DNA of 64,000 nt from the NCBI GenBank assembly GCA_902782125.1, contig CACZMA010000004.1, positions 310,001-374,000 of the forward strand. The letters run 5' to 3'. Made by a program: the position numbers and the translations under genes. The DNA is from Oscillospiraceae bacterium. GTDB lineage: Bacteria > Bacillota > Clostridia > Saccharofermentanales > Saccharofermentanaceae. This document shows, piece after piece, positions 1 to 64,000 of this stretch. The notes under the pieces are model-generated. The model had not been told where the DNA came from, ran no database searches, and worked only from the letters and a program-made list of their open reading frames with translations. Positions within the stretch are counted from its first letter, which is position 1; every line of letters starts with the position of its first letter.

Positions 1-1
1 C

Positions 2-1132
2 GCGACAGTCGTTCCAGGTCTTGTTGACATGCACTGCCACCTAAGAGAACCCGGATTTGAGTACAAGGAGACGATCGCCACCGGTACTGCAAGCGCTGCC
101 AAGGGCGGATATACCAGCATCTGCCCGATGCCCAACACCAAGCCGGTCGCAGACAATGCTGCAGTTATCAGCGGCATCCTTAAGAAAGCAAATGAAGCCG
201 GCAACTGCCGTGTATATCCCATAGGAGCTGCTACAAAAGGCATAGACGGTGAGCAGATCTCTGAGATGGGACTTATGAAGGAAGCAGGTATCGTAGCCGT
301 ATCTGACGACGGACATCCCATCAAGAACGCCGGTATCATGAGGAAAGTCATGGAGTATTCTTCAGACTTCAACCTTCCGGTCCTGAATCACTGCGAGGAT
401 AAATCATTGTCCGAAGGTGCGATGAATGAAGGTGATGTCTCAACCGAGATAGGTATCAGAGGCATCCCGACTGCAGCAGAGGACATTATGATCGCAAGAG
501 ACATAATCCTTTCCGAATATCTTGATATCCCCGTACATATCTGCCACGTCAGCACAAAGGGCGGCGTCAGGATGATAAGGGATGCCAAGGCAAGAGGGGT
601 AAAGGTCACCTGCGAGACATGTCCGCACTATTTTACGCTTACGGATAAATGCTGCGAGACATATGATACAAACTTCAAGATGCACCCTCCGCTCCGTACG
701 GAAGAACACAAGCAGGCAATAATCGAAGGTATCAAGGACGGAACAATCGACGTTATAGCGACAGACAATGCGCCCCACCACCAGGATGAGAAGGATTGCG
801 AGTTTGCAGTTGCCTTAAATGGAATTCTGGGGTTTGAGACTGCGTTCGCTTTGGGGTACACTTATCTTGTAAAAACAGGTGAGATTACTCTCGAGAGACT
901 GATTGAGCTTATGTGCTTCGCACCCTCAAGGATCCTGAATCTCGGAAGAGGAAGCCTTGAAGAGGGCGCGGATGCCGATCTTGCAGCATTTGATCTCGAT
1001 AACGAGTTCACTTATGACAAGAATACGTGTCTGTCCAAATCAAGGAACACACCGTATGACGGTTGGAAGCTTTACGGCGACACAGTATTAACGATAATGG
1101 GAGGTAAGACGACTTATGAGAAACTTCAGTGA
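2..1132 (+). CDS. pyrC: Dihydroorotase (5' end outside window)
   Basis: Zinc-dependent cytoplasmic enzyme of de novo pyrimidine synthesis that cyclises N-carbamoyl-aspartate to dihydroorotate. The frame is open to the left edge, so the N-terminus is missing. The ATG at 29 is internal, because the codons before it (PGLVD) belong to the family signature that continues into DMHCHLREPG. Other visible metal and active-site pieces are LNHCED, HICHVST and the Asp-containing ATDNAPHH. The stop overlaps the start of pyrF by 17 bases, so this is the first visible member of a pyr operon whose promoter and any attenuator lie outside the window. Confidence 0.96.
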   Translation, partial: ATVVPGLVDMHCHLREPGFEYKETIATGTASAAKGGYTSICPMPNTKPVADNAAVISGILKKANEAGNCRVYPIGAATKGIDGEQISEMGLMKEAGIVAVSDDGHPIKNAGIMRKVMEYSSDFNLPVLNHCEDKSLSEGAMNEGDVSTEIGIRGIPTAAEDIMIARDIILSEYLDIPVHICHVSTKGGVRMIRDAKARGVKVTCETCPHYFTLTDKCCETYDTNFKMHPPLRTEEHKQAIIEGIKDGTIDVIATDNAPHHQDEKDCEFAVALNGILGFETAFALGYTYLVKTGEITLERLIELMCFAPSRILNLGRGSLEEGADADLAAFDLDNEFTYDKNTCLSKSRNTPYDGWKLYGDTVLTIMGGKTTYEKLQ

Positions 1133-2066
1133 TGCCCTTGTAAGAAGGATCGCAGAATTAGACAACCCCACTGTATTGGGTCTTGATCCGAAGCTGGATT
1201 ACGTTCCGCAGTTCATTAAGGACCACTCAGAGTCGATCTTCCCTGATGAGCCCCTTAAAGCAACGGCAAAGGCTCTCTGGCTCTTCAACAAGGCTCTTAT
1301 CGATTCCACATGCGATATCATACCTGCCATCAAGGTCCAGTACGCATACTATGAGATGTATGGTTCTGAAGCACTCAAGACTCTTGCTCTTACGATCAGA
1401 TACGCCCAGAAGAAAGGCATGCTCGTCATCGCTGATGCCAAGAGAAATGACATAGGTCCTTCAGCTGAAGCATATGCGAAGTCCATCATCGGAGCAACAG
1501 AGCTTCTTATGGATCAGAGATTCAAGGTTTACGGAGCAGATGCCGTTACTGTCAATGCCTATCTCGGAATCGACGGCGTTAAGCCTTTCCTTGCAAACTG
1601 CAAGGAATACGGTGCAGGCATCTTCTGCCTGGTCAAGACATCCAATCCTTCATCTTCCGACTTCCAGGAACTTGAACTTGCTGACGGACGCAAGGTGTAT
1701 GAGGCCGTTGCAGATAAGGTCAATGAGTGGGGAATGGATTATATAGGTGAAGAAGGTTTCTCGGCTGTAGGCGCTGTTGTAGGTGCCACATATCCCGAAG
1801 AAGCAGTAGCCATCCGTAAGAGACTTCCCAAGGCATTCATCCTCATTCCCGGTTACGGTGCTCAGGGTGCAGGTGCCGATGAAGCTGTTGCATCATTCAC
1901 AGAAGACGGAAAGGGCGGTATCGTTAATGCTTCCAGAAGTCTCATGTGCGCTTGGACAAAGCGTGATGACCTGAAGCCTGAAGATTTTGCTCAGGCAACA
2001 AGAGACGAAGCAATCGACATGAGAGACAAGCTTAAGGCAGCTCTCATCAACCGTAAGTATATCTGA
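1116..2066 (+). CDS. pyrF: Orotidine 5'-phosphate decarboxylase, long form
   Basis: Last step of UMP synthesis: decarboxylates OMP. At 316 residues it is the longer OMP decarboxylase subfamily (about 270-310 residues) rather than the roughly 240-residue Bacillus type. The N-terminal LGLDPK and the catalytic DAKRNDIG segment are visible, as is the phosphate-binding end (IPGYGAQG, then GIVNASR). GGGAGG about 10 bases upstream, inside the end of pyrC, supports the ATG at 1116. It is followed five bases later by pyrK. Confidence 0.96.
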   Translation: MRNFSDALVRRIAELDNPTVLGLDPKLDYVPQFIKDHSESIFPDEPLKATAKALWLFNKALIDSTCDIIPAIKVQYAYYEMYGSEALKTLALTIRYAQKKGMLVIADAKRNDIGPSAEAYAKSIIGATELLMDQRFKVYGADAVTVNAYLGIDGVKPFLANCKEYGAGIFCLVKTSNPSSSDFQELELADGRKVYEAVADKVNEWGMDYIGEEGFSAVGAVVGATYPEEAVAIRKRLPKAFILIPGYGAQGAGADEAVASFTEDGKGGIVNASRSLMCAWTKRDDLKPEDFAQATRDEAIDMRDKLKAALINRKYI

Positions 2067-2071
2067 GGCAA

Positions 2072-2839
2072 ATGACACAAAAGAAAGAATACACATGTAA
2101 GGTCGTCTCCAAAGAGTTCCTGACTCCGGATACGGCTTATATAGGAATCGATTGTCCGGAGGCGGCTTCTTCTGCCGTCCCCGGTCAGTTTGTTAATATC
2201 TCCTGCTCGAAGTTCCTTAAGCGTCCTTTTGGAGTAGCTTCCGTCAGTGATGACGGCAAAGTTCTCTATGTTGGCATTAAGGTAGTAGGCAAGGGTACAG
2301 AAGAACTCTCAGGGATCGAAGCAGGCACGGAGATATCGATGCTTGCTCCACTGGGCAACGGCTTTGATCTTGAATCTTATGATTCATACATACTCGTCAG
2401 CGGCGGAACCGGAGTGTTCCCTGTCAACTTTACTTACGAGACACTTAAGGTTTCAGGCAAGAAGGTTACAGTCGTTCAGGGATTCAGGAATGCATCCCAG
2501 GTCATCCTGAACGATCCGTCATTCATTCTTACGACCGATGAAGGTGACGCCGGTATCAAAGGCACCTGTATCGCAGGTCTTGATACCATCGATCTTAACG
2601 ATCATCCGAACGCTGCCGTCCTTTGTGTCGGACCCAAGCCGATGATGAAGGCAACCGGTGAGTGGGCAGAATCTCACGGACTTAAGTGCTTTGTATCAAT
2701 GGAACAGAGAATGGGATGCGGTATAGGCATCTGCCTTTGCTGCACGGTAAAGACAAAAGCTGATAACGAAGACGGTTATTACAATAAGAGGTGCTGCAAG
2801 GACGGCCCCGTATTTGATTATGCGGAGGTGATCTGGTGA
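2072..2839 (+). CDS. pyrK: Dihydroorotate dehydrogenase B, electron transfer subunit
   Basis: FAD and [2Fe-2S] subunit that passes electrons from dihydroorotate, via PyrD, to NAD+. The N-terminal half is a ferredoxin-reductase-like FAD domain (FLKRPFGVAS is the flavin-binding region). The middle has the NAD-binding segment LVSGGTGVFP. The C-terminus carries the cysteine cluster for the iron-sulfur centre (MGCGIGICLCC, then KRCCKDGPVF). At 255 residues it is full length. GAGG lies just before the ATG. The last four bases (GTGA) are shared with the GTG start of pyrD, which fits the fixed PyrK:PyrD stoichiometry. Confidence 0.96.
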   Translation: MTQKKEYTCKVVSKEFLTPDTAYIGIDCPEAASSAVPGQFVNISCSKFLKRPFGVASVSDDGKVLYVGIKVVGKGTEELSGIEAGTEISMLAPLGNGFDLESYDSYILVSGGTGVFPVNFTYETLKVSGKKVTVVQGFRNASQVILNDPSFILTTDEGDAGIKGTCIAGLDTIDLNDHPNAAVLCVGPKPMMKATGEWAESHGLKCFVSMEQRMGCGIGICLCCTVKTKADNEDGYYNKRCCKDGPVFDYAEVIW

Positions 2840-3750
2840 GCGCTATATCCGTAAAAGTAGGACAGCTTGATCTTAAGAGCCCCTTGATCCTTGCTTCAGG
2901 AACTTGTAACTTCGGTCACGAACTGTCTGAATATTATGACCTGTCAGTTCTTGGCGGCATCTCATCAAAGGGACTTACAATTAAGCCCAGAGCGGGCAAT
3001 CCCGGTGTGAGAGTCGCTGAATGCAGGGCAGGCATGCTCAATTCCGTAGGTCTTCAGAACCCCGGTGTTGATTACTTTATCGCGAATGATCTGGAATACA
3101 TGACCGGTCTCGGCTGCCGCGTAATAGTTAATGTCGCAGGACACAGCGAGGATGATTACATCGCCATGGTAACCAAGCTTGCTCCTTATAAGGACAAGAT
3201 AGATGCTCTTGAGATCAACCTGTCATGTCCCAATGTAAAATCAGGCTGCATGTCCATAGGAACAGATCCTCATGAGATCGAGAAGATCACTTCGCTTCTC
3301 AGATCTCTTACCGATATCCCTCTGTGGATCAAGCTGACTCCTAATGTCACCGATATCAAGTCATGCGCGCTTGCTGCGCAGAAGGGCGGAGCTGATGCTG
3401 TCGTTCTTATCAATACGATGCTTGGAATGGCAGTGGATATCAGGACCAGAAGACCTGTTCTCACAAACAACACCGGAGGATATTCCGGTCCTGCTATAAA
3501 GCCCGTTGCAATAAGAATGGTATCTGAATGTTATCAGGTGCTCAGCATTCCCATCATTGGCTGCGGAGGTATCGAATGTGCTGATGATGTGCTCGAGTTC
3601 ATGATAGCCGGCGCATCTGCAGTTGAGATAGGTACGGCAAGTCTTGTTCATCCTGCATGTCCCGTGGACATTACTGCAGACCTTAACAAGTATTGCGAAG
3701 ACAATTCGATCGAACTTAAAGATCTTACCGGAACGCTTCAGCTCTGGTAA
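2836..3750 (+). CDS. pyrD: Dihydroorotate dehydrogenase B, catalytic subunit
   Basis: FMN-dependent oxidation of dihydroorotate to orotate; class 1B, as shown by the adjacent pyrK. It starts with GTG at 2836, with GGAGGTG seven bases upstream; the GTGA overlap with pyrK makes the start clear. Family marks are LASGTCNFG near the N-terminus, the active-site region LEINLSCPNVKSG with the class 1 catalytic cysteine, INTMLGMAVD, and the FMN phosphate-binding segment IIGCGGI followed by AGASAVEIGTA. 304 residues, full length. Confidence 0.97.
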   Translation: MSAISVKVGQLDLKSPLILASGTCNFGHELSEYYDLSVLGGISSKGLTIKPRAGNPGVRVAECRAGMLNSVGLQNPGVDYFIANDLEYMTGLGCRVIVNVAGHSEDDYIAMVTKLAPYKDKIDALEINLSCPNVKSGCMSIGTDPHEIEKITSLLRSLTDIPLWIKLTPNVTDIKSCALAAQKGGADAVVLINTMLGMAVDIRTRRPVLTNNTGGYSGPAIKPVAIRMVSECYQVLSIPIIGCGGIECADDVLEFMIAGASAVEIGTASLVHPACPVDITADLNKYCEDNSIELKDLTGTLQLW

Positions 3751-3763
3751 GCAGGGAGGATAT

Positions 3764-4612
3764 ATGACAGATAAGATAGTACAGGCTTTATTCGACACAA
3801 AGGCAATAAGGGTAGCCCCTGCCGAGACACCTTTCTGGTACACATCAGGAAGACTCGGACCATTCTTCATCAACACACACTTTCTTCTTGAAAATGAGGC
3901 TGCCGCAGGTGAAGTCTTAAAGAGGATCGAGAGCTCAATCTCCAAGGATAAGCTCGAAGCACCTTCGGAGATCTTCGACATGCTCCTTGCTTACTATAAC
4001 AAGGGCGGTACGTTCAAGATGACAATGGATCTTCTTGCCGGGATGGCTTCAAAACTTGATTTTGATTACATCTCAGGCGGTGAGAGAAGAGACTTCTTCT
4101 TCTCGATGCTTCCTGCATATCTGCTCGGCAAACCGCATCTTACCATCTATAAGGATATGACATTCACTTATAATGAGGACCTTACAAAGACAGGCATCGT
4201 ACCTGCTGACCTTAACGGGAAGAAGGCGCTTCATATTGCAGATCTTGTTACCGAGGCCTCAAGCTATGAGAGAGCATGGATACCGGTCATCAGAGGTATC
4301 GGTTCGGACATAACTGATACTCTTGCCGTAGTTGACAGGGATCAGGGCGGAAGACAGGTCCTCAAGAACCTTGGTGTTGAGCTTCAGACGATTACTATTA
4401 TCGGCAAAGATATTTTCGAGGAAGCGCAAAAGAATGGTACTATAAATGAGGCACAGAAAGAACTCGTCCTTAAGTTCCTGGCATCGCCTTCGGAATATAT
4501 GGATGAATTCCTGGCCGAGCACCCGAGCTTTATCGATGAACAGATCGCTCTGGGCGGCAAGACGGCAGAGCGCGCTAATCTCGCAATAGAGAAAGGATAT
4601 GCAAAAAGATGA
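3764..4612 (+). CDS. pyrE: Orotate phosphoribosyltransferase, long variant
   Basis: Predicted to join orotate and PRPP to give OMP; it fills the one missing step in this pyr operon. The start is ATG 3764 behind GGGAGGA, although the frame is open further upstream inside pyrD. 282 residues is longer than the usual roughly 210. FWYTSGRLGPFFINTHF (residues 24-40) matches the N-terminal OPRT signature and VVDRDQGG (189-196) the C-terminal one. The PRPP loop at 157-167 reads LHIADLVTEAS: the first of the usual two acidic residues is Ala. The 70-residue C-terminal extension is not found in E. coli PyrE. A standard clostridial sub-family is the simplest reading. Confidence 0.85.
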   Translation: MTDKIVQALFDTKAIRVAPAETPFWYTSGRLGPFFINTHFLLENEAAAGEVLKRIESSISKDKLEAPSEIFDMLLAYYNKGGTFKMTMDLLAGMASKLDFDYISGGERRDFFFSMLPAYLLGKPHLTIYKDMTFTYNEDLTKTGIVPADLNGKKALHIADLVTEASSYERAWIPVIRGIGSDITDTLAVVDRDQGGRQVLKNLGVELQTITIIGKDIFEEAQKNGTINEAQKELVLKFLASPSEYMDEFLAEHPSFIDEQIALGGKTAERANLAIEKGYAKR

Positions 4613-6321
4613 GTAAAGATCCCTATGCAAATCTGTACGAAGTAACCGAAGTCCATGACTTAAGAGACGTTATCAAGAAGCGTGTCAAAGAGTTCCCCGG
4701 CAACCCCGTATTCCTCGTAAAAGAGAAGAAGGGCGGAGAATATGTCCCTGTCTCGACAGAGAAGTATGACCACGATATCGATTCGCTCGGTACGTATTTC
4801 CTTAACACCGTCCAGAAGGGTGCCAGAATTGCCATTTTCGCGGAGACAAGATACGAATGGTATGTAACGTATCTGGCAACGACAAACGGCACAGGCTGCG
4901 TCGTACCGCTTGATAAAGAGCTTCCCGTCGAAGATATCGAGAACATGCTCGAGAGGGCAGAGGTGGATATCGTTGTATTTTCCAAGTCCAAGAAGGACAT
5001 CATTGATGCTGTTTACGGCAAGGTCGCTTCCGTTAAGCATTACATCTGCATGGACGAGACCAAGGATGAGAGATTCCTTTATTTCTATGATTGTCTCAAA
5101 CAAGGCGAGGATAAGCTCGCTGCAGGAGACAAGGTCTTCACAGAAGCTACGATCGATCCTGAGGAGATGACGATACTTCTGTTTACTTCCGGTACAACGG
5201 CAAAATCCAAGGCAGTTATGCTCTGCCAGAGGAACATCTGCAAGAACCTCATGTCGATGTTCTCCATGCTCTATATAGACAGGAACGACGTATGGCTATC
5301 AGTACTGCCTCTGCATCACACATATGAGTGCACATGCGGCTTCCTGGGTCAGGTCTACAGAGGAACGACAGTTGCCATCTGCGAAGGACTCAGATATATC
5401 CAGCAGAACCTTCAGGAGGCAAAGCCTACGGCTATCCTCATGGTACCTATCATGCTCGAGCTCTTCTATAAGAAGATCATGAAGCAGGTCAACAGTGATC
5501 CCAAGACCGCCGCTAAACTTAAGAAGGGCATCAAGATAGCGAATGCTCTGCATCTCAGCAATAAGATGCGTAAGAAGCTGTTCAAGCAGATCCACGATGT
5601 ATTCGGCGGCAGGATGAGACTCATCATCCTGGGCGGTGCTCCGGTCAATCCCGAAGTCCTCAAGTTCTTCCAGGATGTCGGATTCTTATGCGTACAGGGT
5701 TACGGCCTTACAGAGTGTGCACCTATCCTCGCACTGAACCGTGATGTGGCATTTAAGAACGAAGCAGCAGGTCTGCCGCTTCCCGGATGCACGGTTAAGA
5801 TCCTGAATCCGGATTCCGACGGCATCGGCGAGTTCATCTCCAAGGGTGACAACAACTTCCTCGGTTACTACAAAGATCCCGAGAATACCGCTGCTGCGCT
5901 TGACGAAGAAGGTTATTATCACACGGGCGACCTGGGTTATATCGATAAGGACGGTTTCTGTATAATTACCGGCCGTAAAAAGAATGTTATAATTGCCAAG
6001 AACGGTAAGAACGTTTTCCCTGAGGAGATCGAGTACCTTCTGTCACTTTCTCCTTATGTCGCTGAATCTGTCGTCTCAGGCGTTGAAGACGAAGTAAAGA
6101 ACGATATCGTTATTACCGCTACGATCTTCCCGGACCTCGAGGAAGTCAAGGCTAAGCTCGGCACTGAAGATGATCCTACAGAAGAACAGATTGAAGAGAT
6201 CCTGAAGCAGGTAGTAGCTGATACCAACGAGAGGCTCGAGAACTACAAAAAGATCAAGAAGACAGTCCTTCGTATGACTGAATTCGAGAAGAATACGTCA
6301 AAGAAGATAAAGAGATATTGA
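4609..6321 (+). CDS. AMP-forming long-chain acyl-CoA synthetase
   Basis: Activates a fatty acid to acyl-AMP and then acyl-CoA; probably soluble or peripheral to the membrane. All ANL-superfamily motifs are present: LLFTSGTTAKSK (P-loop-like), GYGLTECAP, YHTGDLGYID and the hinge/lysine region GRKKNVIIAKNGKNVFPEEIE. The 570 residues contain no membrane segment. It overlaps pyrE by four bases (ATGA), which makes it translationally coupled to pyrimidine genes, an unexpected partner. The substrate chain length cannot be read from the sequence. The hairpin at 6347-6379 ends the unit. Confidence 0.9.
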   Translation: MSKDPYANLYEVTEVHDLRDVIKKRVKEFPGNPVFLVKEKKGGEYVPVSTEKYDHDIDSLGTYFLNTVQKGARIAIFAETRYEWYVTYLATTNGTGCVVPLDKELPVEDIENMLERAEVDIVVFSKSKKDIIDAVYGKVASVKHYICMDETKDERFLYFYDCLKQGEDKLAAGDKVFTEATIDPEEMTILLFTSGTTAKSKAVMLCQRNICKNLMSMFSMLYIDRNDVWLSVLPLHHTYECTCGFLGQVYRGTTVAICEGLRYIQQNLQEAKPTAILMVPIMLELFYKKIMKQVNSDPKTAAKLKKGIKIANALHLSNKMRKKLFKQIHDVFGGRMRLIILGGAPVNPEVLKFFQDVGFLCVQGYGLTECAPILALNRDVAFKNEAAGLPLPGCTVKILNPDSDGIGEFISKGDNNFLGYYKDPENTAAALDEEGYYHTGDLGYIDKDGFCIITGRKKNVIIAKNGKNVFPEEIEYLLSLSPYVAESVVSGVEDEVKNDIVITATIFPDLEEVKAKLGTEDDPTEEQIEEILKQVVADTNERLENYKKIKKTVLRMTEFEKNTSKKIKRY

Positions 6322-6346
6322 TTACGGTATTATTTTATCCGCATAG

Positions 6347-6383
6347 ACCTCTTATCCGATTTGACCATGGATAAGAGGTTTTT
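6347..6383 (+). terminator. Hairpin plus T5 ending the pyr unit and overlapping the tldD ribosome binding site
   Basis: A perfect 11-bp stem (6347-6357 with 6369-6379, 11-base loop) runs directly into TTTTT at 6379-6383, and the tldD ATG follows at 6384. It has the form of an intrinsic terminator for the upstream operon. The 3' arm also contains AAGAGG, the only Shine-Dalgarno candidate for tldD, so the same stem would hide that site in any read-through transcript. Confidence 0.75.
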
Positions 6384-7772
6384 ATGTTAAGTGACAATGA
6401 TGTACTGAAGATACTGGATGCGGCAATGTCCACCACAGCTGATTTTGCCGAGGTATTCCAGGAAGAGAAGAGCACCAAGACGGTCTCACTTCTTAACGGA
6501 CGCGTTATACGTGCAGGCACCGGATACAATTCCGGTACCGGTATCAGGCTTCTTGCAGGAACAAACTGCGTGTATGTCCATTCCAACGATAACGATATCG
6601 AATCGCTTCTTAAGCTGGCTCAGGAAGCTTCACACGCCATCAAAGGAATAAGCAGGGGAGAGATAGCAGATATCTCGCCGCTCATTCATACGTCGGCAAC
6701 GAATATAGATATCGATCCAATGAATGTTGCAAAAAGTGATACTGTCGGATATCTCCGCAACGCCTCCGAACACGCACTTGCCTATAATGGTCTGATCACT
6801 CAGGTCGCAGCAGGCTATGCGGCAACGGAGAGGCTCGTACGGATCACCAACACCCGCGGCGTCAACAAAGAAGACAGCACCAAGCGTATCAGACTGTCTT
6901 TCGAGACAGTTGCGACGAAAGGCAACGAGAAGCAGACCGGAAGGGTCGCTCCCGGTACCATGAGAGGTTATGAATTCATAAACGAGTACCCGCTCATCGA
7001 GAAGTCTGAAGAATGCTGCGAGACCGCTATGAGAATGGTTAATGCAGGCTATGCTCCTTCAGGCAAGATGGCTGTGGTCCTGGGCAACGGATTCGGCGGT
7101 GTTATCTTCCACGAAGCCTGCGGACATGCGCTTGAAGCTACTGCCGTAAGTATTAAGAATTCGTACTTTACCGACATGCTCGGCAAACAGATAGCATCTG
7201 AGGTCGTCAGTGCCAGAGACAATGCGAAGATCAAAGGGGAATGGGGTTCATACGAGACTGATGACGAAGGTAATGAATCCTCCGATCTTCTCCTTATCGA
7301 GAACGGCATACTTAAGAATTACCTTGTGGATGAATTAGGTGCCAGAAGAATGAACTGCAAGCCTACCGGCTGCTCCAGAAGACAGAATTATTCATATGCT
7401 CCTACATCCAGGATGAGCAACACATATATCTGTAACGGAGAATCTGATCCCAAAGACATCATCGCCAACACCGAATACGGTCTGTACTGCACGCAGATGG
7501 GCGGCGGATCTGTTGATACATCAACGGGTGACTTCAATTTTGCCGCCAACGAGGCGTTCATGATAAGAGACGGTAAGATCGCTGAACCCGTCAGAGGTGC
7601 TACTCTCATCGGTAAAGGCCAGGAGATCCTTAAGAATATCGATATGGTCGGTAATGATCTGGAGCTTTCCGCAGGAATGTGCGGTTCGCAGTCAGGCAAT
7701 GTCCCGGTTACTGTCGGACAGCCTACCATAAGAGTCTCGTCGATCCTTGTCGGCGGAAGAGATTCGGAATAA
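6384..7772 (+). CDS. tldD: TldD family metalloprotease subunit
   Basis: Zinc metalloprotease subunit that pairs with PmbA/TldE; the characterised pairs trim small peptides such as microcin B17 precursor and CcdA, with access limited to unfolded peptides. The zinc-binding HExxxH is HEACGH at residues 243-248, within GGVIFHEACGHALEA. 462 residues matches the family. Its partner pmbA follows after ten bases. No peptide substrate gene is visible nearby. The ribosome binding site is AAGAGG inside the terminator hairpin just upstream. Confidence 0.94.
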   Translation: MLSDNDVLKILDAAMSTTADFAEVFQEEKSTKTVSLLNGRVIRAGTGYNSGTGIRLLAGTNCVYVHSNDNDIESLLKLAQEASHAIKGISRGEIADISPLIHTSATNIDIDPMNVAKSDTVGYLRNASEHALAYNGLITQVAAGYAATERLVRITNTRGVNKEDSTKRIRLSFETVATKGNEKQTGRVAPGTMRGYEFINEYPLIEKSEECCETAMRMVNAGYAPSGKMAVVLGNGFGGVIFHEACGHALEATAVSIKNSYFTDMLGKQIASEVVSARDNAKIKGEWGSYETDDEGNESSDLLLIENGILKNYLVDELGARRMNCKPTGCSRRQNYSYAPTSRMSNTYICNGESDPKDIIANTEYGLYCTQMGGGSVDTSTGDFNFAANEAFMIRDGKIAEPVRGATLIGKGQEILKNIDMVGNDLELSAGMCGSQSGNVPVTVGQPTIRVSSILVGGRDSE

Positions 7773-7782
7773 GGAGGTCTTA

Positions 7783-9150
7783 ATGATGGATATCAAGATA
7801 GCAGAAGAATTCATGATCAAACTTATAGCTGAGGCTTCCAAATACGGATTTGAAGAATGTGAAGCAAGCTATTCTGACGACATAACGATGAGCGTGGAGA
7901 TACTCAAAGGAGAGGTCTCCAGCTACGAACAGAGCACATCCCAGGGAGTATCTTTCAGAGGACTCAAGAACGGCCAGATGGGCTACTGCGAGACTTCAAA
8001 GTTCGATGATGAAGCCGTAAGATACATGCTCGAATCAGCCTCCGAGAACTGCGAAGTGCTTAATGACGAAGACAGGGAATTCATCTACTGTGACGAGAAC
8101 AACAAGGATCTGTTCTTCTCACAGACGACCGAAGCATACAATAAGAACACATATAACAGATTCGCCGAATTGGGTCTTGCTCTCGAGAAAGCTATTCTGG
8201 CTCTCGACAGCAGGATTGAAGCCGTAGATTATCTGTCAATTGACTGTTCGAGAGGCCCGGTGCTCATCATCAACTCCAAGGGACTTCATTCATACAGGGA
8301 TTCCGACGGTGTGAGCATCTATGCAGGCTGCCGCGCTACCGATTCTGACGGCAGCATCAAGAGTGGCGGACATTACTGGATCGGCAACGACATCGATAAG
8401 TTTGACATGGATGCTTTCCTTGCAAAGCTCTCGGAGAACATCCTCGGCAAGATGGGGGCCAGATCCTGCGATTCAGGCACATATAAGGCTGTATTTACCA
8501 ACGAGGCATTCATGCAGTTCATGTCTGCTTTCCTGTCCAACACTTTTGCTACCGTAATGCAGAAGGGTTTATCGCTCCTTGCCGGACGAGAGGGCGAGAA
8601 GATAGCATCCGAATGTCTGACACTTAAGGACGTCCCCATGTACGAAGACGCCCTTACCAAGGTGCCGTTTGATGACGAGGGCGTGCTTACGACCGAGAAG
8701 GCCATCATAGATAAAGGCGTTTTCGCGACGGCCCTGTACAATCTTAAGAGTGCCAACAAAGCAGGAACGGCATCTACCGGCAACGGTTTCAAGTCCGGCA
8801 GCACTATCGGCGTGTCGCCCACAAATCTGCTGGTCGTTCCCGGTGAGAAGACTTTCGACGAGCTTTGTGCGGAAGCAGGGGAGGGCATCATCATCACGGA
8901 TCTGTCCGGCCTTCATGCAGGCGTTAATGCCATAAGCGGCGACTTCTCTCTTCTTTGCGAGGGATACCTAATCGAAAACGGCAAGAAGGGAAGACCGGTG
9001 GAACAGATCACTGCAGCAGGTAACTTTTATGAAATAATAAAGAATATTACTGCTGTCGGAAGTGATATAATTAATATTCCGGCCGGTATGGGCGAATTCT
9101 TTACGCCTTCGGTGCTGGTAAGCGAAGTTAATATTTCAGGTGAAGCCTGA
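7783..9150 (+). CDS. pmbA: PmbA/TldE family subunit
   Basis: Non-catalytic partner of TldD in a heterodimeric protease: same fold, no HExxxH. The frame is open from 7747, but AAGGAGG at 7771-7777 sits in front of tandem ATGs at 7783 and 7786, so translation starts at one of these (455 or 454 residues). The C-terminal half has the family region with SGLHAGVNAISGDFSLLCEGYLIENG. It lies ten bases after tldD, as usual for obligate partners. Confidence 0.92.
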   Translation: MMDIKIAEEFMIKLIAEASKYGFEECEASYSDDITMSVEILKGEVSSYEQSTSQGVSFRGLKNGQMGYCETSKFDDEAVRYMLESASENCEVLNDEDREFIYCDENNKDLFFSQTTEAYNKNTYNRFAELGLALEKAILALDSRIEAVDYLSIDCSRGPVLIINSKGLHSYRDSDGVSIYAGCRATDSDGSIKSGGHYWIGNDIDKFDMDAFLAKLSENILGKMGARSCDSGTYKAVFTNEAFMQFMSAFLSNTFATVMQKGLSLLAGREGEKIASECLTLKDVPMYEDALTKVPFDDEGVLTTEKAIIDKGVFATALYNLKSANKAGTASTGNGFKSGSTIGVSPTNLLVVPGEKTFDELCAEAGEGIIITDLSGLHAGVNAISGDFSLLCEGYLIENGKKGRPVEQITAAGNFYEIIKNITAVGSDIINIPAGMGEFFTPSVLVSEVNISGEA

Positions 9151-9173
9151 TCTTATTATAAAGGAGATACAAG

Positions 9174-10454
9174 ATGAGCAATTCAGTAGACACGATCTGC
9201 CTTCACGGCGGCTACAAGCCCGGTAACGGCGAACCCAGACAGGTTCCTATCTATCAGAGTACAACATGGAAGTATTCCACATCCGAAGATATGGGCAAGT
9301 TGTTCGATCTCGAGGCTTCAGGATACTTCTATACAAGACTTCAGAATCCTACAAATGATTATGTAGCTGCCAAGCTCTGCGAGATGGAAGGCGGTTTTGC
9401 TGGAATGCTCACATGCTCCGGTCAGGCAGCAAACTTCTTCGCAGTATTCAATATCTGCGAGGCAGGCGATCATTTCATTGCATCCACAAATATCTACGGC
9501 GGTACATACAATCTCTTCGGAGTAACCTTCAAGAAGATGGGTATCGAGTGCACTTTCGTTGATCAGACTCTGCCTCTCGAAGAGCTCCAGAAGTATGTAA
9601 GACCCAATACAAAGTGCATCTTCGGTGAGACAATAACCAATCCTACCGTTGATATCCTTGATATCGAGAAGTTCGCTGCTCTGGCTCACAACAACGGCAT
9701 CCCGCTCATCATGGACAACACCTTCGCAACTCCCGTACATTGCCGTCCGTTCGAATTCGGCTGCGATATCGTAACTCATTCGACTACTAAGTATATCGAC
9801 GGTCACGGCTCTTCAGTAGGCGGCGCCATCATCGACAGCGGTAACTTCGACTGGATGGCTCATGCTGATAAGTTCCCCGGACTCTGCACACCGGACGAGT
9901 CTTATCACGGCATTACTTATGCTGAGAAGTTCGGTAAGGGCGCATACATCACCAAGGCTACCGCTCAGCTCATGAGAGACTTCGGTTCGATCCAGTCGCC
10001 TCAGAATGCTTATTACATTCAGATCGGTCTTGAATCACTCGCAGTAAGGATCGACAAAGCAACAGCAAATGCTCAGAAGGTTGCCGAATTCCTGGCTTCT
10101 GATGACAGGATCGCATGGGTCAAGTATCCCGGACTTAAGACAGACGGCAGCTATGAGCTCGCTCAGAAGTATTGTCCGAGGGGAACATGCGGCGTAATGT
10201 GCTTCGGCGTTAAGGGCGGAAGAGAAGCATCCATCAAGTTCATGGATTCACTCCAGTTCGCTACTATCGCAACTCATGTTGCAGACTCCAAGACAATGCT
10301 CCTGCATCCCGCATCACACACTCACAGACAGCTCTCTGATGAGCAGCTCGCTGAAGCCGGGATCCCTGCAGATCTTATCCGTTTCAGTGTTGGTCTTGAA
10401 GATCCTGACGATATCATCAACGATATCAAGCAGGCACTTGACAAGATCTCATGA
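9174..10454 (+). CDS. metY: O-acetylhomoserine sulfhydrylase-type PLP enzyme
   Basis: Cys/Met-metabolism PLP enzyme, best fit O-acetylhomoserine aminocarboxypropyltransferase (homocysteine from O-acetylhomoserine and sulfide). The length (426) and the opening DTICLHGG followed by PIYQSTTW are MetY-like; cystathionine gamma-synthases are usually about 380 residues. The PLP lysine is K206 in STTKYIDGHGSS, and IMDNTFATP precedes it. AAGGAG lies just before the ATG. It is 23 bases after pmbA and followed by a strong terminator. A related gamma-lyase activity cannot be excluded. Confidence 0.87.
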   Translation: MSNSVDTICLHGGYKPGNGEPRQVPIYQSTTWKYSTSEDMGKLFDLEASGYFYTRLQNPTNDYVAAKLCEMEGGFAGMLTCSGQAANFFAVFNICEAGDHFIASTNIYGGTYNLFGVTFKKMGIECTFVDQTLPLEELQKYVRPNTKCIFGETITNPTVDILDIEKFAALAHNNGIPLIMDNTFATPVHCRPFEFGCDIVTHSTTKYIDGHGSSVGGAIIDSGNFDWMAHADKFPGLCTPDESYHGITYAEKFGKGAYITKATAQLMRDFGSIQSPQNAYYIQIGLESLAVRIDKATANAQKVAEFLASDDRIAWVKYPGLKTDGSYELAQKYCPRGTCGVMCFGVKGGREASIKFMDSLQFATIATHVADSKTMLLHPASHTHRQLSDEQLAEAGIPADLIRFSVGLEDPDDIINDIKQALDKIS

Positions 10455-10483
10455 TGGAACACAATATATACTGATATCACTTG

Positions 10484-10519
10484 CTGAAGGCCCAATATAT
10501 GGGCCTTCAGTTAAGTTTT
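10484..10519 (+). terminator. Intrinsic terminator after metY
   Basis: A perfect 10-bp GC-rich stem (CTGAAGGCCC 10484-10493 with 10501-10510, 7-base loop) is followed by TTAAGTTTT. It sits 30 bases after the metY stop. Confidence 0.88.
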
Positions 10520-10552
10520 ACGGATAGTGGAGAGGCTAATTCGGTAAAACTT

Positions 10553-11059
10553 ATGGAAAATGAGAGTTTTGAGACCAGATTCGAAGTCGACGAAGTGTAT
10601 GCCAAGCTGTTTGCCAAAGAGGCTGCTCCGTTTGTATTCACATATACGGCACTGATGCTGACGCAGGTATTCTCGGCATTATTGTTTGCGCTTACTCTGT
10701 ATTTCTATGCAACAAATGCCGGTCCTACGATGTTCAAACTGTCGCCGATATTCGGAGTACTGGTCATAGAGTCACTTACTTTATATCTATACAGCAAAGT
10801 CGTTAAGAATATTCAGAACAGATTCATGATGCTGATCGACGGAAAAGATAAAGTATATTATTCGATCGAGATCAAAGACGGGATCATTAAGATCACAAAT
10901 TCAAGATCAGATAATTCAGTTGAGTATCCGGTTAAGTCTGTAAAGAAATATCACGAGACTGAGAATTTTATAATCCTTGAATCCGGAAAGAGCAAACTGT
11001 TCGGATTCTATAAGGAACTCGATCCTGAGCATAAGGTCAGATCTCTGATAATGCACTAA
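10553..11059 (+). CDS. Small membrane protein with YcxB-like C-terminal domain
   Basis: Function unknown. The frame is open from a TTG at 10481, but that codon lies in the metY terminator, so ATG 10553 (168 residues) is preferred; its ribosome binding site is poor (GGAGAGG about 17 bases upstream). Two hydrophobic segments are visible, roughly residues 25-52 (VFTYTALMLTQVFSALLFAL) and 64-80. They are followed by a soluble basic C-terminal part of about 80 residues that resembles YcxB-type domains (PVKSVKKYHETENFIIL). It stands alone between a terminator and a convergent operon. Confidence 0.7.
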   Translation: MENESFETRFEVDEVYAKLFAKEAAPFVFTYTALMLTQVFSALLFALTLYFYATNAGPTMFKLSPIFGVLVIESLTLYLYSKVVKNIQNRFMMLIDGKDKVYYSIEIKDGIIKITNSRSDNSVEYPVKSVKKYHETENFIILESGKSKLFGFYKELDPEHKVRSLIMH

Positions 11060-11222
11060 TAATCATTCAATTATCATACGAATCATTAACCATTGGTTTT
11101 ATACCCCTTCTCAATTCACCAAAATCATAATTATACCGAATTATGATATAAGAATAATACGATAACAGTAAGATTCATCGATACTCTTCTTCTGGAAATA
11201 ACGATTAGATCCGGACCTGTCA
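11060..11222. other. AT-rich convergent intergenic region with a weak hairpin
   Basis: Separates the small membrane gene (+) from the VanZ-like gene (-). A perfect but AT-rich 9-bp inverted repeat at 11124-11132 and 11139-11147 has only TTTT behind it on the minus strand. It could be a weak terminator for the minus-strand operon. Nothing else is recognisable. Confidence 0.4.
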
Positions 11223-11771
11223 TCAGACCTGATATCTGACTTCTTTCTTACCCCTCGCTTTGAGCGAGATCGAGAAAACGATCCTGATGATAAGCAACAC
11301 GATGATAATTCCGATGCAATCAACACCGACATCAACGATCGAACCGTCGCGTCCTGCGACAAACATCTGATGATATTCATCAAAGAGCGCATTAATGATC
11401 GTGAACCAGATTGTCAGTATGATATTCATCTCATTATCGGACTGGAGGATCTTCATCGGACTCTCTGCGTATGAAGTCTTATATGAGATCTTATTTGTAT
11501 TATCAAAAGCCATGAAGGTGAGGAAGGCGAGACAGCCGAATTCCATCATATGCCCTATCACTCTTAATGTGGAATTATCTACCACCTGCTGCCCTGCCAT
11601 ACCGTTTATCAATTCTACGAAAACGTATGTAAAGTTTGCAGAATCATTGGCATTGTCAGATGAGAGCATAAATATAAGCATGACAGTAGCCAGTGTCAGC
11701 GACCAATAGATGATCGAGAATATGAGATGTATAACAGATACTTCTTTTTTATTCTCTGTAACTGCAGCCAT
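11223..11771 (-). CDS. VanZ-like membrane protein
   Basis: Integral membrane protein of the VanZ family, members of which affect teicoplanin tolerance or cell-surface properties; biochemical role unclear. The diagnostic segment DEYHQMFVAGRDGSIVDVG is followed by a last hydrophobic helix. An N-terminal helix (IIYWSLTLATVMLIFML) and two more in the middle give about four in total. 182 residues. Its ATG overlaps the smpB stop by one base (TGATG), with GGAGA upstream, so it is the last gene of the long minus-strand unit. Confidence 0.82.
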   Translation of the reverse strand: MAAVTENKKEVSVIHLIFSIIYWSLTLATVMLIFMLSSDNANDSANFTYVFVELINGMAGQQVVDNSTLRVIGHMMEFGCLAFLTFMAFDNTNKISYKTSYAESPMKILQSDNEMNIILTIWFTIINALFDEYHQMFVAGRDGSIVDVGVDCIGIIIVLLIIRIVFSISLKARGKKEVRYQV

Positions 11772-12244
11772 CAGACGTCTCTCCTGCTGATCTTCATTGC
11801 TCTGTCGATATCGCGCTTTGCCTGTTTCTCGGCAATCGTGTCACGCTTATCGTAATCCTTCTTACCTCTGGCAAGTCCTATCTCAAATTTTACCTTACCA
11901 TCCTTAAAATAACACTTAGTTGGAACAAGTGTAAGTCCGTCGAGCTTTGTTTTGGAGAAAAGTCTGGTAATCTCGTTCCTGTGCATGAGCAGCTTCCTGT
12001 TACGCATTGGGTCGAGATTATAGCGGTTACCCTGTTCATAAGGGCTGATGTGCACTCCAATAAGCCACATCTCGCTGTTCTTGACCTGGCAATATGAGTC
12101 CTTGAGATTCACCTTACCGGCACGAAGGCTCTTCACTTCAGTTCCGGACAGCACGATACCGCACTCATACTTCTCCTCTATGAAGTAGTCATGGAATGCT
12201 TTCCTGTTCTCTGCAATTATCTTGATTCCGCGCTGTACGGGCAT
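11771..12244 (-). CDS. smpB: SsrA-binding protein SmpB
   Basis: Binds tmRNA and delivers it to stalled ribosomes (trans-translation). The 157-residue length, the N-terminal [21 protein letters not shown], the central [18 protein letters not shown] and the basic C-terminal tail ([12 protein letters not shown]) are all typical. AAGGAG lies before ATG 12244. It is ten bases downstream of tsaD. The tmRNA gene ssrA, often close by, is not visible here. Confidence 0.97.
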
Positions 12245-12254
12245 TTTGTTCTCC

Positions 12255-13265
12255 TTAGAATGACAAAGACGGACATGCGTTAAGACTCAGATCCGATCTT
12301 GCATTATTAATATATTCGAAATACCCCGCAGACGCAATCATGGCACCGTTATCGGTACAGAGCTTAAGGGAAGGGTAGAACAGTTTTATTCCCCTCTTCC
12401 CTGCTTCTTCGTCAAATGCCTTGCGAAGGAAGCTGTTGGCAGATACGCCGCCTGCAAGGCAGATCTTATTGATCCCGGTAACTTCCGCAGCCTTCATTGT
12501 ATTTTTGAGAAGGACATCTGCGATATTCTTCTGATAAGAAGCCGCAAAGTCTCTGATATCAACATCTTCGCCCTTTTGTCTGGTCTGATTAATGAGATTA
12601 AGGGCTGAAGTCTTAAGGCCTGAGAAAGAGAAATCCAGAGTATCAGTCATATGCGTCTTGGGGAACGTATATGCATTAACGTCTCCTCCCTGTCCGGCTC
12701 TGTCCATCTTGGGACCGCCCGGATAACCGAGACCGATGACACGTGCGATCTTATCGATCGCTTCACCTGCAGCATCATCTCTGGTACGGCCCAGTATCTC
12801 CATATCTGTGTAGCCTGAGACCTTTACTATCATAGTGTTTCCGCCGCTCACGCAGAGGCAGAGGAACTCGGGTTCAAGTTCAGGGAAGCAAAGATAATTG
12901 GCAGCAATATGACCTTTGAGATGGTTTACTCCTATAAGCGGAAGACCGGTTACTTCGCATATTCCTTTGGCAGCATTAACGCCCACGAGCAGTGCTCCCA
13001 CAAGACCGGGGCCGTAAGTAACGGCTACACCGTCTATATCTTCAAGCGTTACTCCCGCATCAGCCAGACACTTCTCCAGAGTCGGATATATGCTGTCAAC
13101 ATGCATCCTTGATGCAAGCTCGGGAACGACGCCGCCGTACTGTTCATGGAAGTCTGCCTGCGAAGCAATGACATCACTCAATATCTCGCGGCCGTTTCTT
13201 ACGATCGCGCATGCTGTCTCATCACAGGAGCTCTCTATTCCAAGGATCAAAGTATCTTTCATCAT
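12255..13265 (-). CDS. tsaD: tRNA N6-adenosine threonylcarbamoyltransferase
   Basis: Transfers threonylcarbamoyl to A37 of ANN-decoding tRNAs, together with TsaB/TsaE. The ASKHA fold opens with [12 protein letters not shown]. The iron ligands are H115 and H119 (NHLKGH) and D305 (CTDNG); FSFSGLKTS is the family signature. 336 residues. The start overlaps the upstream hydrolase-like gene (ATGA). GGAGG is one base before ATG 13265 and four before a second ATG at 13262, so either may be used. tsaB and tsaE are not in the window. Confidence 0.97.
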
Positions 13266-14290
13266 TCCTCCGGTGTGAAATACGTCGCAAGATAATCGCT
13301 CACAGCATTGATATAGTCGGTCTTACCCATGGAATACTCTTCCAGGTATCCTGCACCGGATATCATGACAGATCTCGTCAGAGCCGAATTAAGCCTGTTA
13401 CGTTCATCAACTATCTGGGTTATCTTGTCAGCACCGACGAATGTATCGTGACCGCCGTATATGATGAGCACAGGCACAGGAAGTCTGGCTATGACCGTGG
13501 CAAGATTGATATTATCAGAACCCGCAGATACTCTAATCGCATAAGGAACAAAGTACTGCGTGATGAATCCGAGGAATTCCTTCTGGGCTACAATAGGCTT
13601 GATGTAATCATCAGACTCTTTGGCCGGCGAATCAAAGATCATTCCTGCAATGTAAGACTTGTCGAATCCGAGATTGATTATGTTGTCGGGGTATTTCTCA
13701 AGATCCATGTCAGTTACACCTTCTTCAGGAAGAGCCATGTAAGCCTTGATCGTCGACGTGCACCCGGTACCGATACCGTATAAGATTACATCCGTGGTGA
13801 CCGAGATCTGCCTTACTATCGATATGGCACCAAGAACGTCCTGCCACTCGAGATAACCGTAGCAGCTGATATCACCTTCCGACGTACCCGAGTTCCTCTG
13901 ATCAAAAAGGAACACGTTATAACCCGAATCAAGCCAGTTCTCGATCATATCGATCATACTGACTCCGAACGGAAGTCTGTTGGAACCGGTATCGTGAACG
14001 ACGATTATCGTCGATACGGGATTGGAAGTCTTGAAGAACCATCCCTGCAGCGGCGTCTGACCGTCAGCAGATTCAAAGCTCGTCGTGCTGTAAGAAGGAA
14101 GGATATTGGAAGGAACATTAGTAACCTCATTCTTATCGATATTCATGAGGTTATTTGCAGACATTACCGTAAGAGATATCGTAGCGATAAACACAGCCGC
14201 GATAATACTGAGGACCAAAGAGATCCTCAATATGGAAGAATTCTGCATTCTTCCCGTTACAGCCTTATTGCCGATAAAACCCTTACTCAT
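13262..14290 (-). CDS. Membrane-anchored alpha/beta-hydrolase-like protein lacking catalytic residues
   Basis: 342 residues: short cytoplasmic N-terminus, one membrane helix at about 22-44, then an extracytoplasmic alpha/beta-hydrolase fold. Fold marks are VVHDTGSN (98-104, oxyanion region), LFDQRNSGTSEGD (128-140) and IPVLIIYGGHD (Asp282). The nucleophile elbow, normally GxSxG, reads GIGTG at 172-176, so Gly174 replaces Ser. The normal GAGH with the catalytic His reads GAGY (Tyr315). Both codons were checked on the strand. The frame is intact, GGAG precedes the ATG, and it overlaps tsaD by four bases. The sequence suggests a binding or scaffold role rather than hydrolysis; the true function is unknown. 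Confidence 0.8.
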   Translation of the reverse strand: MSKGFIGNKAVTGRMQNSSILRISLVLSIIAAVFIATISLTVMSANNLMNIDKNEVTNVPSNILPSYSTTSFESADGQTPLQGWFFKTSNPVSTIIVVHDTGSNRLPFGVSMIDMIENWLDSGYNVFLFDQRNSGTSEGDISCYGYLEWQDVLGAISIVRQISVTTDVILYGIGTGCTSTIKAYMALPEEGVTDMDLEKYPDNIINLGFDKSYIAGMIFDSPAKESDDYIKPIVAQKEFLGFITQYFVPYAIRVSAGSDNINLATVIARLPVPVLIIYGGHDTFVGADKITQIVDERNRLNSALTRSVMISGAGYLEEYSMGKTDYINAVSDYLATYFTPEE

Positions 14291-14291
14291 C

Positions 14292-14783
14292 TCAGACTCC
14301 GGTAGAACCGAATCCGCCTCCCCTGTCTTCTCCTATATCCGCTACTGAAGCAACTTCGGCAACAACGCAGCTCTCCACTTTCGCGAAAACCATCTGCGCT
14401 ACCCTGTCTCCCTTGCAGATCTTATATGTACCGTGAGGGCAGCCTTTGGACTTAAGCGTGAAAGGCTCTTCGGCTGAAGTGTCCTCCCTTACGGAACAGT
14501 TATACATTATGACGTTGACCTCATCCCTGTAACCGCTGTCTATTGTACCGGGGCTGTTAGGTATCCTGAGAGCAGTCTTAAGAGACACTCCGGACCTCGG
14601 TCTGATCTGAACTTCATATCCGACGGGAATAGCCATCTTAAGGCCGGTCGGAACGAGAACGGAAGTACCGGGAGCGATGATAACATCTTCTGCAGCATAC
14701 AGATCCATACCCGCATCGCCTTCATGGGCATAAGTCGGGATGACAGCATCTTCCCTGCATTTCTCAATCAAAAGATTCGGCAT
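14292..14783 (-). CDS. dut: dUTP diphosphatase
   Basis: Trimeric dUTPase that removes dUTP and supplies dUMP for thymidylate synthesis. All five motifs are present in order: AGMDLYA, RPRSGVSL, GTIDSGYRDEVNV, GDRVAQMVF and the C-terminal RGGGFGSTG. 163 residues, slightly long because of an insert (about 25 residues around SVREDTSAEEPF) before motif 4. The gene starts inside the end of the U32 gene (20-base overlap). Confidence 0.96.
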   Translation of the reverse strand: MPNLLIEKCREDAVIPTYAHEGDAGMDLYAAEDVIIAPGTSVLVPTGLKMAIPVGYEVQIRPRSGVSLKTALRIPNSPGTIDSGYRDEVNVIMYNCSVREDTSAEEPFTLKSKGCPHGTYKICKGDRVAQMVFAKVESCVVAEVASVADIGEDRGGGFGSTGV

Positions 14784-17121
14784 CTTCCACCTCCGGCATA
14801 ATAGTCTTGTTAACGATCAGGCTGAAGCTTCCATAAGAAAGCGTACTGATCAGATCATCTGTAATAAGGTTCTTCGCAGGTCCGTACAGAGTGCACGAAC
14901 AGTCAATGCTGTGCGGTACGGCAAGAACTCTTGCTCCGGCTCTGTCCTTCTGTCTCAGCTCAAAGATACTGACTTTTGAGCACGTGTCACAATGCTTCTT
15001 GTTCTGTCCGCAAACACAGAAATCCGACTGCATCCACGGTATCAGGCCTTCACTTTGCACGATCAGTGTCTTATCACCGGTGAAGACATCGAGAGCGTTA
15101 TTGACGAGTTCATCAGCTCCGACTTCATGAGACAGATACAGTCCGTCGCAGTAATCCAGTGCGATCTCGGCAGACTTACTGCTGTATATGTTCGCACCTG
15201 CACTAATGAAGTTCTTTACGCCGAGACCTTTAAGGAAAGCACCATCAGACAGAAGCCTGGATGATATAACGGCATAGAACCTGTCTCCGGCAGCCTCTTT
15301 AAGAGATCTGAGCGTATTATCTATCACTTTCTCAAAGAGATCGTGTGAAAAATCGGGCAAGAACACAGCGATCCTCTTATCTGTCTTATCAGCAAGACCG
15401 GACACATAATCGCGGAGTTCCTTTATCGCCATGTCATAGATGCTGTAACAATAGATATCAGCACCCTCAGTGATGATATCCCTGTTAAGCCTGATCGAAG
15501 GATAGGTAAACATCGTAAGCCTGGTCTTATCACCGGCAGGACTTATACCTGACATGTCATTATCATCTTCTACAGGTCTGCAGGTCTTCTTATACGAAGA
15601 TACGATCTCCTGTTCAAGCTCAGCAAGAACATCTCTTCGGAGGCCGTTCAACAGGCTTATGGGGCATGCCCTGTCCTCACCGTAGATGTCGATCTCATCA
15701 GGGGTGAACGGTGTGTCGAGTGTTTTCGAGAGCTGTGTCATGATCCTGTCTTCGTCCAAAGAAGCTCCCTCAAAATCGACAGGCTTAACAACGGTAGATG
15801 CAGCAGTGATGTCCGCATTGGGTCCGGAGATAACTGTCGCATCGAGAGTAACGTCGCTGTCGTTAAAGTAAAGGTTGAACCTGACAGGAGTCCTTCTGAA
15901 ATCGGACCTGTCCTGCTCCGTGGAGTGATTCATGATGAATACGGCAAGACCGGGGGTAAGCTTACGGATCATGTCCGGATGAAGACCCTTAACCGCTATC
16001 TCATGCGGCATCTCGTGAAGCTTGCCTACCGGGAACGAACAGAGTTCTGCTCTGTCATTCCTGACGGAGATATAATCGCCCTTTGAAGGTATGACGGCAT
16101 TCCTTGCAAGAGATACGGTAACAGTTCCCTTCTTTACGTCAAGACAGGAGATCTTGCCTATGTTGTATCCGTACTTGCCGGGATATTCGCCGGAAAGCAA
16201 GTTGTCATCCTTCCTGCCGCTCAGATACTGCGCGGTATAAGAACCGCCGCGGTTGAAGTTGATGAGAAGATCTCTTCTGACCTCGCGTATGAGTGCATCG
16301 TCAAGATAACCGTAATAATACGCATCGATCAGCGTTCTGTAAGCCCTTACTGCAGACCTTACATAATTCTCGTCTCTCATCCTGCCTTCGAGCTTCAAGG
16401 AAGCAACACCTGATTCAATGAGCCTTGACAGGTAATCCGAGACATCCCTGTCCTTGGGCGAGAGAAGATGCCCGGACTTTATCTTAAGCCCGTCGTTATA
16501 GAGCTTATACTCCTCCCTGCACGGCTGGGCACAGGTACCGCGGTTACCGGATCTGGTACCGGCCTTGTTCATGGCGGAGAAAAGGCACAGACCCGATGCA
16601 CATACGCATACGGCGCCGTGCGCGAAAACCTCGCAGTCGATACCGTACTTGGCCGCAATATGAACTCTCGAAGATATCTCATCCATGGAAAGCTCCCTGG
16701 GAAGGACTACCCTGTTAACTCCAAGTCTGGATAATTCCTTATACTGATCCCTGGAATAAATGTTCATCTGCGTGCTGGCATTGATGCGGACATCAGGGAA
16801 AGCTTCACGAAGCATCTTGAGTACTGCAAGATCCTGAACGATCAGGCCGTCGGCACCCGCCTCACAAGCCTTTGCAACAGCAGCAAAGAGGTCTTCCCTC
16901 TCACTGTCATTTACAAGAGTATTGACCGTCAGATAGACCTTCGAAGATCTGGCATGAGCATAATCCGCGCCTTCTTCGAATTGTCCGAGAGTAAGATTCT
17001 CTGCATTGATCCTTGCATTGAATACTGTAAGTCCGCAATATACTGCATCAGCGCCGCTGTCAACGGCAGCCTTCAGGATCCTGAGATTGCCTGCAGGCGC
17101 GAGTAATTCAATCTTTTCCAT
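14764..17121 (-). CDS. Peptidase U32 family protein, long form
   Basis: U32 proteins of this type are linked to prephenate-dependent hydroxylation of RNA (E. coli TrhP for tRNA, RlhA for 23S rRNA) rather than proteolysis. ELLAPAGN opens the TIM-barrel domain. The metal/iron-sulfur cysteine region is HGAVCVCASGLC, then GNRGTCAQPCR. The long C-terminal part (785 residues in all) has a second cluster, CVCGQNKKHCDTC. The frame is open to 17166, but AAGAAGG six bases before ATG 17121 fixes the start. It overlaps the ZapA-like gene upstream, a frequent pairing in Clostridia. Confidence 0.9.
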   Translation of the reverse strand: MEKIELLAPAGNLRILKAAVDSGADAVYCGLTVFNARINAENLTLGQFEEGADYAHARSSKVYLTVNTLVNDSEREDLFAAVAKACEAGADGLIVQDLAVLKMLREAFPDVRINASTQMNIYSRDQYKELSRLGVNRVVLPRELSMDEISSRVHIAAKYGIDCEVFAHGAVCVCASGLCLFSAMNKAGTRSGNRGTCAQPCREEYKLYNDGLKIKSGHLLSPKDRDVSDYLSRLIESGVASLKLEGRMRDENYVRSAVRAYRTLIDAYYYGYLDDALIREVRRDLLINFNRGGSYTAQYLSGRKDDNLLSGEYPGKYGYNIGKISCLDVKKGTVTVSLARNAVIPSKGDYISVRNDRAELCSFPVGKLHEMPHEIAVKGLHPDMIRKLTPGLAVFIMNHSTEQDRSDFRRTPVRFNLYFNDSDVTLDATVISGPNADITAASTVVKPVDFEGASLDEDRIMTQLSKTLDTPFTPDEIDIYGEDRACPISLLNGLRRDVLAELEQEIVSSYKKTCRPVEDDNDMSGISPAGDKTRLTMFTYPSIRLNRDIITEGADIYCYSIYDMAIKELRDYVSGLADKTDKRIAVFLPDFSHDLFEKVIDNTLRSLKEAAGDRFYAVISSRLLSDGAFLKGLGVKNFISAGANIYSSKSAEIALDYCDGLYLSHEVGADELVNNALDVFTGDKTLIVQSEGLIPWMQSDFCVCGQNKKHCDTCSKVSIFELRQKDRAGARVLAVPHSIDCSCTLYGPAKNLITDDLISTLSYGSFSLIVNKTIMPEVEDAESFD

Positions 17122-17680
17122 CTTCATCCTTCTTGCCGAGACTTGTGAAGAAAGTACCCTGAGCAAGCTTCTCTACGGGAGTAGGCTCGACATTTGCCAT
17201 CTCTTTATCTGTCACGAGCTTGTCCTTCTGCTTATAGTACATAAGCTCAGTCTTAAGCGCGTTATTCTCATTCTTAAGCGTGATTATCCTGTCGCATGCC
17301 TCAAAAAGGGAGAGCACTGCAGTCTTGATCGTAGCGATATAGGGATTATTCGTCTTTGTCTCCTCATATATCTCGGAGGCAAGATCACCGACCTTGACGA
17401 TCCTCTCGGGTGAAGCATCATCGCTCTTTACAAGATAAGAGATACCGCCGATATTTACCCTTGCTTCAGACTTGGGCTCCGATGCCGGATCTGTTTTCGG
17501 CTTGGTCCTTGCAGCAATCCGCTCTTCGAGAGTCAGTTCCTTCTTCTCGGTTACAGTCTTTGCCTGTATCTCGCCTCTGTAGAGCTGCTTATATTCCACC
17601 ATAGCAGGTACGGAACTCCTGCCCTTTTTACGGTAATTGCCGTCAGAATACTTTCCAAGGATGCTGCTTGATTTTTTCAT
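17108..17680 (-). CDS. ZapA-like cell division protein with N-terminal extension
   Basis: The C-terminal half (about residues 73-150) fits ZapA, which binds and bundles FtsZ: VNIGGISYLVKSD, then a predicted coiled coil through ITLKNENNALKTEL. The first 70 residues are charged, low in hydrophobics and probably disordered, which is longer than classic ZapA (about 100 residues in total). It overlaps rsmA by four bases (ATGA) with AGAGG upstream, and overlaps the U32 gene. The assignment rests on this fold pattern and the U32 neighbour. Confidence 0.72.
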   Translation of the reverse strand: MKKSSSILGKYSDGNYRKKGRSSVPAMVEYKQLYRGEIQAKTVTEKKELTLEERIAARTKPKTDPASEPKSEARVNIGGISYLVKSDDASPERIVKVGDLASEIYEETKTNNPYIATIKTAVLSLFEACDRIITLKNENNALKTELMYYKQKDKLVTDKEMANVEPTPVEKLAQGTFFTSLGKKDEDGKD

Positions 17681-18495
17681 AGAGTACCTCTTTGGGATTT
17701 TGCATTGATTATATCATTATAGAGCCTCAAAAATGCTTCAGGCTCAAGTTCTTCCGCTCTTACATTGTCTGTAAAGCCCTGTGCTTCATAGGCTTTATCC
17801 ACAGTTTCTGTGTCATAACACTTAAGTGAAGCCTTAAGCTTCTTCCTTCGCATAGCAAAGCACCTGTCAACGAATAATACGAGTTCCCTGCTGATCTTAT
17901 TGCCGGCAGGATCCAGGCATATAACTGCAGAAGTAGTTCTCGGAGCAGGTACAAAGCATGTACCAGGCACTTTTGTCACTACTGAGACAGTGCCGTATAT
18001 GGAACAGAGTACGCTCAAAGGGCCATACTGCTTTGTCCTCGGTGATGCCGTTATCCTTTCCAGTGCATCTTCTTCGACCATGTAGACCATCTTTCCGGCG
18101 TTTACGCACTCGGCAAAGATCTTCTTCATTATGTCAGTCATTACATAATACGGAAGATTGCTGATAACGACGTCAAAGGTCTCGGCACCGTAGTCTTTGA
18201 GCTTAAGGTAATCCTGATCTATGACTTCCGCATCGATCTCTTGATCATCTCTTAAGAGTCCTGCGAGTCTCTTGTCTATCTCAACACACACAAGGCTGAT
18301 CTCCAGCTTGGTGAGTTCTCTTGTAAGAGCACCGATGCCGGGGCCTATCTCAAGGACTCTGTCTCCGGGTCTTATCCCGGCAGACTCGATTATCGAAGCA
18401 ATAACCGTCTCATCACAAAGGAAATTCTGCCCAAACTTAGATTCGGGCAGAATTCCGTGTTGTTTTATGTATGTGACGGTAGCTTCTCTGTTCAT
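17677..18495 (-). CDS. rsmA: 16S rRNA dimethyladenosine transferase
   Basis: Dimethylates A1518 and A1519 near the 3' end of 16S rRNA (KsgA). The SAM-binding pieces are FGQNFLCDE, VLEIGPGIGALT and the catalytic NLPYY (VISNLPYYV). 272 residues. ATG 18495 is two bases after the purL stop with no clear ribosome binding site, so translation is probably coupled to purL. Confidence 0.96.
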   Translation of the reverse strand: MNREATVTYIKQHGILPESKFGQNFLCDETVIASIIESAGIRPGDRVLEIGPGIGALTRELTKLEISLVCVEIDKRLAGLLRDDQEIDAEVIDQDYLKLKDYGAETFDVVISNLPYYVMTDIMKKIFAECVNAGKMVYMVEEDALERITASPRTKQYGPLSVLCSIYGTVSVVTKVPGTCFVPAPRTTSAVICLDPAGNKISRELVLFVDRCFAMRRKKLKASLKCYDTETVDKAYEAQGFTDNVRAEELEPEAFLRLYNDIINAKSQRGTL

Positions 18496-18496
18496 A

Positions 18497-21400
18497 TTAC
18501 AGGAAGTAAGCTACACCGCTCTCGAAGATCTTCTGATCCTTGATTCCGGGGATATTCTTGGTAAGGTCAGCTTCATAACGTTCGGAGTGACCCATCTTAC
18601 CGAATACCCTTCCGTCAGGCGACAGGATACCCTCGATAGCACAGATGGAACCGTTGGGATTGAACTCGGTGTTAGCAGATGCCGCGCCTGTATAATCAAC
18701 ATAGCATGTGGCGATCTGACCGTTTGCAGCAAGCTTTGCAACGAGTTCTTCAGATGCTGCGAACTTACCTTCACCGTGAGATACGGGGATCTCATATACA
18801 TCTCCGGGCTTAACGCCTGCAAGCCAGGGGCTGTTATTGGACATGATCTTCGTGGCAACATACTTATTCTGATGACGGCCGATATTGTTGAATGTAAGCG
18901 TCGGAGAATCAGCAGTCATGTCACGGATCTCGCCGTAAGGAACGAGACCTAACTTGATCAAAGCCTGGAAGCCGTTGCAGATACCGAGCATGAGACCGTC
19001 CCTGTTCTGGAGAAGGTCGGATACTGCATCAGACAGGCCGGTGTTCCTGAAGGACGCTGTGATGAACTTACCTGAACCCTCAGGCTCGTCGCCTGCAGAG
19101 AAGCCGCCCGGGATCATGACGATATTGGCACCCTTGATCTTGGAAGCAAGTTCAGTGAACGACTCATTGATATCAGCCTGATTCCTGTTCCTGATAACGA
19201 ATACCTCTGCTTCTGCTCCTGCTCTCTCGAAAGCCCTTGCCGTATCGATCTCGCAGTTTGTGCCGGGGAATACGGGAATGACTACCTTCGGCTTTGCACC
19301 CTTAATCACTCCGGGAGCCGCCTTGAATGTCTTATCAGTTGTGAACTCCTTGATCTCAAAAGGCATATCAGCTTTCTTCGCCTTTGTCGGGAAGATCCTC
19401 TCGAGCTTGCCTTCATAGCTTTCTACAGCATCAGAGATGGCAAGTTCCTGTCCGTTCCAGCTGAACTTGCCGGAATCATTTGTCATACCGATGAACTTAC
19501 CTCCGGCCATCTCGACCTTGTCGATAGCATTGGAATCGTTCGGGATGGCGATGATGATCGTACCCATCTTCCTTGAGAACAGGTCTTCGAATGCGAGCTT
19601 GTCAGAGAATTCGAATCCGAGCTCATTACCGAAGCACATAGCTGCAACTCTCGAAGCAACACCACTGGACTTAACAACGGCTGCATTCTCAACCTGGCCT
19701 CTGGACTGAAGTTCCTTTACGGCCTTGAACACTCTTAAGACGTGATCCTTTTTGTAGAAGCCGATGCCGTTCCTTGCACATGTGAGCATATAGAGTCTCT
19801 GGCCAGCTCCCTTAAGAGTAGCAGAGATGATCTTATCAGTTGTTGTCATACCTACTGCAAAGCTTACGAGCGTCGGAGGTACATGGATGTCGTTGAAGCT
19901 TCCGCTCATCGAGTCCTTACCGCCGATTGCGGCAGTACCATAGTCGAGCTGTGCCCTGTAAGCACCGAGAAGTGCCTGGAGAGGCTTGCCCCATACTGAA
20001 GGCTCGCCCATCCTCTCGAAGTATTCCTGGAATGTGAGTCTTGCAGTAGCCGGATCAACGCCCATGGCAAGAAGCTTAAGCAGCGATTCAACTACGGCAT
20101 GATAAGAACCTGCATAGGGGCTCCACTCCGTATAGAAAGGATCAAAGCCATAAGCCATAACGGAGCAGTCCTTTGTGAATCCCTTATCGAGAGGGATCTT
20201 TGCAGCCATACCTTCCTCGGGTGAATTCTGCATCTTACCGCCGTAAGGCATGAGGACTGTTGCAGCGCCGATAGAAGAGTCGAATCTCTGGATAAGTCCC
20301 TTCCTCGAGCATCCGTCGAGTGAGCCGAGTGTGCCCTTGAGAGATGCTGCGAAATCTCCGTCAACAACACCGTCTGCAGCCTTATCGAGATAGATATCAC
20401 CTTCGGCAGGCTTAACTTCAACTTCTGTATACTGGCTTGCACCGTTTGTATTAATGAACGATCTCGGGATATCAACGATCATATTGCCGTTCCATACCAT
20501 TCTCATGGAAGGCTCTTCAGTAACCTCGGCAACTACGGTTGCTTCAAGGTTCTCTTCTTCAGCAGCCTTCATGAACTTATCGAGGTCAGCCGGGTGTACT
20601 ACGACAGCCATTCTCTCCTGTGACTCGGAGATGGCGATCTCGGTACCGTCGAGACCTTCATACTTCTTCGGAACTGCATCGAGATTGATCTTAAGACCGT
20701 CTGCGAGCTCACCGATGGCAACGGATACACCGCCGGCACCGAAGTCATTACATCTGATGATGAGCTTTGTTACTTCAGGCTTTCTGAACAGTCTCTGAAG
20801 CTTTCTCTCTGTAGGTGCATTACCCTTCTGCACTTCAGATCCGCAAGTGATTACAGACTTTGTATCGTGTGCCTTGGATGAGCCTGTAGCACCGCCGATA
20901 CCGTCACGGCCTGTTCTTCCGCCGAGGAGAACTACGATGTCGCCTGCAGCAGGTCTCTCGCGTACGATGTTGGAAGCGGGTGCGGCACCGACGACGGCAC
21001 CGATCTCCATCCTTTTCGCGACGTAGCCGGGATGATAGAGCTCATCTACCTGTCCGGTGGCAAGGCCGATCTGGTTGCCGTATGAAGAATAACCTGCAGC
21101 CGCAGTCCTTACGAGCTTCTTCTGTGAGAGCTTGCCCTTGAGCGTGAGCGATACGGGAACCGTAGGATCGGATGCACCGGTTACACGCATGGCCTGATAT
21201 ACATAAGATCTTCCGGAGAGCGGATCTCTGATGGCGCCGCCTAAGCATGTTGCAGCACCGCCGAAAGGTTCGATCTCCGTAGGATGGTTATGAGTCTCAT
21301 TCTTGAACATGAAGATGTAATCTTCGGGCTTACCGTCAACTTCGATGCGGATCTTGATGGAGCAGGCGTTGATCTCTTCAGATTCGTCGAGATCGTCGAG

Positions 21401-22282
21401 CTTGCCGTCCTTCTTGAGCTTCTTTGCTGCAAGTGTAGCAATGTCCATGAGGCATACGGGCTTCTTGGAGATCCTGTCGCCGTAAACGTCTTCACGAACT
21501 GCAAGATAATCGTTATATGTATTCCGGATCTCCTTGGTCAGCTCATCGTCGCCGTCGAACTTAACGTCTGTAAGCTGTGTAAGGAACGTTGTGTGGCGGC
21601 AGTGGTCGGACCAGTATGTATCGAGAACCCTGATCTCGGTAATTGTAGGCTCTCTTCCCTGCTCCTTGAAGAAATCCTGAACGAACTTGATATCATCGAA
21701 GCTCATTGCAAGGCCCATGGAAGCACGAAGGTCAGCGAGCGCCTTATCGTCCATTGTATTAAATCCTTCAACTACGGGAACCGTTGTAGGAATATCGTAT
21801 TTGTCCACGAGAGTGTCAGGCTTATCTGCAGAAGCTTCACGTGCCTCTACGGGATTGATGAGGAATCCTTTGATCTTAGCCTTATCCTCTTCAGTCACGT
21901 CACCATAGAAGGCAACGATCCTGGCGCACTTGACGAGGGGGCGTTCCTTCTGGGTAAGGAACTGAACGCACTGAGCAGCCGAGTCAGCTCTCTGGTCGAA
22001 TTGGCCGGGAAGCGCTTCGATAATGAGGACATAAGAAGCATCGCTGAGATCCACTGTCTCATCAGACACGGTATCTACAGGCGGTTCGCTGAAAACGATG
22101 TTCTTTGCCTTCTCATATTCCTCGTCGGTTATGCCCGAGACATCATAGCGGTTGATAACGCGTACCTTGGTAACGCCTGAGCACTCCAAGTCGTATTTGA
22201 CATCGTGCAGTATTCCGCCGGCCTCGACATTAAAGCCTTCCTTCTTCTCTGACAGTACTCTTCTGACTGACTGTTCGTTCAT
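18497..22282 (-). CDS. purL: Phosphoribosylformylglycinamidine synthase, single large chain
   Basis: Converts FGAR to FGAM in purine synthesis, with its own glutaminase. 1261 residues carry everything that PurS, small PurL and PurQ provide in Bacillus. An N-terminal PurS-like part (about 1-100) is followed by two AIRS-like synthase halves (THNHPTEIEPFGGAATCLGG and PYAGSYHAVVE mark them). The C-terminal class I amidotransferase starts at about KPKVVIPVFPGTNCEID, with Cys in GICNGFQ and His in PVSHGEGKF. GGGAGG precedes the ATG. It is 23 bases after htpG. The length fits the long clostridial clade of this enzyme. Confidence 0.97.
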   Translation of the reverse strand: MNEQSVRRVLSEKKEGFNVEAGGILHDVKYDLECSGVTKVRVINRYDVSGITDEEYEKAKNIVFSEPPVDTVSDETVDLSDASYVLIIEALPGQFDQRADSAAQCVQFLTQKERPLVKCARIVAFYGDVTEEDKAKIKGFLINPVEAREASADKPDTLVDKYDIPTTVPVVEGFNTMDDKALADLRASMGLAMSFDDIKFVQDFFKEQGREPTITEIRVLDTYWSDHCRHTTFLTQLTDVKFDGDDELTKEIRNTYNDYLAVREDVYGDRISKKPVCLMDIATLAAKKLKKDGKLDDLDESEEINACSIKIRIEVDGKPEDYIFMFKNETHNHPTEIEPFGGAATCLGGAIRDPLSGRSYVYQAMRVTGASDPTVPVSLTLKGKLSQKKLVRTAAAGYSSYGNQIGLATGQVDELYHPGYVAKRMEIGAVVGAAPASNIVRERPAAGDIVVLLGGRTGRDGIGGATGSSKAHDTKSVITCGSEVQKGNAPTERKLQRLFRKPEVTKLIIRCNDFGAGGVSVAIGELADGLKINLDAVPKKYEGLDGTEIAISESQERMAVVVHPADLDKFMKAAEEENLEATVVAEVTEEPSMRMVWNGNMIVDIPRSFINTNGASQYTEVEVKPAEGDIYLDKAADGVVDGDFAASLKGTLGSLDGCSRKGLIQRFDSSIGAATVLMPYGGKMQNSPEEGMAAKIPLDKGFTKDCSVMAYGFDPFYTEWSPYAGSYHAVVESLLKLLAMGVDPATARLTFQEYFERMGEPSVWGKPLQALLGAYRAQLDYGTAAIGGKDSMSGSFNDIHVPPTLVSFAVGMTTTDKIISATLKGAGQRLYMLTCARNGIGFYKKDHVLRVFKAVKELQSRGQVENAAVVKSSGVASRVAAMCFGNELGFEFSDKLAFEDLFSRKMGTIIIAIPNDSNAIDKVEMAGGKFIGMTNDSGKFSWNGQELAISDAVESYEGKLERIFPTKAKKADMPFEIKEFTTDKTFKAAPGVIKGAKPKVVIPVFPGTNCEIDTARAFERAGAEAEVFVIRNRNQADINESFTELASKIKGANIVMIPGGFSAGDEPEGSGKFITASFRNTGLSDAVSDLLQNRDGLMLGICNGFQALIKLGLVPYGEIRDMTADSPTLTFNNIGRHQNKYVATKIMSNNSPWLAGVKPGDVYEIPVSHGEGKFAASEELVAKLAANGQIATCYVDYTGAASANTEFNPNGSICAIEGILSPDGRVFGKMGHSERYEADLTKNIPGIKDQKIFESGVAYFL

Positions 22283-22305
22283 TCTTTGAATCCTCCCGTT
22301 GGATC

Positions 22306-24234
22306 TTATAGGTTCTCAACGCTCTTAGCGAGCAGTTCTGAGTTGAATTTGAGGAAGCGCTCGAGGCCTTCGCTGTCCAGAGTGCCGTGAGCAAGCTTCG
22401 CCTGATCATATACATGCTGAATGAGGCGGTCTGCTGTCTCTTTCTCTGAACCCTGAGCTTCAAGTGCTTCTATCTTAGTTACGAGCGGGCTGTCCGTATT
22501 GATGACGAGTTCTTCGGTCTCGGGGAACATGTCTGCCATCTCCTCGGGACTCATGTTGCTCATCCTCATCATACGCTCATACTGCTCGCGCATCTCCTTG
22601 TTACGTCGGTTGAACTCCGCTTCCCTGATGAAGGCAGGCATCTTCTCCTTGCCCATTGCCTTCGCGAAAACAGGCATCTTCTCGTTACCCAGGGCAGCAC
22701 GGAAGATCTCCTTAAGCTTATTCTGCGTCTCTTCGTCTGAATCGGCACCGGAAAGCTCGGAGTCTACTCTCTGGAATCTGTTGTCAGGCTTCTTATACTC
22801 ATGGAAAGACATGAAGTTGTTATCGATCTCTTCATCCATTATGACTACATCGTAGCCCTCCTGAACGGACATATCGATATAAGCGGCCTGTGCCTTGGAG
22901 TCTGTGGTGTATCTGATGTTCTTGTGATCACCTTCGGTAAGCTCTGCAAAAGTCTTGTACTTACCGTCAGTTGTCTTATAGAGGCAGATATCTTCAACCT
23001 TCTCGTAGAATTTCTCTTCCTTCATCATGCCGTACTTAACGAATACGGAGATATCGGACCAGTACTTCTCATAGTCTTCTCTCTGCTTCTTAAACAGCTC
23101 ATTAAGCTTATCGGAGACCTTCTTGATGATGTGGCTCGAGAGTTTCTTAACATATTCATCCTGCTGCAGTGCAGAACGAGATACATTCAAAGGAAGGTCG
23201 GAGCAGTCAAGGCATCCCTGAAGCAGGAAGAGGAAATCAGGAATGATCTCTTCTATGTTGTCTGCAACGAAGATCTGGTGGTTATAGATCTTGATCCTGC
23301 CGTCTAAGTTCTGATAGACATTATCGGTCTTGGGGAAATACAAGATACCCTGCAGCGTGAACGGATAATCCATGTTGAGATGTATCCAGAACAGAGGATC
23401 CCTGCCGTCATTGAATACGCTGTGATAGAACTGCTTGTATTCGTCTTCGGTGCACTCGGAAGGCTTCTTGGTCCACAGAGGCGACTTATTGTTTACAGGA
23501 ACATACTTTACGGGTTCAGCCGTATATTCCTCACCCTTCTCCTCTGCTTCTTTCTTCCTCTTAGCTTCCGCTTCCTCATGAAGCTTATCCGCCTTAACAT
23601 CGACATAGTAGATATCGGCAGGTGCAAAATAGCAGTACTTCCTTAAAGTCATTCTGATGGTAGCAGAATCAAACTGTGACTTTGCCTCATCAGAGAGCTT
23701 AAGAGTAATGATCGTACCTCTGCTATCCTTATCGGATGCAGTGATCTCATAGTCCATTCCGTCCTTGGATGTCCATCTGACTGCTTCAGCATCAGCAACG
23801 AAGCTCTTCGTATCGATCGTTACTTCATCTGCAACCATAAATGCCGAATAGAATCCGAGACCGAAGTGACCGATGATGCCGGTCTTGTCTGTAGATTCCT
23901 GCTGATACTTGGTTACAAAATCAAGCGCTCCGGAGAAAGCGATCTGGTTGATGTATTTCTCGACCTCTTCTGCGGTCATACCGATACCGTCATCTTCAAA
24001 AGCAAGCGTGCCGGCATCGTCATCGTAGACGATCCTTATGGAATACTCAGCCTTGGGATCCGCGCCTTCCTCAGCCTTGCCGAGTTCAGCGAGCCTTCTG
24101 TGCTTGGATATGGCATCTGCGCAGTTCGATACGAGCTCACGCACGAAGATGTCCTTATCCTCATACAGCCACTGTCTGATAACCGGGAAAATATTCTCAG
24201 TTGTTACCGAGATCTTTCCGCTCTTTGTTTCCAT
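22306..24234 (-). CDS. htpG: Chaperone HtpG (Hsp90)
   Basis: ATP-dependent cytosolic chaperone. The N-terminal GHKL ATPase is shown by RELVSNCADAI, EDDGIGM and GHFGLGFYSAFMVAD. The middle domain and a C-terminal dimerisation part complete 642 residues, full length. GGAGGTGATATAA precedes the ATG. It follows the aminotransferase gene by 29 bases with no CIRCE or other promoter visible, unlike groESL in this window, so heat-shock control by HrcA is not indicated here. Confidence 0.97.
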   Translation of the reverse strand: METKSGKISVTTENIFPVIRQWLYEDKDIFVRELVSNCADAISKHRRLAELGKAEEGADPKAEYSIRIVYDDDAGTLAFEDDGIGMTAEEVEKYINQIAFSGALDFVTKYQQESTDKTGIIGHFGLGFYSAFMVADEVTIDTKSFVADAEAVRWTSKDGMDYEITASDKDSRGTIITLKLSDEAKSQFDSATIRMTLRKYCYFAPADIYYVDVKADKLHEEAEAKRKKEAEEKGEEYTAEPVKYVPVNNKSPLWTKKPSECTEDEYKQFYHSVFNDGRDPLFWIHLNMDYPFTLQGILYFPKTDNVYQNLDGRIKIYNHQIFVADNIEEIIPDFLFLLQGCLDCSDLPLNVSRSALQQDEYVKKLSSHIIKKVSDKLNELFKKQREDYEKYWSDISVFVKYGMMKEEKFYEKVEDICLYKTTDGKYKTFAELTEGDHKNIRYTTDSKAQAAYIDMSVQEGYDVVIMDEEIDNNFMSFHEYKKPDNRFQRVDSELSGADSDEETQNKLKEIFRAALGNEKMPVFAKAMGKEKMPAFIREAEFNRRNKEMREQYERMMRMSNMSPEEMADMFPETEELVINTDSPLVTKIEALEAQGSEKETADRLIQHVYDQAKLAHGTLDSEGLERFLKFNSELLAKSVENL

Positions 24235-24263
24235 TTATATCACCTCCAAATAAGTAAGCAACA

Positions 24264-25112
24264 TTACTTGTGTGCCGCGATATACTCGGCAGTATAAGCC
24301 TTGTATTCACGGGAGATCATCTGCAGAAGTTCATTATCCGCAGAATCAAAAACGTAACCGTCAATGTATCTGACGGGCAGTATATCGAAAGGCGTACTGC
24401 TGACAAACAGTGCACATTCTTCACCCTTGAGCTCTTCAAGCGTGAACATGCCCTCGGAAAGTTCCGTTCCGGCCCTTCTCAAAGCTTCAATGACCCTTCT
24501 TCTGGTAATACCTATGAGGATCTTGCTGTCAGGTGCGGAATACACCTTGCCGTCCCTGATCACAAACAGGTTCGACATGGACCCCTCATATATGCGGTCT
24601 TCATTATCAGCAAGTACAAGTTCAAAAGGCAGGCCGTGTTCATTTGCTTCAGTAAACTTCTTATTCACCGTATTCTTGTAGTCACCGCGGAAAACCTTAA
24701 CGTTAGGAGTCTGTCTCTCCCACTTGAGAAGCGAAGTATTGATACCGCCAGTAAACATCTCTTCGGTAGGAAGCTTGATGTCCACTCCATGAATAAGGAG
24801 CTGTGAATTAGTGAGAACGATCCTTATATTACCCGTCTTGATACCGGAATCAGAGACATAGCATCTTGCACTGTCCAAGATACCTTCGATATCAACGGGA
24901 AAGTCTTCGAGACTACTGACGGACTTTGCAAGCCGATCCATATGATCTTCAGCATAAAGAAGAACACCGTCCATTATCCTTAACGTCTCATAATAAGTAC
25001 GGAGATCAGAAGGTCTGGACAGTTCTTCTGCAAGGCTATCCGTATTCTTATATACAGAACCATTATAGTAGAATGTCTCACCTGTAAGGTGTTCCATAAG
25101 CGGATAAGCCAT
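24264..25112 (-). CDS. Class IV aminotransferase
   Basis: PLP enzyme of the branched-chain aminotransferase / D-amino-acid aminotransferase / aminodeoxychorismate lyase group. The catalytic Lys is in VFRGDYKNTVN and the cofactor region is IYEGSMSNLFVI. 282 residues. The frame is open to 25169, but GGAGAT seven bases before ATG 25112 sets the start. The lack of a clear substrate motif means BCAT, Dat and PabC activities remain possible; PabC- or Dat-like is more probable at this length. It heads the long minus-strand unit, divergent from argG. Confidence 0.8.
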   Translation of the reverse strand: MAYPLMEHLTGETFYYNGSVYKNTDSLAEELSRPSDLRTYYETLRIMDGVLLYAEDHMDRLAKSVSSLEDFPVDIEGILDSARCYVSDSGIKTGNIRIVLTNSQLLIHGVDIKLPTEEMFTGGINTSLLKWERQTPNVKVFRGDYKNTVNKKFTEANEHGLPFELVLADNEDRIYEGSMSNLFVIRDGKVYSAPDSKILIGITRRRVIEALRRAGTELSEGMFTLEELKGEECALFVSSTPFDILPVRYIDGYVFDSADNELLQMISREYKAYTAEYIAAHK

Positions 25113-25158
25113 AGTCAGATCTCCAGTAAAAAATAAACAGGGACAATCCCCCTTTAAG

Positions 25159-25187
25159 ATTTTATACAAAAGGCCGTTCTTTTACAA
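25159..25187 (-). promoter_or_regulatory. Possible sigma-A promoter for the aminotransferase-htpG-purL run
   Basis: On the minus strand, TTGTAA (25182-25187), a 17-base spacer and TAAAAT (25159-25164) give 4/6 and 5/6 matches to the sigma-A consensus. It lies 47 bases before ATG 25112. No better pair was seen in this divergent region. Confidence 0.45.
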
Positions 25188-25189
25188 AA

Positions 25190-25211
25190 GTGCATTGTCA
25201 AAAACATGCAC
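25190..25211. repeat. Inverted repeat in the divergent aminotransferase/argG region
   Basis: GTGCAT (25190-25195) and ATGCAC (25206-25211) flank a 10-base AT-rich spacer. It sits just upstream of the possible aminotransferase promoter, the position of a regulator-binding site. The regulator is unknown. Confidence 0.4.
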
Positions 25212-25270
25212 AAAAAAACGACTATATTTATTACTTGTTTTATTAAGCAGGCGCTTTTAAAATTTACGTG

Positions 25271-25299
25271 TTGACTTAAGGCAGACCTAGTTGTATGAT
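25271..25299 (+). promoter_or_regulatory. Sigma-A promoter of argG
   Basis: TTGACT (25271-25276), a 17-base spacer and TATGAT (25294-25299) are close to the sigma-A consensus. The transcript would start near 25306 and give a leader of about 47 bases that contains the ARG box. Confidence 0.8.
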
Positions 25300-25321
25300 A
25301 TGCGAAGTTTATACAGAAGTT

Positions 25322-25335
25322 TGCATAAATATTCA
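25322..25335. promoter_or_regulatory. ARG box (ArgR/AhrC operator) in the argG leader
   Basis: TGCATAAATATTCA is a near-palindrome matching the 14-base ARG box pattern (TG-A-T-A core on both sides). It lies about 16 bases after the predicted argG start point and just before the ribosome binding site, as expected for repression by ArgR with arginine. A weaker partner box may lie around 25301-25315, but I would not count on it. argR itself is not in the window. Confidence 0.7.
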
Positions 25336-25352
25336 TGTTTTGGAGGTGCCAC

Positions 25353-26567
25353 ATGGCAAAGGAAAAGTTTTTATTAGCATATTCAGGCGGACTTGATACA
25401 TCCATCATCATTCCCTGGCTTCTCGAGCACTATGACTGCGAAGTTGTTGCTTACTGCGGTGAAGTCGGCGTAGGTGTTGATAATGATTATCTTGAGAAGA
25501 AGGCTCTTAAGTGCGGAGCTATCAAGTGCATCGTCGAGAACATCGAGGAAGAGTTCGTTTCAGATTATGTATTCCCTACTCTTAAGGCTAATGCAGTATA
25601 TGAGGGCAAGTACCTCCTCGGTACTTCCATGGCAAGACCTCTTATTGCCAAGCATTTCGTTGACGTTGCAAAGCAGGAAGGCTGCACCACTATCGTTCAC
25701 GGCTGCACCGGCAAGGGTAACGACCAGGTAAGATTCGAGCTTTCCATCAAGGCTCTTGCACCTGACATGAAGATCCTTGCTCCTTGGAGGATCTGGGATA
25801 TCAAGTCACGTGACGAAGAGATCGATTATGCTGCAGCTCACGGCATCGAAGTTCCTGTTACAAAGGAGAACAATTACTCCAAGGACGAGAACCTCTGGCA
25901 TCTCTCTCACGAGGGCATGGATCTTGAGGATCCTGCAAACGAGCCTGACCTCGATAAGATCCTTGAGCTCATGGTATCTCCCGAGAAGGCACCTGATACT
26001 CCCACATATGTTACATTCAAGTTTGAGAAAGGTATTCCCGTAGAAGTTGACGGTCAGAAGCTTTCTCCTGCTGAACTTCTCAAGTACTGCAACAAGGTTG
26101 CAGGCGCTAACGGCGTAGGCATCGCAGATATCGTTGAGAACCGTCTTGTAGGTATGAAGAGCCGCGGCGTTTACGAGACTCCGGGCGGAACTCTTCTCTT
26201 TGCAGCACACAGAGAGCTCGAGCTCCTCACAGTAGAGCGTGATACACTGCACTACAAGGATCTCGTAGCACAGAAGTTCGCTGAGCTCGTATATTACGGA
26301 CAGTGGTTCCACCCGTTAAGAGAGGCACTCTCTGCTTTCGTAGACGATACACAGAAGACAGTTACAGGTGAAGTTAAGATGAAGCTCTACAAGGGCAACT
26401 GCACACCTGCAGGCACAAAGTCACCTTACTCCCTCTATGATCCTGAGATCGCTACTTTCGAAGCTGACGAAGTCTACAACCAGGCTGATGCAGGCGGATT
26501 CATCAACTGCTTCGGTCTCCCTATGAAGGTCAATGCCGCTATGAAGAAGAAGAACGGTCTTCTTTGA
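25353..26567 (+). CDS. argG: Argininosuccinate synthase
   Basis: ATP-dependent joining of citrulline and aspartate to argininosuccinate. The N-terminal P-loop is [28 protein letters not shown] and the downstream AAAHGIEVP region are family features. 404 residues. An ATG at 25335 is in frame, but TGGAGGTG at 25341-25348 selects ATG 25353. It is preceded by a strong promoter and an ARG box. The pathway continues with argH 965 bases downstream, after two acetyltransferase genes. Confidence 0.97.
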
Positions 26568-26592
26568 TCATTAGCATAAGTTAAGCTTATTT

Positions 26593-26626
26593 GCGGCCGC
26601 CTCTTACGGGACGGCCGCTAACTTTT
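26593..26626 (+). terminator. GC-rich hairpin between argG and the acetyltransferase genes
   Basis: GCGGCCG (26593-26599) pairs with CGGCCGC (26612-26618) across a 12-base loop and is followed by TAACTTTT. It could be a full or partial terminator that lowers expression of the downstream genes, or a processing/stabilising hairpin. The next ribosome binding site starts at 26628, so read-through must be needed unless a separate promoter exists; none is evident. Confidence 0.5.
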
Positions 26627-26641
26627 AAGGAGGAAACGACA

Positions 26642-27064
26642 ATGGATAACAAAGACGTATTCACTTATTCCATAACACCTGAGGAATACATGATGTTCCG
26701 TAAAGCCGTCGGCTGGGCTGAATTTCCGCTCGAACAGGCTGAAGAAGGACTTAAGAATTCTTATATCTTCGTTATCCGAAGAGAAGACAAGCCGATTGCG
26801 TTGGGCCGTATAGTGACCGATCACGGTTATGTCGTATACATTGCTGATGTCATAGTCCTTCCTGAATACCAGGGTCAGGGCTACGGAAGGATCATAATGG
26901 AGAAGCTCATGGAGACGATCAATTCATGGCTCAAGCCCGGACACAAGATGATGGTCACTCTGGTATCTGCACTGGGCAAAGATGAATTCTACAAGAAATT
27001 CGGATTTGAGAGCCGCCCCAATGAAAGATTTGGTCCCGGAATGTGTCAATGGATAGGAGCATGA
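26642..27064 (+). CDS. GNAT family N-acetyltransferase
   Basis: Acetyl-CoA-dependent acetyltransferase of unknown substrate. 140 residues; the acetyl-CoA-binding segment is VLPEYQGQGYGRIIMEKLM, after an IADVIV strand, and the C-terminal FYKKFGFESRPN is typical. AAGGAGG eight bases before ATG 26642 fixes the start, although the frame is open from 26591. It lies inside the arg cluster and is followed four bases later by a second GNAT gene, so a substrate linked to arginine metabolism is possible but not shown. Confidence 0.85.
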   Translation: MDNKDVFTYSITPEEYMMFRKAVGWAEFPLEQAEEGLKNSYIFVIRREDKPIALGRIVTDHGYVVYIADVIVLPEYQGQGYGRIIMEKLMETINSWLKPGHKMMVTLVSALGKDEFYKKFGFESRPNERFGPGMCQWIGA

Positions 27065-27068
27065 ACTT

Positions 27069-27527
27069 ATGAATACCGAATACAGACTGATGAATATTGA
27101 AGACTATGAGCAGGCATACGATCTCTGGCTCTTATGCGGCAACGGACTTAACAACAAGGACGATTCGAGAGAAGGCATCGATAAATATCTTAAGAGGAAT
27201 CCGACCACCTCTTTTGTAGCAGTATGCGAAGAAAAAGTCGTCGGTGTGATATTATGTGGTCATGACGGAAGAAGGGGCATCATACAGCATGCCTGTGTCT
27301 CACCCGAATACAGACGTTTCGGCATCGGTTCAAAGCTGGTTGATCTTGCTTTGGAAGCACTTAAGGCCGAAGGCATCAATAAAGTCCTCCTCGTTGCTTT
27401 CAAGAAGAACGAAGGCGGCAACAAGTTCTGGGAATCTCAGGGATTCACCCTGCGTGAAGACCTGAATTACAGGAACAAAGCATTATCAGAGATGATCAGG
27501 ATAGATCCTGATTACACAAAGGAGTAA
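27069..27527 (+). CDS. GNAT family N-acetyltransferase (second, different subgroup)
   Basis: 152 residues. The acetyl-CoA site is VSPEYRRFGIGSKLVDLAL. GHDGRRGIIQHA and KFWESQGFTLREDLNYRNK are marks of a common but uncharacterised GNAT group. It is not a close copy of the preceding gene, so this is not a recent duplication. It is positioned between the first GNAT and argH with gaps of four bases on each side, so all three are surely co-transcribed. Substrate unknown. Confidence 0.85.
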   Translation: MNTEYRLMNIEDYEQAYDLWLLCGNGLNNKDDSREGIDKYLKRNPTTSFVAVCEEKVVGVILCGHDGRRGIIQHACVSPEYRRFGIGSKLVDLALEALKAEGINKVLLVAFKKNEGGNKFWESQGFTLREDLNYRNKALSEMIRIDPDYTKE

Positions 27528-27531
27528 ACAT

Positions 27532-28896
27532 ATGGCAAAGAAAATGTGGGCCGGAAGATTCGAGAAGGCTACTGACAAGGAAGTAAATGACTACAACTCT
27601 TCCCTTCCTTTTGACTGCAAGATGTACAGCCAGGATATCGAGGGTTCAATAGCTCATTCACAGATGCTCGCGAAGCAGGGCGTAATCTCTGACAAGGATG
27701 CGGAAGACATCAAGAGCGGTCTGCTCTCCATCAAGGAAGACATCGAATCCGGTAAGCTTACATTCGATTCAGATGCCGAAGACATCCATATGTTCATTGA
27801 AGAAGAGCTTACAAACCGCATTGGCGATGCCGGTAAGCGTCTTCATACGGGAAGATCAAGGAATGACCAGGTCGCATTAGACCAGCGACTGTATCTGGTT
27901 GACGAAGCCGGAGAGATCGTTGAACTTCTTGATAACCTCGTCGATACGCTCATCGATATGGCAGAGGATAACCTCACTACATACATGCCCGGTTACACAC
28001 ACCTTCAGAGAGCGCAGCCTATCACCTACGCTCACTATCTGTCCGCTTACATCGAGATGTTCAGAAGAGACATAGACAGGATCGAGGCCGCAAAGAACAG
28101 AGCTAACGTATCCCCTCTCGGTTCCGGTGCACTTGCAGGAACAACTTATCCTCTGGACCGAGAAGCCGTTGCAGAAGACCTCGGAATGAACGGTGTTACC
28201 CTTTGTTCCCTGGACGGTGTTGCAGACAGGGATTTCGCGATAGAGTTTGCGTCTGCTTGTTCCATCCTGATGATGCACCTGTCCCGCATGAGCGAAGAGA
28301 TAATCCTCTATGCTTCCCAGGAGTTCAAATTCTATGAGCTGGATGATGCATTCTCCACAGGTTCATCCATGATGCCGCAGAAGAAGAACCCTGATGTTGC
28401 AGAACTTACCAGAGGTAAGACCGGAAGGGTTTACGGAGACCTCATCTCCCTTCTCGTTATCATGAAGGGACTCCCGCTCACATACAACAAGGATATGCAG
28501 GAAGTTCAGGAAGCGATGTTCGACTGCATCGAGACTATCAAGGCAGTACTCCCTCCATTCACCGGCATGATGAAGACAATGACGATCCGCAAGGACAACA
28601 TGGAAGCAGCAGCTCTGGGCGGATTCACCAATGCAACGGACCTTGCAGACTACCTCGTAAAGAAAGGCCTTCCCTTCAGAGAGACTCATGCGATCTCAGG
28701 CAAGCTCGTACACTACTGCATCGAAAACGGAATCTCCCTGGCAGATGTACCTCTCGATAAGTTAAAGGAGTTCTCAGAGGCTTTCGAAGAAGACGTATAT
28801 GATGCAATCTCGCTTAAGACCTGCATAGAAGGCAGAAAGCTCGTCGGAGGCCCTGCGCCTGATACGGTCAGGAAGTATCTTGATGGATTGAAGTGA
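27532..28896 (+). CDS. argH: Argininosuccinate lyase
   Basis: Splits argininosuccinate into arginine and fumarate. The fumarase/aspartase superfamily signature is SSMMPQKKNPD, with the catalytic serine in the flexible loop. HTGRSRNDQVA and the histidine-containing YTHLQRAQPI are also present. 454 residues, full length. It is the last gene of the argG-GNAT-GNAT-argH unit and is followed by a terminator. Confidence 0.97.
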   Translation: MAKKMWAGRFEKATDKEVNDYNSSLPFDCKMYSQDIEGSIAHSQMLAKQGVISDKDAEDIKSGLLSIKEDIESGKLTFDSDAEDIHMFIEEELTNRIGDAGKRLHTGRSRNDQVALDQRLYLVDEAGEIVELLDNLVDTLIDMAEDNLTTYMPGYTHLQRAQPITYAHYLSAYIEMFRRDIDRIEAAKNRANVSPLGSGALAGTTYPLDREAVAEDLGMNGVTLCSLDGVADRDFAIEFASACSILMMHLSRMSEEIILYASQEFKFYELDDAFSTGSSMMPQKKNPDVAELTRGKTGRVYGDLISLLVIMKGLPLTYNKDMQEVQEAMFDCIETIKAVLPPFTGMMKTMTIRKDNMEAAALGGFTNATDLADYLVKKGLPFRETHAISGKLVHYCIENGISLADVPLDKLKEFSEAFEEDVYDAISLKTCIEGRKLVGGPAPDTVRKYLDGLK

Positions 28897-28912
28897 TCTA
28901 AGAATATGATTT

Positions 28913-28945
28913 AAATCCCCGAATCTCCCGGGGATTTATTTATTA
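28913..28945 (+). terminator. Intrinsic terminator after argH
   Basis: A nine-bp stem (AAATCCCCG 28913-28921 with CGGGGATTT 28929-28937) is followed by ATTTATT. It lies between argH and the convergent zinc-ribbon gene. Confidence 0.85.
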
Positions 28946-29329
28946 ACCGTACAGAGCCGGAGATGGATTCATACCCATAGCAAGTAAGTAAAGGAATACT
29001 ACACCGATTATAGTCTCCAGAATATTAAGAATACTGAAGATGATACCTGCTATTCCCAAGCCTTTGCCGCGCTTACCGTTCTTATTACAATCTACGACTC
29101 CCAGTATAGACAAGGGTAAACCAATGGCACCAAAAAACAGGAACGGCAAGATAAATCCCGCTATGCAAAAGCCGCTGAAAGGCTTCTTCTCCTGATCCAC
29201 TTTATTTGATATCTCAGGCTGAGTGACAGAAGATATCTGACTGTCAGCCTTTACTCCTACAGGAGCACCGCAAAGATCGCAAAACTTACTATGATCGTCT
29301 ATCTGCGCACCGCAATTTGAACAATACAT
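28943..29329 (-). CDS. Zinc-ribbon membrane protein, DUF4190-like
   Basis: 128 residues. The N-terminal zinc ribbon has two CxxC pairs (CSNCG at about 3-7, CDLCG at about 17-21). A polar linker is followed by two hydrophobic segments with the DUF4190-like stretch LSILGVVDCNKNGKRGKGLGIAG between them. Such proteins are thought to sit in the membrane with the ribbon in the cytoplasm; function unknown. GAGGTG precedes the ATG. It is the last of three related genes. Confidence 0.8.
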   Translation of the reverse strand: MYCSNCGAQIDDHSKFCDLCGAPVGVKADSQISSVTQPEISNKVDQEKKPFSGFCIAGFILPFLFFGAIGLPLSILGVVDCNKNGKRGKGLGIAGIIFSILNILETIIGVVFLYLLAMGMNPSPALYG

Positions 29330-29338
29330 ACTTTCACC

Positions 29339-29863
29339 TCATCCCATAATAGTTCCGATAAAATAAGCGCCGATAATAAACATTATGCAGCTGACAATAG
29401 TCAATATGATGAATGTCACATATGATCTGGTCTTATCTGAAGAGACACCGTTCTTAGGTTTGGAGCGATTTATGATTCCCATTATGATCGCAATGAAAGC
29501 ACCGCCGGCTGCAAACCCTGATAATAAAGTGCCAATAAAACCGATCACGGCATTGCCCGCACTGCCTGTGGCCATTTCTATAGCGTATGCAAAGATGCCG
29601 ATTATAAACATTTCGGTACCCAAAAGCAGGTTTAAGATATTGAATATAAGACCAACCACATAAAGCGGAGCAGGCAGCACACCTTTATTCTTAACCTGAA
29701 CGGTGGCTCCGGCCTGAGCTTTTGTCTGCACGGGGGTCGACGGAACCTGTTGTACGGGAGAAGCTGCAGCAGCTGCATCGGTATTTCCGTTTACCGGAGC
29801 ACCGCACATCTTGCAGAACTTGCTACGCTCTTCTACTACAGAACCACAATTTGCACAATTCAT
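29339..29863 (-). CDS. Zinc-ribbon membrane protein (paralogue 2)
   Basis: 174 residues. Zinc ribbon CANCG and CKMCG within the first 22 residues, then an Ala/Pro/Gln-rich linker to about residue 60. Three hydrophobic segments follow, at about 65-90, 100-130 and 145-170. Same architecture as its two neighbours but with different membrane parts. Ten bases separate it from the next gene. The ribosome binding site is weak. Function unknown. Confidence 0.8.
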   Translation of the reverse strand: MNCANCGSVVEERSKFCKMCGAPVNGNTDAAAAASPVQQVPSTPVQTKAQAGATVQVKNKGVLPAPLYVVGLIFNILNLLLGTEMFIIGIFAYAIEMATGSAGNAVIGFIGTLLSGFAAGGAFIAIIMGIINRSKPKNGVSSDKTRSYVTFIILTIVSCIMFIIGAYFIGTIMG

Positions 29864-29911
29864 AAGATCACATCAAGATTTCTATCTTATATCATAAACG
29901 TATCCGGGTGG

Positions 29912-30454
29912 TCACATATTTGCGTAGAAAACCAATGGAATAACGTTCAAGATCAATGAACCAACTGTAAAAGCAAACGGGAGCAACATAAAGACCGGTT
30001 TGACTTTTTTCACTTCCTTTTTTGACATGGATACATTTTTGGACATGGATACATTAACGATACTTGAAGCAATTCCCATTAAAGCTGCAGTACACGCCAG
30101 TGCAGAAATGCCTAATGTTATGAATGCCAAAAGATAAGTCTCTTCATAATATGCACCGATCATCATACCAAAAGGAGCAATAAATGACATTAGCCCAGAG
30201 AGGCACAGAACCACCAAACCAAACAAGAGACTGATCACATCAATTAATATGCAGACTATAGCTGTAATAACGCTGCCTACACTCGCCTTCTTTTTCTTGT
30301 TTACAACAGGTGCATCTGTTCCGGCAGGAACTTCATTAACAACTGCGTTCTGCTGAACCGGTATCTGAGCAGCCTGCGGGTTAACGGGTGCTCCGCAGTT
30401 ACCGCAATAATTCTTGTTCTCACTTACTATTGAACCACAATTAGCACAGTACAT
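29912..30454 (-). CDS. Zinc-ribbon membrane protein (paralogue 1)
   Basis: 180 residues. Zinc ribbon CANCG and CGNCG, a linker with a basic stretch (KKKK), then about four hydrophobic segments to the end. An in-frame ATG lies at 30463, but AGGAG touches it with no spacing, whereas it is nine bases from ATG 30454, so the latter is chosen. It is the first gene after a good promoter and heads the three-gene paralogue array. Confidence 0.8.
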   Translation of the reverse strand: MYCANCGSIVSENKNYCGNCGAPVNPQAAQIPVQQNAVVNEVPAGTDAPVVNKKKKASVGSVITAIVCILIDVISLLFGLVVLCLSGLMSFIAPFGMMIGAYYEETYLLAFITLGISALACTAALMGIASSIVNVSMSKNVSMSKKEVKKVKPVFMLLPFAFTVGSLILNVIPLVFYANM

Positions 30455-30480
30455 AACATGCATCTCCTAACACAAGACTA

Positions 30481-30502
30481 TAAGCCAACTGCTTATGGCT
30501 TA
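30481..30502. repeat. Inverted repeat in the leader of the zinc-ribbon genes
   Basis: TAAGCCA (30481-30487) and TGGCTTA (30496-30502) form a perfect 7-bp inverted repeat with an 8-base spacer. It is immediately downstream of the predicted transcription start, so it may be an operator or a 5' hairpin. Confidence 0.45.
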
Positions 30503-30531
30503 ATGTTAGTATACATTTGCTACTATGTCAA
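30503..30531 (-). promoter_or_regulatory. Sigma-A promoter of the zinc-ribbon genes
   Basis: On the minus strand, a perfect TTGACA (30526-30531), a 17-base spacer and TAACAT (30503-30508). It drives the three zinc-ribbon genes from 30454 downwards. Confidence 0.7.
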
Positions 30532-30572
30532 CAACTATTTTGATATCTATCATAAATTAATCATAACACTAC

Positions 30573-30608
30573 TTAATAATAAAGGCTTCCGGGAACCCGA
30601 AAGCCTTT
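30573..30608 (-). terminator. Intrinsic terminator after the lipoprotein gene
   Basis: Stem AAAGGCTT (30581-30588) with AAGCCTTT (30601-30608), extended inside by CGGG/CCCG after one mismatch. On the minus strand it is followed by ATTATT. It ends the run that begins upstream of the lipoprotein gene and separates it from the zinc-ribbon promoter. Confidence 0.8.
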
Positions 30609-30628
30609 AAAACATTATTTTTTAAGTA

Positions 30629-31228
30629 TTATTGCTGGAACGGAGATACAACGTCCATTGTGCTGCAGATGCTGTTTACGAAGTCGAGCTCTGTGCTCCA
30701 GCCCGTAATATACATAACCTGATTATCAGCAAGATAGAAGCAGTTCATCTGATACATGTCACTAGAAACATTATTGACGGTATAAGAATAGGAATAATCC
30801 TTCTCCTCTCCCGTTACTGTTCCTGCAAATGCAGAGGCATTGTAGTTATAAAATTCGGAAGCCGAATTGGCATTCTCAAAAGAGAAAAGGAAGACAAGAT
30901 AGAAGCCGTTGATCTGTTCCTGTGATAAGACACAAGCCGTAGTCTCTGTTACTTTTGCACCGGTTTCCTGCTTGTAGCTGGTAACCAGTTCATCAAAGAT
31001 CGCCTGTGACTCGGCATCCTTGCATGAGATATAGCCTTCGCACTCTGCCGTACCGTCGCTGCATGCAGCAAGGAAACCGTTGGAATCCGAATACTTTGTT
31101 AATCCGCGTCCGTTAAAGAACTCTGCAAGCTTCTCATGTGATAATCTGCTGTTGCTCTTGCATCCTGCAAGTCCGATAACAAAAGTGAATGCAAGAACAA
31201 GACACATTAATCTCTCAAGTTTTCTCAT
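30629..31228 (-). CDS. Predicted lipoprotein of unknown function
   Basis: 199 residues. Signal peptide with a lipobox: hydrophobic stretch at about 8-21, then LAGC with Cys23 as the lipid-modified residue, so it is anchored on the outer face of the membrane. The rest is a soluble domain of about 175 residues with no recognised motif; three more cysteines lie in its first part. The frame is open to 31258, but GGAGGG before ATG 31228 decides the start. It is 63 bases after the glycosidase gene, followed by a terminator. Confidence 0.8.
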   Translation of the reverse strand: MRKLERLMCLVLAFTFVIGLAGCKSNSRLSHEKLAEFFNGRGLTKYSDSNGFLAACSDGTAECEGYISCKDAESQAIFDELVTSYKQETGAKVTETTACVLSQEQINGFYLVFLFSFENANSASEFYNYNASAFAGTVTGEEKDYSYSYTVNNVSSDMYQMNCFYLADNQVMYITGWSTELDFVNSICSTMDVVSPFQQ

Positions 31229-31291
31229 ATTAACCCTCCTGAAATAATTCCTATGCAATTATACTCGATATCAAAAGATTGCGTGAGAACA

Positions 31292-32602
31292 TTATCGTTC
31301 CATCAGCCAGACTTCCGAAGAGTAAGGCTGAAGCGTCGATCCGCCGCCAAAATCATGGATGGTGTCAGAAAGGAGTTCTCTTGCCTGGCCGCATCCCGCA
31401 TCAAAGTGTGCGGTAAACGGATTGGAATCCATGTTGATTGCCACCATGATACGCTGATCTCCCGAGTTTCTCTCAAATATGCACTGCTTATTGTTCAGCA
31501 CAACGATTCTGATTCCGCCGTAATTGAGAGCATTGGATGTCTTTTTGATCTCGGACAGCTTTGCTATGTGCGAAGTAAGATCATTCCATTCCGGTGCCTC
31601 GAAACATGCCCTGAGGGCAGGGTCTCCCTCCTCCTTGCGTGCTTTCGCGCCCCACTCGGAACCGTAGTAGACACAAGGAATGCCCGGCATTGTGTAGATG
31701 AGAGTGTATACCAAAGGCAGATACCTTTCGTCATTAAGAATGGATGCGATCCTGGTAACATCGTGGTTATCGGCAAAAGAAAGAAGGTGCGCTCCCCTGC
31801 AGACAGTCCAGTCTTCTGGTCCGAACAGACGCATGAGAGAATGCATGATCTCGAACATATTCGCAGAATTGAACGACGAATAGATCCCCTTGTAGCACTG
31901 ATAATTCGTAAGGGAATGAAGATGCATCTCTCCAAGCATCCTGCCGTACTCTCCGTGAAGGACCTCGCCCAGAAGGAAGAACTCATTCTTCTTTCCGTCT
32001 GTATATTCACGGAGCCTTCTGAGGAACTCATGGTCAAGACAGTAAGCAACATCGAGCCTTAAGCCGTCTATATCGAAGAAATCGATCCAGTATCCGACTT
32101 TATCGAGAATGTGATCGATAACTGCAGGATTTCTCAGATTAAGCTTTACAAGATCGAAGTTTCCTTCCCAGCCTTCGTACCAGAAGCCGTCATTGTAGTT
32201 GGAGTTACCGTCGAACGAGAGATGGAACCAGTCCTTGTACTGAGAGTCCCACTTCTTCTCCTGAACATCCCTGAATGCCCAGAAGCCTCTTCCGACATGG
32301 TTGAACACGCCGTCTAACACGACCTTAATTCCCGCTTTGTGGAGAGCATCGACCACCTTCTTGAAGTCATCATTGGTTCCGAGTCTTGTATCAATAAGGC
32401 CGTAATCTCTTGTGTTATATCCGTGTGTGTCAGATTCGAACACAGGAGAGAAATATATTGCATTACAGCCGAGCTTCTTTATATGAGGGATCCAGTCCAG
32501 TACTTTGAGGATCCTGTCTGCGGGTACGCCGTCATTCTCGAACGGAGCACCGCAAAAACCGAGCGGATATATCTGATAGAAGACTGCTTCTTCAAACCAC
32601 AT
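31292..32602 (-). CDS. GH13 (alpha-amylase family) glycosidase
   Basis: Cytoplasmic: no signal peptide. 436 residues with the four GH13 conserved regions: DGVFNHVG, GLRLDVAYC (nucleophile Asp), LLGEVLHG (acid/base Glu) and FADNHDVTR (third Asp). A short C-terminal beta domain follows. Its size, intracellular location and early YQIYPLGF suggest hydrolysis of maltodextrin or glycogen-derived oligosaccharides; the exact product is unclear. Its ATG directly follows the stop of the upstream membrane protein gene. Confidence 0.88.
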   Translation of the reverse strand: MWFEEAVFYQIYPLGFCGAPFENDGVPADRILKVLDWIPHIKKLGCNAIYFSPVFESDTHGYNTRDYGLIDTRLGTNDDFKKVVDALHKAGIKVVLDGVFNHVGRGFWAFRDVQEKKWDSQYKDWFHLSFDGNSNYNDGFWYEGWEGNFDLVKLNLRNPAVIDHILDKVGYWIDFFDIDGLRLDVAYCLDHEFLRRLREYTDGKKNEFFLLGEVLHGEYGRMLGEMHLHSLTNYQCYKGIYSSFNSANMFEIMHSLMRLFGPEDWTVCRGAHLLSFADNHDVTRIASILNDERYLPLVYTLIYTMPGIPCVYYGSEWGAKARKEEGDPALRACFEAPEWNDLTSHIAKLSEIKKTSNALNYGGIRIVVLNNKQCIFERNSGDQRIMVAINMDSNPFTAHFDAGCGQARELLSDTIHDFGGGSTLQPYSSEVWLMER

Positions 32603-33358
32603 TTATGTTTTTCCTTCTTTCTTCTCTTTCATTCTTATCCTGATACAGGTTATCGCACCGCCAACGCCCATGGCAAAGATGATCACTACGACCACAATAC
32701 CCATATACTGCTCTATCTGCTGTGCGAAAACAGACAGATCACCCTCATTCCTGTGGGAGAAAGCCCACTCTAATGCAAGAACGGATACCATTGCGTCAAC
32801 TATACCTATCTTACGAAGCGAGAGTGCTGTAAGCGACTTGGATTTGGACGCCTTGAAGAGATTGATGACCGCGAGAAGCACCTTATATACTACGTATAGA
32901 CCAAAACCATATACGAGAATACCGGGATAATCGTGGATAACATTATTCTTGGCAATGAGATACACCGCATAAGCGAAGACGACATCAAGGAAGATCAGGT
33001 TCCTCGAGAACTTTCTGTAATTGCGCATCTCGCTGAAGCGTTTGTTCTTGAAGACAGCTCCCCTGCCCGCTCTGTAGAGCACATTGACTCTGAGCATACA
33101 GAGCAGGAAATAATAGATGGCCATTATAAAGAGCCACAAAGACTGTGACAGAACGGACATAACGAGACAGAATCCTGAATAGATGATATCAAAAGGCACA
33201 GAAGGCAGCGTCATGACGACCGTAGTGCGCTTATAATCTGTCACATAATCCCAGAAATGCCTGAACTTCGACTGCTTCGGAGCACTGGCATCAATAAGCT
33301 CACCCTGTTCTACAGGCTGAGCTTCCTGTTCAATTATGTTCTCGTTCTCATCAGCCAT
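32603..33358 (-). CDS. Integral membrane protein of unknown function
   Basis: 251 residues: an acidic N-terminal 30 residues, then about five to six hydrophobic segments (clear ones near residues 55-90, 125-140, 148-168 and 222-240) and a very basic C-terminus (RIRMKEKKEGK). I do not recognise the family. It starts three bases after the UPF0210 gene and touches the glycosidase gene, so it is co-transcribed with both. No obvious ribosome binding site, so coupling is likely. Confidence 0.75.
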   Translation of the reverse strand: MADENENIIEQEAQPVEQGELIDASAPKQSKFRHFWDYVTDYKRTTVVMTLPSVPFDIIYSGFCLVMSVLSQSLWLFIMAIYYFLLCMLRVNVLYRAGRGAVFKNKRFSEMRNYRKFSRNLIFLDVVFAYAVYLIAKNNVIHDYPGILVYGFGLYVVYKVLLAVINLFKASKSKSLTALSLRKIGIVDAMVSVLALEWAFSHRNEGDLSVFAQQIEQYMGIVVVVIIFAMGVGGAITCIRIRMKEKKEGKT

Positions 33359-33361
33359 ATG

Positions 33362-34720
33362 TCAGTTACGCATAGAATGGATCGGTGCAGGTATCCTTCC
33401 GCCTCTGTGGATAAAATCAGCACAGGACGCAGTATTAACGGGCATTATCGGAGCAGTTCCGAGAAGTCCGCCGAATTCGACTGAATCACCCACGCCCTTG
33501 CCGGGAACGGGGATGATCCTTACGGCAGTAGTCTTGTTATTGAAAGTACCGAGAGCCATCTCATCGGCTATGATGCCGGATATGACTTCAGCAGTAGTAT
33601 CACCGGGAACGGCGATCATATCGAGACCTACAGAGCATACGCATGTCATGGCTTCTAGCTTCTCGAGCCTGAGGCAGCCGGAGCTTGCAGCAGCGATCAT
33701 GCCCTCATCCTCGGATACCGGAATGAATGCACCGGACAGACCGCCTACAAAAGATGAAGCCATTGTTCCGCCCTTCTTGACGGCATCATTGAGCATTGCA
33801 AGTGCCGCAGTCGTACCCCAGGCACCGCATGTCTCAAGACCGAATTCCTCGAGCAGCCTTGCAACAGAATCACCTACGGCAGGCGTCGGGGCAAGAGACA
33901 GGTCGATTATTCCGAACGGAACTCCGAGTCGTTCTGATGCTTCTCTTGCAACGAGTTCTCCGACTCTTGTTATCTTGAAGGCAGCCTTCTTGATAGTCTC
34001 TGCGACTACACCGAGATCCTGGCCCTTAACGCCTTCCAGAGCATGCTTTACAACGCCCGGACCTGAGATACCGACATTAATGACGCACTCGGGTTCACCG
34101 GGACCAAGGAAAGCACCTGCCATGAACGGATTGTCTTCAGGAGCATTCGCGAAAACAACCAATTTGGCACATCCCAAAGCATCGCTGTCCTTTGTGGCTT
34201 CTGCCGTCTTCTTGATGATGACGCCGAGATCTCTTACCGCATCCATGTTGATACCGGATCTTGTGGATGCGACATTAATACTGGAGCATACAAAATCAGT
34301 CTCAGCAAGAGCCTGCGGGATCGAGTTGATAAGGGTCTTATCTGATGCTGTATATCCCTTCTGTACGAGAGCAGAGAATCCGCCGATGAAGTTAACGCCG
34401 CAGTCCTTTGCCGCTCTGTCTAAGGTCTTGGCAAAGATCGTATAATCAGAAGCGCCCGAAGCTGCTGCGATCATTGATATCGGAGTAACTGATATCCTCT
34501 TGTGGATGATTGGCACATTGTATTTCCTGGAGATCTCTTCTCCTACCTCCACAAGTCTTCCTGCGCATCTGCAGATCTTGTCGTAGATCTTCTGACAGGA
34601 TTCCTCCGGAGTTGAAGCGCAGCAGTCATAAAGAGAGATGCCCATAGTTATTGTCCTGATGTCCAGATGCTGCTGGCTGAACATCTTCATGGTCTCTATA
34701 ATCTCATAATCGTTGATCAT
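33362..34720 (-). CDS. UPF0210 (PFL/DUF711) family protein
   Basis: 452 residues, the usual length. Recognised by the N-terminal [14 protein letters not shown], the glycine-rich GGDT-type and SAxxAG-like segments, and by the preceding UPF0237 ACT-domain gene, its standard partner in Bacillota and Archaea. It is remotely related to glycyl-radical/pyruvate-formate-lyase-like folds, but no activity has been proven. Many short Gly/Ala motifs, no membrane segment. Confidence 0.88.
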
Positions 34721-34747
34721 AATTAGTATTAGTCCTGAACCTAAGAA

Positions 34748-35032
34748 TCATATCCTGTGCATTGCGTTGAACAGGCCAGTGTGCTGGATAGTGATCTGAA
34801 CTCCGAGTTCATCACCCAATGCTTTGAGCTTATCGGAGATATCAGACTTCTCGATGACGAGATCCTTGAGATCCACGATCATTACCATTGTGAAGATATC
34901 GTCTAATATTGTCTGGGAGATATCATTGATGTTGATGTCATATCCGGCAAGCAGATTGGAAATGCCGGCAATGATGCCTACCCTGTCGCGGCCGAGAACG
35001 GTAACGACGGCCGTATTCTTCTCTTTATCCAT
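34748..35032 (-). CDS. UPF0237 ACT-domain protein
   Basis: 94 residues, one ACT domain: VTVLGRDRVGIIAGISNLLA is the typical ligand-binding beta-alpha unit. It presumably senses an amino acid or related ligand and controls or binds the UPF0210 protein encoded 27 bases downstream. GGAGG precedes the ATG. A TATAAT at 35065-35070 on the minus strand, overlapping the end of the FAD gene, might give a separate promoter, but its -35 is poor. Confidence 0.9.
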   Translation of the reverse strand: MDKEKNTAVVTVLGRDRVGIIAGISNLLAGYDININDISQTILDDIFTMVMIVDLKDLVIEKSDISDKLKALGDELGVQITIQHTGLFNAMHRI

Positions 35033-35072
35033 AGAAAACCTCCGGCTGTTAAAAACCTAAAGAAATTATACT

Positions 35073-36692
35073 CTAAATATATGAAGAAATAAGCGCATTT
35101 GCGCAATTAATCCCGTCGATTGCTGACGACATTATACCGCCCGCATAACCGGCGCCTTCACCGCACGGATAGAGTCCGGGGACATTGACGCTCTCGTAAG
35201 TCTCACGGTCACGAAGTATCCTCACAGGAGAAGAACTCCTGGCTTCAACGGCAGTCAGAACGGCATCCGGACAGTCAAAGCCCTTGATCCTGGTACCCAT
35301 CCTCCCGATACCGTCCTTAATGGAGTCCAGAACGACAGGATCGAAGATCCTGGCAAAGTCAGCAGGCCTTACACCGGGCTTGAAGGTAGGCTTGATCTTG
35401 CCGAATTCCGTTGTGATCCGGCCATTACACAGATCTTCATATCTTGTAACAGGAGCACAGCCGTCAGATCCGCCTTCTACGAAAGCAAGATGCTCTATCT
35501 TCTCCTGATAATCGATTCCCGCAAGCACGCCGGGACCGTAATCACTCGAATCCACAGGCACAAGAAGAGCAGAATTGGAATTTACGCCGTCTCTTGCACG
35601 GTAACTCATTCCGTTTGTGCAGACGGTTCCCTGATTTGTCTGTGCCGCGATGACCTCACCGCCCGGACACATGCAGAAAGTATAAAGTTTGCGGCCTGTC
35701 CCGGTGTCTACTGCCAGCTTGTAATTTGCCGCCGACAGTTCCGGAGATTCTTCTGTATCCATGCCGTATTGTGAAATATCAATGTCTCTTCTCAGATGTT
35801 CGATCCTGACTCCTACGGAGAACGGCTTTGGCTCCATCATTATACCGAGCCTGTCCAATGCCCTGAAAGTATCCCTGCTGCTGTGTCCTATGGCAAGGAT
35901 CAGCTTATCGCATCGTATCTCTTTCTGTTCAGTCTCGGTCTCAACGACAATGGAATAAAGCTTACCGTTCTCTAGCCTGTAGCCCTGGAACAAAGTATTG
36001 AACATTACCTCACCGCCGAGCGAAATTATGTCATTACGTATGCCTACTACAGACTTGCGAAGATAATCAGTACCGATGTGAGGGTGTGAATCATAAAGTA
36101 TATCCTTGGGTGCCCCGTGTACGACAAACATCCTGCCGATAAATGCCTTAAGTCCCGAAGATACTCCCGTATAGAGCTTGCCGTCGGAGAAAGTACCGGC
36201 TCCGCCCTCTCCAAACTGAATGTTGGACTTGGGATTGATCCGGGATCTGCCGTCCTTGTAGCTTTCGGTAGTCCTGACACGCTGCTCCATCGCCTCTCCG
36301 CGTTCTATCAGAATGGGACGAAGACCGTATCTGGAAAGTATCAATGCTGCGAAAAGCCCAGCCGGACCTGACCCTACGACAACCGGGCGTAAGACATTCC
36401 CTGCAAGTTCCTTTGCCTTCTCTTTATGGGGGAATGCCAGAGACATGATCTCATTCTCACGCTGCTCAAAGGCTGCATTATCCTCAAAGTCAAAGCGGTA
36501 ATTGATCTTGGGCGTGCCGTGTCTTGCATCGATGAATCTCTTATTGATGTTAAGTCTGAGATCGCCTTCTTTGCACGAATCTGCCAGGGCTTTGAGCTTT
36601 TTGTCCCTTGACCCGAGACAATGCTCCATGATCCTTACCGAATCAGGAATCTTATCAGTTCCTTTGGATGGCTTAAACGATGCTTCAAACAT
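35073..36692 (-). CDS. FAD-dependent dehydrogenase-like protein (COG2509 type)
   Basis: 539 residues. The FAD-binding Rossmann motif is VVVGSGPAGLFAALILS, near residue 105, after an N-terminal domain of about 100 residues containing FIDARHG, a mark of this group. IQFGEGGAGTFSDGKLYTG and the C-terminal LYPCGEGAGYAGGIMSSAIDG are also characteristic. Substrate and electron partner unknown. It overlaps the next FAD gene upstream by eight bases and lacks its own ribosome binding site. Confidence 0.86.
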   Translation of the reverse strand: MFEASFKPSKGTDKIPDSVRIMEHCLGSRDKKLKALADSCKEGDLRLNINKRFIDARHGTPKINYRFDFEDNAAFEQRENEIMSLAFPHKEKAKELAGNVLRPVVVGSGPAGLFAALILSRYGLRPILIERGEAMEQRVRTTESYKDGRSRINPKSNIQFGEGGAGTFSDGKLYTGVSSGLKAFIGRMFVVHGAPKDILYDSHPHIGTDYLRKSVVGIRNDIISLGGEVMFNTLFQGYRLENGKLYSIVVETETEQKEIRCDKLILAIGHSSRDTFRALDRLGIMMEPKPFSVGVRIEHLRRDIDISQYGMDTEESPELSAANYKLAVDTGTGRKLYTFCMCPGGEVIAAQTNQGTVCTNGMSYRARDGVNSNSALLVPVDSSDYGPGVLAGIDYQEKIEHLAFVEGGSDGCAPVTRYEDLCNGRITTEFGKIKPTFKPGVRPADFARIFDPVVLDSIKDGIGRMGTRIKGFDCPDAVLTAVEARSSSPVRILRDRETYESVNVPGLYPCGEGAGYAGGIMSSAIDGINCANALISSYI

Positions 36693-37938
36693 GTTTTGCT
36701 ATATCACGGGCAGCCGTTGCTGCAGAAGCCCATGCCCACTGAAGATTGAAGCCTCCGCAGATTCCGTTCACATTGCACGTTTCTCCGATGAAATACAGTC
36801 CGGTATTCTCATTGACTGCAAGTCCGTCTGTAAGAGCTGAAAGTTTGATGCCGCCGGACGACACCTGCGCATTATCGATACCCTCGCAGCCGGTTACCGG
36901 TATGTCCCATGCACAAAGAGCATTGGCAAGCTGGATCAACCTTCCGTCCTTAAGATCGGCGACAGAGCTTTGGGGATCTATCCTCATATCATTCATGAGG
37001 ACTTCGAGGATACGCTTGTCGAGCATACCGGCAAACGCATCAGAGCAAGATCTTACGGAGAATATATGTCTTCTTACTGCAAGCATATTGATTACTTCAT
37101 CTGTATCTGCAGTCATAAGGTTAAGCTGAACAGATACAGTCTTACCGGAATCGATAAGCTTCAAAGCTGTTGAAGATATGTCGAGTATGCATATTCCTGA
37201 CAGGCCGCCTTCTTTTGTGAATAGCACTTCACCTTCAGATTCATCTTCAGTGATCCCTTCAGATATAACCTTGGTACTGCAGGAGCATCTGATGCCGGCA
37301 AGATCTCTAAGTGCCTTCTTGTCAGAAGTAAGCGGAACAAGTGCGGGAGCAAATGACACAATGGCATCATCAAGGACAAAACCGTCCACGCTATGAATGC
37401 CTTTTCCGTCGGATCCTGTTGCAGGATAAGATGCGCCGCCGGTCGCAAGGATCACAAACCGGGACGTAAACACATCGCCGGATTCGGTCTCGGCCGTAAA
37501 TAAGTCTTCACTTCGCGTAATCTTAATCACCCTGCTGTCTGAACGGATCTCACAGCCTGAATCTTCAACATACAGTCTCAGCGAGTCCGTGACAGTCGCA
37601 GCTCTGTATGTTGCCGGATAATACAGTTCACCCTTTGATACTATGCGGACGCCGAGATCATTCTCGAAGAAATCCACGGAATCAGCCGGACTGAAACTTC
37701 CAAGAATATGTTCGAGTTTATCGGGATCATCAGTATTGTACTTAGATACTGTGCAGTTCTGGTTGCTCAGATTACATCTGCCGCTTCCGGTGAGAAGAAG
37801 CTTACGCCCGGGTTTGGATCCTGCTTCAAGTATCTTAATATCAAGTCTCCTGCCGCATTCTTTGATCAGCCGTGCAGCGGCAAAAAGACCCGATGCGCCT
37901 CCGCCGATTATTAGAACATCACTGACATTACCTTCCAT
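36685..37938 (-). CDS. HI0933/BaiN-like flavoprotein
   Basis: 417 residues. The N-terminal FAD motif is VLIIGGGASGLFAAARL and LLTGSGRCNLSNQN is diagnostic of the group; the C-terminal FIGETCNVNGICGGFNLQWAWASA closes the FAD domain. BaiN reduces bile-acid intermediates in some gut Clostridia, but most members are uncharacterised, so no substrate is given. It begins right after the CYTH gene and overlaps the COG2509-type gene. Confidence 0.87.
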   Translation of the reverse strand: MEGNVSDVLIIGGGASGLFAAARLIKECGRRLDIKILEAGSKPGRKLLLTGSGRCNLSNQNCTVSKYNTDDPDKLEHILGSFSPADSVDFFENDLGVRIVSKGELYYPATYRAATVTDSLRLYVEDSGCEIRSDSRVIKITRSEDLFTAETESGDVFTSRFVILATGGASYPATGSDGKGIHSVDGFVLDDAIVSFAPALVPLTSDKKALRDLAGIRCSCSTKVISEGITEDESEGEVLFTKEGGLSGICILDISSTALKLIDSGKTVSVQLNLMTADTDEVINMLAVRRHIFSVRSCSDAFAGMLDKRILEVLMNDMRIDPQSSVADLKDGRLIQLANALCAWDIPVTGCEGIDNAQVSSGGIKLSALTDGLAVNENTGLYFIGETCNVNGICGGFNLQWAWASAATAARDIAKHV

Positions 37939-37939
37939 A

Positions 37940-38596
37940 TCAGCAGCCCCTGTCTATATACTTGAGTGTCCTGTGATACTTGGTATCATTAAAAAGCCCA
38001 CAAGGAGCATTATCAATTACTATCCCGGCCATTGCCTCGATATCTTCGACCCTGCCGGATACCAGCTCAAGTTCGAGTTCGCAAATGTGCTCACGTACCC
38101 TGCCTCTTCCGTCTTCTATCGTACCGCGGTCAAAACAAGCTTCCATGGTGCTGTCACCGTATTTGAGATGGATTATGGTCCTGGTAAATGAATTCCTGCA
38201 CAGTACGGTAAGTTCTTTGCCGTTAACACCTTCAAGCGCTTTATCAAGAAGATCACCTGAGTCGCTCTGACCTTCGGCAGAAGCTTTGAAGCCGTCCACA
38301 TCGAACGAATCCGTATCAGACTCTACATTCCATTCGAATCTTCTGTGAAGGCCGTCTGATACACCGCCGCCGTATTTTACAGTGAATTCATAGTAATCTT
38401 TGGCATCGCCCGAATAGTGACGCACTCTTATCATCGCGCCGTTGCCTGTTACCTTGAGATCATTGGTATCGAGATATGTATTCTCAAGTAATGATGTATC
38501 ACCGTTATCAATGCAATAAGCTCTGAACCAGTCTGCATCTGCTACTGCCAGTAGTGATTCCTTATCAATAAAGCCAAGCTTGATCTCGGTCTCCAT
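37940..38596 (-). CDS. CYTH-domain protein
   Basis: 218 residues. It starts with ETEIKLGF, the ExExK metal-binding signature of CYTH (triphosphate tunnel metalloenzymes: inorganic triphosphatase, thiamine triphosphatase, class IV adenylate cyclase). RVRHY and the acidic ELELELVSG strand near the C-terminus agree with an eight-stranded tunnel. The precise triphosphate substrate is unknown; inorganic triphosphatase is the commonest. Ten bases after the DUF5711-like gene. Confidence 0.82.
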   Translation of the reverse strand: METEIKLGFIDKESLLAVADADWFRAYCIDNGDTSLLENTYLDTNDLKVTGNGAMIRVRHYSGDAKDYYEFTVKYGGGVSDGLHRRFEWNVESDTDSFDVDGFKASAEGQSDSGDLLDKALEGVNGKELTVLCRNSFTRTIIHLKYGDSTMEACFDRGTIEDGRGRVREHICELELELVSGRVEDIEAMAGIVIDNAPCGLFNDTKYHRTLKYIDRGC

Positions 38597-38606
38597 AGCT
38601 TATCCC

Positions 38607-39764
38607 TTAATTAACGGTATGAACGCCGCCGGAAGAGACAACGCAGAGCTTATCACCTGAGATGAAGCCCATCCTTAAGATATCCTCATCTACTGAGATA
38701 TCGTCTGTAAGAGCAGATCCGCGGTAGATGAAGATCCTCTTGTCAACGCTGATCGCATAGAGGTCACCGTTCGTGCATACCGCATTTACTTCAGAACCGA
38801 TGTCGGATTTGTACAATACGGTATTATTACCGTCGATGATGGCGAGCTTGTTGAGCTGGCTGACACCATCAGAATAGACGATATACATCTTGTCTCCTAC
38901 CAGAGTAACCCTGTTGATCGAAGAGAAATCGAAGTCAATCTTGGACATCTCCGTGCCTGAGATCTGATATACCGAGTTGCTGGTAAAGCAATAGATCTTA
39001 TCTCCAACAAAATACAAAGTCGAGAAGATAACACTGTCTTCAGTGGTAAAGATCGCATTATCTGCGACCTCCGTCCCCTTATCTCCTTCAGTAAGCGTAA
39101 ACAGTCTCACATAAGGAACGACAACAGCTCCGTTGGTATTGAGCGTGGATACGGCAAGAAGCGAAGAATCTCCGTTGAAAGCACATGAGATGGGATAGCC
39201 GGAGTTATAGGAAGACCACTGGGAGAGCGGAGTTCCGTTAACATCATAAAGGAGCAGAACACCATAAGACGAATCGCTGTCAGTAATCACGGCGACCGTA
39301 CCGTTCTCGGATACGTCTACTGCCTTGATCTTGTTTTCGGTGGGTTTGCTGTATAAGACCTTATCGGTGTCAACCAAAGTGAAGGCATATCCGTCGAGGT
39401 CGAAGACAACAGCATAATCCCCGAAAGTTACACACTGCGGATTCTGGTATGAGATCGATGATGAATAGATATCATTACCGGAGATAGTCAGATATGAGAT
39501 CCTCTCGTTGGTTACCTTAAGAACGCCTTCCGAGAACGGATAGAGCTTCTGAGCCTCGGAATACTCACATGAGAAGCCGCTCTGACCGGAAAGCTTAAGC
39601 TGTTTGTCGGCACCTGCAAGAGAATCGATCTTCTGTGATACGACGAAGATCAGGGCAATGCTTATGACGAGCACTGCCGCAAGCACGCAGACAACGACAG
39701 TCAGACTCTTAGTTGACCTAGCGGGTGTCTTGATCTTAATGTTGTTCTTATCCTTGTTTTCCAT
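38607..39764 (-). CDS. DUF5711-like membrane-anchored beta-propeller protein
   Basis: 385 residues. Short basic cytoplasmic N-terminus, one membrane helix at about 22-44 (VVVCVLAAVLVISIALIFVV), then an extracytoplasmic region rich in short beta repeats with aromatic/Gly turns, suggestive of a propeller. Function unknown. It lies six bases after the DUF4340 gene at the end of the Gld-type ABC cluster and may be a surface sensor or scaffold for that transporter. Confidence 0.72.
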   Translation of the reverse strand: MENKDKNNIKIKTPARSTKSLTVVVCVLAAVLVISIALIFVVSQKIDSLAGADKQLKLSGQSGFSCEYSEAQKLYPFSEGVLKVTNERISYLTISGNDIYSSSISYQNPQCVTFGDYAVVFDLDGYAFTLVDTDKVLYSKPTENKIKAVDVSENGTVAVITDSDSSYGVLLLYDVNGTPLSQWSSYNSGYPISCAFNGDSSLLAVSTLNTNGAVVVPYVRLFTLTEGDKGTEVADNAIFTTEDSVIFSTLYFVGDKIYCFTSNSVYQISGTEMSKIDFDFSSINRVTLVGDKMYIVYSDGVSQLNKLAIIDGNNTVLYKSDIGSEVNAVCTNGDLYAISVDKRIFIYRGSALTDDISVDEDILRMGFISGDKLCVVSSGGVHTVN

Positions 39765-39770
39765 TTATTA

Positions 39771-41273
39771 CTATGCAGCCTCTTCCGTAGTTACAGGTAT
39801 ATCGTATACTCCGTTTACATTCTCGTCGATCGCAGTCTTCAGGAGTTCATATGCAGCCCAGACACCGTAATTATATGTATCAGTACCGCCGTCATTGAAC
39901 AGTTCCTTGGAGTATACAAATATCTTGGTATATTCGCCGTCTATTACTACATAGTAGGAACTGTCACTGCGCTGATAGAAAGACATCGTATGATTCTCAT
40001 AATTGGTTGTAGTATAGTCCAAAGTCATAACTGGTGTAGAATCAGTATTGAAAACAGCATCGGGATCGAGACCGCCGATTTCCATGCATGCAAAACTCTC
40101 GAAAAGCACGGCACAGTACGATCTTCCGTCAGAATTGAACACCTTGGCATTCCTGCCGTCTAAATAGACATCAGCATCATCGCCTGAGATAGAACCCTCA
40201 GAATCAGTCTCAATCTCAAAAGTAAAATTCAATCCGTCATAAGAACCTTTAATCTTTGATATCTCCGAAGCCTGACAATAGAATACATACGGAGCCAGAT
40301 ATTGCACATCAGGAAGCTCCAGTCCCTGGAGCATTGATTCATTGATAAGGAAATACAGATCACTACCTGCGACATATCCATAATATTTTCCGCCGATATT
40401 TTCGGAAATGTACACGTCTGTCTTTGTACCGTTCAGTAAGGTAAGAATGAAGTGGAATTCAGGAGAATCAAGTCTATAATCATCAAGTTCATCAATATCA
40501 AGATCTATATACTCCAGGATTTCCAAATGACATATCTTCTCAATTAGATTATCAAAATAGATACTAGTGCCCATATCAACGGGTTCATCGAATTTATACG
40601 TAACATTTCCGTCAGAATCTGTCTGACATACCGCTTTAAGATCAAGTGAATCGGTCTTGCGTATGTATTCGACCATCATAAGACTTGATTGTTCAATTGA
40701 AAGAACAGATGAATCGATAAAATCTATGGATTTCATTGAAATATAATCATATTTGAGAACAGGAACAGAATATACCGTAGACCCGCCGTCGATCCTGATA
40801 TAACAATTCTCACCATTATAAGAAATATTCCCGAATGATACTTTACTGGTCGTACCGTTAACAGTCTCGATAATCTCAGTATATCTTGGATTATCAAGAC
40901 CATACTCACCCATATTTGCATTCTCGGCAACAAGTAAAACAGCGGAGTAATCAGTTAGAAACGAAATGTATTCAGACATTTTAGTGTCGGAATACTCCTC
41001 ATCAGGATCAACATCCGTTCCATTATAATCATATGACAAAGTATCATCGTCATTTTTGGAGACATCAATCCTTACTTCAGGAAAACTTGGATCTGAAGAC
41101 GTTACTGTCAGAGATTTGACGTCTGAAGCGCCGACATATAACGCATTAACGTATAACACACTCTGAGTAGTGTCCAAAGGTTGAGAACCTGTGAATGCAA
41201 AATAGATCGCGACCCCGATGATAAGGACCACCATAATAATAAAAGGAATGATCAGGCTCTTCCAACTCTTCAT
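39771..41273 (-). CDS. DUF4340 domain protein
   Basis: 500 residues. N-terminal membrane helix (about 5-27), then a large extracytoplasmic region with repeated DUF4340-type beta units (for example YGLDNPRYTE near residue 115 and YRLDSPEFHF later). The frame is open to a TTG at 41303; ATG 41273 is chosen because it lies one base after the gldG stop, with AAGAGG upstream. Partner of GldG-type proteins in many bacteria; role unproven. Confidence 0.82.
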   Translation of the reverse strand: MKSWKSLIIPFIIMVVLIIGVAIYFAFTGSQPLDTTQSVLYVNALYVGASDVKSLTVTSSDPSFPEVRIDVSKNDDDTLSYDYNGTDVDPDEEYSDTKMSEYISFLTDYSAVLLVAENANMGEYGLDNPRYTEIIETVNGTTSKVSFGNISYNGENCYIRIDGGSTVYSVPVLKYDYISMKSIDFIDSSVLSIEQSSLMMVEYIRKTDSLDLKAVCQTDSDGNVTYKFDEPVDMGTSIYFDNLIEKICHLEILEYIDLDIDELDDYRLDSPEFHFILTLLNGTKTDVYISENIGGKYYGYVAGSDLYFLINESMLQGLELPDVQYLAPYVFYCQASEISKIKGSYDGLNFTFEIETDSEGSISGDDADVYLDGRNAKVFNSDGRSYCAVLFESFACMEIGGLDPDAVFNTDSTPVMTLDYTTTNYENHTMSFYQRSDSSYYVVIDGEYTKIFVYSKELFNDGGTDTYNYGVWAAYELLKTAIDENVNGVYDIPVTTEEAA

Positions 41274-41274
41274 A

Positions 41275-42804
41275 TTATAGGTTTTTCCTCTTCTCATAGA
41301 CAAACGCAGCAGCTACCAGGAACACCAGTGGAATAGAGATCATAAAGACCGCAAGTACAACTGTAGATGAAGTCTCCGTTACCTTCTCTCCATCCAGAGC
41401 ATAATCACTAATTCCCCTGGTCGGAACATCGACCGAAGCACTCGAATCTGCACCGAGAAGATATCTGGCGCATGATTTGAAGAACTTAACATTGTCATCG
41501 TTCATTCCATAAGTAGAAATATAACTATCAGAAGTAAAATCAGTAGTGCCGAATACGATTACCTCCGGCTTATTAACTAATCCGGGAATAGTTGAATAAG
41601 CAGATGTATAGTATCTTCCGGGCTCGCCATACTGAGTTACTCCGGAATCGGCAACTTTGACACAGATCGCATTTTCACTTGTTCCGCCGATTGCTACAGA
41701 CATAAAGGAAGAACCGGAATTATTAAGGATACTTACAGGTCTGGTATAACTGTTCTTAAATGTATAATACATCTCAAAATCTGTAGTTGACAGTTCAAGG
41801 AATGTACTGTTGACAGATACAAGCGAACTGTAACCTGAATCATCAAGCATGTAATTCACGTCATTTTCCTTAACGATATAAGGATCAATATTAATATTCA
41901 TGGTATTTAGAACAGAATTCAAATTCGCAAATGATTCTTTGGAATTGAAATCTGTAAAATTAACGGCACAAATGAATTTGCCTCCGTTTGCAAGATAATC
42001 CTCAATTGCCAGCATTACCTTCTCAGTAATATCAGTATTGGGACCATTCAAGATCAGCAGATCACAATCATCGGGAATCGCAAAACTATCAGATACCTGA
42101 ATTGAATCCACATCACATCCGAGAGCATTAAGTATAGTCTTAACAGCCATTGAAGAATCATCCTGAAGACCGGTAATGATATACGCCTTACGGTTAAATC
42201 CAGACAAAAGCCTTGCTATCGCATTAGTAAAGACATATTCAACATTATTACTGGTCGGAATATACGCATTGTACAGCACAAGATAATCCTCATCGATAGT
42301 AAAACAATCAAGCGGAGATATTACTTGGATCTGTCCGTTATACTGAATAACAAAAGAACCTTCTTCAAGGTTATAAACATTATTGGGATCCAATTCACTA
42401 ATGATCGAAGGATACAATTCGGGATCCTTATACTCTACAGTGATCTTTCCACCAGACTTTGCTTCATAATCATCAAGAAGCGGACAAATGTACTCATAAG
42501 GAGAATTCTGAAGATTTGAAGGACGTTCAAGCAGACCGACGATCCTAATATGAGTATTATCAGGCATCGAATCGATATAGTCGCGTGTCTGAGTAGTTAT
42601 AGTATTCTGACTGTTAGCTGAAAAATCAAAAGTAAGCGGATCGCCGAGAAGTCCGGTAACTAAAATGTTGATCAATACAACTATTGCAATCAAAAGAATA
42701 ACTGATCCTATTGAATAGATCTTCAACGTATTAGCTCTGGAATCGGGTCTAACGGAAGAAGAACGGAAATTACTATTTTTTGCTACTGTATTCTTATTAC
42801 TCAT
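41275..42804 (-). CDS. GldG-like ABC transporter auxiliary protein
   Basis: 509 residues. A polar N-terminus with a helix at about 30-55, a long extracytoplasmic domain related to the GldG/IFT52-like family (THIRIVGLLERP, DLLILNGPNTDI), and a C-terminal helix near 478-500 followed by KRKNL. In Bacteroidota GldG works with GldF and GldA in gliding; in Clostridia its cargo is unknown. GGAGGG precedes the ATG. One base separates it from the DUF4340 gene. Confidence 0.83.
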   Translation of the reverse strand: MSNKNTVAKNSNFRSSSVRPDSRANTLKIYSIGSVILLIAIVVLINILVTGLLGDPLTFDFSANSQNTITTQTRDYIDSMPDNTHIRIVGLLERPSNLQNSPYEYICPLLDDYEAKSGGKITVEYKDPELYPSIISELDPNNVYNLEEGSFVIQYNGQIQVISPLDCFTIDEDYLVLYNAYIPTSNNVEYVFTNAIARLLSGFNRKAYIITGLQDDSSMAVKTILNALGCDVDSIQVSDSFAIPDDCDLLILNGPNTDITEKVMLAIEDYLANGGKFICAVNFTDFNSKESFANLNSVLNTMNINIDPYIVKENDVNYMLDDSGYSSLVSVNSTFLELSTTDFEMYYTFKNSYTRPVSILNNSGSSFMSVAIGGTSENAICVKVADSGVTQYGEPGRYYTSAYSTIPGLVNKPEVIVFGTTDFTSDSYISTYGMNDDNVKFFKSCARYLLGADSSASVDVPTRGISDYALDGEKVTETSSTVVLAVFMISIPLVFLVAAAFVYEKRKNL

Positions 42805-42818
42805 TGATCATCCCTCCG

Positions 42819-43586
42819 TTAAGACTGACTCCAACGTTTCTTCTCAAGCACACGGTAAGTTATATAGAGGAATATCACTGCAATAGAAAGGCAAAAGACC
42901 AATGCAGATACGGAGAAGACACCGGTCCTGAAATCGCTTGTCCTTGCAAAGGGATCAAGCCAGTTGATAACGTTTGCAATTCCGTCTCCAGCTTTTGCTG
43001 ACGCTTCGACATCCTGAGTAATGATAAACACAACCGCATTTACTGCTGACTTTGCATATGATGAGATCGTAGATAACAATTGGAATAAGAGAATGCAGAC
43101 AAAAGCCACGATTGCAGATATGATCTGATTGTCATTAAGAGAAGATGCCAATAAACCGACACTTATGAACATGGCAGCCATAAAGAAGAAAACTATAACT
43201 GAACCCCATTCACCGTAGCCAACTTTTCCTCCATTTGACACAGTTACTATCATTTGAACAAACACATTTATAAACATTACTGCAAACAAAGCAAGGGCAG
43301 CAAGAAACTTACCTGCAACAACAGAGAACAGATCAACTGGAGTGGTATAGTAAAGCACCTCTGTTCCGCGTTTCTTATCTTCTGCGAAAGAAGACATTGT
43401 AATGATGGGAACTATAATAACAAAAAACGATCTCAAAGAGATAACTTCGCTTGAGATGCTGACAGCACCACTAGCATACTGGGAATAGAAGATAAAACCG
43501 GCGAGGAAAGAGAATATTGCTATCGCAACATAACCTACCGGTGATCTGAAATACTGTAGAAAATCTCGTTTAAAAATAGCGTACAT
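42819..43586 (-). CDS. ABC-2 type permease, GldF-like
   Basis: 255 residues. Starts MYAIFKRDFLQYFRSPVGYV, typical of ABC-2/GldF permeases, followed by six hydrophobic segments. A GTG at 43601 is in frame, but AGAGGAG directly before ATG 43586 decides the start. It lies between the ATPase (overlapping region) and the GldG-like gene, so these form one transporter. Confidence 0.87.
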   Translation of the reverse strand: MYAIFKRDFLQYFRSPVGYVAIAIFSFLAGFIFYSQYASGAVSISSEVISLRSFFVIIVPIITMSSFAEDKKRGTEVLYYTTPVDLFSVVAGKFLAALALFAVMFINVFVQMIVTVSNGGKVGYGEWGSVIVFFFMAAMFISVGLLASSLNDNQIISAIVAFVCILLFQLLSTISSYAKSAVNAVVFIITQDVEASAKAGDGIANVINWLDPFARTSDFRTGVFSVSALVFCLSIAVIFLYITYRVLEKKRWSQS

Positions 43587-43597
43587 ACTGTCTCCTC

Positions 43598-44533
43598 TCA
43601 CTTTCCTGCCGTAATGTTCAGGAATACTTCTTCAAGAGAAGGATCTAACGACCTGAACTCAAAGATGGGCCAACCGCCTTTGGACATAACAAAGAATATC
43701 GATGCCCTTATATCAGGAGATGTATTAGAGATGGTAATCTCTATCTCATGTAATCGGTCATTACTGTTCCTGGTTGCGACATTCGCAACACCTGGAATAG
43801 CACGTATATTTGATGAAACATCTTTTAACGGCCCCTGGAACGAGAGCAGAAGCTTTGACGACCCGGACAGCCTTCTTGAAAGATCAGTAATAGTATCTAT
43901 GGCAGCTATCTTTCCGTTGTTAATTATTACTACTCGGTCAGCTATTGCCTGTATCTCAGAAAGGATATGTGAACTGATAATAACAGAATGAGTTTTTGAC
44001 AGAGTCTTAACAAGTTTACGCATTTCAAGGACTTGATTTGGATCGAGTCCGACAGTCGGTTCATCCAAGATCAAAATGGACGGATTTCCAACAAGCGCTT
44101 GAGCAATGCCTACACGCTGTTTATATCCTTTGGAAAGATTTCCGATCAGTCTGTCTTTTACATCCGCGATCTTAACCATTGAATATATCGAATCAAGTTG
44201 TTTCTTACGATTCTCTTTGCTGACCTTTTTAAGATCACAGATAAAATCAAGATACTCTTTGACTGTCATATCAAAGTAGAGTGGCGGTTGTTCAGGGAGA
44301 TAACCGATATCTTTTTTAGCCAATTCAGGTTCTTCAAGGATATCATGACCATTAACCTTTACTGAACCTGAAGTGGAAGACAGAAAACCTGTGATTATAT
44401 TCATGGTCGTAGTCTTACCGGCACCATTGGGTCCGAGAAAACCCAATACTTCGTCATCGTTAACTGTAAATGAAATACCTTTCAGAGCACGCTTATCACC
44501 GTATTGTTTAACCAGGTTATTTATCTCAATCAT
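43598..44533 (-). CDS. ABC transporter ATP-binding protein, GldA-like
   Basis: 311 residues. Walker A GPNGAGKTTT, signature LSKGYKQRVGIAQAL, Walker B ILDEPTVGLDP, H-loop SSHIL. A C-terminal domain of about 90 residues follows, as in the DrrA/NatA/GldA group. GGAGG lies before ATG 44533. First gene of the transporter cluster; its permease follows directly. Confidence 0.93.
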   Translation of the reverse strand: MIEINNLVKQYGDKRALKGISFTVNDDEVLGFLGPNGAGKTTTMNIITGFLSSTSGSVKVNGHDILEEPELAKKDIGYLPEQPPLYFDMTVKEYLDFICDLKKVSKENRKKQLDSIYSMVKIADVKDRLIGNLSKGYKQRVGIAQALVGNPSILILDEPTVGLDPNQVLEMRKLVKTLSKTHSVIISSHILSEIQAIADRVVIINNGKIAAIDTITDLSRRLSGSSKLLLSFQGPLKDVSSNIRAIPGVANVATRNSNDRLHEIEITISNTSPDIRASIFFVMSKGGWPIFEFRSLDPSLEEVFLNITAGK

Positions 44534-44591
44534 GGCATCCTCCGCATCTGATACAGATTATTTTATCTCAAACTCTTCTATTCCAAAACTT

Positions 44592-45368
44592 TTAAGCACC
44601 GCCGAGCCTGATCTCAACACAAAAAGCCTTAACGTCCTCATTCTTATAACCGCAGATAAGCATGGAGCCTTCCTGTTCAACAAGGAACAGAGCGACCTTC
44701 TCGCCTGCCTTTACTTCGGAAACGTAATTAATGATGATCTCCGATACTGAATCGACATCGACGCCGTACTTATAGAGAACATCGTAAGCCCAGGCAGTAT
44801 ACCTGGAATTATTGACGTGAAGATTACGGTCAAGCTCGCTGAAGTCGGCATACTTGGAGATAACAGGCTTCGACGTTATATTCTCTACCTCTGCCCTGTC
44901 CGGGAAATCCAGTTTCGGACAATCCTCTCCGAAAACCTTCGGCCTGTCTGTAGGATCATAAGGCGGAAGTTCCGGTCTCTTCCTGGCGATTACCGGTCTG
45001 TGCGTAACCATATCAGCGAGGATCCATGTAGATGTAGCCTGCCCTATCAGGGTGCCGTCTTCCGAACGTATCTCAAAATCCCTGCCGTAGCTGATCTTCT
45101 TAAGGTCAGTACCCCATGTCCTGATTGTAAACTGCTCATGCCAGGAAGGAAGTCTGTTGAACTTCAGATGCATCCTTAAGACTATCCAGCAGATATTGTT
45201 CTCTCGGAGGAAATCCGTGCCGTATCCTTCCTTGCTGGAACTCCTCTCCGCAGCTTCCTGGAGGTCACCAATAAGAACCGATGCGAAAAGCTTATCGCCG
45301 ATACCGCATTCAGTTGCTTTGCAATATACCGGAAGATCCGTATAGAAATCCTGATCAGCCAAGATCAC
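44592..45368 (-). CDS. Acyl-ACP thioesterase
   Basis: Releases fatty acids from acyl-ACP. 258 residues with two hot-dog domains; the first carries WIVLRMHLKFNRLP, the second the family's active-site segment DRNLHVNNSRYTAWAYD (Asn/His). Starts with GTG 45368, overlapping the upstream gene by four bases (GTGA), with GGGGGT in front. It may set the fatty-acid chain length or supply free acid. An acyl-CoA synthetase is present elsewhere in the window but is not linked to it. Confidence 0.88.
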   Translation of the reverse strand: MILADQDFYTDLPVYCKATECGIGDKLFASVLIGDLQEAAERSSSKEGYGTDFLRENNICWIVLRMHLKFNRLPSWHEQFTIRTWGTDLKKISYGRDFEIRSEDGTLIGQATSTWILADMVTHRPVIARKRPELPPYDPTDRPKVFGEDCPKLDFPDRAEVENITSKPVISKYADFSELDRNLHVNNSRYTAWAYDVLYKYGVDVDSVSEIIINYVSEVKAGEKVALFLVEQEGSMLICGYKNEDVKAFCVEIRLGGA

Positions 45369-45946
45369 ATACCCCCTTCGTTATCTTTTGCTTTTGCCGG
45401 CTTAACGTAATGGAATACGTTCCTGGGATTGTATCTTCTGAATACCTGAAACATCTCAGGCTTAAAAGGGAAAGCCACAAGGTACTTGAAGTCAGGTCTG
45501 TTTACCAATGCATACCAGGTATCATCGGTGATCGGATATTCCCTCTTCTCTGTTATGGCCAGCTTAAGTTCAGCGCGCTTGTAGTCAGATTCATATCTGT
45601 CCTCAGTGACAGGTCCGATATAATCGCAATCCTTAACAGAGAATTCGACAAGATCGATCCTCTTCTTCTTACCTACGATCTTAGTTACGGTAAACAGATC
45701 ATTAACTATCTCGATCTCATATTCGACATAGCGTCTCTGGATCAATATGACCAAACCCCAAATAACAAGAGCCGTAAGAGGAATGGATGCATAGAGCAGT
45801 TCATAGAAACCGATAACAATCGGTACGGCATAGATTGCCGCCAATATAAGTAGCGCAACTATGATCAACAAGATAATATAAACAACGCCTTTTATGCCGT
45901 TGTTGCGTTTAATGCTAGCTTCAATAAAAGTGTCAGACGTATACAT
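45365..45946 (-). CDS. Small membrane protein, possibly DUF6106-like
   Basis: 193 residues. Two hydrophobic segments at about 21-45 and 47-70 near the N-terminus, then a soluble beta-rich domain of about 115 residues with many charged strands (TVTKIVGKKKRIDLVEF). This layout resembles the YcxB-like gene at 10553 without clear sequence identity. Function unknown. There is no Shine-Dalgarno before ATG 45946, and an extended -10 box ends seven bases upstream, so the mRNA may be leaderless. Confidence 0.68.
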   Translation of the reverse strand: MYTSDTFIEASIKRNNGIKGVVYIILLIIVALLILAAIYAVPIVIGFYELLYASIPLTALVIWGLVILIQRRYVEYEIEIVNDLFTVTKIVGKKKRIDLVEFSVKDCDYIGPVTEDRYESDYKRAELKLAITEKREYPITDDTWYALVNRPDFKYLVAFPFKPEMFQVFRRYNPRNVFHYVKPAKAKDNEGGM

Positions 45947-45953
45947 CTTTGTT

Positions 45954-45962
45954 ATAATAGCA
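45954..45962 (-). promoter_or_regulatory. Extended -10 promoter close to the start codon
   Basis: On the minus strand TGCTATTAT fits an extended -10 (TGN plus TATTAT), without a convincing -35. The predicted start point falls at or next to the ATG of the small membrane protein gene, giving little or no leader. Confidence 0.45.
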
Positions 45963-45980
45963 CATTTTCTATAATATTTT

Positions 45981-46017
45981 TAATAAAAAAGAACCCGAGC
46001 AAACCTGCCCGGGTTCT
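45981..46017 (-). terminator. Intrinsic terminator of groESL
   Basis: Perfect 8-bp stem AGAACCCG (45990-45997) with CGGGTTCT (46010-46017), 12-base loop. On the minus strand a T7 run follows directly. It is about 100 bases after the groL stop. Confidence 0.92.
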
Positions 46018-46050
46018 CAAGAATGTAGATTACCAGATTAATCCCTGAGA

Positions 46051-46116
46051 GTAACTGCTTGCGAGCGATTTCCGCAGGGGCTTTAGCCCCGAGGACCTAA
46101 GCGAGCAAGTAGTTAC
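46051..46116 (-). repeat. Folded palindromic element after groL
   Basis: Arms of 12 bases at 46051-46062 and 46105-46116 match except for one position (G-U on the plus strand, C-A on the minus). Inside is a second hairpin GGGGC-TTTA-GCCCC (46077-46090), and GCGAGC occurs on both sides of it. The outer arm begins two bases after the groL stop codon and the element ends well before the terminator. It could be an interspersed palindromic repeat or a 3'-UTR structure. Confidence 0.55.
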
Positions 46117-46118
46117 GA

Positions 46119-47762
<1,644 letters not shown>

Positions 47763-48047
47763 TTACTCAACTACGGCAACGATGTCGTCCTGGCGTACTA
47801 CGATGTACTCCTCGCCTTCAAGCTTAACGTTCGTGCCTGCATAATCACGGATGATGACCTTCTGGCCAACTTTGACCTGCATCTTTATCTCGTTGCCGTC
47901 AACGATCCCACCGGGACCAACAGCGATGATCTCTGCAATCTGGGGCTTCTCCTGTGCTCCGGATGAAAGTATGATACCGCTTGCGGTTTTCTCCTCAGCC
48001 TGAAGCTTCTTTACAACTACCTTATCTGATAAAGGTTTAATCGTCAT
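47763..48047 (-). CDS. groS: Co-chaperonin GroES
   Basis: 94 residues, standard length; IKPLSDKVVVKK at the N-terminus, the mobile loop TASGIILSSGAQEKP, and the beta-hairpin roof. The frame is open upstream to 48086 and into the CIRCE region, but GGAGGT seven bases before ATG 48047 gives the start. First gene of groESL. Confidence 0.97.
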   Translation of the reverse strand: MTIKPLSDKVVVKKLQAEEKTASGIILSSGAQEKPQIAEIIAVGPGGIVDGNEIKMQVKVGQKVIIRDYAGTNVKLEGEEYIVVRQDDIVAVVE

Positions 48048-48079
48048 ATGTAAGACCTCCAATACTAAAATAATTGTGG

Positions 48080-48106
48080 TTAGCACTCATATAGGTCGAG
48101 TGCTAA
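48080..48106. promoter_or_regulatory. CIRCE operator (HrcA binding site)
   Basis: TTAGCACTC, nine bases, GAGTGCTAA: an exact match to the CIRCE consensus. It is between the groESL promoter and the groS start. HrcA is therefore predicted to repress groESL at normal temperature. Confidence 0.97.
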
Positions 48107-48116
48107 ACCACAACTA

Positions 48117-48145
48117 AATATAGTTCAGTCTTTAAGGGTTGTCAA
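48117..48145 (-). promoter_or_regulatory. Sigma-A promoter of groESL
   Basis: On the minus strand, TTGACA (48140-48145), 17 bases and TATATT (48117-48122). The start point would be a few bases before CIRCE, so the operator lies at the beginning of the transcript. Confidence 0.85.
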
Positions 48146-48171
48146 TACGAATATCAAAAAAAGTCAAAGAC

Positions 48172-49596
48172 TTATGCAACCTTGAGAAGATCCTCGAGCG
48201 GAGTATCATCGAGAGTAGGACATTTACTGTCCGAAGGAGCATGCTTAGGCAGTGTTACTTCGTCAAAATCAGTAGTCTCACCATAAAGGAACATCTGTAC
48301 ATAAGGGATCTCAGCATTCCAGTTCTGTCTGATAGACCACTCGTCTCCATACATGCCGCAATTGAAGAAGCCGTCCATGGGAAGCTGCAGATACTGCATG
48401 TCGAGACTCTTGAGCGACGGCAGGAAGTCAAAAGCATACTTCTCGATATCTTCCTGGGGAACGTTGGTAACGATGCACTCAAGGATATCATCCATTGCGG
48501 CGAGCTTACCGGCAGAGTCGAGTGCCATGAACTGCTTAAGAAGGCTCTGAAGGACTTCCTCCTGTCTTGACATTCTCTCATAGTCACCGTCACCGGAATA
48601 TCTGTTACGTGCATAACCTACTGCCTGGATACCATTGAGCCAGGTACCGTCACCGGTGGAAGTGATCGGTGTAGCATTGTCATAGAGCTCATTGATGTAA
48701 GTATTTGCTATGGAAGCCTCTGCAGATGTGACATTGCAGTATACGCCGCCAACTGCATCTATAACCTTAGCCATGTTGTAGAAGTTAACATAAGCATAGC
48801 CGTCGATGTCGATCCTGAGCTGGTTCTGAACAGCCTCTACAAGGAGTTCAGGTCCACCGTAAGACATAGCGGCATTGATCTTCTGGGCATAAGAATAGCC
48901 CGGGAAATAAGCATAAGAGTCACGCGCGATGGAGATGAGCTTGATCGTTCCGTTCTTACTGTCGAGGGACATGATCATGATAACATCAGAACGTGAGCCT
49001 TTCTCTGAAGAAGCATAATTCTTTGATCTCGAGTCGATACCGATAAGAAGGATATTAACGATCTTCTCATCCTCGATCACTTCAAATTCGGTCGTCTCGG
49101 TTACATCAGACAAGGCTACAGTATTACCGGATTCGTCTACGATCGTAATGACTGCAGCGTCAGTAACATATGTAACCTTATTGAAGAGATAATTCTTATA
49201 CCAGTAAGCAAAGCAGATGACGCCTACTACAACGCCTAAGATACCTGCGATAACACCAAAGATAATTCTCTTCTTGATCCTCTTCTTACGCTTCTCTTCG
49301 TACATGTCATGCTTGGACTTGTACGGAAGTGCACCTACAGTAGGATCAACAGGCGGAACTGCCGAAGGCTCTTTCCTTACAGGAATGTCAGCCTGATGAA
49401 GCTCTGCAAGATTAATTGTGTCTCCGGAAGCTTCAGCAAGAGATGACTCTTCGAAGGACTGCTCAAGGAGCTCATCCTTCGGAGCATTGTTATCCAAAGC
49501 ATTAGCTGAACCCGGCCTTACGGCAGGCATGTTGCCATTGTTGTTATTAGTCTCAGGGAAACTGAGTTCATTTTGATTGTTGTTAAAATCGTCCAT
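48172..49596 (-). CDS. LytR-CpsA-Psr (LCP) family protein
   Basis: Transfers undecaprenyl-linked glycopolymers (teichoic acid or capsule) to peptidoglycan. 474 residues: a long Asn/Asp/Glu-rich cytoplasmic tail (about 1-105), one membrane helix (about 106-132), then the extracytoplasmic LCP domain with ILLIGIDSRSKN, SRSDVIMIMSLD, SIARDSYAY and the Arg-containing VGYARNRYSGDGDYERMSRQEEV. A GTG at 49608 is in frame; ATG 49596 is preferred. Next to galE, which supplies UDP-galactose for such polymers. Confidence 0.92.
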   Translation of the reverse strand: MDDFNNNQNELSFPETNNNNGNMPAVRPGSANALDNNAPKDELLEQSFEESSLAEASGDTINLAELHQADIPVRKEPSAVPPVDPTVGALPYKSKHDMYEEKRKKRIKKRIIFGVIAGILGVVVGVICFAYWYKNYLFNKVTYVTDAAVITIVDESGNTVALSDVTETTEFEVIEDEKIVNILLIGIDSRSKNYASSEKGSRSDVIMIMSLDSKNGTIKLISIARDSYAYFPGYSYAQKINAAMSYGGPELLVEAVQNQLRIDIDGYAYVNFYNMAKVIDAVGGVYCNVTSAEASIANTYINELYDNATPITSTGDGTWLNGIQAVGYARNRYSGDGDYERMSRQEEVLQSLLKQFMALDSAGKLAAMDDILECIVTNVPQEDIEKYAFDFLPSLKSLDMQYLQLPMDGFFNCGMYGDEWSIRQNWNAEIPYVQMFLYGETTDFDEVTLPKHAPSDSKCPTLDDTPLEDLLKVA

Positions 49597-49633
49597 ATTA
49601 CGCCCCACAGCAAAAAATTATATCATTAATTAA

Positions 49634-50656
49634 TTAATCGGCAAGTCCGTCAGGGTTCATTGTCTGCCATTTCCAGCAGGATGAACACATCTCATCGATT
49701 CCGAATCTGGCCTTGAATCCGAGTTCGCGCTCAGCCTTCTCGGTCGAAGCATAGCACACGGGGATGTCACCGGGTCTTCTCGCACCGAAAACATGCTTGA
49801 TCTCATGACCGCACGCCTTCTCGAAAGCAGCGATCGCCTCTTTGACGGAAGTACCCTTACCGGTACCGAGATTGAATACGCAGACATTCTCCTCAGTCTT
49901 TGCGAGGTATTCTATGGCCTTAACATGACCATCAGCAAGATCACATACATGGATGTAGTCTCTGAGGCATGTTCCGTCCGGAGTGTTGTAGTCGTCTCCA
50001 AATACCGTAAGGCACTCGAGTGTGCCACCGGCTACTTTCGAGATATAAGGGAAAAGATTGTTGGGGATCCCCCTGGGGTCTTCCCCGATAAGTCCGCTCT
50101 CATGAGCTCCGACCGGATTGAAGTATCTGAGCAGGCATACTTTGATCTCTGGATTTGCGGAAGCAAAATCGCGGAGGATCTGCTCGATCATCCACTTGGT
50201 CCAGCCGTAAGGATTTGTGCAGACACCGAGAGGAGATTCTTCTGTAAAAGGAACGTCCTCGCTCATGCCGTATACTGTCGCGGAAGAACTGAATACGAGC
50301 TTGCCCACACCGTATTCCTTCATGAGTTCGGCTACCGTAATGGCGCTCATTATATTGTTCCTGTAGTAATCGAGAGGTATCCTTACCGATTCGCCGACAG
50401 CCTTAAGGCCGGCAAAATGAATAACGCTGTCGATCTTATTCTCTTCGAACACCTGACGGAGAGCTTCCTTGTCGCAGCAGTCGACGTTATAAAATTTGAA
50501 TGACTTGCCTGTTATCTTCTCGAGCCTTCTCTGAACCTCGAGTTTGCTGTTAGACAGGTTGTCTGCAATTACCACTTCATAGCCGCTCTCATGAAGAGCA
50601 ATGACCGTATGAGATCCGATATATCCGTTACCACCGGTTACGAGAACAGTAGACAT
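49634..50656 (-). CDS. galE: UDP-glucose 4-epimerase
   Basis: Interconverts UDP-glucose and UDP-galactose. Short-chain dehydrogenase fold: VLVTGGNGYIGSHT (NAD), catalytic Ser/Tyr pair in VFSSSATVYG and the YxxxK-type NPYGWTK, and RYFNPVGAHESG. 340 residues. The frame is open to 50728, but AAAGGAG six bases before ATG 50656 decides the start. It precedes the LCP gene by 37 bases, which supports a role in cell-surface polymer supply. Confidence 0.95.
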   Translation of the reverse strand: MSTVLVTGGNGYIGSHTVIALHESGYEVVIADNLSNSKLEVQRRLEKITGKSFKFYNVDCCDKEALRQVFEENKIDSVIHFAGLKAVGESVRIPLDYYRNNIMSAITVAELMKEYGVGKLVFSSSATVYGMSEDVPFTEESPLGVCTNPYGWTKWMIEQILRDFASANPEIKVCLLRYFNPVGAHESGLIGEDPRGIPNNLFPYISKVAGGTLECLTVFGDDYNTPDGTCLRDYIHVCDLADGHVKAIEYLAKTEENVCVFNLGTGKGTSVKEAIAAFEKACGHEIKHVFGARRPGDIPVCYASTEKAERELGFKARFGIDEMCSSCWKWQTMNPDGLAD

Positions 50657-50724
50657 ATTAAACTCCTTTAGGTTTATTTCGATAATTATTAAACCACAAA
50701 TAAATAATTGAATAAATAATTCCC

Positions 50725-50757
50725 TCACATTTACACCAATTTCGTCTACAAATGTGA
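50725..50757. repeat. Inverted repeat between galE and the two-component system
   Basis: TCACATTT (50725-50732) and AAATGTGA (50750-50757) with a 17-base gap, in the divergent region. The right arm overlaps the possible -35 of the response regulator gene, so autoregulation by the encoded regulator is a possibility. Confidence 0.5.
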
Positions 50758-50774
50758 AACATATCAGATAAAAT
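50745..50774 (+). promoter_or_regulatory. Possible promoter of the two-component system, leaderless
   Basis: TCTACA (50745-50750), 18 bases, TAAAAT (50769-50774). The start point would be near 50781, two or three bases before ATG 50784, and no Shine-Dalgarno is present. Confidence 0.45.
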
Positions 50775-50783
50775 GTACTTTGT

Positions 50784-51515
50784 ATGGATAAGATAATTTA
50801 TATTGCTGACGACGATAACAACATCAGGAACCTGCTCAAGTCTTTCCTTGAGAGGGAACAATTCATAGTCATGGGTTTCCCCACAGGTGACGAACTCCTC
50901 GACAGGTTCAAGGATTCTCCCTGCGATCTCGTAATTCTTGATGTAATGATGCCCGGACACGACGGTTTCTTCATTCTCAAGGAATTACGCAAGATATCCA
51001 ACGTACCTATCATCATGCTGACCGCAAAGGATTCCGATGCGGATTATATCCAGGGTCTCGATCTCGGCAGCGACGACTATTTTACCAAGCCGTTCTCCCC
51101 TATCAAGCTCGTTACCAAAGCGAAGTCCATCCTTAAGCGTCAGGAAGATCTTACCGGTAAGTCTTCCGATAAGCCTGACAACGGAGAGGAACTTGTTTTC
51201 GCGGATATCGTCATCAACAGGAAGACGAAGGAAGCTACCAAGAACGGCAAGCCCTTCCCCCTCACACCTAACGAATATCAGCTACTTACATATCTAATCA
51301 TCAATTCAGATCGCGCTGTGCCGAGAGCTGAACTTCTCGATAAGATCTGGGGTTACGAGACTCAGGTGGAGACACGCGTTGCCGACGATACAGTCAAGCG
51401 TCTGCGCAAGAAGATCCAGGATTCTTCTGCAAAGATCGCGACCGTATGGGGCTACGGATTCCGTCTTGTCGATAAGAACTTTACTCCCGACATCGATGAT
51501 CAAGACGAAGAGTAA
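50784..51515 (+). CDS. OmpR-family response regulator
   Basis: 243 residues. Receiver domain (about 1-118) with acidic D9-D11, phospho-acceptor D53 in LDVMMPGHDG, Thr in MLTAKD and Lys in FTKPFSP; then an OmpR/PhoB winged-helix DNA-binding domain (about 135-230: FPLTPNEYQLLTYLI, ETQVETRVADDTVKRLRKKI, VWGYGFRL). One-base overlap with the kinase gene. The stimulus and target genes are not visible; the envelope genes next door are one possibility. Confidence 0.95.
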   Translation: MDKIIYIADDDNNIRNLLKSFLEREQFIVMGFPTGDELLDRFKDSPCDLVILDVMMPGHDGFFILKELRKISNVPIIMLTAKDSDADYIQGLDLGSDDYFTKPFSPIKLVTKAKSILKRQEDLTGKSSDKPDNGEELVFADIVINRKTKEATKNGKPFPLTPNEYQLLTYLIINSDRAVPRAELLDKIWGYETQVETRVADDTVKRLRKKIQDSSAKIATVWGYGFRLVDKNFTPDIDDQDEE

Positions 51516-53080
51516 TGTCTTCTCCGTCGGTCAATCCCAAAACAAAGAGATATGTCCGTAACAGATCCGCGATAAGGATCCCGATCTCACTGCACTTTTT
51601 TGTCGCATCCATCCTCGTCATCATTGTAGTCGTAGGTACGATGTACTTTTACATCCAGTCTATCGTCGCGAGCTACATCGAGAGCGAGTGCGAAGCAAGA
51701 CTCGAGACGGCCGTAAGTTCCTGCATGAACTTCTCCGAAGCTTTCCGCACCCAGATCGACCTGACAGACGACAGATCCGACGAGAACATCCAGGCATACC
51801 TTCTTAACTCCATCGCTTCCGCAGCCGACCTGTCGAACCAGGCCAGCATCGCGCTTTATACATATGACGAAGGATTCCCCGACAGCATGAAGCTGCTCTG
51901 GCCGAGTCCCCAGTATTCCGTCTCTTACTACAACACAACATGCAGCATCATCGATCAGGTAATTGCCGAGGGCGGTCACCTGAAGATCGGCAGCACCCAG
52001 AAGACAGTTATGGACGGAAGCTATATCTACTACAGGACGCTCAAGATCACGACCGAGGGCGATATATCATTTGACCTCGATAACTACTACATGCTGGTAT
52101 ATGTCAACTCTCGTTCGTACTATTCATTCACGGCAGCCATCATGCTCGCGATGATCCAGGCGGCGTTCATCTCACTCCTGATCGCAGGTATCCTCAGCCT
52201 TATCGCGACATATCCCCTGCTTCGCTCCACGCGCAAACTCTCCAAGTTCGCAGGACGCATCGCGAAAGGTGACTTCAACCCCATATCCGGCCACATAGTC
52301 TCACGCGAGCTGTCAAATCTCGGAGACGTCATGAACCAGATGGCATACAAACTCGAAGAGAATGACGTCGAGCAAAAAACCTTCTTCCAGAACGCTTCGC
52401 ATGAACTTCGAACTCCGCTCATGTCCATCCAGGGATATGCAGAAGGTATCAAATGCGGAGTCTTCGAAGACGAGGAATCCAAGGGCGAAGCCGTCGATGT
52501 CATCATCGCCGAGACAGAGAGGCTGTCAAACCTCGTTGAGAACCTGCTGTCCATCTCAAAGATGGATATGTCCAGGAGCGGCAGCTACGAAGTACAGAAG
52601 AAACTCCTTGATGTAGAGAAACTCTGCGATACGGTAATCGACAGAGTCCGCGGCAACTTCATCCATATGGACAAAGACATCATCAACGACATCGTCTGCG
52701 ACGGAATGTATATCTACGCCAATGAGAACGACATGATCAGATGCCTGGGCAACATCTTCTCCAACTGTCTGCGTTACTGCAGCACTTCGGTCAAATTCAT
52801 CTGCAAACCCGACAAGGACAAGAACTACATCATCTTCAAGATCTCTGACGACGGTCCCGGTATCGCGGAAGATGTCCTCGGACACCTGTTCGAACGTTTC
52901 TCCAAGGGTTCCGACGGTAAGCACGGCATCGGCCTTGCCCTCGCGAAAGCGATCGTCGAAGAGCACCGCGGCCGAATCATCGCATACAACAAACCAGAAG
53001 GCGGCGCCTGCTTCGAGATTGCCATTCCCCTCACTCAGAGGATCGAACAGTTCACTCTCATCAACAAGAACCGTAACTGA
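51515..53080 (+). CDS. Membrane sensor histidine kinase
   Basis: 521 residues. Helix 1 about 24-49, extracytoplasmic sensor domain about 50-205 with two Cys (about 70 and 148) and no recognised fold, helix 2 about 208-233, HAMP-like linker, HisKA with His296 in NASHELRTPLMSIQGY, then HATPase_c with N box NIFSNCLRY, G1 DDGPGI, F box FERFSKG and G2 GIGLALAK. ATG 51515 overlaps the regulator stop by one base. A bidirectional terminator follows. Confidence 0.94.
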   Translation: MSSPSVNPKTKRYVRNRSAIRIPISLHFFVASILVIIVVVGTMYFYIQSIVASYIESECEARLETAVSSCMNFSEAFRTQIDLTDDRSDENIQAYLLNSIASAADLSNQASIALYTYDEGFPDSMKLLWPSPQYSVSYYNTTCSIIDQVIAEGGHLKIGSTQKTVMDGSYIYYRTLKITTEGDISFDLDNYYMLVYVNSRSYYSFTAAIMLAMIQAAFISLLIAGILSLIATYPLLRSTRKLSKFAGRIAKGDFNPISGHIVSRELSNLGDVMNQMAYKLEENDVEQKTFFQNASHELRTPLMSIQGYAEGIKCGVFEDEESKGEAVDVIIAETERLSNLVENLLSISKMDMSRSGSYEVQKKLLDVEKLCDTVIDRVRGNFIHMDKDIINDIVCDGMYIYANENDMIRCLGNIFSNCLRYCSTSVKFICKPDKDKNYIIFKISDDGPGIAEDVLGHLFERFSKGSDGKHGIGLALAKAIVEEHRGRIIAYNKPEGGACFEIAIPLTQRIEQFTLINKNRN

Positions 53081-53103
53081 TATTTACTTCAATTCAAAAA
53101 TAA

Positions 53104-53137
53104 AGCCCGCGCAATTAATTGCACGGGCTGTTTGTTT
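53104..53137. terminator. Bidirectional terminator between the kinase gene and pnp
   Basis: AGCCCG-C-GCAATT pairs with AATTGC-A-CGGGCT (53104-53129). On the plus strand GTTTGTTTT follows; on the minus strand TTTATTTTTG follows. It serves both the two-component operon and pnp. Confidence 0.88.
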
Positions 53138-53155
53138 TACTGTCTAAACGCGATA

Positions 53156-55384
53156 TCAGAAGGATCTTCTTCTGCCCTTCTTCTCGTCGCCGGAATCATC
53201 GGACTCGCGTCTCTCGCGACCCTGGAATCCGCCTCTTCTCTCACGGTTAGGACGGTTCTCGCGTCTTCTGGGTTCTTCCTCTACATAGCCTTCAGGCTTA
53301 GGGAGGCAGTCACGGATGGAGAGGTTGAGTCTGCCCTGAGAATCGATCTCGATGAGCTTAACATGAACCTTATCACCTTCGTGGAGAACATCCTCGACCT
53401 TCTCGACTCTGTTCCAAGCCATCTTGGAGATGTGAACGAGACCTTCCTTGCCGGGCAGGAATTCGACGAATGCACCAAAGTCCATAAGGCGTGTTACCGT
53501 TCCGTCGTACTCTGTTCCGACTTCAGGATCTGCAACGATACCGTTGATGATCATCTTAGCCTTCTCAGCCTTCTCGAGGTCAGGTGTGGAAATGAAGATC
53601 GTTCCATCATCGTTGATGTTGATGTCAGCGCCTGTGTCAGCGATGATCTTGTTGATTACCTTTCCGCCTGAACCGATTACCTCACGGATCTTGTCCGTAG
53701 GAACCTTCATCGTGATGATACGGGGTGCATAAGCAGAAAGCTCAGCACGAGGCTCGGAGATGCAAGGAAGGATAACATCATTGATGATCTGCAGTCTTCC
53801 CTTGCGTGTCATCTCGAATGCCTGGCGGATGATCTCGAGTGTGAGACCTTCAACCTTGATGTCGACCTGGATGGATGTGATACCTTCTGTTGTACCTGCA
53901 ACCTTGAAGTCCATGTCACCGAAGAAGTCCTCGATACCCTGGATATCCATAAATACCAGGAAGTTATCGTCGTTATCGGGATCTGTGATAAGTCCGGAAG
54001 AGATACCTGCTACAGGTCTCTTGATCGGAACGCCTGCTGCCATGAGAGACAGTGTGGAAGCGCATACTGAACCCTGTGATGTGGAACCGTTGGACATTGT
54101 GATCTCGGATACTGTACGGATAGCATAAGGGAACTCTTCCTCTGAAGGAAGTACAGGAATGAGTGATCTCTCAGCAAGAGCACCGTGACCGATCTCTCTT
54201 CTTCCCGGGCTTCTGGAGGGCTTAGCCTCGCCTGTGGAGTAGCCGGGCATGTTGTAGTGATGGATATATCTCTTGTATTCCTGCTCATCGAGTCCTTCGA
54301 GCTTCTGTGCTTCAGCGAGAGGAGCGAGTGTGCAGATGTTCATTACCTGAGTCTGACCTCTCTGGAACCATGCACTGCCGTGAACTCTCGGGATCTGATC
54401 GATACCGCATGACAGAGGACGGATCTCATCGAGTGCACGTCCGTCAACACGTCTGTGCTCACGGAACAGATAATCTCTTACAACCTTCTTCTCGAGTTTG
54501 TAGATGGAATCTGCAGCCCACTTGGAAAGACCTTCTTCCTTCTCCTCGAGCATTGCAGCTACTTCTTCCTGAAGCTTTGCAACGTTGGCATCTCTTACTT
54601 CCTTGTCAACAGCAAGTACAGCTTCTCTCATCTTGTCCCAGCCATATTCCTTAACGGCATCGAAAACCTCTTCCGGAACATCAGCTGACTCGTATGTGAA
54701 CTTCTCCTTGCCTACTTCGGCAACGATTCCGTTGATGAACTCAACGATCTTCTTGATCTCCTCATGACCTTCAGCGATAGCATTAAGCATAACGTCATCA
54801 GGTACTTCGTTAGCGCCTGCCTCGACCATGCAGATCTTGGTAAGCGTACCTGCGAGGGTAACATACATCTGGGATTCCTGACGCTGCTCGAGCGTAGGGT
54901 TGATGATGGTCTTGCCGTCAATGAGGCCTAATACAACACCGCCGATAGGTCCCTTCCACGGGATATCGGAGATAGCGATCGAGATGGAAGTACCGAGCAT
55001 CGCTGCGATCTCAGGTGAACAGTCGGGATCAACAGACATAACAAGATTGTTGACGCTGACATCATTACGGAGATCCTTAGGGAACAGAGGACGGATAGGA
55101 CGGTCGATAACACGTGATGTAAGGATCGCCTTCTCGCCGGGTCTTCCCTCTCTCTTAAGGAATCCGCCCGGGATCTTGCCTACTGCATACATCTTTTCCT
55201 CATAGTCAACGGACAGCGGGAAGAAGTCGATTCCTTCACGGGGCTGTGTTGAAGCAGTAGCTGTGGACAACACGGTGGTATCACCGTACTTAACGAGCGC
55301 AGAGCCGTTGGCGAACTGCGCGAAATGACCGACTTCAACCGTAAACGGTCTGCCGGCGATCTCTGTCTTGAAAATCTTTTCCAT
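53156..55384 (-). CDS. pnp: Polyribonucleotide nucleotidyltransferase (PNPase)
   Basis: 3'-5' phosphorolytic exoribonuclease of the RNA degradosome. 742 residues: two RNase PH domains (SALVKYGDTTVLSTA; then RGQTQVMNICTLAP and SEITMSNGSTSQGS), a KH domain with GSGGKVINKI, an S1 domain (GTVTRLMDFGAFVEFLPGKEGL), and a very basic Arg-rich tail of about 40 residues. Two ATGs (55390 and 55384) are possible; AAAGGAG is seven bases before the second. A long folded leader precedes it. Confidence 0.97.
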   Translation of the reverse strand: MEKIFKTEIAGRPFTVEVGHFAQFANGSALVKYGDTTVLSTATASTQPREGIDFFPLSVDYEEKMYAVGKIPGGFLKREGRPGEKAILTSRVIDRPIRPLFPKDLRNDVSVNNLVMSVDPDCSPEIAAMLGTSISIAISDIPWKGPIGGVVLGLIDGKTIINPTLEQRQESQMYVTLAGTLTKICMVEAGANEVPDDVMLNAIAEGHEEIKKIVEFINGIVAEVGKEKFTYESADVPEEVFDAVKEYGWDKMREAVLAVDKEVRDANVAKLQEEVAAMLEEKEEGLSKWAADSIYKLEKKVVRDYLFREHRRVDGRALDEIRPLSCGIDQIPRVHGSAWFQRGQTQVMNICTLAPLAEAQKLEGLDEQEYKRYIHHYNMPGYSTGEAKPSRSPGRREIGHGALAERSLIPVLPSEEEFPYAIRTVSEITMSNGSTSQGSVCASTLSLMAAGVPIKRPVAGISSGLITDPDNDDNFLVFMDIQGIEDFFGDMDFKVAGTTEGITSIQVDIKVEGLTLEIIRQAFEMTRKGRLQIINDVILPCISEPRAELSAYAPRIITMKVPTDKIREVIGSGGKVINKIIADTGADININDDGTIFISTPDLEKAEKAKMIINGIVADPEVGTEYDGTVTRLMDFGAFVEFLPGKEGLVHISKMAWNRVEKVEDVLHEGDKVHVKLIEIDSQGRLNLSIRDCLPKPEGYVEEEPRRRENRPNRERRGGFQGRERRESDDSGDEKKGRRRSF

Positions 55385-55420
55385 AGACATTCTCCTTTGT
55401 GAAATAAAGTATTCGTAAAA

Positions 55421-55486
55421 GGAGGTAGTCCGCAGGTTCACGGTCCGACGCCGGTGTTCGGGCAGTCAGCCTACACACTACGCTCC
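55421..55486 (-). ncRNA. Structured leader RNA of pnp
   Basis: Between the promoter and the pnp start, about 110 bases. A closing stem is formed by GGAGCGTAGT and ACTACCTCC (plus-strand coordinates 55477-55486 and 55421-55429), one bulge. Inside are shorter complementary runs (GTGT/ACAC, CCGG/CCGG-like). pnp leaders in other bacteria are sites of autoregulation; the fold here is my own hand inspection, with no match to a named riboswitch. Confidence 0.45.
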
Positions 55487-55501
55487 TTATGTAACTTATT
55501 A

Positions 55502-55507
55502 ATTATA
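55502..55507 (-). promoter_or_regulatory. -10 box of a pnp promoter
   Basis: TATAAT on the minus strand; the best -35 is TTGTTT at 16 bases or TTGTTG at 19. It lies between lpdA and the pnp leader, so pnp is likely transcribed on its own as well as by any read-through from lpdA. Confidence 0.55.
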
Positions 55508-55539
55508 AACTAATGGCAAAATAAAACAACAACCCGCGC

Positions 55540-56940
55540 TCAGGACTCATCCAGCTTCTTCTCAAGTAATCTGAACGCTTCACCGACGCACTCTTCGTAT
55601 GTGGGATGGGCACGCATTACCGAAGCGCAGTCTTCAATGGTCGTAATGCCCTGAGAGATTGCAAGTGTCAGCTCTCCGATCATATCGGTGGCGTTGGCAC
55701 ACATAAGCTGTGCACCGACAAGCTTACGCTCTGTACGGTCGGCAACGAGTTTGACGAAGCCTCTCTCTTCTCCGGTTATTACAGACTTGGCATTGGCAGA
55801 TGTAAGCGCTCTGACACTGACAACATCAATGCCGGCAGCTTCTGCTTCGCTCTCTGTCATACCGACACAGGCGATCTCAGGACTTGTATAGACACATGCC
55901 GGGATGAGATCCGGCCAGATGATGGAGTTATCATCCAGTATGCTCATCACGGCATTTTCTCCTTCTGCAGAAGCCTTATGTGCGAGCTGCGGACCTGCTG
56001 TAATATCACCTATCGCATATATGTGCTCCACTGAAGTCCTTCCGAGACCTTCAGTATCTATCCTGCCGTCAGTAACCTTGATGCCGATACTCTCTGCAAC
56101 ATCCGTCACGGCTCTCCTGCCGACTGCGATCATCACGGCTTCGGCCGTAACGGTAGCGGTTTTTCCGTCTGACTCATAAGCGACTACGGCAGAGCCGTCT
56201 TCGCCTTCTGAAATCGAAGTGACCCTGGAGCCGGTATGGATGTCCGCACCACGCTTCTTAAGGATCATCTGGGCATTACGGGATATCTCCTTGTCAAAGC
56301 CGCTCAGCATTCTGGGAAGGCCTTCAATGACAGTAACCTTGCGGCCAAGGTCAGTAAAGAACGAAGCAAATTCTGTACCGATGACACCGCCGCCGATTAT
56401 GACGAGACTTGAAGGAAGCCTGTCAGCTTTGAGCAGCCTGTCTGAATCAGTAACCACATCCAGATCTATACCCGGGATATCCGGAATTACAGTCTCGCTT
56501 CCGGTGGCAAGGATAAGATCCTTTGCCTGACATTCCATAATGCCGTCAGATGTCTCGATGCTTACTCTTATAAGATCTTCTGTTGATACTATTGAAGCTT
56601 TACCGATGACAACTTCCGCCCCGCTTGCCTTGAGCGAAGTCTTAAGCCCTTCGACAAGGCTGCTTACAGTCTTGTCGCGGTAAGATGCAAGCACAGACTC
56701 ATCGATCTCAGGTGTACAGTTAACACCAATAGAAGAACCGGCAGCAGCCTGTCTGTAAAGACAGGAAGCATGGAGTAAAGCCTTGGTCGGGATGCAACCG
56801 CGGTTAAGGCAGGTGCCGCCTATCGCGTCCTTCTCGATTATAAGTGTACGAAGCCCTGCTGATGCAGCCTTGATGGCAGCGGCAGAACCGCCGGGACCAG
56901 CTCCGATCACGATGAGATCATAGATGTCATTTGCTGCCAT
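55540..56940 (-). CDS. lpdA: Dihydrolipoyl dehydrogenase
   Basis: FAD enzyme that reoxidises dihydrolipoyl groups with NAD+. 466 residues. FAD motif VIGAGPGGSAAAIKAA, redox-active disulfide GGTCLNRGCIPTKA, NAD motif VIIGGGVIGTEFAS, and the C-terminal His-Glu region (AHPTYEE). The first 14 bases overlap lplA, with GGAGTG before the ATG. It is the last gene of the seven-gene unit from nadE. No E1/E2 or GcvP/T gene is in the window, so its lipoyl partner here is GcvH. Confidence 0.95.
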   Translation of the reverse strand: MAANDIYDLIVIGAGPGGSAAAIKAASAGLRTLIIEKDAIGGTCLNRGCIPTKALLHASCLYRQAAAGSSIGVNCTPEIDESVLASYRDKTVSSLVEGLKTSLKASGAEVVIGKASIVSTEDLIRVSIETSDGIMECQAKDLILATGSETVIPDIPGIDLDVVTDSDRLLKADRLPSSLVIIGGGVIGTEFASFFTDLGRKVTVIEGLPRMLSGFDKEISRNAQMILKKRGADIHTGSRVTSISEGEDGSAVVAYESDGKTATVTAEAVMIAVGRRAVTDVAESIGIKVTDGRIDTEGLGRTSVEHIYAIGDITAGPQLAHKASAEGENAVMSILDDNSIIWPDLIPACVYTSPEIACVGMTESEAEAAGIDVVSVRALTSANAKSVITGEERGFVKLVADRTERKLVGAQLMCANATDMIGELTLAISQGITTIEDCASVMRAHPTYEECVGEAFRLLEKKLDES

Positions 56941-57646
56941 ATATCCACTCCGTACTGATTAGGCGCTGTCTTGCACTCTCGATATCAAAAGCATTAAGGC
57001 TTGAGATATCTGAAGGTTCAGCCGTGCCGTATTTATCTTCAAACGCTTTTATAATAGCAGATTTTACGTCAGATACGGTAAGTGCGGGATCTACTTCACT
57101 AAGGTTGATAACGCGGGACCTCACACTGGCCACGCCGTGAGATGCAAGTTTGGCCTTATCCGGTGTTAACACTCTTTCCATGACAGTAAGGTCAGTGTTG
57201 ATGAGTATTGTGCCGTGGTGGAATGCTTTCGAGCCGCTCTTGAAGTATGCGTTGCCTGAGAATTTGGCGCTGTTCCTTCCGCACATGATCTCAATGTCAT
57301 TGCGTCCTGTGGTCTGAACGTCAAGTCCGAGATAACGCATGGCACTGACTATTATGTCAGTCTCGTTATCAGAACCTGCGAAAGTAAAATTCAGATTGCC
57401 CCTGTCGTGATATACCGCGCCGCCACCCGATAACCTGCGGCTGAGCCTGATACCGTGAGCCTCCGCATAAGAAGTATCGACTTCAGATAATATGTCCTGA
57501 TTCCTGCCGACAACGACCGTGCAGTCATTCTGCCACAGATACAAGCCCTTCCTGCCGGTGCAGACTGATGCCAGGACCTCCTCAACGGCAAGGTTGTAAT
57601 AGGGATCAAAGCCTTTACCGTGAAGGATCAGCGGAGAAGCGTTCAT
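56927..57646 (-). CDS. lplA: Lipoate-protein ligase, catalytic domain only
   Basis: Attaches lipoate to a carrier lysine. 239 residues instead of about 330: RRLSGGGAVYHDRGNLNF, GRNDIEI, the Lys in AKFSGNAYF and the HHGT motif are present, but the protein stops at STEWIYGSK, exactly where the C-terminal accessory domain (needed for lipoate activation in E. coli LplA) would begin. Since lpdA overlaps the end, this is not a broken gene. It may need a separate partner such as LplB, or act as a transferase. Starts one base inside the gcvH stop (TAATG). Confidence 0.88.
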   Translation of the reverse strand: MNASPLILHGKGFDPYYNLAVEEVLASVCTGRKGLYLWQNDCTVVVGRNQDILSEVDTSYAEAHGIRLSRRLSGGGAVYHDRGNLNFTFAGSDNETDIIVSAMRYLGLDVQTTGRNDIEIMCGRNSAKFSGNAYFKSGSKAFHHGTILINTDLTVMERVLTPDKAKLASHGVASVRSRVINLSEVDPALTVSDVKSAIIKAFEDKYGTAEPSDISSLNAFDIESARQRLISTEWIYGSK

Positions 57647-58026
57647 TACGAGAGAGAATCAATGTACGCGTCGTATTCTCCGGCGCTGAGAAGGTTGCAC
57701 TTGTCCGTAACTTTCTCTATCACGGCAAACCATGCTCCATACGGATCTTCGTTGATGAGTTCAGGACTGTCGAGCAGAGCTTCGTTGATCTCCTTAACGA
57801 CGCCTGTAACGGGAGAATATACGTCAGATACGGTCTTGATGCTCTCTACATCAGCAAAAGGCGTTCCTGCCGTAACGGTGTCACCAACCTCTGGCAGATT
57901 CGCGAAAACAAGATTGCCCAGTTCCTTCTGCGCATAGAAGCTTATGCCGACACGGCAGGTACCGTCTTCTTCGAAGATCGCCCACTCGTGTTCTTTTGCA
58001 TACTGTCTGTCGTCTCTCTCTCTCAT
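57646..58026 (-). CDS. gcvH: Glycine cleavage system H protein-like lipoyl carrier
   Basis: 126 residues, a complete H protein: lipoylation Lys64 in ESIKTVSD, and N-terminal KEHEWAIFEEDGTCRVGISFYAQKELG. The genes for GcvT and GcvP are absent here, while the enzymes that load (LplA) and reoxidise (LpdA) it lie directly downstream, overlapping. GAGG is five bases before the ATG. It could be a normal H protein whose P and T partners are elsewhere in the genome, or a carrier dedicated to the dehydratase-like genes upstream. Confidence 0.93.
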   Translation of the reverse strand: MRERDDRQYAKEHEWAIFEEDGTCRVGISFYAQKELGNLVFANLPEVGDTVTAGTPFADVESIKTVSDVYSPVTGVVKEINEALLDSPELINEDPYGAWFAVIEKVTDKCNLLSAGEYDAYIDSLS

Positions 58027-58033
58027 ATAAGCC

Positions 58034-58771
58034 TCACAGTCTTTCAGCGTACAAAGCAGCTCCGATAGCCGAGAGATAGTACGAATCCTCAGGGATCACG
58101 ACTTCGGCAGAGTAGACTTTGGACGCACATTTATCTATGTCTTTGATCAGGGTAAGACCGCCGCTCAGCGCGATAGAATCGTACCTGACCTTACGGAGCA
58201 GCACTTTGGACTGCGCCAGGATCTGCCAGATCACAGCAGTCATTATATCAGAAGGATCCGCTCCTTTTGCTATCAGGCTCACGATCTCCGTCTGCGCGAA
58301 AACGGCACATGTAGAAGATAGGTCTATCTTCGGCTCTTCACCGCCCTTAAGATCAATGTCTTCGAAGTTTAAGCCAAGTTGATTCAGGGAATTGATGGCA
58401 AACATGCCGCATCCGGCAGCGCACTTGTCATTAACGAAGAATTCCTTAAGCCTGGACCCGTCTCTTACGATTATCTTGGTGTCCTGACCGCCGATATCGA
58501 GTATCACATCATTTGCAGGAGCCATATAGGCAGCGCCTTCAGCAAGTGCTGTTAGTTCGCTTATCTCGCTGACGGCAACGATATTGTTCCTGCCGTACCC
58601 GCAGGACACTATCTTAGCACCGGGATGATCAGTCTGAAGCTGCTTAAGCTTGTCTGCGAAGAACTCCTTCTGTCTGACCGGAGTCTTAACTGAAAACAGC
58701 TTAAGATCATCGCCGTCCTTGATGCAGTATTTGGTATATGTGGATCCTATGTCGATGCCGATGGAAGTCAT
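58034..58771 (-). CDS. 2-Hydroxyacyl-CoA dehydratase activator-type ATPase
   Basis: 245 residues, ASKHA-fold BadF/HgdC family. IGIDIGSTYTKYC, SCGYGRNNI, DIGGQDTKII and the cluster cysteines C117 (NDKCAAG) and C155 (STCAVFA), which carry the [4Fe-4S] between subunits. C121 in CAAGCG is an extra cysteine. HgdC-type activators use ATP to inject a low-potential electron into their partner. Three bases after the HgdA-like gene, no separate ribosome binding site. Confidence 0.93.
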   Translation of the reverse strand: MTSIGIDIGSTYTKYCIKDGDDLKLFSVKTPVRQKEFFADKLKQLQTDHPGAKIVSCGYGRNNIVAVSEISELTALAEGAAYMAPANDVILDIGGQDTKIIVRDGSRLKEFFVNDKCAAGCGMFAINSLNQLGLNFEDIDLKGGEEPKIDLSSTCAVFAQTEIVSLIAKGADPSDIMTAVIWQILAQSKVLLRKVRYDSIALSGGLTLIKDIDKCASKVYSAEVVIPEDSYYLSAIGAALYAERL

Positions 58772-58774
58772 AGA

Positions 58775-59917
58775 TCAGTTAAGAGACTCCTTCATTACAG
58801 CTATCAGGCTCTTCGCCCTGTCCAGATCGAGGTATTCGCGGTCGATCATATCTATCTCGAGTTCGGTCTGTACGATACCGACATCCTTGGCGGATACGAA
58901 GTCGCACTTACAGGACTTGTTACGGCAGGATATGGCGCACTTAGCGCCGGATGATTCGATCAGTGCCTGAAGTCTCGCTGTCTTAGTCTCCTGCTTAAGA
59001 TTCAGGAAAGTATAGTTATAAGCATTGAACAGGCTCTCCCAGACATCACTTCCGGAGTAATCAAGATTCCACCAGTTGATGTAGTTGGAACCAACTACGG
59101 CAAAGCCTTCCGTAACTTCGCTCAGATATCTGTCAGGATGATACCAGAGCGGATATCCGATCCAGAACAAAGGCATCAGCGAAGGATCTTTGTCAGGGCT
59201 CTGTGCAAGCTCATCAGCCATGAGATTATAGATGGTCGCCGTATCTTCCTTGCACCTTGCAGTGATAAGGAAGTTAATGTTGTCGAATAACAGCGTAGGC
59301 GGTATATCCTTGTCCTTGAAGCAGGATATTACCCTCTTCCATGCCTCGACCGAAGCCTTACTGCGCCCGATGGCAGCCTTAAGATCATCCATATCAAGTT
59401 TATTGCCGGAGAGTTCTTCCATCCTTGAGATGAACTCCTGATGCTGCTCCTTTACATAAGAAGCAGCGATCTCAGGCGAAGTAAACTCACCGGGATAATC
59501 GAGAATGATCAAGGGAACATTGTATTTTTTTGCAAGAGTATTCCACCAGCCGGGAAGCGTATTGCACTGGTTATTTGTGGCAATGAGTACATCCGGCTTC
59601 GGCGGCAGTCCTCTGGGACCGCTCTCTGTGGCAAGGCAGCCTTCAAAGCAGCATGAATAAGAGCAGCAATTGAGCGACAGCCCCTGACGGTCGGATTCCT
59701 CGAGCAAAGCCTGCTCCTTACCGCTTGCGGCTATTACCGCTGCATAGCTCTCAGGATAGATATATTCGATGCCAAGGCAGTCAAGTATCTCGACAGGAGT
59801 AAAAGATGTGACCCATGCGACCTTGCATTCAGGCGCTCTGCCCTTGGCGTATTTAGAGAAGTCCTTATAGTAGCTTCTCATGGAACTTGCAACATACTTG
59901 AGGTAGGAATCAGCCAT
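58775..59917 (-). CDS. 2-Hydroxyacyl-CoA dehydratase subunit-like protein, cysteine-rich
   Basis: 380 residues, HgdA/BcrC-type. WVTSFTPVEIL and YPESYAAVIAA are family regions. Usual cluster ligands: C85 (CSY), C118 (NNQC) and C336 (NKSC). There are many extra cysteines near them: C84, C89, C90, C94, then C327, C331 and C338. The frame is open to 59989, but GGAGG six bases before ATG 59917 decides. Eight-base overlap with the HgdB-like gene. A CoA-transferase gene, usual in fermentative dehydratase operons, is absent, so the substrate is unknown. Confidence 0.88.
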   Translation of the reverse strand: MADSYLKYVASSMRSYYKDFSKYAKGRAPECKVAWVTSFTPVEILDCLGIEYIYPESYAAVIAASGKEQALLEESDRQGLSLNCCSYSCCFEGCLATESGPRGLPPKPDVLIATNNQCNTLPGWWNTLAKKYNVPLIILDYPGEFTSPEIAASYVKEQHQEFISRMEELSGNKLDMDDLKAAIGRSKASVEAWKRVISCFKDKDIPPTLLFDNINFLITARCKEDTATIYNLMADELAQSPDKDPSLMPLFWIGYPLWYHPDRYLSEVTEGFAVVGSNYINWWNLDYSGSDVWESLFNAYNYTFLNLKQETKTARLQALIESSGAKCAISCRNKSCKCDFVSAKDVGIVQTELEIDMIDREYLDLDRAKSLIAVMKESLN

Positions 59918-60863
59918 GACAAGCCTCCAGCATGGATGCAAAAGCTCCGAGTTCAGCCTCGTGCAGGTTTTGATCAAGTGAACCGTCAAGTTCTAACTTA
60001 AGCGAAGGGATACCTGCATCATCCAAGGCCTTCTTAAGGACTGAATAGTAATAGTCGTAAGGCTCGCAGAATCTCTGAGTAACTACGAGCACTCCCCTGC
60101 ATCCCTTTTTGCCGATCTCTTCCATCGTCTCCTTTATCCTGTCAGAATACGAATTCTGAGTCGGCGAAGTCCTGCTCGAGAGCACCTGGAGCGCGACCAG
60201 TTGATAGATATCATCAACTACGGGGAAAGCCCTCTTGGCGATCCTGTTTGATTCAGGCAGGTCGTCTCCTATTATGCGGAGTCCGTTCTTCTCTGCAGAA
60301 TCAACGATGCCGGCATTTGTCATGTAAGATCCGAGCAAGAATACAGGTATTCCCGCCGACTGACCGGAAGCTTCGATCTTCTGCTCAGCCAAAGGCTTGG
60401 TAAAGTTCTCATGGATCGCATTAAGATAAGATGAATAGGAAAGTCCGTCAGCAAGACTCTCATAAAGCGAATTGATCGAAGCATTGCGTGCCTCGACCAT
60501 CCGGAACCTGTCGTAGATCTCATCTTCAGAGATGCTGATTCCGTAATGAGCCTCAACGGCAGTCTTGTAATCACGGATCACATATGCATAATAGCTGATG
60601 GCATCTTCACTTCTTACGACCGGGACTGCAAGCGAATATACGAACTTGCCGGACTCGCCGATATAGGAAGATATCGACCTCGAACTGTCGCAGGTCTTCG
60701 GGAATACTGCGCCGTCGATCGTATCATCAGACAACACCTGAGATATATAGTCAGATGCATAAGTACAGTAATGCGAGAAACCGGCATCACCCTTGAAGCC
60801 GTTAAACCTTACCGTATCGCAGATTGCTTCCGGCACAAAACCGGACATCGAGAGTATCTTCAT
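59910..60863 (-). CDS. 2-Hydroxyacyl-CoA dehydratase subunit-like protein, smaller subunit
   Basis: 317 residues, HgdB-type. Expected cluster cysteines: C33 (HYCTYASDY), C58 (FPKTCDSSR) and C266 (RFCEPYDYYY). Shorter than HgdB of fermentative enzymes (about 370-380). It overlaps nadE by one base (TGATG) and the cysteine-rich subunit by eight bases. With the activator, it forms a complete HgdABC-like set. A dehydration, an aromatic reduction and a double-cubane-type reduction are all possible by family. Confidence 0.88.
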   Translation of the reverse strand: MKILSMSGFVPEAICDTVRFNGFKGDAGFSHYCTYASDYISQVLSDDTIDGAVFPKTCDSSRSISSYIGESGKFVYSLAVPVVRSEDAISYYAYVIRDYKTAVEAHYGISISEDEIYDRFRMVEARNASINSLYESLADGLSYSSYLNAIHENFTKPLAEQKIEASGQSAGIPVFLLGSYMTNAGIVDSAEKNGLRIIGDDLPESNRIAKRAFPVVDDIYQLVALQVLSSRTSPTQNSYSDRIKETMEEIGKKGCRGVLVVTQRFCEPYDYYYSVLKKALDDAGIPSLKLELDGSLDQNLHEAELGAFASMLEACHG

Positions 60864-62791
60864 CAGCCCTTAACGCTCTCCAGGTCTTCCATCCAAAGTG
60901 TGTACTTCGCATCAGAAGGCATTCTCCAGTCGCCTCTCGGAGACAGCGAGACAGTACCGACCTTGGGACCGTCAGGCACGCAGGATCTCTTGAACTGCTG
61001 CGTGAAGAACCTTCTTATGAATGTCTCTTCCCACTTATAGATGGTATCCGCATCGTATGCGCCGTCGAAAGCGGCCAAGGCCATGCGGTAGATTTTCGAG
61101 GGGGTGAAGCCGTACCTGATCATGTAGTACAGGAAGAAGTCGTGCAGCTCGTAAGGGCCGACCGTCTCCTCAGTCTTCTGCGAGATCTTGCCGTCCTCAG
61201 TCGGAGGAAGGAGCTCGGGAGATACGGGCGTTGCAACGATATCCGCCAGTGCTTTGGACAAAGTCGGATTAACGTCTGCCGTGCGTGTTGATTCATAAGA
61301 AACGAGATATCTTACGAGAGTCTTGGGGATTGAGCAGTTTACACCGTACATGGACATATGGTCGCCGTTGTATGTAGCCCAGCCGAGAGCAAGCTCAGAC
61401 AGATCACCTGTACCGATGACAAGTCCGCCCTCCTGGTTCGCAATATCCATGAGGATCTGGGTGCGTTCTCTCGCCTGAGAGTTCTCATAAGTGATATCCC
61501 TTACTTCCGGATCATGTGAGATGTCCTTGAAGTGCTGAGTGACGGCATCAGAGATGGATATCTCTCTTAAGGTGCATCCGTATTCTTCCGCGATGTTGAT
61601 CGAGTTATTCTTGGTCCGATCTGTCGTACCGAAGCCGGGCATCGTGATCCCGATGATATTCTTACGGTCAAGGCCGAGCTTATCGAATGCATGGATGGTA
61701 ACAATGAGTGCCAATGTCGAATCGAGTCCGCCGGACAGTCCTATAACGGCTTTGGTGGAACCGATGGCCTTAAGCCTTGTATAGAGGCCTGCAGCCTGCA
61801 TGTTCAGTATATCCTCGCATCTCTGTTCGAGATCGTCCTTGGAAGACGGAACGAACGGAGTCCTGCTGATCTTCCTGTTAAGACTGATATCGGGAAACTC
61901 GGCATCGAACTCAACGATGTCAACGCCGTTATAACCGTCCAGATCGCCATAGAAAGTATTGCTCCTTCTCCTGTCAGCATCGATCCTGTCGATATCGATA
62001 TCGGCATAAAGGACGGCCTCGTCTTCGTTGTCATTTGCAAATCTCTTGCTCTCAGCGATGATCTTGCCGTTCTCTGCGATAAGATTATGTCCGCCAAACA
62101 CGAGGTCCTGCGTGGACTCGCCCAGGCCTGAATCGGCATAGACATATGCAGCCATGAGCTTGGCACTCTGCATCTTAACGAGATCTCTTCTGAACTTCGC
62201 CTTACCGATGATCTCGTCAGAACAGCTGAGATTGAATATGACCTGTGCACCGCTCTGAACGTATTCAACAGAGGGGCTTGAAGCTACCCAGAGATCCTCG
62301 CAGATCTCGACCGCGAAAGAGAATTCACCACAGTTGAATACAGCCCTGCCAAAGCAGATCTCGTCATTAGTCATGATGACGCCTTCATCGACATAAGGCG
62401 TAAAGTGTCTTAATTCGTAGAACTCGGAATGATTGGGAATATTCTGCTTGGGAACAAGGCCAAGGATATCGCCCTGATGCAGGACAGCTGCAACATTATA
62501 CAGCTTGTCTCCAAGCTGATACGGGAGACCGACGATTATTATCGTATTAAGGTCTGCTGTCTCCTCTGCCAGTTCAAAGAGGCCTTCTATAGCCTTATCG
62601 AGCAGTGCAGCCTGTAGGAACAGGTCACCGCAGGTATATCCGGTAAGACCAAGCTCAGGGAAAACAATAGCGGCACAATCATTCTCCGCTGCCTTCTTCG
62701 CACAAAGAACAGTCTGGGCGACATTGTATTCAACATCTCCGACCTTTACGGCGGGACTTGCTGCCGCTACTCTGATAAAACCGTCAAGCAT
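60863..62791 (-). CDS. nadE: Glutamine-dependent NAD+ synthetase
   Basis: Makes NAD+ from deamido-NAD+, ATP and glutamine. 642 residues: N-terminal nitrilase-like glutaminase with Glu (FPELGLTG), Lys (VPKQNIPN) and Cys (VEICEDLW); C-terminal synthetase with the P-loop VIGLSGGLDST. GGAGG lies before the ATG. It is the first gene of the seven-gene unit that continues with the dehydratase-like genes and ends with lpdA. Confidence 0.96.
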   Translation of the reverse strand: MLDGFIRVAAASPAVKVGDVEYNVAQTVLCAKKAAENDCAAIVFPELGLTGYTCGDLFLQAALLDKAIEGLFELAEETADLNTIIIVGLPYQLGDKLYNVAAVLHQGDILGLVPKQNIPNHSEFYELRHFTPYVDEGVIMTNDEICFGRAVFNCGEFSFAVEICEDLWVASSPSVEYVQSGAQVIFNLSCSDEIIGKAKFRRDLVKMQSAKLMAAYVYADSGLGESTQDLVFGGHNLIAENGKIIAESKRFANDNEDEAVLYADIDIDRIDADRRRSNTFYGDLDGYNGVDIVEFDAEFPDISLNRKISRTPFVPSSKDDLEQRCEDILNMQAAGLYTRLKAIGSTKAVIGLSGGLDSTLALIVTIHAFDKLGLDRKNIIGITMPGFGTTDRTKNNSINIAEEYGCTLREISISDAVTQHFKDISHDPEVRDITYENSQARERTQILMDIANQEGGLVIGTGDLSELALGWATYNGDHMSMYGVNCSIPKTLVRYLVSYESTRTADVNPTLSKALADIVATPVSPELLPPTEDGKISQKTEETVGPYELHDFFLYYMIRYGFTPSKIYRMALAAFDGAYDADTIYKWEETFIRRFFTQQFKRSCVPDGPKVGTVSLSPRGDWRMPSDAKYTLWMEDLESVKG

Positions 62792-62821
62792 AAGGATACC
62801 TCCGGAAAGTTCTAACTATTA

Positions 62822-62851
62822 ATTATAACATTAGAAGTAATTCTGTTTCAG
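62822..62851 (-). promoter_or_regulatory. Promoter of the nadE-lpdA unit
   Basis: On the minus strand CTGAAA (62846-62851), 18 bases and a perfect TATAAT (62822-62827). It is between the rpsO terminator and nadE, so it drives the seven-gene unit separately from rpsO. Confidence 0.65.
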
Positions 62852-62880
62852 TAAAAAAGCGGCTCCGTATGGAACCGCTT
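62851..62880 (-). terminator. Intrinsic terminator of rpsO
   Basis: On the minus strand AAGCGGTTCC and GGAGCCGCTT form a 10-bp stem (one G-U) with a 4-base loop, followed by T6 that includes the stem end. Confidence 0.92.
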
Positions 62881-62902
62881 CTTCAATAATCTGTTTGAAA
62901 GA

Positions 62903-63169
62903 TTACTTTCTGATGCCGAGCTTAGCAATAAGAGTTCTGTAACGCTCGATATCAATAGCTGCAAGATAGTCAAGGATGTTCCTTCTCTTACCAACCATCA
63001 TGAGAAGACCTCTTCTGCTGTGGTGGTCACCCTTGTGAGTCTTGAGGTGCTCTGTGAGATGGTTAATTCTGTAAGTCAGAAGTGCAACCTGTACCTCAGG
63101 AGAACCTGTATCGCCCTCAGAGAGTGCATATTCCTTGATAATAGCCTGCTTGTCGAAAGATGCTGACAT
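62903..63169 (-). CDS. rpsO: 30S ribosomal protein S15
   Basis: 88 residues; binds the 16S central domain. [27 protein letters not shown] with HHSRRGLL and [10 protein letters not shown] are the rRNA-contact regions. The frame is open to 63232, but GGAGG eight bases before ATG 63169 gives the start. Own promoter, folded leader and terminator. Unlike in many bacteria, pnp is not directly behind it. Confidence 0.98.
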
Positions 63170-63201
63170 TGATCTTTCCTCCTTATGAATTAATACGCCA
63201 A

Positions 63202-63242
63202 AATCGAAGGTAAGGGTCGGAGTCTTCCGCAAAACTGCGATT
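63202..63242 (-). ncRNA. Possible S15 autoregulatory leader
   Basis: The rpsO leader (about 80 bases) contains AATCG/CGATT at 63202-63206 and 63238-63242, which can close a region with two small hairpins (CGCA/TGCG and GGA/TCC), giving a three-way-junction-like fold. S15 autoregulation through the rpsO leader is known in several bacteria with varied RNA folds. Hand inspection only; the closing stem and one hairpin share bases, so alternative folds exist. Confidence 0.35.
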
Positions 63243-63256
63243 AAGGCAACTTGGTG

Positions 63257-63285
63257 ATAATACCATCAGTTCATTTATTTGTAAA
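63257..63285 (-). promoter_or_regulatory. Sigma-A promoter of rpsO
   Basis: On the minus strand TTTACA (63280-63285), 17 bases, TATTAT (63257-63262). The start point is near 63250, giving a leader of about 80 bases. Confidence 0.8.
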
Positions 63286-63297
63286 GTGTCCGGGCCA

Positions 63298-63328
63298 ATA
63301 AACAGCGGCTGTCCGCGAAGACAGCCGC
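63298..63328 (-). terminator. Intrinsic terminator of hppA
   Basis: GCGGCTGTC (63305-63313) pairs with GACAGCCGC (63320-63328), 6-base loop. On the minus strand TGTTTATT follows. It is 27 bases after the hppA stop. Confidence 0.88.
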
Positions 63329-63355
63329 CATTAGTTCCAAACTATAAGCCGGTAA

Positions 63356-64000
63356 TTAACCGAAGAGCTTGAAGTTCCTGATGATAGGAGCGATCGTGTT
63401 TGCGACTGTGGACATAAGCTTGATGAAGATGTCCAGAGCAACGCCTACAACGTCCTTACGTGTATCACCGATCGTATCACCGGTAACGGAAGCCTTGTGC
63501 GCGGGAGAACCCTTGCCGTGGCCCTCGAGCATACCCTGCTCGATATACTTCTTAGCGTTATCGAATGCACCGCCGGAGTTACCCATGAAGATAGCTCTCG
63601 GGATAGCAACGATAGTAGCACCTACGAGGATACCGCCTACGAACTCAACGCCGAGGATAAGACCGCCAACGATAGGAATGAGAAGTGCGAGAACCGAAGG
63701 AAGAACCATTCTGTGGATAGCTTCCTTAGCTGCCATCTCGATCATCATGTTGTAGTCAGGCTTAGCCTTACCATCGAGAACTTCCTGTGTCATCTGCTTA
63801 TCACCGACATCAGCCATGATCTTAGCTGCGTCGATCGTGTTATCCGTGAGGATAGCGCAGAAGTACTCAACGAGCGCACCGCCGAGGATACCGCCGGCTA
63901 CGACGAAGAATGAAGCGAAGTTAAGGGACAGAGGCTCACCAACTGTTGTGTAGTTACCAACGTAAGCCATGATGAGGGAAACTGTAGCGAATGCTGCAGA
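63356..64000 (-). CDS. hppA: Membrane-bound cation-pumping pyrophosphatase (C-terminal part)
   Basis: Integral membrane enzyme that couples PPi hydrolysis to H+ or Na+ export. Only the C-terminal 214 residues are in the window; the frame is open through the right edge and the ATG at 63970 is internal. Family marks: GNSGGAFDNAKKYIEQG and GKGSPAHKASVTGDTIGDTRKD, plus helices around ASFFVVAGGILGG, VLPSVLALLIPIVGG and VGGILVGATIVAI. The K+-dependence and ion-specificity sites lie outside, so pump type cannot be told. Confidence 0.95.
   Translation of the reverse strand, partial: SAAFATVSLIMAYVGNYTTVGEPLSLNFASFFVVAGGILGGALVEYFCAILTDNTIDAAKIMADVGDKQMTQEVLDGKAKPDYNMMIEMAAKEAIHRMVLPSVLALLIPIVGGLILGVEFVGGILVGATIVAIPRAIFMGNSGGAFDNAKKYIEQGMLEGHGKGSPAHKASVTGDTIGDTRKDVVGVALDIFIKLMSTVANTIAPIIRNFKLFG

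Follow-up and report, generated by a model that had tools for sequence, protein, structure and literature searches.

Six genes of a rumen Oscillospiraceae bacterium (Clostridia), encoding an HgdB-, HgdA- and HgdC-like trio together with the lipoyl proteins GcvH, LplA and LpdA, constitute a conserved functional unit and not a chance grouping, as indicated by the linkage that they keep in relatives. Their products quite likely operate as one system that needs lipoyl-GcvH. The best overall explanation, which we hold with moderate confidence, is a lipoyl-coupled HAD-type radical dehydratase acting on an FkbH-made acyl group destined for surface glycans.

Layout and conservation of the module

The window (the whole 64,000-nucleotide stretch of DNA that was analyzed) carries, in the order and at the places reported in the preliminary description and all on the minus strand, nadE followed by the hgdB-, hgdA- and hgdC-like genes, gcvH, lplA and lpdA. 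Recomputing the junctions gave the same four overlaps (1, 8, 1 and 14 bases) and two gaps (3 and 7 bases). A promoter-like site with a 10/12 match lies directly upstream of nadE (62851-62822), which makes the single promoter proposed for the seven-gene run a plausible reading of the sequence, but promoter-like matches in this region are no commoner than in shuffled sequence.

HgdA relatives at 57-91% identity mark 53 loci in gut Clostridia and Gastranaerophilales, the latter having acquired the module by transfer; no relative was found in viral contigs. Among these loci, 51 have hgdB, 52 hgdC, 45 gcvH, 41 lpdA and 39 lplA. Counting against the overall explanation, L045 has no local lpdA, and no lipoyl ligase at all was found for L035. 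The genes occur in at least four orders and many families, with gaps mostly of 0-100 bp, and of the 35 genomes in the window's own genus, the 6 with hgdA, and no others, have gcvH. The linkage is well supported, and the gene order is not peculiar to this genome. The grounds on which the preliminary description would have given up its reading do not hold, since relatives retain the linkage and this genome has no P-protein gene.

The inclusion of NadE, by contrast, did not survive comparison. nadE (60863..62791, minus strand), which encodes a glutamine-dependent NAD synthetase (NF002730, 860 bits; PF02540 and PF00795), adjoins the module solely in its two closest relatives, L015 and L067 (the latter from the same genome as L066); no other locus includes it. 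Membership of NadE was therefore rejected, and we judge the gene from its neighborhoods to be a co-directional chance neighbor outside the module.

Loss of local lipoyl genes was informative about dependence. Where lplA is missing from the locus, 8/9 genomes encode either a glycine cleavage system or an E2 complex, as against 0/12 genomes with a local lplA (p=4e-5, ignoring kinship). L025, L056 and L059 are without a local gcvH too, and have a gcvT-gcvH-gcvP operon elsewhere in the genome. Phylogenetically independent comparisons are few (four pairs), but all or nearly all of them are concordant. Local loss thus goes together with a lipoyl system at another place in the genome, which suggests that the module requires lipoyl-GcvH. 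The earlier idea that GcvH and LpdA serve the dehydratase as redox partner or as substrate carrier is strengthened by this pattern and still leads.

The predicted radical enzyme and the lipoyl arm

The hgdB-like gene (59910..60863, minus strand) encodes a 317-residue HGD-D family subunit with a HadC/BzdN-like fold (PF06050, E=2.2e-30), and the hgdA-like gene (58775..59917, minus strand) a 380-residue active-site subunit (PF06050, E=4.5e-39) whose ATG start codon at 59917 is shared by relatives. The hgdC-like gene (58034..58771, minus strand) encodes a 245-residue ATPase activator that matches PF01869 (BcrAD_BadFG) and, at 164.8 bits, exceeds the cut-off of TIGR00241, the acyl-CoA dehydratase activase family. 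These matches (PF06050 twice, PF01869, and TIGR00241 over its cut-off), together with three cluster cysteines in each catalytic subunit and those of the activator, place the trio in the HGD-D / BCR-HAD superfamily. In the alignment of relatives the predicted [4Fe-4S] ligands are C33, C58 and C266 of HgdB and C85, C118 and C336 of HgdA, and C117 and C155 of HgdC are predicted to hold the bridging cluster; each of the eight is kept in 96% or more of the rows. HgdA also has a predicted acid/base residue, E56, and four further invariant, clade-specific cysteines (C84, C90, C222 and C338), making seven conserved cysteines in total.

The closest solved structure by sequence is HadB/HadC (HgdB versus HadC 3o3m_B, phmmer E=1e-14; HgdA versus HadB 3o3m_A, profile E=7e-42), and by fold HadB is closest to HgdA. 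AlphaFold2 models, which bear on fold only since clusters are invisible in them, had pLDDT values of 90.8 for HgdB, with Foldseek TM scores of 0.81-0.84 to BzdN and HadC, and of 87.8 for HgdA, with a TM score of 0.85 to 3o3m_A. The curated NCBIfam cut-offs for HadB and HadC were missed by a wide margin (142.5/750 and 53.4/700 bits). A double-cubane (DCCP-like) enzyme is disfavored because HgdB has too few cysteines: three are invariant and C15 is conserved at 90%, whereas the [8Fe-9S] cluster in BzdN has six cysteine ligands (PMC11971306). In HgdA the four additional cysteines could conceivably ligate a second sub-cluster.

The residues of the lipoyl arm are likewise intact. The gcvH-like gene (57646..58026, minus strand) encodes a 126-residue lipoyl carrier of the GCV_H family (TIGR00527, 132 bits, over cut-off) with its lipoyl-lysine at K64 in ESIKT; the E[ST]xK motif is found in 39/39 GcvH copies, and LplA and LpdA motifs are conserved as well, as expected of a lipoate-dependent system. 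The lplA-like gene (56927..57646, minus strand) encodes a 239-residue lipoyl ligase or transferase (LplA-B_cat, PF21948, E=1.3e-51) consisting of the catalytic domain only, without Lip_prot_lig_C, whereas the homologue in L028 carries the C domain. The 466-residue dihydrolipoyl dehydrogenase encoded by lpdA (55540..56940, minus strand; TIGR01350, 436.5 bits, over cut-off) retains its redox pair C44/C49 and H445/E450. Both gcvH and lplA are single copy, being the sole H protein and the sole PF21948 protein found in this genome, in which neither an E2 nor any other lipoyl enzyme was found. The absence of gcvP noted earlier holds for the whole genome (97.8% complete), which has no PF02347 match. 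Full-strength P-protein matches occur in 5/47 module genomes and in none of the other 42, and a glycine cleavage reading was rejected on these grounds.

FkbH and the proposed acyl substrate

The preliminary description had missed an FkbH glyceryl-transferase and acyl carrier protein (ACP) partner, and with it the surface-polysaccharide setting, because in this organism it is located elsewhere in the genome: FkbH, ACP and MBOAT genes are present, on another contig. In 12 other loci, L023 of Eubacterium plexicaudatum ASF492 among them, the genes form an fkbH-acp-gcvH-lpdA-lplA-hgdB-hgdA-hgdC operon, with gaps of 3-40 bp in most; FkbH lies near the module in 26/53 loci. By genome, FkbH occurs in 42/47 with the module (89%) and in 35/291 of the class (12%), a well-supported association; the five module genomes in which it was not found are all MAGs. 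These proteins fall over the FkbH domain cut-off and have the HAD DxD motif (DxDNTxW in 26/26), and the ACP has its DSL serine in 19/20. MBOAT and SGNH-like genes often accompany them, in polysaccharide clusters. Many gut bacteria thus have, next to the module, genes for producing a three-carbon acyl group and probably for attaching it to the sugar coat of the cell. No linkage between the module and FkbH-ACP-MBOAT exists in the window's genus, where 13/29 genomes lacking the module have FkbH too; FkbH therefore functions independently of it, and co-occurrence within this genus is weak (p=0.017, essentially a single clade).

An FkbH-type enzyme makes D-glyceryl-S-ACP from 1,3-bisphosphoglycerate. 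We propose that the six products form one enzyme system in which LplA would attach a lipoyl group to GcvH, LpdA would link the lipoyl group by redox exchange to NAD(H), and HgdC, as an ATP-driven [4Fe-4S] activator, would pass low-potential electrons to HgdAB, the HAD-type radical enzyme. Nothing in the sequence alone identifies the substrate; from the context we infer that it is most likely an FkbH-made 2-hydroxyacyl (glyceryl) thioester carried on the small ACP and not a CoA ester. That HgdAB acts on an FkbH-derived acyl group is, on balance, probable. Its 2-hydroxyl group would leave via a ketyl radical. In the simplest case both reducing equivalents would come from dihydrolipoyl-GcvH, which NADH and LpdA would recharge, and the product would be an acyl thioester of 3-hydroxypropionyl type; MBOAT (a DltB-like membrane O-acyltransferase) and SGNH-like partners would then probably transfer this acyl group to a surface glycan. 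An NADH-driven reductive dehydroxylation specifically is a tentative suggestion. Glyceroyl transfer in Tannerella offers no usable precedent because the gene responsible is not known (PMC6120980).

HADs usually act on CoA esters, recycle their electron and need no dithiol, which speaks against the proposed scheme. The lipoyl arm could alternatively be an acyl carrier and not a reductant, an option already raised in the preliminary description and one that we consider rather unlikely. HgdAB would then carry out a redox-neutral dehydration, as HADs do on CoA esters: LpdA and NADH would open the lipoyl disulfide, the dihydrolipoyl thiol would receive a 2-hydroxyacyl group from ACP or be loaded by FkbH, and glyceryl would become a malonic semialdehyde thioester, or lactyl an acrylyl one. 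The cysteine pattern of HgdB, HAD-type and not double-cubane, suits such electron-recycling chemistry, and it is established that GcvH carries an aminomethyl group during glycine cleavage. However, most linked loci already have a gene for a phosphopantetheine ACP next to FkbH; the scheme would therefore call for another carrier as well as a transacylase, and no transacylase was found among the recurrent gene families of the loci.

A further reading, which we consider improbable, sees in the module a 2-hydroxyacyl-CoA dehydratase of fermentation or detoxification, or else a small-molecule reductase, whose presence in variable polysaccharide islands with FkbH is fortuitous, with GcvH and LpdA acting as a general thiol donor. 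The window, the related loci L016-L022 and L065, and also L029, L046, L060 and L062 do have the module apart from FkbH, and DCCP-type relatives show lower but clear fold similarity; against this are the contiguous fkbH and acp operons and the genome-wide co-occurrence, and no CoA-transferase, beta-oxidation gene or CoA pathway was found among the recurrent gene families of the loci. That nadE, a stray dehydratase gene and a cassette for lipoyl salvage are packed together by chance, true as far as nadE is concerned, is very improbable and for the six genes already contradicted by the comparative data, given linkage across orders and families and single-copy lipoyl genes in a genome with no other lipoyl enzyme found.

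Significance and comparison with known systems

No curated family or open paper was found that describes the six-gene module, which may be previously undescribed and a possible new use for lipoic acid. In the open literature we found no paper joining FkbH with 2-hydroxyglutaryl-CoA dehydratase, or GcvH with BadF and lipoate, and nothing relevant on FkbH, ACP and capsule; on GcvH, lipoyl and dehydratase, none of the matches listed included the dehydratase. As of 2018, five lipoate-dependent complexes had been characterized, followed by the sHdr-LbpA sulfur pathway (PMC6067878). The preferred reading, if true, would add another lipoate-dependent system, in organisms often otherwise without any, would provide the HAD radical family with a partner that does not belong to CoA metabolism, and would imply that the surface polysaccharides of gut and rumen Clostridia bear an acyl group so far undetected. 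It would also explain why genomes with no glycine cleavage carry gcvH, lplA and lpdA in isolation, genes whose annotation under glycine metabolism may be wrong. Its most specific form remains doubtful: a new lipoate-dependent enzyme class in which a HAD-fold radical enzyme acts on ACP-bound glyceryl, with two reducing equivalents from NADH via LpdA and lipoyl-H protein, so that surface glycans of gut bacteria would receive an unusual acyl decoration.

Like the 2-hydroxyacyl-CoA dehydratases (HadBC with HadI, FldBC, LcdAB, HgdAB with HgdC), the module has two HGD-D subunits, each with three predicted cluster cysteines, and an ATPase activator of the BadF type. The module's closest counterparts by sequence are HadB/HadC, which also rank among the closest by fold, and the equivalent of HadB Glu55 is kept as E56, but scores are far under the curated cut-offs, HgdB is shorter, HgdA has its extra invariant cysteines, and the module is tied to lipoyl-GcvH, LplA and LpdA in an FkbH/ACP context. 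Class I benzoyl-CoA reductases (BzdNOPQ, MbdNOPQ) and DCCP share the fold family and an ATPase activator. With the glycine cleavage system (GcvH, GcvL) the module shares a bona fide GcvH and a dihydrolipoyl dehydrogenase, but not GcvP. In sHdr-LbpA sulfur oxidation a GcvH-like carrier and its own ligase, an LplA likewise without the small domain, are linked to an iron-sulfur enzyme, and archaeal versions have a linked dihydrolipoamide dehydrogenase gene (PMC6067878); here, however, the partner is an HGD-D radical enzyme and not a heterodisulfide-reductase-like complex, the H protein is a standard GcvH and the hosts are strict gut anaerobes. FkbH/ACP glyceryl-ACP pathways (methoxymalonyl-ACP, tetronates) also have an FkbH-domain protein and a stand-alone ACP in linked operons, but MBOAT and SGNH-like genes accompany them here instead of a polyketide synthase, and no FkbG/I/K-type oxidation genes were found among the recurrent gene families of the loci. 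The proposed dithiol-reduced radical deoxygenation would follow a logic comparable to that of ribonucleotide reductase.

Conserved linkage of hgdBAC and the lipoyl genes

The seven genes that the preliminary description joined in one unit, nadE and the hgdB-, hgdA-, hgdC-, gcvH-, lplA- and lpdA-like genes, were confirmed at its coordinates on the minus strand (nadE at window 60863-62791, the others at 55540-60863). Recomputing the junctions again gave four overlaps (1, 8, 1 and 14 bases) and two gaps (3 and 7 bases). Pfam and NCBIfam models assign an NAD synthase, two HGD-D subunits, an acyl-CoA dehydratase activase, a bona fide GcvH, a lipoyl ligase catalytic domain and a dihydrolipoyl dehydrogenase; HgdA and HgdB fall below the cut-off of every NCBIfam model. 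The unit is bracketed by rpsO (62903-63232) and pnp (53156-55441), as it is in L015, a locus from another genome.

The HgdA-like protein was sought in 84,980 species genomes, and 53 loci (57-91% identity) were recovered, mostly from gut or rumen Clostridia MAGs; the remainder include Eubacterium plexicaudatum and a small number of isolates. In a sample of relatives, the next match had only 31% identity. The protein is rare (2/291 genomes sampled evenly over the class) and occurs in 6 of 35 same-genus genomes, precisely the six that have gcvH. Among the 53 loci, where several contigs end early, hgdA is adjoined by hgdB in 51, hgdC in 52, gcvH in 45, lpdA in 41 and lplA in 39. There are at least four gene orders: hgdBAC-gcvH-lplA-lpdA (the window), gcvH-lpdA-lplA-hgdBAC, hgdBAC-gcvH-lpdA-lplA and gcvH-lpdA-hgdBAC-lplA. 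Rearrangement with linkage kept is a sign of functional coupling, and it is well supported that hgdBAC and the lipoyl genes form a real module. The proposed membership of NadE did not hold: nadE lies beside the module only in L015 and L067, the window's closest kin, and is therefore excluded. No description of this gene combination was found in the papers searched.

Source of lipoyl-GcvH

The window's own genome (2.14 Mb, 97.8% complete) encodes no P-protein, no 2-oxoacid dehydrogenase E2 was found in it, and it has one gcvH and one lipoyl ligase gene, so that no other client was found for the window's lipoyl genes. Nine loci have hgdBAC without a local lplA, and the genomes of eight have another lipoyl system, either glycine cleavage (L025, L048, L056, L057, L059) or an E2 complex (L027, L044, L053); L035 is the exception. 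Such a system occurs in none of the 12 tested genomes with a local lplA. L025, L056 and L059 also lack a local gcvH, and a gcvT-gcvH-gcvP operon lies elsewhere in the genome; for L057, the P-protein alone was found. The HgdA tree indicates several separate losses of local lipoyl genes, and all or nearly all of the four independent pairs point in the same direction, too few for significance alone. Gastranaerophilales HgdA (L056, L057, L059) is nested in a Clostridia clade and belongs to an hgdBAC trio without local lipoyl genes, which indicates that hgdBAC alone was gained by horizontal transfer, in a host where lipoyl-GcvH was already available. These patterns are most simply read as a requirement of HgdBAC for lipoyl-GcvH, whatever its source in the genome.

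FkbH partner and proposed reaction

An FkbH-domain protein is encoded in 26 of the 53 loci and a small acyl carrier protein (ACP) in 24. Twelve loci have the operon order fkbH-acp-gcvH-lpdA-lplA-hgdB-hgdA-hgdC, except that lplA is terminal in L054 and lpdA is missing in L045; others have fkbH-acp-MBOAT-SGNH-hgdBAC-gcvH-lplA-lpdA. In L045 (7919-11871: fkbH, acp, gcvH, lplA, hgdBAC) there is no lpdA within 21 kb, so either another locus supplies the dihydrolipoyl dehydrogenase or the enzyme is not needed. Sixteen loci contain MBOAT (DltB-like) genes, and two kinds of SGNH-like genes are present in 8 and 5; surrounding genes, judged by reading their sequences, appear NeuB/NeuC-, GalE-, DegT- and glycosyltransferase-like. 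In whole-genome searches FkbH was above cut-off in 42/47 module genomes against 35/291 for the class; a fairer baseline is 13/29 same-genus genomes without the module, and taken over the whole set the difference from it remains significant (p=4e-5, kinship ignored).

The own genome carries FkbH, ACP, MBOAT and a ThrH-type phosphatase as a cluster of their own on a contig other than the window's (contig 14; L106:8073-12293), near a gene for BPG-independent phosphoglycerate mutase. Because this cluster is kept across the genus, also in members that lack the dehydratase module (L112-L114), the tailoring that the module would add to it there is optional.

2-Hydroxyacyl-CoA dehydratase-type enzymes (HADs) use radical chemistry to eliminate the 2-hydroxyl group from 2-hydroxyacyl thioesters (PMC11971306 and literature cited there), and FkbH is thought to produce such a thioester, glyceryl-S-ACP (PMC7489565). 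Given this chemistry and the shared operon, we propose that HgdAB acts on the FkbH product, which linkage and co-occurrence support as the probable substrate. The lipoyl group might carry the acyl group, or it might reduce the radical, for a net NADH-dependent dehydroxylation to 3-hydroxypropionyl. We prefer the reductant role, since the system already has a phosphopantetheine carrier and four extra invariant HgdA cysteines could pass on a dithiol. The adjoining MBOAT and SGNH-like genes suggest that acyl transfer to a surface glycan would be the last step.

Residues and comparison with known enzymes

HgdA (58775-59917) matches HadB (profile E=7e-42; TM 0.85) and retains the three cluster cysteines and E56, counterpart of the acid-base Glu55/Glu65. 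Its seven conserved cysteines (C84, C85, C90, C118, C222, C336, C338) include four beyond the three predicted cluster ligands, some adjoining those ligands. HgdC retains both cluster cysteines, GcvH its lysine, and LpdA its disulfide and His-Glu pair. HgdB matches HadC and BzdN, but has only three invariant cysteines and one more at 90%, whereas BzdN has six for its double cubane (PMC11971306). The window LplA (56927-57646) is without the C-terminal Lip_prot_lig_C domain, which is present in the longer L028 copy checked, and thereby resembles the single-domain ligases found in sulfur oxidisers (PMC6067878).
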